Below are positions 1 to 37,941 of a stretch of DNA of 37,941 nt, piece after piece. The DNA is from Clostridiales bacterium (lineage in GTDB: Bacteria; Bacillota; Clostridia; Christensenellales; UBA3700), in contig JAAVHS010000019.1 in the NCBI GenBank assembly GCA_014799575.1, positions 1 to 37,941 of the forward strand, written 5' to 3'. The notes under the pieces were generated by a model that was not told the DNA's origin, ran no database searches, and saw only the letters and a list, made by a program, of their open reading frames with translations. Each line of letters opens with the position of its first letter. Position 1 is the first letter of the stretch. A program made the position numbers and the translations under genes.

Positions 1-2
1 AG

Positions 3-1742
3 GCGGACGAGCCTATCGTAGACGAGCCGCAACCTCAACCGACTCCTACGTTTGATATTGTTGAAATAATCAAAGAGTGGTGGCAGTTAATCGCTAGTAT
101 AATAAGCATCATTCTTATGCTGATATTCATATCCAAGACGATAGGATATGAGAACAAGCGCAAGCAGAACAAAAAGACGATAGACAAGAAGTACAGCAAT
201 TTCTATGGAATCACGTTGTTTGGCTTAGCGACAGCGACGTGGACGATGATAGCGTGCGTGTTAATGGGCGGCGCGTTGTTGACGTTCGTAATAATGCTTG
301 TGGCGAAGAGCAAGTGCAAGAAGTCCGACGAGGAGTTGGAAGACGCGAAAGACGAGTTTGAGCGCAACCAAAAAGACTTCGACAATAGAAGAAGAGTGGA
401 CGAAAATCAGCACCGCGACGAGCAGTTGCAAATGATGCTAATGGGAATGCTTGGTGGAGGCAACGGACAAAACGGAAGCGGACAGAGTTTCGTATACCAA
501 CAACCCGGCTTGGGCGCGGACGACATACGCGGAATAGTGGCTGACACAATGAGCAATATGTTGCCCAACGTGACGCAATACCTACCGCAAGAGGCTTCGC
601 ACAGCGACGAACTTATTCAGCAACTCATTGAGCAAAACGCGCAAAATGAAGAGCGCATGCGCCAAATGAACGAGCAGAACGAAGAAAGGGTAAGACAACT
701 TACCGAGAGCAATGAAAGGGCGATAGAGAAGTTGGTCGAGAAATTGTCTACGCAGCAAACGACGGCGAAAGAAGCGGAAAGAGAAGTCGCCGCGACTGTC
801 GTGAGCGATGGCACAATCAAAGAGTTGAAAGAAACCATTAGGGAAGAAATTCAGTCTCAAATGAACGCCGCGGAAGAAAAAGCGGAAAAGGAAAAGAACG
901 CCGAAATAATCAAAAGTCTTATTGAAGGACAAAAGGCGATTATGGAAAAACTCGCCGAAAAGCCTACCGAAAAAGTCGTCGAAAGAGAAGTGTCGAGAAA
1001 AGACTACGTCGACGATAGAATATTGAAAGTCGTTACGCAGACAGAGCATAATGACGAGACGATAAGACAACTTTTGCGCAATCAAGAGATGTTGATGAAA
1101 CAAATGATGGAGATGTCGGCAAAGACTACGGACAACTCCAACGAGAGATTGATGGAAAGAATGATAGAACTCACTGCAAAGTCGGCTGAAAAAACGTCCG
1201 TCGAGAGAGTAGTTGAGAAACCTGTCGAAAAGATTGTTGAAAAGGAAGTCCGAGTAGAAGTACCCGTCGAGAAAATCGTCGAGGTAGAGAAGGTCGTACC
1301 TATGCCTGTTGAGAAACCCGCAAAGGCGACGAAAGCGCCCGCGCAAAGACTTACGCTTGACGAGGCGTACGCAAAACTTTCCGACAAGCAAAAGAAGATA
1401 TTTGATACTCTCAAAGCATACGCGCTTACCAAAGACAAGTGCAAAGAGAAGAAGTCGACGTACTTCACGGTATTAGGACAGTCTACCGTCAATCCGCTCG
1501 TCAAGTTGACTATCAAGAAGAATACGACGGTCGCAATGTTCAAAATGGAAGACGAATACTTCAAAGATATTCGCAAAAACGCGGGCAGTGACGGCACTAA
1601 GATGAAAGTCAAAGAGACGGAACTCATTGTAGGGGATAATCAAGCATTGAGTACCGCAAAGGAAATGATAGACCTTCGCGAAGATCAAATAGAGCGCTAC
1701 AACGATTACTTGAAAGAGCAACGTTCTATGAAGAAGAAATAA
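3..1742 (+). CDS. C-terminal part of a large membrane/surface protein (5' end outside window); TM segments, coiled coil, PVEK repeat, conserved C-terminal domain
   Basis: The reading frame of the 117-1742 ORF is open back to base 3 (ADEPIVDEPQPQPTPTFDIVEIIKEWWQLIASIISIILMLIFISK...), so the ATG at 117 is internal, inside a TM segment. It aligns end to end with the C-terminal third of the 15239-21511 protein. Confidence 0.85.
   Translation, partial: ADEPIVDEPQPQPTPTFDIVEIIKEWWQLIASIISIILMLIFISKTIGYENKRKQNKKTIDKKYSNFYGITLFGLATATWTMIACVLMGGALLTFVIMLVAKSKCKKSDEELEDAKDEFERNQKDFDNRRRVDENQHRDEQLQMMLMGMLGGGNGQNGSGQSFVYQQPGLGADDIRGIVADTMSNMLPNVTQYLPQEASHSDELIQQLIEQNAQNEERMRQMNEQNEERVRQLTESNERAIEKLVEKLSTQQTTAKEAEREVAATVVSDGTIKELKETIREEIQSQMNAAEEKAEKEKNAEIIKSLIEGQKAIMEKLAEKPTEKVVEREVSRKDYVDDRILKVVTQTEHNDETIRQLLRNQEMLMKQMMEMSAKTTDNSNERLMERMIELTAKSAEKTSVERVVEKPVEKIVEKEVRVEVPVEKIVEVEKVVPMPVEKPAKATKAPAQRLTLDEAYAKLSDKQKKIFDTLKAYALTKDKCKEKKSTYFTVLGQSTVNPLVKLTIKKNTTVAMFKMEDEYFKDIRKNAGSDGTKMKVKETELIVGDNQALSTAKEMIDLREDQIERYNDYLKEQRSMKKK
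1200..1319 (+). repeat. Low-complexity (P)VEK(I/V)VEKEV protein repeat, copy in the truncated paralog
   Basis: Translation VERVVEKPVEKIVEKEVRVEVPVEKIVEVEKVVPMPVEK. Confidence 0.8.
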
Positions 1743-1754
1743 AAAAATTTACAA

Positions 1755-2342
1755 TTATAATTTTGTTAAGAGGTCTTTAAGCGCGCGACTTCTATGCGAA
1801 ATGGTATTCTTTTCATCCATTACCGCTTCGCCGAAAGTCTTGCCGAGTTCGTCGCTGAGAAATAGGGGGTCGTATCCAAAGCCGTTGTTGCCGCGATATT
1901 CGTCAATAATCTGGCCGTAGGTGCGACCGCTTCCGCTGATATAACTTCCGTCGGGGTAGCACAATACTACCACGCTTTGGAAGTACGCAGTTCTGTCGAC
2001 TGGACCGTCTTTCTCTAAGGCGTGAATTTTGTCGAGAAGTTTTTTGTTGTTCTTTGCGTCGTCGCAAGGCTCGCCTGCATAGCGCGCGGAGTAGATATTT
2101 GGTTCGCCGTTCAAGACTGCCACGCAAAGACCGCTATCGTCGGCGATTGCGGGCATACCCGTCATCTTGGCAATCGTGCTTGCTTTGATGTATGAATTTT
2201 CTTCAAAGGTAGAGCCGTTTTCTTCAATCTCTATATCAATATTGAGGTCTTTGAGGGTGAGTATATCCTCGAATTTTCCCTCCAACATAGTTTTGATTTC
2301 CACAAGTTTATGTTTGTTGTTGCTTGCTAGTACGGCTTTCAT
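1755..2342 (-). CDS. rdgB: Non-canonical purine NTP pyrophosphatase, RdgB/HAM1 family
   Basis: N-terminal ASNNKHKLVEIK, ADDSGLCV, GEPNIYSARYAG, NNGFGYDPLFL, SHRSRAL motifs. Confidence 0.95.
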   Translation of the reverse strand: MKAVLASNNKHKLVEIKTMLEGKFEDILTLKDLNIDIEIEENGSTFEENSYIKASTIAKMTGMPAIADDSGLCVAVLNGEPNIYSARYAGEPCDDAKNNKKLLDKIHALEKDGPVDRTAYFQSVVVLCYPDGSYISGSGRTYGQIIDEYRGNNGFGYDPLFLSDELGKTFGEAVMDEKNTISHRSRALKDLLTKL

Positions 2343-2343
2343 A

Positions 2344-2856
2344 TTACTTTTCTTCCTTTTTATCTTTTGGTTTAACGGTGACGAGTTCTATCAACACGTC
2401 GGCATTTTTCTCTCTTATTTTGTTGATTATCTCGTCGAAGTATTTATTGTCGCATGTCACGTTTATCACGTCGGCAAAAATACCCGTCTTGTTGTCCTTG
2501 ACCATACCTTTTCCGCCCGTCTTGTAGTATATCAGCAAGAATTTGCCTGCCGCGTCTTGCCTTATCGTCACGACGTCTTCATAGCGTATTTTGGACGCGA
2601 CGAAGCCGAGTATATAGACGATGTGCTTGTCCTTAAAGGAAATACCGCACAAAAAGACGGCAAGCGAAAGCACGACGATTACGACGCCCATAATTACCGT
2701 GGCGAGTATGTCCTGCGAGTGGTGGTAAGATACCAAATTTCCTACTTCACATACTTTTAAAATATTGACAAGCATACAAATAAACAATATAATTATTGCT
2801 AGTATGGTAACGATATAAATCCAACTTCTTTGTTTGAAATTATAGAACTTTCTCAT
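2344..2856 (-). CDS. Hypothetical membrane protein with two TM helices and a soluble C-terminal domain
   Basis: ORF MRKFYNFKQRSWIYIVTILAIIILFICML...; start moved to the internal ATG at 2856. Two hydrophobic segments followed by a soluble, PH-like-looking segment. Not assigned to a family. Confidence 0.65.
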   Translation of the reverse strand: MRKFYNFKQRSWIYIVTILAIIILFICMLVNILKVCEVGNLVSYHHSQDILATVIMGVVIVVLSLAVFLCGISFKDKHIVYILGFVASKIRYEDVVTIRQDAAGKFLLIYYKTGGKGMVKDNKTGIFADVINVTCDNKYFDEIINKIREKNADVLIELVTVKPKDKKEEK

Positions 2857-2908
2857 ACTTAATATTATACACAAAACAATTATTACAGACAACTAAAATA
2901 AGGAATTT

Positions 2909-3850
2909 ATGCAATTCAGACAAATTAGTGACGAAGATTATACCCGTATCGCCGAAGTTCAGTCAAAGACAGAGTACGACGGAAGCGAATATTCTATGCT
3001 TTATCTCAAAGGATGGGATTTCTTCAATTACCAAAGTATGCAGATTTGCGATATGGGCGAGAGCATATTTTTGCGATTCGTTCCGCACGACAGATTTTCC
3101 GAAGACGTTCACAACGGCAAGTACATCTATCTACCGCCGTTGACCGCGTTGGAAAACGTGGAGAATGCGTATAGACAAATCAAAGAGCAGACTGTCATTG
3201 ACGGCGAAGATATGTACGTGATGTCCACTCCCGAAAACTACGTTGAAATTCTCAAAGACGAATACGAATATATCCACAACGAAGATTACGACGAATATCT
3301 CTATTTGCCGGAGGACTTGATTACGCTTGCGGGCAAGAAATACCACTCGAAGAGAAACCATATCAAGAACTTTGTAAAGCGCTACGCGCCGAGCGAAGAG
3401 GATAACTCGCTTTTGAGAAGTTATTTGCCGAGCGACAGAGAAAAGGTCTTTGCGCTTATCAACGGCTGGGAAGAGCATAAGGAATTCGATAAAGAATCCT
3501 ACGACGATATGGCGAATGACGAACTCAACGTCATTGCGCTCGCGCTTAAACTCGTCGAAGAGAAAGAGAATTATTTTGCCGACGTTGTGGAATACGATGG
3601 GAAGATAATCGGCTTTTCGCTTGGTGAGATTACGCCGTCGAACGTGGGCATTACCCATATCGAAAAGGGCGACGTCAACTACGACGGAGTATATCCCTAT
3701 CTTTGCAACGGCTTTGCCAAAAGACATTTTGAAAACGTCAGATATATCAACCGTCAGGAAGACATGGGCTTGGAAGGCTTGCGAAAGTCAAAGCGTTCTT
3801 ACCACCCGATAGGCTTTTGCAAAAAATACGCGGTAAAATCTCACGAGTAA
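2909..3850 (+). CDS. DUF2156 / phosphatidylglycerol lysyltransferase-type (GNAT-fold) domain protein
   Basis: 313 aa; KYHSKRNHIKNF and GLRKSKRSYHPIGFCKKY motifs typical of the LPG synthase C-terminal-like domain; SD AAGGA upstream. Confidence 0.8.
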   Translation: MQFRQISDEDYTRIAEVQSKTEYDGSEYSMLYLKGWDFFNYQSMQICDMGESIFLRFVPHDRFSEDVHNGKYIYLPPLTALENVENAYRQIKEQTVIDGEDMYVMSTPENYVEILKDEYEYIHNEDYDEYLYLPEDLITLAGKKYHSKRNHIKNFVKRYAPSEEDNSLLRSYLPSDREKVFALINGWEEHKEFDKESYDDMANDELNVIALALKLVEEKENYFADVVEYDGKIIGFSLGEITPSNVGITHIEKGDVNYDGVYPYLCNGFAKRHFENVRYINRQEDMGLEGLRKSKRSYHPIGFCKKYAVKSHE

Positions 3851-3871
3851 AATCAATCTTGAATTTAACAC

Positions 3872-3900
3872 TTGCAATATAGATAAGGTTATTATATAAT
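3872..3900 (+). promoter_or_regulatory. Sigma-A type promoter for the aconitase-family operon
   Basis: TTGCAA - 17 bp - TATAAT. Confidence 0.7.
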
Positions 3901-3942
3901 TAAGATAATATTAAAAATAAAATTTTTATTATGGAGAAAGAT

Positions 3943-6195
3943 ATGATTGAATTGAAACAGGGAAAGTATTTGCTTGGCGGAAAGTTCCTTTCGCTCGACG
4001 AATTGAAGGCTCAGGGAATTGACGCGAAGGCGATAGATGCCGCATACAAAGGCACGATGGCGTATTCCATTTTGAGCGCGCACAACACTTTGCCCGTCAC
4101 CGAAAAGGGACAACCTCTTAAAATCAAATTCGACGCTATGGCGTCGCACGATATTACGTACGTCGGAATTATTCAGACTGCAAAGGCGAGCGGTCTTGAA
4201 AAATTCCCGATACCTTACGTACTTACCAACTGCCACAACTCGCTTTGCGCGGTAGGCGGTACGATAAACGAAGACGACCACGTTTTCGGTTATTCGGCGG
4301 CTAAGAAATACGGCGGTATTTTCGTACCACCTCATCAAGCGGTAATACATACATATATGCGCGAGTGTATGTCGGGTTGCGGAAAAATGATACTCGGCTC
4401 CGATTCTCACACGAGATACGGCGCGCTCGGCACAATGGCTGTCGGCGAGGGCGGTCCAGAACTTGTTAAACAACTTCTTTGCCGTACTTACGACATCAAA
4501 TATCCCGAAGTAATCGCAATCAATCTTGTTGGCAAACCGCAAAAGGGCGTCGGACCGCAAGACGTTGCGCTCGCAATAATCGGCGCGGTATTCAAGTGCG
4601 GTTTCGTCAAGAATAAAGTTATGGAATTCGTAGGCGAGGGAGTGAAGAACCTTCCTATCGAGTATAGAATCGGTATCGACGTAATGACGACCGAGACGAC
4701 TTGCCTTTCGTCTATCTGGACGACCGACGACGAGGAAGTCAAGAACTATTACGCTATCAGAGGAAGAATGGACGACTACAAGGCTATTACGCCCGACAAG
4801 TTGGCTTATTACGACGGCGTAGTCGAAGTAAATCTCAGCGAGATTACTCCGCAAATCGCCCTTCCGTTCCACCCGTCCAACGTATACAATTTGCAAGACG
4901 TAATCGACAATCCCGAAGACATTTTGTCTGCGGTTGAGAAAGAGTGCAACAGACTTCTCAACAACAATAAAATCAACTTCAAGTTGACGGACAAAATCGT
5001 TAACGGCAAGATAAGAGTAGAGCAAGGTATTATCGCAGGTTGCGCAGGCGGAACTTACGACAATATCTACGAGGCAAGCAAGATTTTGGAAGACAAGGCT
5101 GTCGGCGACGGCAAGTTTACGCTCAGCGTATATCCTTCGTCCACTCCGGTATATTACGACCTTTTGAAGAAAGGCGCAATAGCAAATCTTGTCAAGAGCG
5201 GAGCAAACGTCAAGAGCGCGTTCTGCGGACCGTGTTTCGGCGCGGGCGACGTACCTGCCAACAACGCTCTTTCTATCAGACATACAACCCGTAACTTTGA
5301 GTCGAGAGAGGGAAGCAAACCTGCCAACAATCAAATCGCGTCGGTTGCGCTTATGGACGCTCGTTCAATCGCGGCGACGGCGGCAAACGGCGGTGTCTTG
5401 ACAAGCGCGCTCGGTATGGACTACGACAATACCATTCCGCAGTTCGCTTACGACAAGTCGATATATGAAAAGAGAGTTTACAACGGCGCGGGCAAGCCTG
5501 ATAAAAACGCGCAACTTGAATACGGACCGAATATCTGCGATTGGCCGGAAGTAATTCCGCTCACCGACAATATTATCGTCAAGTTGGCTGCGGTAATCAA
5601 CGACCCCGTCACCACGACGGACGAACTCATTCCGTCGGGCGAAACTTCGAGCTATCGCTCCAATCCGCTCAAACTTGCGGAATTCGCATTGTCGAGAAAA
5701 GTACCCGAGTACGTCGGCAGAGCAAAGAAGATTTACGCGCAAGAACTTGACAGAAGAGCAAACAAACTCAGCGACGAATACGCGACCGCTGTTAAGAAGG
5801 CGGGCGTAGCGTTGAAAGGCAGCGTATCAATCGGCAGCGGCGTTTATGCGGTAAAACCAGGCGACGGAAGCGCAAGAGAGCAAGCGGCAAGCTGTCAAAG
5901 AGTGCTCGGCGGCGTCTGCAATATCGCCAAAGAGTACGCTACGAAGAGATATCGTTCCAACCTCATCAACTGGGGTATGTTGCCGTTCCTCTCCGACGAG
6001 AAATACGAGAATGACGATATAGTAATCGTCTACGACGTCAAGAGCGTAATTGACAATGGCGGATGCGAATTCAAAGCGAAGATTGTCAGAGGCGACAAAG
6101 TACTTGACACGACGTTGAGAGTTGACGCATTGACCGCCGACGAGAGAGAAATCATATCCAAGGGCTGTCTTATCAACTACTACAAGGCGCAATAA
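3943..6195 (+). CDS. Aconitase-family hydratase (YbhJ-like aconitate hydratase)
   Basis: About 750 aa; [23 protein letters not shown] and [11 protein letters not shown] (Fe-S cysteine positions), plus a C-terminal swivel domain. The second ATG at 3943 has an SD (GGAG) at good spacing; the track starts at 3931. Confidence 0.88.
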
Positions 6196-6198
6196 GGT

Positions 6199-6759
6199 AT
6201 GGACAAAAGCCAAGATAAATCCGAGTTGAGAAAGCTTTTGAAATCAAGGCTTGCGCAGATGAGCGAGGATGAAAAGTCCCGTCAAAGCGCAAAGATAGTC
6301 GAGAAGATAAAGCGACTTGACTTGCCGAGCGGCGGGATTTGCATATACAATTCTCTCGCAAGCGAAGTGGACACGAGAGATATCATAGAGTATTTTCTGG
6401 GCAAAAGAGAAGTCTATTTGCCGGTGGTCGACGGCGACGACATACTTCTTGTCAAAGTGGACAAGGACAGCGAATACGCTACCGCCAAATGGGGAATACT
6501 CGAACCGTCGGGGCAAAGACTTTCGCCCGAAGAGGTCAAGCCGAGTATCACAATTACGCCTCTTTTGGGAGCGGATAAAGACCTCAATCGACTTGGCAAA
6601 GGCAAGGGATTTTACGACAGGTATTTTGAAAGAGTGGACACGTTGAAAATAGGACTCGCGTTTGAAGAGCAAATCGTCGAAGACGTGCCTTGCGAAGATA
6701 CGGACAAGCCGCTTGATATGCTTATAAGCGCAAGCGAAGTATTGACAAGAAATAGATAA
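6199..6759 (+). CDS. 5-formyltetrahydrofolate cyclo-ligase
   Basis: 186 aa; PLLGADKDLNRLGKGKGFYDRYF motif. Confidence 0.92.
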   Translation: MDKSQDKSELRKLLKSRLAQMSEDEKSRQSAKIVEKIKRLDLPSGGICIYNSLASEVDTRDIIEYFLGKREVYLPVVDGDDILLVKVDKDSEYATAKWGILEPSGQRLSPEEVKPSITITPLLGADKDLNRLGKGKGFYDRYFERVDTLKIGLAFEEQIVEDVPCEDTDKPLDMLISASEVLTRNR

Positions 6760-6770
6760 TAGGAAACTTA

Positions 6771-7769
6771 ATGAGAGTAATAAGCGGAAAATATAAAGGC
6801 AAACGACTCAATTCGCCGATAGGCGACGAAGTCCGTCCGACGGGCGACAAAGTCAAAGAAAGCATCTTCAACGTCATTCAATTCGACGTCGCGGGAAGTA
6901 GATTTTTGGACTTGTTCGCAGGAAGCGGCGGAATAGGTATAGAGGCTTTGAGCAGAGGCGCAAAGCATACGCTTTTCGCAGACAACAGCAAAGCGTCGAT
7001 TGACCTTTTGAAATCCAATCTCAAGGGCATTAGCGACGATTACAAAATCGTCAACCGCGATTATAGAGATACGCTCTATTCGGTAGACGGCAAGTGGGAT
7101 TTTATATTCGTCGACCCGCCGTATAAGACGGATTATATACGCGAGATATGCGATATCGTCAAAGAGAGGGGTTTGCTTGCCGAAGGCGGTTTCGTAATCT
7201 ACGAACACAGCCAAAAGCAATACGATTTGCCCGAGGGCATGTGCATTTGCAAGCGCAAGCAATTCGGCATTGTGACGGTCGACTATATAGGAACGTCTAG
7301 GGGAAGGGTAGCGATTACAGGCAGTTTCGATCCTATCACAAAGGGGCATTTGAGTATACTCGACAAAGCGCTTGAAGAGTATGACGAAGCCGTAATACTA
7401 CTAGCCAAAAATCCCGACAAGTATTATTTGTTTACTCTTGAGGAGAGAGAAGAGTTCGCTCGCTTGGCGGTAGAGGATTACTTCAACGTCAAAGTGGACG
7501 TGTGCGACGGTTTCGTATACGAATACTGCAAGGACAACGGAATAGATACCGTATATAGGGGATATCGGACGGACGTTGACTTAGAGTATGAAAAAGATAT
7601 GGCTAAGTTCAATGAAGAACACGGCGTCAAGACTGTAATATTAGAAGGCGTAAATCCAATCTCATCCACTTTTATTAGAGCCGGATTGAGAGCGGGAAAG
7701 GATATAAAAAAATACTTACCGAACAACTGCGCAAAGGCTGTAATAAAAGCCTTTAAGGAGAAATTATGA
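6771..7769 (+). CDS. rsmD-coaD: Fusion protein: RsmD (16S rRNA m2G966 methyltransferase) + CoaD (phosphopantetheine adenylyltransferase)
   Basis: N-terminal half MRVISGKYKGKRL...FLDLFAGSGGIGIEALSRGA...FIFVDPPY (RsmD); C-terminal half ITGSFDPITKGHLSIL...YRGYRTDVDLEYEKDMAKFN...NPISSTFIR (CoaD). One uninterrupted ORF. Confidence 0.93.
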   Translation: MRVISGKYKGKRLNSPIGDEVRPTGDKVKESIFNVIQFDVAGSRFLDLFAGSGGIGIEALSRGAKHTLFADNSKASIDLLKSNLKGISDDYKIVNRDYRDTLYSVDGKWDFIFVDPPYKTDYIREICDIVKERGLLAEGGFVIYEHSQKQYDLPEGMCICKRKQFGIVTVDYIGTSRGRVAITGSFDPITKGHLSILDKALEEYDEAVILLAKNPDKYYLFTLEEREEFARLAVEDYFNVKVDVCDGFVYEYCKDNGIDTVYRGYRTDVDLEYEKDMAKFNEEHGVKTVILEGVNPISSTFIRAGLRAGKDIKKYLPNNCAKAVIKAFKEKL

Positions 7770-8299
7770 ACAATATGATGACGACGGAAAGACTGCTTGA
7801 CAAACTTGAAGAGTTGCTCAACAGCGGAAAGAAACAGATGTTTTCCAATATGCGACTTGTGGACGCAAACAGTTGTCTTGCGATAGTCCAACAAATAAGG
7901 AATCAACTTCCCACGGAACTTTCCGAGGCGATAGTAATCTTGCGCGATTGCGACAAGTTGAAAGAAAGCGCGGAGCACGAGGCGAACGAGATTATCAACG
8001 AAGCGCACGCAAAAGCGCAGGAACTCGTATCCGAAAGCGAGATTACCAAAGAGGGCGAAAGAAAAGCCGCTGAGTACGTCAACAACGCGGGTCAATTCGC
8101 CGACAATCTTGTCGAGCAAAGTTATATTCAAGTCAACAATATGTATATCGAGGTTGAAAACGTAATGCGACAAATGCTCGATACGGTTATGGCAAACAGA
8201 GAGAGTTTGTTCGTTCCCGAGGACAACAACCAAGGCGATGTTCCGCCGCAAAACGATCAGCAGAATTTCAATAGAACAAACGAACCAAGACGAGGCTAA
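7766..8299 (+). CDS. Hypothetical helical (coiled-coil) protein, V-ATPase subunit H / F-type b-subunit-like composition
   Basis: 177 aa, ATGA overlap with the rsmD-coaD stop; long amphipathic helices (EHEANEIINEAHAKAQELVSES), no catalytic motif seen. Confidence 0.7.
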   Translation: MNNMMTTERLLDKLEELLNSGKKQMFSNMRLVDANSCLAIVQQIRNQLPTELSEAIVILRDCDKLKESAEHEANEIINEAHAKAQELVSESEITKEGERKAAEYVNNAGQFADNLVEQSYIQVNNMYIEVENVMRQMLDTVMANRESLFVPEDNNQGDVPPQNDQQNFNRTNEPRRG

Positions 8300-9257
8300 T
8301 CAAAAAAGTGATTATCGCTTGAGTAAGTTTGGTAAGAAAATAAAACGACGTCTTTACCTTGCAATTTTTGAGGAAAGTCAGCGATTGGAAGGTAATCGAC
8401 AGACCGCCGAAAGACAATAGTCCTGCCACAAAAGGTAGGATTATTTTTATGTCGATACCGCTTTGCGCAAAGGCTTGACATCCCCTTGTAATTTCAATCA
8501 AAGATATTACCGTAGCCGACGCTACTTCCGAGGGAATGTTGAACCAAGAGAGAGGTTTTTCAAGCGCGAAAGCAAGCGCGTCAATGAGTTTTATATCCAC
8601 GGCAACGTCGATAATCATACTGAATATTGCGATATATCCGCCTACGATAAGCACGGACAGAATTGACGATGTGATAGAATTATTGAGCAGTTTGTCGTCA
8701 GTGTTTGCGGTAGGCATTGCAGATATTCCGCTCGTACTTCTTTTGCCGCGATAGAGAAGTCCGTTGATAAGCGCGCCGAGCGCATGGCAGGTAAAAAGCA
8801 CGTATCCCGCTTTGGGCGAAGTGAACATCAAAGTTCCCACCGTACCCACGACGAAAAGCGGACCCGACGTGGACGTGAACGACGACACTTTCTTGCAATT
8901 TTCTATGGAAAAATTGCCGTTTTCATAAAAATCACTTATCAGTTTCGCCCCGATAGGATAGCCTGAAATGAGGCTCATTACGAGTATGTATCCGCTCTCG
9001 CCGGGGGCGTTGTATAGTTTAGAAATAGGACGTTTGAGCGCTCGTCCGAGCGAGTTTGCCATACCGAGACCGGTGAGTAGTTTAGTAAAGAAAAAGAATG
9101 GGAAAAGCGCAGGCGCGACGTTTTTCGCAAAGAGCAACATACCGCTGAAAATACTCTCGATGTACCTTTGCGGATTGAGGACAAGACATAGTATGAAAAA
9201 GCAAATTATCAGTGATAGGGGCAACGCTTTTCGCGCGCTTTTTGTCAATGTCGGCAT
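8268..9257 (-). CDS. ylbJ: Sporulation integral membrane protein YlbJ
   Basis: 329 aa polytopic; NVAPALFPFFFFTKLL, SLISGYPIGAKL, TSGPLFVVGTVG; classical neighbourhood rsmD/coaD/tmcAL. Confidence 0.9.
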   Translation of the reverse strand: MPTLTKSARKALPLSLIICFFILCLVLNPQRYIESIFSGMLLFAKNVAPALFPFFFFTKLLTGLGMANSLGRALKRPISKLYNAPGESGYILVMSLISGYPIGAKLISDFYENGNFSIENCKKVSSFTSTSGPLFVVGTVGTLMFTSPKAGYVLFTCHALGALINGLLYRGKRSTSGISAMPTANTDDKLLNNSITSSILSVLIVGGYIAIFSMIIDVAVDIKLIDALAFALEKPLSWFNIPSEVASATVISLIEITRGCQAFAQSGIDIKIILPFVAGLLSFGGLSITFQSLTFLKNCKVKTSFYFLTKLTQAIITFLISLVLVRLFY

Positions 9258-9301
9258 ACCAAAATATATGTCGCATTGTGAGTAATTATGCGTGAGGGAA
9301 T

Positions 9302-10444
9302 TTACCTCTTGACGATAATCATTGAATTTGGGATATTGCGATAAACGCTCGAATAAAGTCTATTCGCCGAGAGTATCAAAGAGTCATTCGGCAGAGTGGA
9401 ATTTTTGGTCTTGACGGCGCAGCCAAATTGCGAAAGCAAGTCCTTTGAATTCTCTTCGACGGCAAGAACGTTCACGTAATCAATATTGTTTGAAGTCAAT
9501 TCGTCGGCAGTGAATTTATTGCCTATCAACATATTGAGAACGGTACGGGCGAGATAGGAATTCGTATACCTTTTGGTAGCCAAATTCTCAAAAAAGTCTT
9601 TGAGATTGTTTGAAGATTTCACCGCGTTTGCGATTCTGTTTTCCACGCCTTCTTTGACGCCGTGAATACTCGCCATATCGCATTTGTCGACAGAGTACTT
9701 TATCACCGAAAAGAGCCTGTCGTCGCGCAAAGCGATTGCGTCCTTGTCAAAGTCTTTGAGCGTGTCGAAGATGGACGAGGGAACGCTCTTTTTGATATTT
9801 TCCGTATCGCCGTATGCGAGCATATTGCGTACCGCGTTTGCCGAAGAGAAGACTTCGCTATACTCGCTGTCGTGATACTCGCCGCCTACGCGCTCAATAT
9901 TGATAGGCGTAATATCGCAAGACAACTCGCGAATTGCGCGCAAGTATTCTATCGCCAATGTGTTGTTGGGGTGGGAAAGCGCGTCTGCGTACTTAGGCGA
10001 AAATTTTTCAAGCGCAAGCGAAAAACTTTTTGCGTAGCCGTTGCCTTGTTTGAGATAATCGTCGAGAATAGTCTTGAATTCGGCGTTTTCCTCAAAGCGA
10101 GAAACTTCGCCCAAAAGTTTTAAGTCCTTGCATTCGCTGCCGAAAGAAAGGAATTTTTCGCCTTTGACGGCGTTCGCGATTTTGACTCCGCCGAGCGCGA
10201 AGTATTTCGCCGTCGTGAGGACGTACTCGGGAGGAAGTTCGACGACCGCATCCGCGCCACACTTGATTGCCCATTCGGCGCGAGCGTATTTGTCGGCGAT
10301 TGCGAGTTCGCCCCGCTGAGTTACGTTTCCGCTCATAATGCAAATTACCTTATCGCAACGCGTGAGTTGACGCGTCTGCTCAATGTGGTAGGCGTGTCCG
10401 TTTTGGAAAGGATTGTATTCGCAAATTACGAGAGCGATTTTCAT
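9302..10444 (-). CDS. tmcAL: tRNA(Met) cytidine acetate ligase family (TmcAL/YlbM)
   Basis: N-terminal VICEYNPFQNGHAYHI, VICIMSGNVTQRGE, GADAVVELP motifs; 380 aa. Confidence 0.92.
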   Translation of the reverse strand: MKIALVICEYNPFQNGHAYHIEQTRQLTRCDKVICIMSGNVTQRGELAIADKYARAEWAIKCGADAVVELPPEYVLTTAKYFALGGVKIANAVKGEKFLSFGSECKDLKLLGEVSRFEENAEFKTILDDYLKQGNGYAKSFSLALEKFSPKYADALSHPNNTLAIEYLRAIRELSCDITPINIERVGGEYHDSEYSEVFSSANAVRNMLAYGDTENIKKSVPSSIFDTLKDFDKDAIALRDDRLFSVIKYSVDKCDMASIHGVKEGVENRIANAVKSSNNLKDFFENLATKRYTNSYLARTVLNMLIGNKFTADELTSNNIDYVNVLAVEENSKDLLSQFGCAVKTKNSTLPNDSLILSANRLYSSVYRNIPNSMIIVKR

Positions 10445-10461
10445 TATTTGACCTCAAACTC

Positions 10462-10490
10462 TTTACAATAATTTTTAATAAGAGTATACT
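10462..10490 (+). promoter_or_regulatory. Sigma-A type promoter for pta-ackA
   Basis: TTTACA - 17 bp - TATACT. Confidence 0.55.
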
Positions 10491-10550
10491 TTAACTGTAA
10501 TTATTATATAAGATACAAATCAAAAAATAAAGTATTTTGGAGGAAGTGAA

Positions 10551-11546
10551 ATGAGCAAAATCATTGACAGTATCATTGATAAGGCAAAGAGATTGCAAAA
10601 GACGATAGTTTTGGCAGAGGGCGAAGAACCGCGTACGGTCGAAGCCGCTCAAACTATCGTAAGAAATAAAATCGCCAAAGTAATATTACTCGGCGACGAA
10701 GAGAAGTTGAAGACTATGTATCCATACGCGGATTTCGAGGGCATAAAGATTGTCAATCCCTTGACTGCGGATATAGAGGACTACGCAAACACTCTTTACG
10801 AATTGAGAAAGGCAAAGGGTATGACGGAAGAAGACGCTCGCAAGGAGATTAGAAAGTATCTCAACTACGGCGCAATGATGATAAAGAAAGGCGACGCCGA
10901 CGGTATGGTCGCAGGCGCAATCAATTCGACGGGCAACGTGCTCAGAGCGGGACTTACGATCGTTAAGACCAAGCCGGGTATCAAGACGGTATCGAGTTGT
11001 TTCCTTATGGCGTGCGACAACACCGCTTACGACGCGCAAGACATAATGGTATTCGGCGACTGCGCGGTAAATATCAACCCCACGGCTGAACAACTTGCAG
11101 ATATCGCGATTTCTTCGACGGCTACCGCTATCAATTTGGCAGGTATTGCCGAGCCGAAAGTCGCAATGCTTTCCTTCTCGACAAAGGGCAGCGCAAAGCA
11201 CGAGTTTGTCGACAAAGTGGTTGAGGCTACAAGACTTGTGAGAGAAAAAGCGCCTGAAATCGACGTGGACGGCGAATTGCAAGTAGACGCTGCAATCGTG
11301 CCTTCCGTCGGCAGATTGAAAGCCCCGGGCAGCGAAGTTGCGGGCAAAGCTAACGTGCTTATTTTCCCTGACTTGCAATCGGGCAATATAGGTTACAAAC
11401 TCACTCAAAGATTCAGCGGAGCAATCGCTATCGGACCGATTTGTCAAGGTTTTGCGAAGCCTATCAACGACCTATCCAGAGGTTGCACGAGCGACGATAT
11501 CGTGGCAGTAGTGGCAATCACGGCTGTTCAGGCTAGTCAGAACTAA
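10551..11546 (+). CDS. pta: Phosphate acetyltransferase
   Basis: 331 aa; [51 protein letters not shown]; adjacent ackA. Confidence 0.96.
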
Positions 11547-11562
11547 TAAGGAGGAGTCAGTT

Positions 11563-12765
11563 ATGAAAATTTTGGTTGTCAACGCAGGAAGTTCATCGCT
11601 CAAATATCAACTTATCGAGATGGACAATGAAGAAGTAATATGCAAAGGTACGGTCGAGTGTATCGGTATCGAAGGCTCGATGATTACGCACAAGGTGAAC
11701 GGCAAAGAGTATGAAATCAAACAGCCTCTTGCCAACCATACCGACGCGTTTAATCTCGTAATGCAATGTCTTACCGACAAAGAGTACGGCAGCATTTCTT
11801 CGCCAAAAGAAATCAGCGCGATAGGACACAGAGTAGTTCACTCCGGCGAGGAATTCGACCGCTCGACGTATATAGACGACAAGGCTTTGAAGAAGTTGGA
11901 GAGCATAGCGCACCTTGCGCCTTTGCACAATCCGCCAAGCATTGCGTGTCTTAAATCGTGTATGTCGCTCGTCGACTGTCCCAACGTAGCGGTATTCGAC
12001 ACAGGCTTCCACAGCACAATGCCCGATATGGCTAAGTTGTACGGCATACCATACGAAGACTATAAGGCTTCCAAAATCAGAAAATACGGCTTCCACGGCA
12101 CGTCGCACAAGTTCGTATCGCAAGAGGCGATTAAGTATCTTTCGGCGAAAGGCTTTGCAAGCGACAAGATTATCACTTGCCACCTCGGCAACGGCTCGTC
12201 CATATCCGCGGTAAAGGGCGGAAAGTGCGTGGACACGTCAATGGGTATGACCCCGCTCGAAGGTCTTATCATGGGTACGAGAAGCGGAAATATCGACCCT
12301 GCGGCAGTGGAAATGCTCGCTAAATTCAAGGGTATGACCTTGGAAGAAATCACTATCTATCTCAACAAGAAGAGCGGATTTTTGGGCGTCAGCGGAGTAA
12401 GTTCGGATTTCAGAAGACTTTGCGAAGCAATCAAGAGCGGCAACGAGAGAGCGAAACTTGCTTACGATATGTTCAACTATCAAATTCGCAAGTTCATAGG
12501 AAGTTATACCGTCGCAATGGGCGGTTTAGATTGTATCGTATTCACGGGCGGTATCGGTGAAAACGGCTCGCTCATCAGAGGTACGGTGACAAAGGATCTC
12601 GAATTCTTGGGCGTAAAGGTTGACGAGAATATCAACAACAACGCGCCGAGAGGAACAATCGTCGACGTCAGCGCGAAAGACTCTAAGGTTAGAGTACTTG
12701 TCATTCCGACGAATGAGGAACTCGTCATCGCAAGAGATACCAAAGAAGTGGTCAGCGCGCTCTAA
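11563..12765 (+). CDS. ackA: Acetate kinase
   Basis: 400 aa; LVVNAGSSSLKYQL, FDTGFHSTMP, RKYGFHGTSH, HLGNGSSISA, FTGGIGENG. Confidence 0.97.
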   Translation: MKILVVNAGSSSLKYQLIEMDNEEVICKGTVECIGIEGSMITHKVNGKEYEIKQPLANHTDAFNLVMQCLTDKEYGSISSPKEISAIGHRVVHSGEEFDRSTYIDDKALKKLESIAHLAPLHNPPSIACLKSCMSLVDCPNVAVFDTGFHSTMPDMAKLYGIPYEDYKASKIRKYGFHGTSHKFVSQEAIKYLSAKGFASDKIITCHLGNGSSISAVKGGKCVDTSMGMTPLEGLIMGTRSGNIDPAAVEMLAKFKGMTLEEITIYLNKKSGFLGVSGVSSDFRRLCEAIKSGNERAKLAYDMFNYQIRKFIGSYTVAMGGLDCIVFTGGIGENGSLIRGTVTKDLEFLGVKVDENINNNAPRGTIVDVSAKDSKVRVLVIPTNEELVIARDTKEVVSAL

Positions 12766-12808
12766 TTGCATAATATGATATAAAAATGCAAAACCTTTTG
12801 AATTTTGT

Positions 12809-12837
12809 TTGACAAAGGTAAAAAAATAATCTATAAT
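12809..12837 (+). promoter_or_regulatory. Perfect consensus sigma-A promoter for rpmF
   Basis: TTGACA - 17 bp - TATAAT. Confidence 0.85.
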
Positions 12838-12882
12838 GCAATAGCAATTAAATTTATCAGTACATATTGGAGGTGTTAGGCA

Positions 12883-13059
12883 ATGGCAGTACCAAAAGCG
12901 AAAACATCAAAACAAAGAAAACATACCCGTTCGGCAAACTGGAAGTTGGAGACCCCAAATCTTTCGGAATGTCCGCAATGCCATGAGTTGAAGATGAACC
13001 ACAAGGCTTGCCCGAACTGTGGATACTACGACGGCAAACTCGTAATAGAGAAGAAGTAA
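12883..13059 (+). CDS. rpmF: 50S ribosomal protein L32 (zinc-ribbon form)
   Basis: 58 aa ORF not in the supplied track: MAVPKAKTSKQRKHTRSANWKLETPNLSECPQCHELKMNHKACPNCGYYDGKLVIEKK; SD GGAGG. Confidence 0.96.
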   Translation: MAVPKAKTSKQRKHTRSANWKLETPNLSECPQCHELKMNHKACPNCGYYDGKLVIEKK

Positions 13060-13085
13060 TTTGTCAGTTCAAATCAAGAAAAATT

Positions 13086-13117
13086 AAGCGACATCTATTT
13101 GTCGCTTTCTTTTTTTT
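13086..13117 (+). terminator. Rho-independent terminator after rpmF
   Basis: AAGCGACA-tctatt-TGTCGCTT followed by a T-rich run. Confidence 0.85.
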
Positions 13118-13193
13118 ATCCATTACTTCATCACTCTTCACTATTACTTATTACTTTTCCATTCAACACTGAGTTGTAATAGAATTATTCCAC

Positions 13194-13222
13194 TTGCTTT
13201 TTTTAATATTGTAATTTATAAT
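13194..13222 (+). promoter_or_regulatory. Putative promoter for plsX-rnc
   Basis: TTGCTT - 17 bp - TATAAT in AT-rich intergenic DNA. Confidence 0.55.
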
Positions 13223-13278
13223 ATATATAATAAATATATACAATAATATAGACCCAATTACGCAAAAAGAGGTACGGT

Positions 13279-14295
13279 ATGAAAATAATTTTGGATTGTT
13301 TCGGCGGGGATAATTGTCCCGACAGCGCTATTGACGGAGCGTTGCTTGCGCTTGAAGAGGACAAGTCGCTTGAAGTTACGCTTTGCGGCGATGAAAAGAT
13401 TATCGGCGACTATCTTGCAAAAAAGACCTTTGATAAAAGCAGGTTGAATATTTTGCACGCGCCCGACGTCATCACCAACGACGACGTACCTACTCTTGCG
13501 ATACGCAGGAAAAAAGACGCTTCTATGGTCGTGGGATTAAAGACTTTGGCTGAGGGAGATTACGACGGCTTCGTGTCTTCGGGCAATACCGGCGCATTGC
13601 TTGTCGGCGCGTCAGTTATCGTCAAGCGTATCGACGGCGTGCAGAGATGTTCGCTTTCGCCAATCCTTCCGACTGTCATCGACGGCAAAGGTACAATCCT
13701 CGTCGACGGCGGAGCAAACGTAGATTGCACCCCTACTATGCTCAAAGAATTCGCTATAATGGGCAGCGCGTTTATGCAGAGCGTACACGGGATAGAAAAT
13801 CCCAAAGTCGGCTTGCTCAACAACGGCGCGGAAGAGGAAAAGGGCAACGAATTGACAAAGACCGCTCACGCGCTTCTCAAAGAGACGAGTATAAATTTTG
13901 TCGGCAATATCGAGGCGAGAGATATGTTCACGGGCGACGTCGACGTAATAGTTGCCGACGGCTTTGCGGGCAACGTAGGAATGAAAGCGGCGGAAGGTAT
14001 GGGCAAAGCGATTTTCGCATTGCTCAAAAAATACATTATGGAAGGCGGTATTAGAGCAAAGATAGGTTATTTACTTCTCAAACCGTCTCTTAAAAAACTC
14101 AAAGGCATTATGTCGAGCGATTCCGTAGGCGGCGGCGTATTCTTGGGCGCGAAGAAGATTGTCGTAAAAGCGCACGGCGCGAGCAACGCAGTGGCGTTCA
14201 AGAACGCAATTTTCAGAGCAAGCGAAATGGCGCAAGTAGGCTTGACGGAAAAAATTCAAAAGGCTTTGGCGAATAACGTACAAGAAAATGTTTGA
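13279..14295 (+). CDS. plsX: Phosphate acyltransferase PlsX
   Basis: 338 aa; CFGGDNCPDSAIDGALLA, SSGNTGALL, VDGGANVDC, NNGAEEEKGNEL, DGFAGNVGMKAAEG. Confidence 0.95.
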   Translation: MKIILDCFGGDNCPDSAIDGALLALEEDKSLEVTLCGDEKIIGDYLAKKTFDKSRLNILHAPDVITNDDVPTLAIRRKKDASMVVGLKTLAEGDYDGFVSSGNTGALLVGASVIVKRIDGVQRCSLSPILPTVIDGKGTILVDGGANVDCTPTMLKEFAIMGSAFMQSVHGIENPKVGLLNNGAEEEKGNELTKTAHALLKETSINFVGNIEARDMFTGDVDVIVADGFAGNVGMKAAEGMGKAIFALLKKYIMEGGIRAKIGYLLLKPSLKKLKGIMSSDSVGGGVFLGAKKIVVKAHGASNAVAFKNAIFRASEMAQVGLTEKIQKALANNVQENV

Positions 14296-14938
14296 TATAC
14301 AGGCACTTGAAAGACTGCTCGGATACGAGTTCAAGAATAAAGAATTGTTGAGGACTGCGATGACGCATCCCTCTTATTCGCATATCCACGGCGGAGATAA
14401 TTATCAAAGACTTGAATTTTTGGGCGACAGTATCTTGGACTTTTTGGTCGCAGAGGAACTTTGCAAGAGATTTGACAAAGAAAAATATCACGAAGGCGAG
14501 TTGACAAAAATGCGCGGAGCAGTCGTGTCCGCGTCGCCGCTCTCCAAAATCGTGCAAGAAAAAGGCTACGACAAATACCTGAATATCGGAGCAATCAACG
14601 TAAGCGAAAAAGTACGTTCGGACGTCTTTGAATCGCTTTGCGCTGCAATCTATTTAGATAGTGGAATTGATAAATCAAGAGAATTTGTCCTTTCCAATCT
14701 TGAAGAACTTATTAAAGTCGCGGATACTATTCGCAATGAAGATTACAAAAGCCAACTTAATGAAAAATATCCCAAAAGCAATATTGAATTCAAAGACGTC
14801 GCAAAGACGGGCGAAGAGCATAATCCTATTTTTGAAGTGGAATTGTATATTGACGGAACGCTCGTCGCTAATGCGAGAGGGAAAAAGAAAAAGTTGGCGC
14901 AGCAAGAGTGCGCTAGAATAGCATTAGAGGGCAAGTAA
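14288..14938 (+). CDS. rnc: Ribonuclease III
   Basis: 216 aa; RLEFLGDSILDFLVAEEL signature, dsRNA-binding C-terminus (GKKKKLAQQECARIAL). Overlaps plsX by 8 nt. Confidence 0.95.
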   Translation: MFDIQALERLLGYEFKNKELLRTAMTHPSYSHIHGGDNYQRLEFLGDSILDFLVAEELCKRFDKEKYHEGELTKMRGAVVSASPLSKIVQEKGYDKYLNIGAINVSEKVRSDVFESLCAAIYLDSGIDKSREFVLSNLEELIKVADTIRNEDYKSQLNEKYPKSNIEFKDVAKTGEEHNPIFEVELYIDGTLVANARGKKKKLAQQECARIALEGK

Positions 14939-14964
14939 TCAATAAAATTGAAAAATAGAAGATT

Positions 14965-14996
14965 AAAGAGCAAGCAAGACGCTTGCTCTTTTTTGA
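14965..14996. terminator. Rho-independent terminator after rnc
   Basis: AAAGAGCAAGC-aagac-GCTTGCTCTTT, perfect 11-bp stem plus T-run (A-run on the other strand). Confidence 0.88.
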
Positions 14997-15072
14997 TTAA
15001 ACGTACAAAATTCTTTGCGAAAAATGGCGAAAATACAAGAAAACACCTAAAATATGTCAAAAAATTCCAAAT

Positions 15073-15199
15073 AAAGTATACATTTCCTGACCGAAGAATT
15101 TCGACACTGAAAAGTCAAAATTCGCGATAGTTAGACATAAATATCATAACACACAATAATTTTTTATTCAAGTGCTTTTAGTCAGGAAATGTATACTTT
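15073..15199. repeat. Perfect 19-bp inverted repeat (89-bp spacer) upstream of the 2090-aa surface protein gene
   Basis: 15073-15091 AAAGTATACATTTCCTGAC; 15181-15199 GTCAGGAAATGTATACTTT, its exact reverse complement. Confidence 0.93.
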
Positions 15200-15208
15200 T
15201 CCTGACTA
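15179..15208. promoter_or_regulatory. Near-perfect 30-bp palindrome containing the right inverted-repeat copy (operator or recombination site candidate)
   Basis: TAGTCAGGAAA-TGTATACT-TTTCCTGACTA; 14 of 15 mirrored positions are complementary. Confidence 0.8.
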
Positions 15209-15238
15209 GACAAAAAAACGGGTAAAAACGAGGTTAAA

Positions 15239-18200
15239 ATGGATATAAAAAAGAAGAAATTAAAGTGGTATATTGCGCTGCCAGCGTTGATTATTGTATG
15301 CTTGGTAATGATGCTAAGCGCATGGATTTTAGCGTTTAATTTTAATAATGAGAATAATTCGGTTTATGCTTTAACAAATACTAGCAATGCTGTTATTGCC
15401 GGTAATGGCGAGGAATTTTGGGACAGCGCAAGTGGAACGTTTAATAGCGTTGTGACTAATGATCTTATGACAAAATTATTTAACGGTGAAGAGCCTTACG
15501 ACTATATCAATAATAATGGCATTGACGAATTTGGCAGTAAAGTTATTCAGGCTTCTACTATAAATTCAAGGGTTAATAATTCAGAAAACGGTCTTATTGT
15601 AAAACTTGGCGGATTGGAATGGATGGTTGTTTCTTTGACTATTGACAACAACAATAATCCTATTGCGACATTGTTTCTTGCAAATGGACTTCCTAATACT
15701 AATACGCAATTTTATTCTGCGGGTGGGCATAGAGGCGATGATGTTTATAGCGCGAGCACATTAAGACAAGCCACTTTGAATAATGAAAAATTTCAACTAT
15801 TTGCTCAAGGAAATTTTGCAACTCAATATTTAGTACAACCTAAAAATATTGCATATCAACAAAATCAAACTTATAGGTCAAAGGGTGGCACTTATCATTT
15901 GGCAAACGAAGCGCTTTCAGATTTTTCTTCCGGTTGGGGTAGTAAAGGAAATTACAATTCTTCATATTCAATTCGCGGATATAGCTATAATGCATGGGGA
16001 GATGATTATATTTGGACACCATCTCTTACAGAAGTAGGTTCAACCAATTATGTAACAACAAACAGTATTTGGATGATTACAAACACTCAAAGGAAAGCGA
16101 CTAAAGGTACAGATATAGCTTCTTGGACTCGTTCGGGGATGCAAAACTCTTATGATGGTACTTATGCGTTGAATGCGGAAGGCAATGTTACTAATCCTTG
16201 GCAATATAGATATGGTTTGCTTAGACCTGCAATTCATCTAAACTTAAACGGCGTTAAAAATAACTCCGCCTACACTTATAATGACCCATTGAACGTTTCA
16301 ACAGCAATATATAATGGGGCAGGTCAAACGATATTTTCTCTTACGCAAAAACCCGATTGGTATACCACTCATTTTGAAGACGACAATATATTCTCTTATG
16401 AGTTTTATGCGCAGAATGCTATTGTAAACGAAATGAAAGATGCCGGAGAATATTGGGTTAAAGTTGAAATCAAACAATCATTCATAAATCAAGCGCGAGC
16501 AAACGGACAAGACGCATATTTTCGTGGAACGGCAAATACGACTTATGCAGGACAGACAGAAACGAATACCATGCGTTGGTTTAAGTTTACAATAAACAAA
16601 AAGAAAATTGACGTTGACAGTAGTTATAGACTAGACGACTACGGAAATCTTGTAGGAGAGATAACGGCAACTTCGCCGTTTTATCAATGGGATATAGACA
16701 ACAATAAGACTCCGCAGTTTGGTTTGCAATATCTCGTAAACGGAGTTTGGTCAACGAGCGTGCCGCAAAATGCAGGACATTATGAAGTGCGAGCGTACAT
16801 AATAAACGCCGATAATTGCAACTATGAGATTAATAATGCCGGACAAAAACAAATTTATATTGAGCCAAGACCGGTTACAGTTCCGCATTTTACTTATGCG
16901 GGAATTGACCCCAACTATATTTCGGGAACTGTAACAACCGTGCCGTATAACGGTGAAAGGCAAACGTTTATACTTGTCAACAACGTTGACAATACCGCGC
17001 TTTCGGATATCAGCTCGGATTATACTACGACGGGCGGTTTCAGTATTTCGGGTTCTCAATTTTCCGCTCAGAACGTAGGCGACTATACCGTTACGTTGAG
17101 CCTCGCAGACCCTGCAAACACGGTGTGGGCGGATGCAAGCAATAATCCGTCGGACACAAGAACGATTACGCTCAAAATTACGAAAGCTCCGCTTACGGTC
17201 GAATTTGAAAACGATACAGTGACAAGTTGGGAAAAAGGAGATAGAGAGTATATTTATATCAACGTCAGTGGCGCGTTGACGGGCGAAACGCCTGATTTGA
17301 ATATAACTTACACGGAAGGCGGAGGAAGTTCAAGCAATGCAAATTGGGAAGTTGAATCTCGAAATGGCGACACTATCCGAATAAAAGTGAATCCGGAGAC
17401 TTTATCAATCGGTACGCAATATACCTTAAACGTTGCGCTTTCCAATAGGTCGGTAAATGACAACTATACGCTTGACAACGACCCGACGACGTCTTTTACG
17501 TTTGTTATTTTGGCGTCTACTATTAGTAATATACCTATTCAGTGGCAATACGAAAACTCCCTTTTAGGAGCGGGTAACGCTACTGCAGGAATCGAGGTGA
17601 ATTACAACGGGTATCCTTATACCTTCTCGCTAAAAGAAACGGACTTGCCAAGAGGACTCAACGTGGCATATTCTTCAACTCGAACGGCAACGAATGCGGG
17701 AAGTTATTCCACAACAGTTACTTTTACAGCGCAAGAGGGGTATTCGCTTGCCGATGAGTACAATCGTCCATTCACAATAAATTGGACTATTAAACCTATT
17801 GAGTTTGACCTTGCGACGATAAGATGGCAGTCCAACCCAACGTACAATGGCTCTCTTCAAACGGTAGACCCAACGAATTTGCCCGATTGGCTTACAAGCG
17901 TAGAGCCGCCTTCGGCGTCAAGTAAACGTAAGATAGAACCCGGGGATTATGAGTTCACTTATAAAATCGTCGCCGATAATAATCATATATTCGTCATTTC
18001 AACTATGCCGTCGGGAGATAGCGCAAGAATTCTTGAAGGCTCTACCGATAGAACTGCCGAGATTACGCATAGTTGGAAAATAGAAAAAATCGTCATTGAA
18101 GTATCTAATTTCGACGGAAGATGGTCAAGCCGCTCTCATACGGACGGCAACGGCATCGTTTACTATCTGAAAGTGCCCAACGTATATTCAAGTTTTGAAG

Positions 18201-21200
18201 ACCAACTTGAACTTAAATATTACAACTCGCCAAATTTCGTTGAAGAAAACGAGGTCGATTTAATCAACGGCTTTACGGTAAACACCAGCGACGCAGAGAC
18301 GTACTATATTAAAGTGTCTTTGAGAGAGGGATGTCAAAATCATTATAGAATTTATAATGAGAATCAAGACTACGATTACGCTTGGATTTCAATTCGAGTC
18401 GGCGGAAATTATATCTATATAGATATTACGGTAAATCAAAGTGAATTTGTTTACAACGGAAGCGCGCGCCCTGTTGACATTGTTGCGCAAGGCGAAACTC
18501 CGATAATTACTTATTACAACGGTCTTTCCGAGAGCGACGGAGTTTTATCGAGTGCGCCAAAGGACGTTGGACAATATCTTGTTACGATTTCTTTTGAAGA
18601 CGAAACTTGTATTCCGACGATTAGAACGCTTACTCTTAACATAAGCGCGCTTGAACTTTCAACGGATGGATGGAATAGCGCAAGCGGAAGAACTGCGCCG
18701 ACAGTCAACGTTATTGCAAGCGCAACAGATTTGGCAGTTGACGTAAATACTCTATTTGTATATAAAGTTTTTGACGCAAGCGGAGCGCCTGTTGATATAA
18801 ATAATCTTGCATACAACACGGCTTATACTATCAGTATAGAGATTGCGGAAAGTGAAATCGGAAACGTACATTTCGCTGATGACGCGGAGAGGGTATTAAG
18901 TTTTAGGACAGAGATAGACCCTGAAAACCCACCGCAAAAAATCGCGAAACCGAATTTTGTAAAAGACGTTTATATGTGGACGGGCGATGATATCACTTTT
19001 GAAATTGCCGACTGGGATAATTACAGTCAGTGGCTGTATATAGAGGAAACCGACGGAATTTCGCTTCTTACGCAACAAAATTGCGATACGTATCATATTA
19101 CGTTGAAATTTATAGACAGCGTCAATTTCCAATGGCTTGAAGACGATACCAACGACGACCTTGTCTTAGAATATAGAATTATTCCAAGAGCGCTTGATTT
19201 GCCGCAAATAGACGATGAAATCAAATACAACGGCGAGGAAGTGAATATTTACGACCATATATCGCCGTCAGGCAACTGGGAAAGATGGGTGGTTGAAGTT
19301 TCCGGAAGTTCGCTTGAAACTAATGCGGGAAAATATAGTTTGACCTTCAAACTTAATCCTGATTTTGCAGACAGTATTGGTTGGTCAAATACGTTGACGA
19401 CAACTCCTCAAAGCGGCGTTACGTATGCTCTCAATGATGACGGTGAGATTGAAGTAACAATAAATTGGGAGATTAAACCTGCTAGAATAACGGCAGTTTG
19501 GAATACCGAGGGCGAAATACCGACTTTGAGCGGACTGAGCGAAGAGCAAAGTCAGTTGATAGAATACGTGTATACGGATAGCGAGGGAAGCGTCGTTGAA
19601 GACGTGACGTCGCTTGAAGCGGGTACGTATACGGTGACGGCAAGGATAAAGAGCGAGTACGCGGGCAACTACGTATTCGAAGACGTAGACGGACAAGTTT
19701 TGGCGAACGCGACTTCGACGGAAAAGTCTTTTGAGATAAAGGCGGAAGAGCCTGAGAATCCCGACGAGCCGATAGTTCCTGTCGACCCGACAAACCCTGA
19801 AGATCCCGAACCGCCTGTGACAAGTTTTGACTTCAGCAAGATACTTGACGCGATTAAAAACAATTGGCAACCTATTCTTAGCATTGTCAGCATATTGCTT
19901 ACTATCATATTTATGAGCAAGGGTATTGGCTATGCTGGCAAGAAAAAGAAGGCGAAGAAGACTATAGAGAAGAGATATACCGCATACTACGTAATAAGCG
20001 GAGTAGGCTTGTTCGGCTTACCGAATACTACTTGGACGGTAATCGCTTGTATACTTGCGGGAGTGGCTGTGCTTGCGTTTATCTTCATGCTATTGCAAAA
20101 GAGAGCTTATAATAAAGCGTTGGAAGAAATGGAGGACGCGAAAGAAGATTACAATAGGAATATGTTCATGCAAGGTAATATGAATGGCGGTATGGGTATG
20201 AACGGCGGAATGGGTATGGCAGGACAAGCGGGAGTAGTATACCAACAACCGCAGTTCGCTATTGAAGATATGCGCGGAATGATAAACGAGGCAATGTCAA
20301 ATATGTTGCCAACTGTGACGCAATACTTACCGCAACAAGCGTCGGTGAACGACGAACTCGTTCAACAACTCATTGACCAAAACGAGCGCAACGAAGAGAT
20401 TATTCGCAATATGGCGCAAGAGCACGAAATGCTTATGCAGAAGTTTGCCGAGCAACAAAAAGAAAGCGTTGACGAAGACGTAATCGAGAAGTTGGTCGAG
20501 AAACTCGCTAAGCAACAAGTCGCGGTAGAGAAAGAGGCTGAAAAGGAAGTCGCTTCGGCAGTCGTCAATGAAAAGACTCTCGAAGAGTTGAAAGAGACGA
20601 TTAGAGAAGAAATTCAGACTCAAATGACCGCCAAAGCGGAGAAAGCCGAAAAGGACGAGAAAGACGAAAAAATCGAGATGCTTTTGAGGGCAAACGAAAA
20701 TCTAATGCACAATCAAGAAATCTTGATGGAGAAACTCGCTAATCAAGAGAAAGCGTTGGAAGAGAAAATGGCGGTTACGACAAACGCGTCTTCAAGCGAA
20801 AAGTCTTCTATAGAAATGGAAAGACTTAGACTTAATCAAGAAATGTTGATGCATAGAATAAACGACTTGGCAATGAACACTGCTCTCAACAGCAGACAGC
20901 AATTCGTACCTATCATGCAACAACCGACAGAGAGAATAATCGAAAAGCCCGTCGAGAAGATAGTGGAGAAGGAAGTCAAGGTCGAAGTCCCCGTCGAGAA
21001 GATTGTCGAGAAAGAAGTCGTCAAGGAAGTTCCCGTACCCGTTGAAGTCGAGAAAATCGTCGAGGTAGAGAAAGTAGTTTCTATGCCGGTTGAGAAACCC
21101 AAAAAGGAAGTCGCGCCAAGACTTACGCTCGACGAGGCTTACGCGAAGTTGTCAGCTACGCAAAAGAAGATTTTCGATACGTTGAAAAACTATGCGATGA

Positions 21201-21511
21201 GCAAAGATAAGTGCAAAGAAAAGAAGTCGACTTACTTCACGGTATTAGGACAGTCTACGGTCAATCCGTTAGTCAAATTGACAATCAAGAAAAACACAAC
21301 GGTCGCAATGTTCAAGATGGAAGACGAATACTTTAAAGACATTCGCAAGAACGCAGGCAGTGACGGCACAAAGATGAAAGTCAAAGAGACGGAACTCATT
21401 GTCGGCGACAATCAAGCACTCTCCACCGCAAAGGAAATGATTGACCTTCGCGAAGATCAAATCGAACGGTATAATGAGTATCTCAAAGAACAAAAATCTA
21501 TGAGGAAGTAG
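15239..21511 (+). CDS. 2090-aa membrane-anchored surface protein: N-terminal signal/TM, DUF6273-like N-terminal domain, multiple MBG/Ig-like modules, two TM segments, coiled coil, PVEK repeat, conserved C-terminal domain
   Basis: N-terminal MDIKKKKLKWYIALPALIIVCLVMMLSAWIL; early block ending RYGLLRPAIHLNLNG; repeated IxKAPLTV / IKPIEFDL / IIPRALDL / IKPARITAV module boundaries; TM block WQPILSIVSILLTIIFM and TWTVIACILAGVAVLAFIFML. SD GAGG at 15230. Confidence 0.88.
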   Translation: MDIKKKKLKWYIALPALIIVCLVMMLSAWILAFNFNNENNSVYALTNTSNAVIAGNGEEFWDSASGTFNSVVTNDLMTKLFNGEEPYDYINNNGIDEFGSKVIQASTINSRVNNSENGLIVKLGGLEWMVVSLTIDNNNNPIATLFLANGLPNTNTQFYSAGGHRGDDVYSASTLRQATLNNEKFQLFAQGNFATQYLVQPKNIAYQQNQTYRSKGGTYHLANEALSDFSSGWGSKGNYNSSYSIRGYSYNAWGDDYIWTPSLTEVGSTNYVTTNSIWMITNTQRKATKGTDIASWTRSGMQNSYDGTYALNAEGNVTNPWQYRYGLLRPAIHLNLNGVKNNSAYTYNDPLNVSTAIYNGAGQTIFSLTQKPDWYTTHFEDDNIFSYEFYAQNAIVNEMKDAGEYWVKVEIKQSFINQARANGQDAYFRGTANTTYAGQTETNTMRWFKFTINKKKIDVDSSYRLDDYGNLVGEITATSPFYQWDIDNNKTPQFGLQYLVNGVWSTSVPQNAGHYEVRAYIINADNCNYEINNAGQKQIYIEPRPVTVPHFTYAGIDPNYISGTVTTVPYNGERQTFILVNNVDNTALSDISSDYTTTGGFSISGSQFSAQNVGDYTVTLSLADPANTVWADASNNPSDTRTITLKITKAPLTVEFENDTVTSWEKGDREYIYINVSGALTGETPDLNITYTEGGGSSSNANWEVESRNGDTIRIKVNPETLSIGTQYTLNVALSNRSVNDNYTLDNDPTTSFTFVILASTISNIPIQWQYENSLLGAGNATAGIEVNYNGYPYTFSLKETDLPRGLNVAYSSTRTATNAGSYSTTVTFTAQEGYSLADEYNRPFTINWTIKPIEFDLATIRWQSNPTYNGSLQTVDPTNLPDWLTSVEPPSASSKRKIEPGDYEFTYKIVADNNHIFVISTMPSGDSARILEGSTDRTAEITHSWKIEKIVIEVSNFDGRWSSRSHTDGNGIVYYLKVPNVYSSFEDQLELKYYNSPNFVEENEVDLINGFTVNTSDAETYYIKVSLREGCQNHYRIYNENQDYDYAWISIRVGGNYIYIDITVNQSEFVYNGSARPVDIVAQGETPIITYYNGLSESDGVLSSAPKDVGQYLVTISFEDETCIPTIRTLTLNISALELSTDGWNSASGRTAPTVNVIASATDLAVDVNTLFVYKVFDASGAPVDINNLAYNTAYTISIEIAESEIGNVHFADDAERVLSFRTEIDPENPPQKIAKPNFVKDVYMWTGDDITFEIADWDNYSQWLYIEETDGISLLTQQNCDTYHITLKFIDSVNFQWLEDDTNDDLVLEYRIIPRALDLPQIDDEIKYNGEEVNIYDHISPSGNWERWVVEVSGSSLETNAGKYSLTFKLNPDFADSIGWSNTLTTTPQSGVTYALNDDGEIEVTINWEIKPARITAVWNTEGEIPTLSGLSEEQSQLIEYVYTDSEGSVVEDVTSLEAGTYTVTARIKSEYAGNYVFEDVDGQVLANATSTEKSFEIKAEEPENPDEPIVPVDPTNPEDPEPPVTSFDFSKILDAIKNNWQPILSIVSILLTIIFMSKGIGYAGKKKKAKKTIEKRYTAYYVISGVGLFGLPNTTWTVIACILAGVAVLAFIFMLLQKRAYNKALEEMEDAKEDYNRNMFMQGNMNGGMGMNGGMGMAGQAGVVYQQPQFAIEDMRGMINEAMSNMLPTVTQYLPQQASVNDELVQQLIDQNERNEEIIRNMAQEHEMLMQKFAEQQKESVDEDVIEKLVEKLAKQQVAVEKEAEKEVASAVVNEKTLEELKETIREEIQTQMTAKAEKAEKDEKDEKIEMLLRANENLMHNQEILMEKLANQEKALEEKMAVTTNASSSEKSSIEMERLRLNQEMLMHRINDLAMNTALNSRQQFVPIMQQPTERIIEKPVEKIVEKEVKVEVPVEKIVEKEVVKEVPVPVEVEKIVEVEKVVSMPVEKPKKEVAPRLTLDEAYAKLSATQKKIFDTLKNYAMSKDKCKEKKSTYFTVLGQSTVNPLVKLTIKKNTTVAMFKMEDEYFKDIRKNAGSDGTKMKVKETELIVGDNQALSTAKEMIDLREDQIERYNEYLKEQKSMRK
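16585..19740 (+). repeat. Tandem Ig-like (MBG/YDG-type) protein modules, roughly ten
   Basis: Recurring module-junction strands: INKKKIDVD, IEPRPVTVP, ITKAPLTVE, IKPIEFDLA, IEKIVIEVS, ISALELSTD, IIPRALDLP, IKPARITAV; recurring YNG(S/E) near module starts. Confidence 0.75.
20928..21100 (+). repeat. Expanded PVEKIVEKEV protein repeat in the full-length paralog
   Basis: TERIIEKPVEKIVEKEVKVEVPVEKIVEKEVVKEVPVPVEVEKIVEVEKVVSMPVEKP. Confidence 0.8.
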
Positions 21512-21530
21512 TATAGTGTGAATAGTGATA

Positions 21531-21563
21531 AAAAAGAGCAAGCGGACTGCTTGCTCTTTTTTA
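21531..21563. terminator. Bidirectional Rho-independent terminator between the surface protein gene and the convergent GDPD gene
   Basis: AAAAAGAGCAAGC-ggact-GCTTGCTCTTTTT; A-tract and T-tract on either side. Confidence 0.88.
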
Positions 21564-21575
21564 TTGTAGTAAAAA

Positions 21576-22346
21576 TCATTTTTTGTACTTAACTCGATTA
21601 TACTCGGTATCGGGCGCGTTGATGTAGTCGTCCGACTTTATGTTCGTTTCGAAAATCATATTGTCGGTATTGGCGAGGGCAAGTTTGAGTTGCTCGGGAG
21701 TGCGTACAGTCCAAGTCACGACTATCAATTCGGGATTGAGTTTTTTAAGTTTTTGATAATATTTGCTCGGTAAGTTCTTAATGCTTACCGCCAAAAAGTC
21801 GACGTACTTATGCTGTTTGCATACGCGTACCATAAGTTTATGCAAAGCGTAATAATCGCATAGTTGACCCAACATTACTTCCGGGTGATTTTTCGCCCAC
21901 CAGCGGACAATTCTGGGATCAAAGGATTCGATACAGTAGTTGCCTTTATAGTTCCTTAATTCTTCCCACACTTGCGAGCATGTCGCTTCTACCGCCCGTT
22001 GCGGTTTGATTTCAATGACCAAGTTCACGCGACCTGCGACGGTGTCAAGTACTTGCGCAAACGTCGGGATAGAGTAGTCGGTATTCATAAGCTTGTATTC
22101 GTCAAGGCGGGAAGTGTCGATTTCTTTGACTTTGCCGTCTCTAAGACAAGTGCGGTTGAGCTTTGAGTCGTGATGCACGATAAGTTCTCCGTCGTTGGTG
22201 CGCCATACGTCGAATTCTATGCCATAACCGTGTTTTATCGCATTTTCAAACGCGCCGAGCGAGTTTTCGGGCAACGTCTTGTTGTCGTGAAGTCCGCGGT
22301 GCGCGACTACCGTCTTTGTAAGCCAACTTGTTTTATTCTTTTCCAT
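21576..22346 (-). CDS. Glycerophosphodiester phosphodiesterase family protein
   Basis: 256 aa; VVAHRGLHDNKTLPENSLGAFENAIKHGYGIEFDVWRTNDGELIVHHD. Confidence 0.93.
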   Translation of the reverse strand: MEKNKTSWLTKTVVAHRGLHDNKTLPENSLGAFENAIKHGYGIEFDVWRTNDGELIVHHDSKLNRTCLRDGKVKEIDTSRLDEYKLMNTDYSIPTFAQVLDTVAGRVNLVIEIKPQRAVEATCSQVWEELRNYKGNYCIESFDPRIVRWWAKNHPEVMLGQLCDYYALHKLMVRVCKQHKYVDFLAVSIKNLPSKYYQKLKKLNPELIVVTWTVRTPEQLKLALANTDNMIFETNIKSDDYINAPDTEYNRVKYKK

Positions 22347-22358
22347 AAGGGTCTCCTT

Positions 22359-22970
22359 TTAGTATCCCAAAGTTTCGTCTATGATTACGACGTATACGTT
22401 ATCCTGATATTTCGTGGGGTGGTGTGAAATGAGCGTCGCGTTGCAGATACAGTCTTTGCTGTCGCAATAACAACACTGTCCGCTCGTCGCGCAAGGCGTG
22501 TTTTTGTTGCATCTTACTGCATTAGGCGGAGCGGCAACGTTGCGAGCCCTATCTATTGCGCTTGCAAGATCGGGCGTGATTTTATTCGTACCTAAGACGT
22601 AAAGTATATTTTTTACTCCAAAAGCCAAGGCAGCGATTCTGTTGGCTGTTCCGTCGATATTCACGAAGTCGCCTTCTTCGCTCAACGCGTTGGTAGAGGA
22701 TACGTACCAATCCGCCGAACCTGCAAGTTTATATATGTTTTCTCTTTTTTGCATTGGGTCGGTAATCGAATGCGAATACACGGAGTTGCCTCTATTATAA
22801 AGCATAACGTCGAGCCCGAGATTTTTTACCGTCATACTTCCGCCAAAGCCTACGCTGGATTCTTGCGGAATAAGTTTGAGTATAAATTCGAGCGCGCTCT
22901 CTTTGTCTTTGAAAAAGAAAGGTTTGAAGCCCTTTCTAGTGAGATTGTCAAGTACTTTTTCTATTTGCAT
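22359..22970 (-). CDS. LUD-domain (DUF162) lactate utilisation-type protein
   Basis: SVGFGGSMTVKNLGL, YVSSTNALSEEGDFVNIDGTANRIAALAFG, C-terminal Cys cluster CCYCDSKDCICN. Internal ATG (22970) preferred over 22994. Confidence 0.85.
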   Translation of the reverse strand: MQIEKVLDNLTRKGFKPFFFKDKESALEFILKLIPQESSVGFGGSMTVKNLGLDVMLYNRGNSVYSHSITDPMQKRENIYKLAGSADWYVSSTNALSEEGDFVNIDGTANRIAALAFGVKNILYVLGTNKITPDLASAIDRARNVAAPPNAVRCNKNTPCATSGQCCYCDSKDCICNATLISHHPTKYQDNVYVVIIDETLGY

Positions 22971-23037
22971 AATTACCCCCAATTTGCTCGGCAAAAGCCA
23001 TTTTGCCTACCGTATATAAATATTATACTAAATATAT

Positions 23038-23066
23038 TTGCTAAAATCTAGATTTTTTTATATAAT
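23038..23066 (+). promoter_or_regulatory. Putative lepA promoter
   Basis: TTGCTA - 17 bp - TATAAT. Confidence 0.55.
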
Positions 23067-23127
23067 TATTAAAATAGAGCGTCACTTATTCAGAGTCTCT
23101 TATAAAAACAGCAACGTAGAGGAAGTT

Positions 23128-24924
23128 ATGCCTAAAAATCAAGACAACATCAGAAACTTTTGTATAGTCGCGCATATCGACCACGGCAAGAGCACTTTGG
23201 CGGATTGCATTATGGACGTTACGCAGACGGTGGCGAAGCGCGACGCTAAGGAACAACTTCTCGACAGTATGGATATCGAGAGGGAGAGAGGCATTACCAT
23301 AAAGCTTACGCCCGTAACGATGAAATACGAATATCAGGGCAAAGAATATATCTTCAATCTTATTGACACGCCCGGGCACGTCGACTTCACCTACGAGGTT
23401 TCGCGTTCGCTCAAAGCGTGCGAGGGCGCAATCTTGATTGTCGACGCGTCGCAAGGCATAGAGGCGCAGACGCTCACCAACGTCTATCTCGCGCTTGACA
23501 ACGACCTTGAAATTTTGCCCGTCATCAACAAAATCGACTTGCCGTCCGCCCGTCCCGACGAGGTAAAGGCGGAAATCGAGGACGTAATCGGTCTTGACGC
23601 GCAAGACGCACCGTTGATATCCGCAAAGGAATGCATAGGCATAGAAGAGGTCTTAAAGCAAGTAATAGAACTTTTGCCTCCGCCGAGCGGAGATTACGAC
23701 AAGCCGTTCAAGGCGTTGATATTCGACTCGTATTACGATTCGTATAAAGGCGCAATATCCTTTATCAGAGTTTTCGACGGCGAAGTAAAGCCGGGCGATA
23801 GAATAAGAATGTGCGTCACGGGCAAGGAATTCGACGTGACGGAAGTGGGCGTATTCGTTCCTAAAATGCAAGCGAAAGATTCGCTTTCGGCGGGCGACGT
23901 AGGCTATTTGTGCGCTAGTATCAAAAACGTCAGCGACACCAAAGTCGGGGATACGATACTCTTTGCCGACGATAGGACGAGCACGCCGCTTGACGGCTAT
24001 AAAGAAGCGTCGCCTATGGTCTTCTCGGGTATTTATCCTGCAGACGGCTCGAAGTACAACGACTTGAAAGACGCTTTGGAAAAACTCAAACTCAACGACG
24101 CGTCGCTTATGTACGAACCCGAAGTATCGACTGCGCTCGGATTTGGTTTCAGATGCGGATTTTTGGGCTTGCTTCACATGGAAATCATACAAGAGAGGTT
24201 GGAAAGAGAATTCGATCTCGACCTCGTTACGACCGCGCCAAGCGTTTCGTATAAAGTAATCAAGACCAACGGCGAGGAATTGATTGTATCCAATCCGTCC
24301 AACTTACCGCCTGCGGGCGATATCGACCACATGGAAGAGCCTGTCGTCAACGCTTTTATCTATACGCCGCCTGATTACGTCGGCGCGATTATGGAACTTT
24401 GTCAGGATAAGAGAGGTGAATTCATCAACCTTACTTACCTTGACGCCACGAGAGTGAGAATTGACTACGTCATGCCACTGAATGAGATTATTTACGACTT
24501 TTTCGATTCGCTCAAGTCGCGTACGCGCGGTTACGCAAGCCTAGACTATGAGATTGCCGACTACAAGAGAAGCGACCTTGTAAAACTCGATATGCTCCTC
24601 AACGGCGAGATTTGCGACGCTTTGAGCCTAATCGTACACAAAGACAAGGCGTACGCAAGAGGCAGAGGTATTGCCGAAAAATTGAAAGAAGTCATACCTC
24701 GTCAACTCTTTGAAGTGCCTATCCAAGCGGCTATCGGAGGAAAAGTCATTGCAAGAGAGACCGTCAAAGCAATGCGCAAAGACGTGCTTGCAAAGTGCTA
24801 CGGCGGAGATATCACGAGAAAGAAAAAGTTGCTCGAAAAGCAAAAAGAGGGCAAGAAGAGAATGAGGCAGGTCGGTTCGGTAGAGGTGCCGAGCGAAGCC
24901 TTTATGACGATTTTGAAGATATAG
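23128..24924 (+). CDS. lepA: Elongation factor 4 (LepA)
   Basis: [51 protein letters not shown], and C-terminal [15 protein letters not shown] at 23128 with SD AGAGGAAG replaces the track start at 23038. Confidence 0.97.
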
Positions 24925-25110
24925 TTCGATGTAAAGGAACTCTGAACAGGATTAAAAAGTATCTTTTTCGCCGACTGACAATTCGACTCACGCTCATCGT
25001 ACATAGAGTACGACCTTCCTTTCCGTCGAACGGGTGGGATACTTATTTTGCTGATACTGCCAACAAAACTCGATCTTCAACTTGATGAAATAATAAATAT
25101 ATAAACAACT

Positions 25111-26241
25111 ATGATTAGAAAACTTGGTCTTTATCTGCATATACCATTTTGCAAGTCGCGGTGTATTTACTGCGACTTTGTGTCGTCTTTGGGCGATTGC
25201 AAAAGTATGGACAAATACGTTGATTATTTGTGTAATCAAATTAAAGCGGACGGGGAAAAATATTCGGGAAAGTACGTTGTCGATACGGTTTATTTCGGCG
25301 GAGGAACGCCGACTTTGCTTTCGGGTGAGAATTTTCAAAGACTTGCAAATACGATAAAAGATACCTTTGAATTGAATATAAAAGAGTTTTCCGTAGAGGC
25401 AAATCCTTGCACCGTCGATAGAGAAAAATTGCAAGCGTTGAAAGACGTCGGCGTGACAAGAATCAGCGTCGGCGTACAGTCTTTCAACGATAAATTGCTC
25501 AAAATGCTGGGCAGGCGGCACGACTCGGAAATGGCAAAACGAGCGATAAAACTTGCTCTTGAAATGGGCTTTGACGTCAGCGTGGACTGTATGCTGGGAC
25601 TGCCCAATCAGACGCTTGCGGACATCAAAAATTTCATTGAGACAGCGGATAATTTGGGCGTGGAACACATTTCCGCGTATACGTTGAGCGTGGAAGAAGG
25701 TACGCCCCTTGAAAGGCTTATCGAGCAAAAAATACTGCAAGAAAAGTCCGACGACGAGGTGGCTATATTCTATGAATATACCTGCAAACTTTTGAAGGAG
25801 AGAGGTTATACTCGCTACGAGGTGTCCAACTTCTGTAAGAGAGGTAAATATTCTTTCCACAATTTGAGGTATTGGCGGGGCGAAGATTACTTGGGATTAG
25901 GACTGTCGGCGCACTCGCTTATTGACGGGGAGAGGTGGAGAATTACGGATAATTTCGACGAATACTATTCTTCCATCGACAAAGGCTTGGATTTAAGACT
26001 CGATAAGGAAGAATTGAGCGTCGACGAGAAAAAATCCGAAATGATTATGCTTTCGCTTAGACTTGACGAGGGCTTGGATATAGAGAAGTATGAAAGCTCG
26101 TTTGGCGGGAGTTTTGCAGATGAGTACGCGTTTGCTCTCGATAAAAACAAAAATTACGTTGACTTTGACGGAAAACGATTGAGAATCAAAGACGAGTACG
26201 TCGAGGTAATGAATTCTATCGTCGTGGATTTTATCAAATAA
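25111..26241 (+). CDS. hemW: Radical SAM heme chaperone HemW
   Basis: LYLHIPFCKSRCIYCDF (CX3CX2C), VYFGGGTPTLL, GVQSFNDKLL; follows lepA as in many Bacillota. Confidence 0.94.
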   Translation: MIRKLGLYLHIPFCKSRCIYCDFVSSLGDCKSMDKYVDYLCNQIKADGEKYSGKYVVDTVYFGGGTPTLLSGENFQRLANTIKDTFELNIKEFSVEANPCTVDREKLQALKDVGVTRISVGVQSFNDKLLKMLGRRHDSEMAKRAIKLALEMGFDVSVDCMLGLPNQTLADIKNFIETADNLGVEHISAYTLSVEEGTPLERLIEQKILQEKSDDEVAIFYEYTCKLLKERGYTRYEVSNFCKRGKYSFHNLRYWRGEDYLGLGLSAHSLIDGERWRITDNFDEYYSSIDKGLDLRLDKEELSVDEKKSEMIMLSLRLDEGLDIEKYESSFGGSFADEYAFALDKNKNYVDFDGKRLRIKDEYVEVMNSIVVDFIK

Positions 26242-26310
26242 TTTTATGGACAAATCGGTAAAGAAAAAGTAAAGTATTTGAGAAATGATTTGAGCGATTA
26301 AAAAAAGTTG

Positions 26311-26338
26311 TGGACAAATATTTATTTTATGTTATAAT
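26311..26338 (+). promoter_or_regulatory. Promoter with extended -10, 6 nt from the start codon
   Basis: TGGACA - 16 bp - TATAAT, preceded by TGT (extended -10). Confidence 0.65.
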
Positions 26339-26344
26339 AAAAAT

Positions 26345-27403
26345 ATGGACGCGCAAGTAAATGACAATTCACAAGGTGGCGTAAAAGATATAAAGGACAA
26401 ACGGAAAAGTTATAGTAAGAAGTTTTCCGCAAGACTTTATAAGCAATTTTCATTGCTTACGTTTTTCATTTACTATATCAACTTGACGGTAAGAATTATC
26501 ACTCGTTCGATATCGTTCTTCAATACGAAGGGCATAAGCGGTTTTTCGGCTTGGTGGGCTTACGCTTCAAAAATCTCCAATTGGGGAGAAATAATGGAGA
26601 TGGTCTTCGACTGGTATACAATCACGCTCGTGACGTTCCTGTTGGTCTACGCGGTGGTCTTCTTATTTACTTTCATAAGATTTTCGCCCAAAAACAAAAA
26701 GACCTTTAAGCACTTCAAAAAAGGCTTTTTGATGGCAAGACGACTTATAAAAATGGTCAGCGTCGGATTGTCTATTACCGTCTTGATTAACTCGGCGCAG
26801 TTGCTTACCTTCGTGGATAAATTGCTCTTCATCTTCGCTTTGCTTACTTTGTTGTTTACGTTTATTCAACTTTGCGTATCGATTACGACTTGGATTATCG
26901 GAATTAAGTTCAAGAAAAATAATACGAGTTTGAAAGCGTATATGGGCAAGATGGGAAACGTGATGAGCAGTTACGTGGCAAATTCGAGAGTCCGCTCTGA
27001 AGATTCGCTTAGAAGCAGATTTTTACATACGGTCGAAGCGTTGACAAACGTGGAAGAGGCAAAAGAGAGCGATAGAAAGTATTCGGGTATTGACCTTTCG
27101 GAGAATATAAACAATACCGATAGATTTGAAAACGATTATCTAGAGCCCGCCGCTGACGTTGAGCAGACTGAGCAAGAGCAGAGCAAGTCTGTTGAAAAAC
27201 GCAAGCATATTTCAAGACTGAAAACCAAAACCGAGAAAGTAAAAGAACCGAAGACAAAAGAAGTCAAGGTCAAAGAAGTCAAGGTTAAGCAAGTAAAAGT
27301 CAAAGAGGTTAAAGTCAAAGAAAGACCTCAATCCAAGAAAAGCAGCGTAAGCAAAAGACGGACGGCAAAATCGCCCGAAAAGAAAAGCCAAGAAAAAGAT
27401 TGA
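26345..27403 (+). CDS. Hypothetical polytopic membrane protein with Lys/Val-rich repetitive C-terminal tail
   Basis: 352 aa, about four hydrophobic segments, then a charged tail KEVKVKEVKVKQVKVKEVKVKERPQSKKSS. Confidence 0.75.
   Translation: MDAQVNDNSQGGVKDIKDKRKSYSKKFSARLYKQFSLLTFFIYYINLTVRIITRSISFFNTKGISGFSAWWAYASKISNWGEIMEMVFDWYTITLVTFLLVYAVVFLFTFIRFSPKNKKTFKHFKKGFLMARRLIKMVSVGLSITVLINSAQLLTFVDKLLFIFALLTLLFTFIQLCVSITTWIIGIKFKKNNTSLKAYMGKMGNVMSSYVANSRVRSEDSLRSRFLHTVEALTNVEEAKESDRKYSGIDLSENINNTDRFENDYLEPAADVEQTEQEQSKSVEKRKHISRLKTKTEKVKEPKTKEVKVKEVKVKQVKVKEVKVKERPQSKKSSVSKRRTAKSPEKKSQEKD
27256..27322 (+). repeat. Degenerate tandem repeat encoding (K-[EQ]-V-K-V)n
   Basis: KEVKVKEVKVKQVKVKEVKVKE in the 26345-27403 ORF; underlying DNA repeats such as aaagaagtcaaggtc. 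Confidence 0.8.
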
Positions 27404-27431
27404 CAAATCAAAATTACGAGGATAGGAAATT

Positions 27432-27815
27432 ATGAACAAGTTGTACAAGAGCGGAGAGGATTATTTGGAAGCAGTGCTTTTCATAGAGCGCAAGAAAGGT
27501 CGCGTTAAGTCGATTGACGTGGCAAATTATCTCGGCGTATCCCGTCCAAGCGTAAACAGAGCGTTGACGAATTTGCAAGAAATGGGTTACGTCAGCAAGC
27601 CTATTTACGGCGAAGTTACCATTACCGACGAGGGTAGAAAGAGGGCGGAAGTCGTGGCGAAGAAGCACGTCGCGCTTACTCAACTTCTCACCGAAGTGTT
27701 GGGAGTAAGCCGTGAGGTCGCCGAAAAGGACGCTTGCAAAATCGAGCACGATATAAGCGACGAAACGACTGAAAAGTTGATTGAATATCTCAAAAAGACG
27801 GAGGCAAAGAAATGA
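27432..27815 (+). CDS. DtxR/MntR-family metal-dependent transcriptional regulator
   Basis: SGEDYLEAVLFIERKKGRVKSIDVANYLGVSRPSVNRALTNLQEMGYV winged helix; EKDACKIEHDISDET metal-binding region. Confidence 0.88.
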   Translation: MNKLYKSGEDYLEAVLFIERKKGRVKSIDVANYLGVSRPSVNRALTNLQEMGYVSKPIYGEVTITDEGRKRAEVVAKKHVALTQLLTEVLGVSREVAEKDACKIEHDISDETTEKLIEYLKKTEAKK

Positions 27816-28114
27816 AAAATTTGACGTTGATGTGTGTTACTGACGGTTATCAGCAGGTAAATATCGGTGACATAAAGTTTTATCTAATCGCGGGAATTTT
27901 GGTGGTGGCGCTTATCGTCATACTTTCGCTGTTCAGCAAATCAAAGAGGTTTAAGGCGCACAAGAGAAAGAAGAGTTTGGAGAGCAAGGAAGTTTACGTC
28001 ACGCCCAATATTATCAAAGTAGGCAAGTCGGATATAAATAAAGAAATTCTTCAAGAGGGCGAGAATTCGAGAGAAAAGCAAGTCACAGAACAAGAAACGA
28101 TTGAAAACGTTTGA
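27812..28114 (+). CDS. Small single-TM membrane protein of unknown function
   Basis: 100 aa, ATGA overlap with the DtxR-like gene; TM segment FYLIAGILVVALIVILSLF then a basic region. Confidence 0.65.
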   Translation: MKNLTLMCVTDGYQQVNIGDIKFYLIAGILVVALIVILSLFSKSKRFKAHKRKKSLESKEVYVTPNIIKVGKSDINKEILQEGENSREKQVTEQETIENV

Positions 28115-28139
28115 CAGACGGAATATTTATAAATATAAT
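28111..28139 (+). promoter_or_regulatory. Perfect consensus sigma-A promoter for the PTS EIIC gene; its -35 overlaps the upstream stop codon
   Basis: TTGACA - 17 bp - TATAAT. Confidence 0.82.
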
Positions 28140-28169
28140 GTTACCAACACACGTTTGGGAGGTTGAGAT

Positions 28170-29408
28170 ATGGACGAGCAAGTCGTATCTACTGCCGAAG
28201 AGGAGCAGAAGACTACCCAAGTGGAAGAAGTAGACAAAAACCCACAACCCCAAAACAAAAAAACAAAGTTTTGGACATTGACAAAAAAACTTTCTAAAAG
28301 ATGGTTCATCGACGCCTTTACGGGTATGGCGCAAGGACTGTTCGTTACGCTTATTGCCGGCACAATTTTTACGACTTTGGGGCAATATATTTTCACGGAT
28401 AAAAATGCGATAGGTAGACTTTTGTTGGTCGCAGGAAGATTTGCGTCTTTGCTTATGGGCGCAGGTATCGGCGCCGGTATAGCGCACCGCTTGAAGATGC
28501 CGCCGCTCGTCGTATTTTCGGCGATAGTGGCAGGTTTTATCGGCGCGCACGCAGATTTTTTTACCAGTGTTGCAGTAAATCCAAAAGCAGTTACGACTTT
28601 GGTGATAACCGAGTTTTTCAAACCTAACGGCGCAACTATGCCGGGTAATCCTATCGGCGCGTACGTTACGGCGTTGCTTGCGTGTGAAATCAGCAATCTT
28701 GTCGCGGGAAAGACGAAGTTGGACATTATCATAATCCCTATCGTGTCGATAACTTTGTCTATTTTGGGAGCTTACCTTTCATATCCGTTTATATGGTTGA
28801 TAAATATGCTTGGCAAGGGCATAGCGATAGCGACTGATTTTACGCCTTTCTTTATGGGCATTTTTATCGCTGTGATAATGGGCGTGCTTTTGACAATGCC
28901 CACGTCGAGCGCGGCAATATGGGTGGCGATAGCCTCGCCTATGATTGGAACGGCAGAGGAAAGCGCAATTCTTATCGCAGGCGGAGCGGCGACTGTCGGT
29001 TGCGCTTGTCAAATGGTGGGATTTGCGGTAATGAGTTTTAAGGAAAACGGCTGGGGAGGACTTATCTCGCAGGGTATAGGCACGTCGATGTTGCAAATTC
29101 CCAACGTGATGAAAAATCCTAGAATACTTTTACCCCCCGTGCTTGCAAGCGTGATTTGCGGACCTCTCTCGACTTGTCTTTTCAAGTTGATGTGCGGAGC
29201 GTCGGGCGGCGGTATGGGTACTTGCGGTTTCGTCGGAATAATAGATATAATTACGACCACTAAGGCAAACGACGGCAAGATGTGGCTTGCAATAATTGGA
29301 ATAATATTGCTTATGGTAGTTTTGCCGGCGCTGCTAAGTTGGCTATTCTGTCTGCTTTTCAGAAAAATAAATTGGATAAAGCCAGGCGATATGAAGTTGC
29401 CGGAATAA
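28170..29408 (+). CDS. PTS transporter subunit IIC-family membrane protein (PTS_EIIC_2-like)
   Basis: 412 aa polytopic; GAGIGAGIAHRLKMPPLVVFSAIVAGFIGAH, CGASGGGMGTCGFVG; SD GGGAGG. Confidence 0.82.
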   Translation: MDEQVVSTAEEEQKTTQVEEVDKNPQPQNKKTKFWTLTKKLSKRWFIDAFTGMAQGLFVTLIAGTIFTTLGQYIFTDKNAIGRLLLVAGRFASLLMGAGIGAGIAHRLKMPPLVVFSAIVAGFIGAHADFFTSVAVNPKAVTTLVITEFFKPNGATMPGNPIGAYVTALLACEISNLVAGKTKLDIIIIPIVSITLSILGAYLSYPFIWLINMLGKGIAIATDFTPFFMGIFIAVIMGVLLTMPTSSAAIWVAIASPMIGTAEESAILIAGGAATVGCACQMVGFAVMSFKENGWGGLISQGIGTSMLQIPNVMKNPRILLPPVLASVICGPLSTCLFKLMCGASGGGMGTCGFVGIIDIITTTKANDGKMWLAIIGIILLMVVLPALLSWLFCLLFRKINWIKPGDMKLPE

Positions 29409-29441
29409 ATATAAAGTAAAATAAATTCAGGAGATTTTATT

Positions 29442-29987
29442 ATGGGTAAAAAGATTGTAGTCATCACAGGTAGTCCGAGAAAGAACGGAAATAGTTTCGC
29501 AATGACCGACGCATTCATTAAGGCGGCGGAAGCAAAAGGTCATACGGTTACGAGATTTGACGCAGCTTTGAAGTCGGTGGGCGGTTGCCACGATTGCAAG
29601 ACGTGTTACAAGACGGGCAAGGCGTGCAGTTTCGACGACGATTTTAATATGATTGCGCCGTCGATTTTGGAGGCGGACGCAGTAGTGTTCACAACGCCCG
29701 TTTATTGGTATTCGTTCCCCGCGCAAATTAAGGGAGTAATCGATAGAATGTTCTCATTCTGCGTTGCAGGCAAAGAGATTGCGGGAAAAGAGTGCGCGTT
29801 AATTACTTGTTGCGAAGAAGACGACGTCACCGTAATGGACGGAGTGCTTATTCCTTATCAAAAGTCTATTGAATTATTACAGTGGAAGTCGATAGGCGAA
29901 GTGCTTGTTCCTGGGGTATATAACGTTGGCGATATAGACAAGACTGACGGTTGCAAAAAAGCGGCTGCGCTTGCAAACGCGCTATAA
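29442..29987 (+). CDS. Flavodoxin-fold NAD(P)H-dependent FMN reductase family protein
   Basis: VVITGSPRKNGNS, GGCHDCKTCYKTGKACSFDDDF, TPVYWYSFPAQIKGVIDRMF; SD AGGAG. Confidence 0.9.
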   Translation: MGKKIVVITGSPRKNGNSFAMTDAFIKAAEAKGHTVTRFDAALKSVGGCHDCKTCYKTGKACSFDDDFNMIAPSILEADAVVFTTPVYWYSFPAQIKGVIDRMFSFCVAGKEIAGKECALITCCEEDDVTVMDGVLIPYQKSIELLQWKSIGEVLVPGVYNVGDIDKTDGCKKAAALANAL

Positions 29988-30006
29988 ACAACTATTACAA
30001 ACTTTT

Positions 30007-30047
30007 AGCCCGCTATGCTCGATATGCGAACGTAGCGGGCTTTTTTA
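30007..30047 (+). terminator. Rho-independent terminator after the flavoprotein gene
   Basis: AGCCCGCTA ... TAGCGGGCT followed by TTTTTT. Confidence 0.88.
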
Positions 30048-30136
30048 TTTCAAATTTCTTGTGAAATACACTTAAAGGGGTGTCTTTTTTATTTTTATAG
30101 TGTATAATTATTGCGTAAGAATATTCGGAGGTCAGT

Positions 30137-31924
30137 ATGAAGATTAGAAACCGCAGTGAAATAGAAGATAAATACAAATGGAGATTGGAGGATATAATCG
30201 AATCCGACAACGCGTGGGAAAGTCTCTTTGAAGAGTGTAAGAAACTCGGCGAGGATTTGTGCAAGTTCGACGGAAAATTGAATAAGGCTCAGAGTATACT
30301 AGAATGCCTTAAATTCGACGACGCGCTCAACGAGAAACTCGAAAGACTTTACGTCTACGCGAAGATGCGCAAGGACGAGGATTGTTCGAGAGAAAAGTAT
30401 CTCGCTATGGTGGAGCGCATAAACAATTTGCTCGTAGACCTCTCTCAAAAGTCGGCGTATATTCAACCTCAACTTGCCGCGAACAGCAAGGAATTTTTGC
30501 AAGACCTCGCAAGCAAAAAGGAGTTCGAGGACTATTCTTATTCTTTGACGTTGATGGCGAAAAACAAAGAGCATACGCTTTCCACGCAAGAAGAAGTCTT
30601 GATGGCGAAGGTGGGACTTTTCAGCGGAATATTCCAAGAAGCGTTTGGAATGTTCGACAATTTGGACGTATCTTTCAAGCCGTTCAAGGACAGCGAAGGC
30701 TCTAAGGTGGAATTGTCTCACGGCGTGTATTCGCTTATGTTGCAATCGCAATCGAGAAGCGACAGAAAGAAGGCTTTCGAGAGCATGTTCGGCGCGTACA
30801 GAGATATGATAAACACAATCGCTTCCATTTATACGGGCAACGTAAAGAAGAATCTATTCTATACGCAAGCTAGAAAATACGCGAGTTGTCTAGATAGAGC
30901 GACGAGTGGAGAGGACGTGCCGAAGAGCGTGTACGAAAGACTTGTCAAGTGCATAGACGGCTCGCTTAGCAGTCTGCATAAATATTTGAGATATAGGAAA
31001 AAACAACTCGGCTATACCTCTTTGCATATGTACGATTTGCACGTGCCGATTGTCCAAAGCGTGGGCAAGGGCGTGGAGTATGAAGAGGCGTGCAAGATAG
31101 TCAAAAAGGCGCTTGCGCCTATGGGCGAGGAGTACGGCAAATTGCTCGACAAAGCGTTTAACGAAGGTTGGATTGACGCTCAGGAAAACAAGGGCAAGAG
31201 AAGCGGAGCGTACAGTTGGGGCTGTTACGGCACGCATCCTTACGTACTTCTCAATTACCAAAAGACCATGCACGACATATTCACGATTGCGCACGAGTTG
31301 GGACACGCAATGCACAGTTATTATTCCAATGAGAATCAGCCTTACGCGAAAGCCGAATACAAGATTTTCGTGGCGGAAGTCGCTTCGACGGTCAACGAAG
31401 TGCTTTTGTTGAGATATATGCTCAAAGACGCGAAGGGAGATGATAAAAAGTATCTTTTGTCCTATCTCTTGGATATGTTCAGAACGACCGTTTTCAGACA
31501 GACGCAATTCGCTGAATTCGAGTATCAGGCTCACAAATGCGCCGAAGAGGGCAAGCCGCTCAACGCGCAAACTTTGTCGGATATGTATTACAAACTCAAC
31601 GAAAAATACTACAAGACGGCAGGCGTGGTAAACGACGAACTTATCAAATACGAGTGGGCGAGAATACCGCATTTCTACAACGCGTTCTACGTATACAAAT
31701 ACGCGACGGGTCTTATCAGCGCGCTTTGCATTGCCGACAATATTTTGAGCAAGGGAGAAAGCGCGGTAAGCGATTACAAGAGATTCCTCAAAGCGGGCGG
31801 AAGTATGCCGCCTGTGGAAATACTCAAACTCGCAGGCGTGGATTTGACTGACGAAAAGCCTTATCGACAGGCAATGAAGATATTCGACGACACGTTAGAT
31901 GAGTTGATAAACCTCAAAGATTGA
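30137..31924 (+). CDS. pepF: Oligoendopeptidase F (M3 family)
   Basis: 595 aa; zinc motif FTIAHELGHAMHSYYS; SD GGAGG. Confidence 0.95.
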   Translation: MKIRNRSEIEDKYKWRLEDIIESDNAWESLFEECKKLGEDLCKFDGKLNKAQSILECLKFDDALNEKLERLYVYAKMRKDEDCSREKYLAMVERINNLLVDLSQKSAYIQPQLAANSKEFLQDLASKKEFEDYSYSLTLMAKNKEHTLSTQEEVLMAKVGLFSGIFQEAFGMFDNLDVSFKPFKDSEGSKVELSHGVYSLMLQSQSRSDRKKAFESMFGAYRDMINTIASIYTGNVKKNLFYTQARKYASCLDRATSGEDVPKSVYERLVKCIDGSLSSLHKYLRYRKKQLGYTSLHMYDLHVPIVQSVGKGVEYEEACKIVKKALAPMGEEYGKLLDKAFNEGWIDAQENKGKRSGAYSWGCYGTHPYVLLNYQKTMHDIFTIAHELGHAMHSYYSNENQPYAKAEYKIFVAEVASTVNEVLLLRYMLKDAKGDDKKYLLSYLLDMFRTTVFRQTQFAEFEYQAHKCAEEGKPLNAQTLSDMYYKLNEKYYKTAGVVNDELIKYEWARIPHFYNAFYVYKYATGLISALCIADNILSKGESAVSDYKRFLKAGGSMPPVEILKLAGVDLTDEKPYRQAMKIFDDTLDELINLKD

Positions 31925-32021
31925 TTGAGAGCGGATATACGCAAAAGCCTTGACTAAAAAGATTGTTTTATATTAGAATTATATATACCGAGTTTTGATA
32001 TAAACGAATTTGGAGATAACT

Positions 32022-33503
32022 ATGCCTCAGGATAAAAAAGACAAAGCGCCTATGAGAAACGTACCTTGCTCGCTCGAAGCGGAGCAGGCGGTACTTGGCG
32101 CAATCATAAGCGATAACGAAGTTGCGGTAAGAATAGTTTGCGACATTGACGAGAGCGATTTTTACGCAAGTATTTATAGGACGATTTTCCGTCAAATCAA
32201 ATTGCTTACCAATCAGAACAAACCTATTGATATCGTTATGCTCGCAAGCAGTCTGGATAGAGAAGGCAAGTTGCAAGAAATCGGCGGCGTAACCACGCTC
32301 GACGAATTGATTGACAGTATACCGTCTACCGCAAACGTAGATTATTACGTCAATATTCTCAAAATGAATTCGCTCCGCAGAAAGATTATCAAAGAATGCG
32401 GAGATATAATCAACACGTCATACAAAGAAGAGGACGCGGAAAAGGTGCTTGCCGTCGCGGAGTCTTTGATATACAACATATCCGAGCAAAAAGATTCTTC
32501 CTCGCTTATGCATATTTCCAACACGACCGTTGAGGTAATGGAACGTATAGAAAAGGCTTATAGCGACAACGGAAGTCAAGGCGGTTTGAAGGTAGGATTT
32601 AGAAATCTTGACGACGCTACCAACGGATTTATGCCCGGGCAAATGATAGTTCTTGCGGCAAGACCGGGTTGCGGTAAAACTTCGTTCGTAATGAATATGG
32701 TCGCCAATATCGCGTCCAAGAAAGACAGTCAAGAAGTCGTCGCAGTGTTCAACTTGGAAATGTCGGCGATTGAACTCGTGCTCAGAATGATGTCGAATAT
32801 CGCCGGTATCGATTCGAGAGATTTGCAAAAAGGTCTTGAAAACAAAGACGGTCTTGACAAGATTTGGGTAGCGCAGGAAGTGCTCAAAAACAGCAACGTT
32901 TACATAGACGACTCGGCAATGATTACCACCGAGCAAATAATGTCCAAGTGCAGAAGATTGAAAGCGCAAAAAGGCAGACTTGATTTGGTCGTAATCGACT
33001 ACTTGCAACTTATCTCTCCGAGCGACGCAAGAAAGAGCAAGTTGGAGCAGGTCAGCGATATATCGCGTTTTATCAAGTTGTTGGCGAAGGAACTCAAAGT
33101 GCCTGTAATCATACTTTCGCAGATGTCGAGAAGTATCGAGCAAAGAGATGACAAGACGCCAAAACTTTCCGACCTTAGAGAGTCGGGAGCAATTGAGCAG
33201 GACGCGGATATAGTCGCATTCCTTACCGAGGGCGATTTTGAGGCAGCTGGTGGCAACGCGCCAATTTGTCTTATGATAGCCAAGCACAGAAACGGCTCGG
33301 TATGCGATATTTACTACGAATGGGATAAGAGCAAGATGAGATTCAAGCCGACAATCCCGACGAGATTCGGAGTACACTCTGCGACGAATAAGCAGGAGCA
33401 GACGGGCGATAGCGATTTCCAAAACATGGAAGGCTTAGTCCCGACCAACGAAGACCCGTTGGACAATATGGATTTCACCGACGTCACCGAGATTATAGAA
33501 TAA
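32022..33503 (+). CDS. dnaB: Replicative DNA helicase DnaB
   Basis: PCSLEAEQAVLGAI, AARPGCGKTSFVMNMV, VVIDYLQLI, LSQMSRSIEQR, LSDLRESGAIEQDAD. ATG 32022 has an SD (GGAG) at good spacing; the track starts at 32010. Confidence 0.97.
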   Translation: MPQDKKDKAPMRNVPCSLEAEQAVLGAIISDNEVAVRIVCDIDESDFYASIYRTIFRQIKLLTNQNKPIDIVMLASSLDREGKLQEIGGVTTLDELIDSIPSTANVDYYVNILKMNSLRRKIIKECGDIINTSYKEEDAEKVLAVAESLIYNISEQKDSSSLMHISNTTVEVMERIEKAYSDNGSQGGLKVGFRNLDDATNGFMPGQMIVLAARPGCGKTSFVMNMVANIASKKDSQEVVAVFNLEMSAIELVLRMMSNIAGIDSRDLQKGLENKDGLDKIWVAQEVLKNSNVYIDDSAMITTEQIMSKCRRLKAQKGRLDLVVIDYLQLISPSDARKSKLEQVSDISRFIKLLAKELKVPVIILSQMSRSIEQRDDKTPKLSDLRESGAIEQDADIVAFLTEGDFEAAGGNAPICLMIAKHRNGSVCDIYYEWDKSKMRFKPTIPTRFGVHSATNKQEQTGDSDFQNMEGLVPTNEDPLDNMDFTDVTEIIE

Positions 33504-33524
33504 TAGCAAGAATAAAAGAATTTT

Positions 33525-33551
33525 ACGGAGAGCCAACTCTCCGTTTTTTTA
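33525..33551 (+). terminator. Rho-independent terminator after dnaB
   Basis: ACGGAGAG-ccaa-CTCTCCGT followed by a T-run. Confidence 0.88.
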
Positions 33552-33600
33552 TTATAAACCGAATATTCTTTGCATATATTATCGTAAAGGAGAAGGCGGT

Positions 33601-33867
33601 ATGAGTTATAAAAAAGAAGTGCAGGGCAAAATCAAGACGGGCTTTGACTCTAAGACGAATTATTACACCGTTACGCTCGGCAAGGGCTATGCGGTAATCG
33701 AGGGACATAAGGGCGTATTGAGTTTCGAGAGCGATAAAATATCCGTGAGATTGAAGAAAGGCAAGTTGGAATTTGTCGGCGAGGGAATGAGTATAGCGAG
33801 TTCCCAAAAGGAAGAAATTGTGATAGAAGGCAAGATTATCAACTTATCTTTTGACGGAGTGGAATAA
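33601..33867 (+). CDS. yqfC: YabP/YqfC-family sporulation protein
   Basis: 88 aa, KGYAVIEGHKGVLSFESDKISVRLKKGKLEFVGEGMSI; immediately before yqfD and phoH. Confidence 0.85.
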   Translation: MSYKKEVQGKIKTGFDSKTNYYTVTLGKGYAVIEGHKGVLSFESDKISVRLKKGKLEFVGEGMSIASSQKEEIVIEGKIINLSFDGVE

Positions 33868-34994
33868 TGAAAGTATACAGCGTAATTACTTGCGAGGCGA
33901 GGAACAGTCAAAGACTGCTCAACAAGTTTCTGGAGAGTCAAATTCCTCTCAAAAAAATCAAAACCAACGGCGACAAACTCATCTTTTGCGTAGAGGACAA
34001 ATACCTTGCCAAGAGCGTGGAAATCATATCGAGTACGGGAGTTGAGTACAAAGTCGAAAGCCGAGGGGGAAGTCACTTTGCTTTGCAAATGACTTTGAGA
34101 TATCTATCGCTTGCCGTGAGCGCGATAGTAGTAATAGCCCTTTTGATAATGATGAAAGGCGTGTGTTTCGGCGTTGACGTGATATGCGACGACAGCGTAA
34201 TTACTTCAAAGATAGCCGACATATTGCAAGACAATTCCATCCGCCCATACTCGCTCAAAAAGAATATCGACACCAAGGCGTTGTCCGAGCAGTTGAGCAA
34301 AGATATTGAGGAAGTCGGCTTTGCGAATTGCTACTTCGACGGCGGAAGACTCAAAGTCGAGATAAAGCAAGTACATATTATCGAGGAAGAGGGCGTATAT
34401 AGCAAGATTGTCGCCGACAGAGATTGCATTATCACTCGCGTGCTTGTGTATTCGGGTACGGCGGTGGTCAAGGCGGGCGACGTGGTCAAGGCGGGCGATA
34501 CGCTTATCGAGGGATATATCGACACCAACCCCGAGAGCGAGGAGAACGAGAGATTGCCGGTGGTCGCCGACGGACTTGTCTACGCTGAGACGGCGTACGT
34601 CAAAAGCATTACGCTCAGCGACAAGGTTATAGAAAACAGACGGACGGGCGAGAGCCAGAAGTTTACGGATATTTACGTGTTTGGGAAACTTATCGGCAAG
34701 CAAAAAATGCCCGAGTACGAGCAATACCAAGTCGTCGAAGAGCAAACGATCTTCGGAAGCGTAATCCCAATCAAGGCGGTGACAAGGACTTATTACAACA
34801 CGCAAAGCGTCGAGGTGGAGTTGAGCGAAGGTCAAATCGACGAGCAAATTTCACTCGCTTGCATTCAAATGTGGCAGGAAATTCCCGAGGGTTCAAAATT
34901 GCTTAATAATTATACTTATAAAAAAAAGGTAGACAATTTACATATAATAGATATATACTATATTATAGAAGAAACGGTGAGCAAAGGAGAATAG
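33867..34994 (+). CDS. yqfD: Sporulation protein YqfD
   Basis: 375 aa; N-terminal soluble region, one TM, then TRVLVYSGTAVVKAGDVVKAGDTLIEG; TAATG overlap with yqfC. Confidence 0.9.
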   Translation: MKVYSVITCEARNSQRLLNKFLESQIPLKKIKTNGDKLIFCVEDKYLAKSVEIISSTGVEYKVESRGGSHFALQMTLRYLSLAVSAIVVIALLIMMKGVCFGVDVICDDSVITSKIADILQDNSIRPYSLKKNIDTKALSEQLSKDIEEVGFANCYFDGGRLKVEIKQVHIIEEEGVYSKIVADRDCIITRVLVYSGTAVVKAGDVVKAGDTLIEGYIDTNPESEENERLPVVADGLVYAETAYVKSITLSDKVIENRRTGESQKFTDIYVFGKLIGKQKMPEYEQYQVVEEQTIFGSVIPIKAVTRTYYNTQSVEVELSEGQIDEQISLACIQMWQEIPEGSKLLNNYTYKKKVDNLHIIDIYYIIEETVSKGE

Positions 34995-34997
34995 GCT

Positions 34998-35960
34998 ATC
35001 AAGACTAATATCGAAGTCGAGAACGTAAACGAAGCAATCGCGCTCTTCGGCAATCATGACGAAAACGTAAACTACCTCAGACGAAGGCTGGAAGTCAATA
35101 TCAATCTTTTTGACAACTCCGTAGTTGTCGAGGGCGAGGACGAGAAAGTCGAGCGTTGCGCAAGGTTGATTGCCTTACTTCTCGAAAAGTCGAGGACGAA
35201 TACTCTCAACAGGTCGTTTATCAATTTTTGTATCGAAGTTGTCGAAAACGGCGACGAAGATAAGTTTGACGAACTGTGCAAGGTAATCGCTCTTACCGCA
35301 AGGGGCAAGCAAATCAAAAGCAAGACCTACGGACAAGCAAAGTACGTGCAAGCGATAAGAGACAACGGCATCGTATTCGGAATCGGGCCAGCGGGCACGG
35401 GCAAGACCTATCTTGCGGTAGCTATCGCCGTCGCGATGTATAGGAACAAGATAGTCGAAAAGATTATTCTTACAAGACCTGCGGTCGAAGCGGGCGAGAA
35501 ACTCGGCTTTTTGCCCGGGGATTTGGGCGCGAAGGTAGACCCGTATCTCAAACCGCTCTATGACGCTCTTCAAGAGATGTTCGGCTTAGAGGTATATTCG
35601 AGGCTAATCGAAAAGGGCGTAATCGAAATCGCGCCGTTGGCGTATATGAGAGGCAGGACGCTTTCCAACGCTTTCATCATCTTGGACGAAGCGCAAAATA
35701 CCACGAGAGAGCAAATGAAAATGTTCTTGACGCGTATGGGCGAGGGAAGTAGAATAGTCGTGACGGGCGACGCTACGCAGATTGATTTGCCGAATGATAA
35801 ATCGTCGGGACTTTTGCACGCGTCAAAGATACTTCAAGGAATAGATAATATTCAGATTGTACATCTGAAAAATAGAGACATAGTGCGTAATGACCTTGTG
35901 CAAGCGATAGTCAAAGCGTACGAAGAAAGTAAAAACAATCAGGAAAAGGAATTAAAATGA
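34998..35960 (+). CDS. phoH: PhoH family protein (ATPase), apparent ATC start
   Basis: Frame open from 34995; translation AIKTNIEVENVNEAIALFGNHDENVNYLRRRLEVNINLFDNSVVVEGEDEKVERCARLIALLLEKS... FGIGPAGTGKTYLAVAIAV ... ILDEAQNTTREQMKMFLTRMGEGSRIVVTGD. AAGGAG at 34984-34989, 8 nt before ATC. The track start (35166) is a TTG inside the conserved region. Confidence 0.85.
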   Translation: MKTNIEVENVNEAIALFGNHDENVNYLRRRLEVNINLFDNSVVVEGEDEKVERCARLIALLLEKSRTNTLNRSFINFCIEVVENGDEDKFDELCKVIALTARGKQIKSKTYGQAKYVQAIRDNGIVFGIGPAGTGKTYLAVAIAVAMYRNKIVEKIILTRPAVEAGEKLGFLPGDLGAKVDPYLKPLYDALQEMFGLEVYSRLIEKGVIEIAPLAYMRGRTLSNAFIILDEAQNTTREQMKMFLTRMGEGSRIVVTGDATQIDLPNDKSSGLLHASKILQGIDNIQIVHLKNRDIVRNDLVQAIVKAYEESKNNQEKELK

Positions 35961-37402
35961 AGACTTCAGCGAAAATAATATGGAGAGACGTCGCGTACTT
36001 GTCGGTCATTCTCGTCTTGTCATTTTTAATGACGACGTTTTCCGTCGCTTGTATCGCAAAAGACTATTACATTTTCTCGTATTATGAATTGTATCTTCCG
36101 TTGACCGTAATAGTATTCTGTATTTTGACGACTTTGTACTATTACATCTTAAAGTTTGACAAGCATCCCGAAGAGTCCGTATCTCTTTTGAAAAAATGTC
36201 TGATATGCTATTCGATAATATTTATTGCGATAATCGTGTCGGCAGTGCTTTATTCATACTTTTCGCCCAGCGCGTTGGTAATATCGTCCGTCACTATGAT
36301 GGTGACGATGTTGCTTGGCAAAAGACTTGGAGTCTATTCGACCTTCGTAACGATAGGTCTGACGCTGGCAATATTCGTGACTTGCTCTTACGTCTTGGAC
36401 ATTGAACACTTCAACCTTGACATCATAGGCGGTATGCTCAACGCAATGATAATGTGTATGTGCATTATCTTCTTTGTCGGCAGAGAATACACTCGTCTCA
36501 GACTTACGTGGGGAACGCTTTTGATCGGTTTGTTGACCACGCCGATTGCGGGACTTTATTCAATATTCGGACACGGCGTCAGCGCGGTCACGATAGGCAA
36601 CGCAATTTTCGGCAGACTTGTCGGCAGTATGCTTTCAGTCTCGATATTCATAGTATTCTTACCGCTCTATGAAGCGGTCTTTGCCGTGTGGACGAACTTC
36701 AAACTTGCAGAAGTATGTTCGCCCTCCCAACCTCTTCTTAAAGAATTGAGAGAAAAAGCGCCGGGTACTTACAATCACTGCGTGAGCGTTGCGCACCTTG
36801 TTATGAGTTGCGCGGACGCGATAGATCTCAACCCGTATATGGCGAGAGCGTGCGCGTACTTCCACGACGTGGGCAAGATGAAACATCCCGAGTATTTTAC
36901 CGAAAACCAAAAGGACGGAAAGAACCCGCACGACGATTTGATTCCCGAAGTCAGCGTAAATATGATTACCAACCACGTCAAAGACGGCGTGACTATCCTA
37001 AAAGAACATCACATGCCCGAGACCGTAATCAAAGCGGCTTACGAGCACCACGGCGATGCGACAGTGCCTTACTTCTATATGAAAGCGCAAAGCATTACCG
37101 AGGATGACCTCGACAGTTATCAATATAGATACAACGCGCAAAAACCGACCACGAAATACAGCGCGCTCGTAATGATTTGCGATATGTGCGAGGCTATTTT
37201 GAGAGCAAAGCCGACCGACGATTACGAGCAAATGAGAGCGGTTGTTTCCAACGTCATTTCTTCCAAACTCAACGAAGGTCAGTTCAACGACTCCAATATG
37301 ACTGTCAAAGACTTCGCTATCATTACGGACACGATTTGCGACGTTATTCCTTCGGTACTTCACAAGCGCGTCGACTACGACAAGGCTAAGGAAAGAAGAT
37401 AA
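35957..37402 (+). CDS. 7TM-HD domain protein, YqfF/PgpH family (c-di-AMP phosphodiesterase family)
   Basis: 481 aa; several TM helices, then HD-domain motifs GTYNHCVSVAHL, CAYFHDVGKM, ITNHVKDG, YEHHGD, MICDMCEAI. Confidence 0.88.
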   Translation: MKTSAKIIWRDVAYLSVILVLSFLMTTFSVACIAKDYYIFSYYELYLPLTVIVFCILTTLYYYILKFDKHPEESVSLLKKCLICYSIIFIAIIVSAVLYSYFSPSALVISSVTMMVTMLLGKRLGVYSTFVTIGLTLAIFVTCSYVLDIEHFNLDIIGGMLNAMIMCMCIIFFVGREYTRLRLTWGTLLIGLLTTPIAGLYSIFGHGVSAVTIGNAIFGRLVGSMLSVSIFIVFLPLYEAVFAVWTNFKLAEVCSPSQPLLKELREKAPGTYNHCVSVAHLVMSCADAIDLNPYMARACAYFHDVGKMKHPEYFTENQKDGKNPHDDLIPEVSVNMITNHVKDGVTILKEHHMPETVIKAAYEHHGDATVPYFYMKAQSITEDDLDSYQYRYNAQKPTTKYSALVMICDMCEAILRAKPTDDYEQMRAVVSNVISSKLNEGQFNDSNMTVKDFAIITDTICDVIPSVLHKRVDYDKAKERR

Positions 37403-37878
37403 TGCTGGAAATTTTCGACGAGATTGACAGCGGACTTGACTGCTCGCTTATCCAAAAGGTCTTTGACAAGGTAAGGCAAGAATTTTCCTTGCCCGACAAC
37501 GTGAGGGTAGAACTTTCCGTCGTCGACGAAGAAGATATTAGGGGGGTCAACAAAGAGTTCAGAGACGTTGACAGCGTGACCGACGTGTTGAGTTTCCCCG
37601 CTTTGGAAGTGAAATTGCCTTTTGATAGCAATGACTATCCATACGATATAGACCTCTCGACAGGAGAGTTGATGCTCGGCGAAATTATGCTATGCTATAA
37701 AAGAGCCGTCGAGCAAAGTATAGAATACAATCATTCCAAGGAAAGGGAGTGCTCGTATTTGGTGTTGCACGGACTTTTGCATTTGCTAGGCTACGACCAT
37801 ATAGAGGAAAGCGACAAAGTTAAAATGAGAGCGGAAGAAGAAAAAATTTTGACCTCGCTCGGCATATCGAGAGATTAA
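37402..37878 (+). CDS. ybeY: Endoribonuclease YbeY (rRNA maturation)
   Basis: 158 aa; HGLLHLLGYDH metal-binding motif; TAATG overlap with upstream gene. Confidence 0.95.
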   Translation: MLEIFDEIDSGLDCSLIQKVFDKVRQEFSLPDNVRVELSVVDEEDIRGVNKEFRDVDSVTDVLSFPALEVKLPFDSNDYPYDIDLSTGELMLGEIMLCYKRAVEQSIEYNHSKERECSYLVLHGLLHLLGYDHIEESDKVKMRAEEEKILTSLGISRD

Positions 37879-37891
37879 GTAGGAAATATCA

Positions 37892-37941
37892 ATGAAAGTA
37901 GGATTTGTATCTTTAATAGGAAAGCCAAATGCGGGCAAGTC
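37892..37941 (+). CDS. era: GTPase Era, 5' fragment (continues beyond window)
   Basis: MKVGFVSLIGKPNAGKS (P-loop) and conserved position after ybeY; SD AGGA. Confidence 0.85.
   Translation, partial: MKVGFVSLIGKPNAGK

Follow-up and report, generated by a model that had tools for sequence, protein, structure and literature searches.

A probable invertible promoter, one of 20-odd similar elements in the genome, before a giant surface-protein gene of an uncultured gut clostridial lineage

Whether the DNA segment in front of a giant surface-protein gene can be inverted to switch that gene was the question raised by the window, the whole 37,941-nucleotide stretch of clostridial DNA analyzed here. 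A preliminary description of the window had reported a perfect 19-bp inverted repeat with an 89-bp gap, its end 39 bp from the start codon (ATG, 15239), and had placed promoter hexamers in both directions within the spacer, the leftward pair with an additional TG; the repeat, its spacing and the hexamer positions all proved exact (Table 1). Its proposal that the segment may flip to switch the gene is supported by flipped sister copies, a pair of copies in OFF and ON orientation, matched recombination cores and a candidate recombinase. The window element is very probably an invertible promoter (inverton) flipped by a serine recombinase encoded elsewhere.

The arms of the repeat are distinctive. 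The 19-mer had 0.00 expected occurrences in dinucleotide shuffles of the window, and exact inverted repeats of at least 15 nt with a gap of up to 200 bp were limited in the window to the element and one hairpin (21528-21564). The right arm (15181-15199) is half of the near-palindrome GTCAGGAAATGTATACTTTTCCTGAC. Upstream, the hairpin following rnc would shield the element from upstream transcription and keep the OFF state silent. The protein encoded downstream has an N-terminal signal/TM segment, a large ectodomain, a TM region near residue 1560 and a cytoplasmic coiled coil, and it had no Pfam or NCBIfam match.

Table 1. Features of the predicted switch and its surroundings in the window.
Feature	Position	Strand	Remarks
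Terminator-like hairpin 3' of rnc	14965..14991	+	11 pairs, then T run
Putative distal recombination site, 19-bp arm AAAGTATACATTTCCTGAC	15073..15091	+	core GTATAC; exact inverted copy at 15181-15199
Predicted invertible spacer, 89 bp, 127-bp type	15092..15180	.	strong promoter directed away from gene (OFF) as assembled
Weak rightward promoter-like pair TAGACA-17-AATAAT	15132..15160	+	not kept in other cassette types
Conserved leftward promoter TTGAAT-17-TG.TATGAT	15143..15171	-	would face gene only once inverted
Putative gene-proximal recombination site, 26-bp near-palindrome GTCAGGAAATGTATACTTTTCCTGAC	15181..15206	.	
2090-aa surface protein gene, proposed switch target	15239..21511	+	ORF and translation

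The element is not a single-locus feature. A search for further copies of the 19-mer, a check named in the preliminary description, was run genome-wide and found many: 41 forward and 36 reverse matches with up to two mismatches in the 1.75-Mb genome, where the reversed control of the 19-mer had none. The 26-bp site with up to three mismatches gave 34 forward and 34 reverse matches, compared to 0 for its reversed control. Twenty-seven places in addition to the window were extracted from this genome, and a complete site pair was detected in 23 by scan; the genome contains 20-odd near-identical elements, nearly always before a surface-protein gene. Their spacers belonged to the 127-bp type of the window, to a 116-bp type or to one of a few further types, and the window's spacer was conserved in most copies of the 127-bp type (84-100% identity to a reference copy), in the same orientation relative to the gene. 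Nearly all copies were followed by a conserved 5' UTR and then by a gene starting MDIRKRKLKGYIALS... or similarly, and N-terminal paralogues of the 2090-aa protein stood downstream of most of the other copies. Several contigs stopped inside or beside an element, as expected because the element is a repeat. The site was present in 13 of 17 genomes of the genus; among 297 sampled genomes of the order, the only one outside the genus with many sites was G157, from the same family. In this sister genus the elements (L240-L243) were longer and were bounded on each side by a full 30-bp palindrome (GTGTCAGAAAAAGTATACTTTTTCTGACAC or a variant). A divergent cassette (L033, C28:22175-22297) had its strong promoter directed toward a gene outside the surface family, whose product has a zinc-ribbon N-terminus.

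The direction of the promoter was consistent among elements. Relatives and all cassette types had a strong promoter equivalent to the leftward one of the window. In the window spacer, the score of the leftward promoter was matched by 0.003 of dinucleotide shuffles, vs. 0.08 for the rightward pair. In scans, the 116-bp type yielded TTGCCA-18-TGGTATAAT, and the 118- and 107-bp types both yielded TTGCAA-17-TATAAT, in each case normally directed away from the gene. A rightward pair resembling TAGACA-17-AATAAT was absent from the 116-, 118- and 107-bp types, and on this comparison and the shuffle result the rightward pair was rejected as the working promoter. In about 90 of 101 elements, among them the window copy, the strong promoter pointed away from the gene, and the window gene was probably assembled in its OFF state because this conserved promoter faces away from it. 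ON and OFF denote here the expression states predicted from orientation. The window element consists of short inverted repeats around an intergenic promoter, one hallmark of an inverton. One cassette of the 107-bp type (L165) has an internal terminator-like hairpin facing the gene, which would keep its OFF state silent.

Orientation was evaluated by comparing each spacer, with the gene placed on the right, to a reference copy from its own genome; the census comprised the elements chosen for extraction, of which 101 were complete, and the N-rich copy L029 was unreliable. Most spacers shared one orientation, and six were reversed: L014 and L019 in the window's own genome, L123 (G002), L175 (G010), and L185 and L190 (G015). 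In L175 and L190, which had 600 bp of assembled sequence on each side, the order of the flanks was unchanged and the spacer alone was reversed, exactly between the cores; L123, L185, L014, and L019 lay near contig ends. Within the 107-bp type of G005, G003, and G014, three elements (L160, L166, and L209), all near contig ends, were flipped as judged from their conserved upstream flanks. About 10 of the 101 complete elements faced the gene; this count includes L033, whose orientation was judged solely from its promoter. Seven of these ten ON-type copies were near contig ends, where repeats can produce chimeric joins, which counts against the inverton reading. The comparison with related assemblies named in the preliminary description revealed reversed cassettes between unchanged flanks in L175, L190, and L123, and both orientations between the same flanks were detected for these sister copies and for the pair L021 and L014. 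These two copies, at the ends of contigs C12 and C4, share 335 bp at 99.4% identity, a stretch that starts at the gene-side site and enters the same coding sequence, and their 127-bp cassettes have two base differences and opposite orientations relative to the gene (OFF vs. ON). The simplest reading is that the pair represents one locus in both states within the sampled population, although two recent duplicates could also account for it. L014 and L019 were also considered as two-gene elements; this was dropped in favor of one long, real gene joined to a flipped cassette end. No flipped form of the window copy was seen, and its orthologue in G002 (L066/L116) had the same, OFF orientation, a further point against the reading; we infer that the window copy flips as well.

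The 6-bp cores of the two sites, read from the outside inward, were identical within the element in all 101 cases. This included the variant cores GTGTAC, GTACAC, GTCTAC, and GTATGC of G010 and G015. Matched cores favor recombination because strand exchange needs identity between the sites, which independent operators would not.

The window lacks a recombinase gene, as described previously: its contig had no PF00589 or PF00239 match, and candidates lay on other contigs. The genome search for a recombinase that had been named as a check detected serine recombinase candidates beside sister elements. Of the 13 site-bearing genomes of the genus, 11 encode a small PF00239 serine recombinase (about 198-211 aa), which was detected in none of the four site-free genomes (Fisher p = 0.006, kinship ignored). 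G001 (90% complete) and G013 (70%) contained sites, and a recombinase of this small serine family was not detected in them. At nine loci of the genus (two each in G000, G002, G006, and G015 and one in G010) the recombinase gene lies across an element from the surface gene, begins 94-151 bp past that element and faces outward; the window's own genome has two copies, each adjoining a sister element. In G003, G004, G005, G011, G012, and G014, the stretches extracted around the recombinase genes had no site, which, as with G001 and G013, counts against the proposed explanation. The inverton reading is supported because the occurrence of the recombinase follows that of the sites and because it adjoins an element in nine loci. 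The strong promoter was aimed at the recombinase in eight of the nine loci by script and in the ninth (C3 of the window's own genome, L011 = L214) by promoter scan, and the OFF-facing promoter should transcribe the recombinase because its gene sits outward of the element.

The recombinase contains a PF00239 domain (E 1.7e-28), and the motifs YARVSxxDQ and DRLGRN, kept in 13 of 13 aligned members, identify it as a small serine recombinase. Its closest solved relatives were Sin and gamma-delta resolvase, followed by Gin; its AlphaFold model was poor (pLDDT 58). It falls outside the Mpi family (NF009949), with scores of 47.5 and 42.1 bits vs. a cut-off of 272. Homologues in other genera of the family also adjoin promoter-sized inverted repeats, with GTATAC sites in G157 (L240), with CAAAATGTACAC... 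in G096 (L244) and with different letters in G275 (L245), the last two having a lipoprotein-like gene on the other side. Enzyme-site pairing is supported because the repeat letters change along with the enzyme across genera. The small serine recombinase is likely the invertase of these elements, and we infer that it catalyzes the inversion. A 303-aa tyrosine recombinase (G000:C15:138603-139091) was common to only six genomes of the genus.

Two explanations that involve no inversion were weighed. The competing model of the preliminary description, a fixed promoter between two operators in which a repressor bound to the 19-bp repeats acts by looping or roadblock and the copies form a regulon, would account for palindromic sites before a paralogous gene family and for the rightward promoter-like pair. 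It leaves unexplained the copies whose spacer is flipped between native flanks, and it is very improbable given also that the strong conserved promoter is directed away from the gene, that even variant cores agree between the two sites of an element and that the sites are accompanied by a serine recombinase rather than a known repressor. We consider it equally improbable that the element is a dispersed short repeat, either MITE-like or part of duplicated 5' regions, with the flipped forms being ancient insertions in the opposite orientation or assembly artefacts. Near-identical, scattered copies that are often at contig ends, and that have 5' UTR and signal-peptide sequence in common, are consistent with such a repeat, but the flanks of L175 and L190 keep their order while the spacer alone is reversed exactly between the cores, the studied copies hold a promoter and are nearly all directly before a gene, and other genera show this layout with repeats of other letters.

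Other explanations accept inversion and differ in the enzyme or in the range of products. Inversion by a tyrosine recombinase, either an Xer-like enzyme of about 355 aa or the 303-aa enzyme, is unlikely. The first is present in nearly all genomes of the genus, with and without sites, so that absence gives no argument against it, and in G001 and G013 the sites occur in genomes where the serine recombinase was not detected; the tyrosine recombinases are nevertheless disfavored as the invertase, as the ~355-aa type also occurs in four site-free genomes, the 303-aa type is limited to six genomes, and the serine recombinase adjoins an element in the loci read, where neither tyrosine recombinase does. 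There is a small chance that cassettes are, in addition to being inverted, excised or exchanged between loci; a symmetric AT at the center of the core and a palindromic site on the gene side would permit this. L025 (C19:39829) consists of an upstream flank, one site and a gene start without a cassette, and L014 and L019 have gene starts on both sides; however, L025 contains N's and ends 97 bp later, and the joins in L014 and L019 are at contig ends, where an assembly artefact is the simpler reading. The lone site of L025 lies at 1516-1645 (C19:39815-39944), with several N's, and could be an excision product or an assembly artefact.

The sequence directly shows the many copies, the flipped forms, the matched cores and the promoter direction, as well as where the recombinase lies and that it co-occurs with the sites. 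In the inverton mechanism that we propose, two GTATAC-core sites bracket the 89-bp segment with its one strong sigma-70-type promoter, and the serine recombinase would cut both sites and reverse the segment. In the assembled state the promoter would be directed away from the 2090-aa gene and the rnc terminator would stop read-through, leaving the gene OFF; after inversion the promoter would face the gene and turn it ON. The genome would then contain 20-odd single-gene switches, mostly OFF, and where a locus also bears the invertase gene, the OFF-facing promoter would be directed into that gene. It is conceivable, and we suggest it tentatively, that the invertase is under its own invertible promoter such that turning a surface protein ON turns the enzyme off and stabilizes all 20-odd switches. 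If this feedback operates, which we regard as somewhat doubtful, the system may be a genome-wide surface-antigen switchboard with the invertase itself under an invertible promoter.

This kind of system is already known. In Proteus mirabilis, too, a recombinase gene and the operon controlled by the MR/P fimbrial switch are divergent, so that the layout alone is not unprecedented. In a literature search, no described system combined an invertible promoter and a serine recombinase in Clostridia. In Bacteroides fragilis, the serine recombinase Mpi acts on 13 dispersed invertible regions that control surface structures (PMC4747536). The present system likewise pairs a single (candidate) serine recombinase with many dispersed promoters and surface control, but it has 20-odd copies, each before a single gene for a giant surface protein, and its invertase scores 47.5 bits, far under the NCBIfam Mpi cut-off of 272. 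The 38 mpl/P35 lipoprotein genes of Mycoplasma penetrans are each under promoter inversion and form three clusters (PMC10502178); that system also has a large surface-protein family with promoter inversion per gene, whereas the loci described here are scattered, each between unique flanks, and a candidate for the recombinase was identified. For Firmicutes_A genomes of a defined gut community, the median number of invertons was three, and nearby invertases were generally not placed for drive by the inverton promoter (PMC11892184). The Clostridia inverton groups of that study resemble the present one in their short inverted repeats, embedded promoters and nearby recombinases; they differ in that 20-odd of one group occur here, which is striking vs. 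a median of three, and in that the invertase is placed for promoter drive, so that the layout would be unusual if it works as drawn. By sequence, the Sin and Tn552 Bin3 resolvases were the closest solved structures (PDB 2r0q, E 3e-30), with Gin-type invertases weaker, although those resolvases act on resolution sites rather than on inverted site pairs. Copy number and invertase wiring are the unusual aspects. The findings describe a large co-existing set of promoter switches for giant surface proteins, with a candidate enzyme, in an uncultured gut clostridial lineage, and the recurrence of the invertase, flipping promoter and surface-protein layout, with differing repeat letters, in several genera makes enzyme-site co-evolution and feedback in phase variation directly testable.

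The surface genes themselves varied between close relatives. G002 appears to come from bank voles, and the L066 record (isolate Mgla_MAG_0-bin_8) is, judging from its name, probably part of the bank-vole MAG set described in PMC7511399. The window gene (15239-21511) and that of L066 (10964-17593) are orthologous surface genes at the same locus, with 63% identity over residues 1-52 and 94% over residues 394-2090. Residues 53-393 of the window protein, in the N-terminal ectodomain, had no match in the L066 orthologue and resembled the paralogues at L031, L016, and L010 (38-41%), which suggests domain exchange among family members. Element pairs of G000 and G002 (e.g., L009/L109 and L030/L110) had orthologous upstream flanks at about 14 loci (92-99%), and at nearly all of these the downstream genes lacked any long match of at least 80%. 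The surface genes appear to have been swapped between loci in G000 and G002; the L009 gene matched that of L110, although the upstream flank of L110 pairs with L030.
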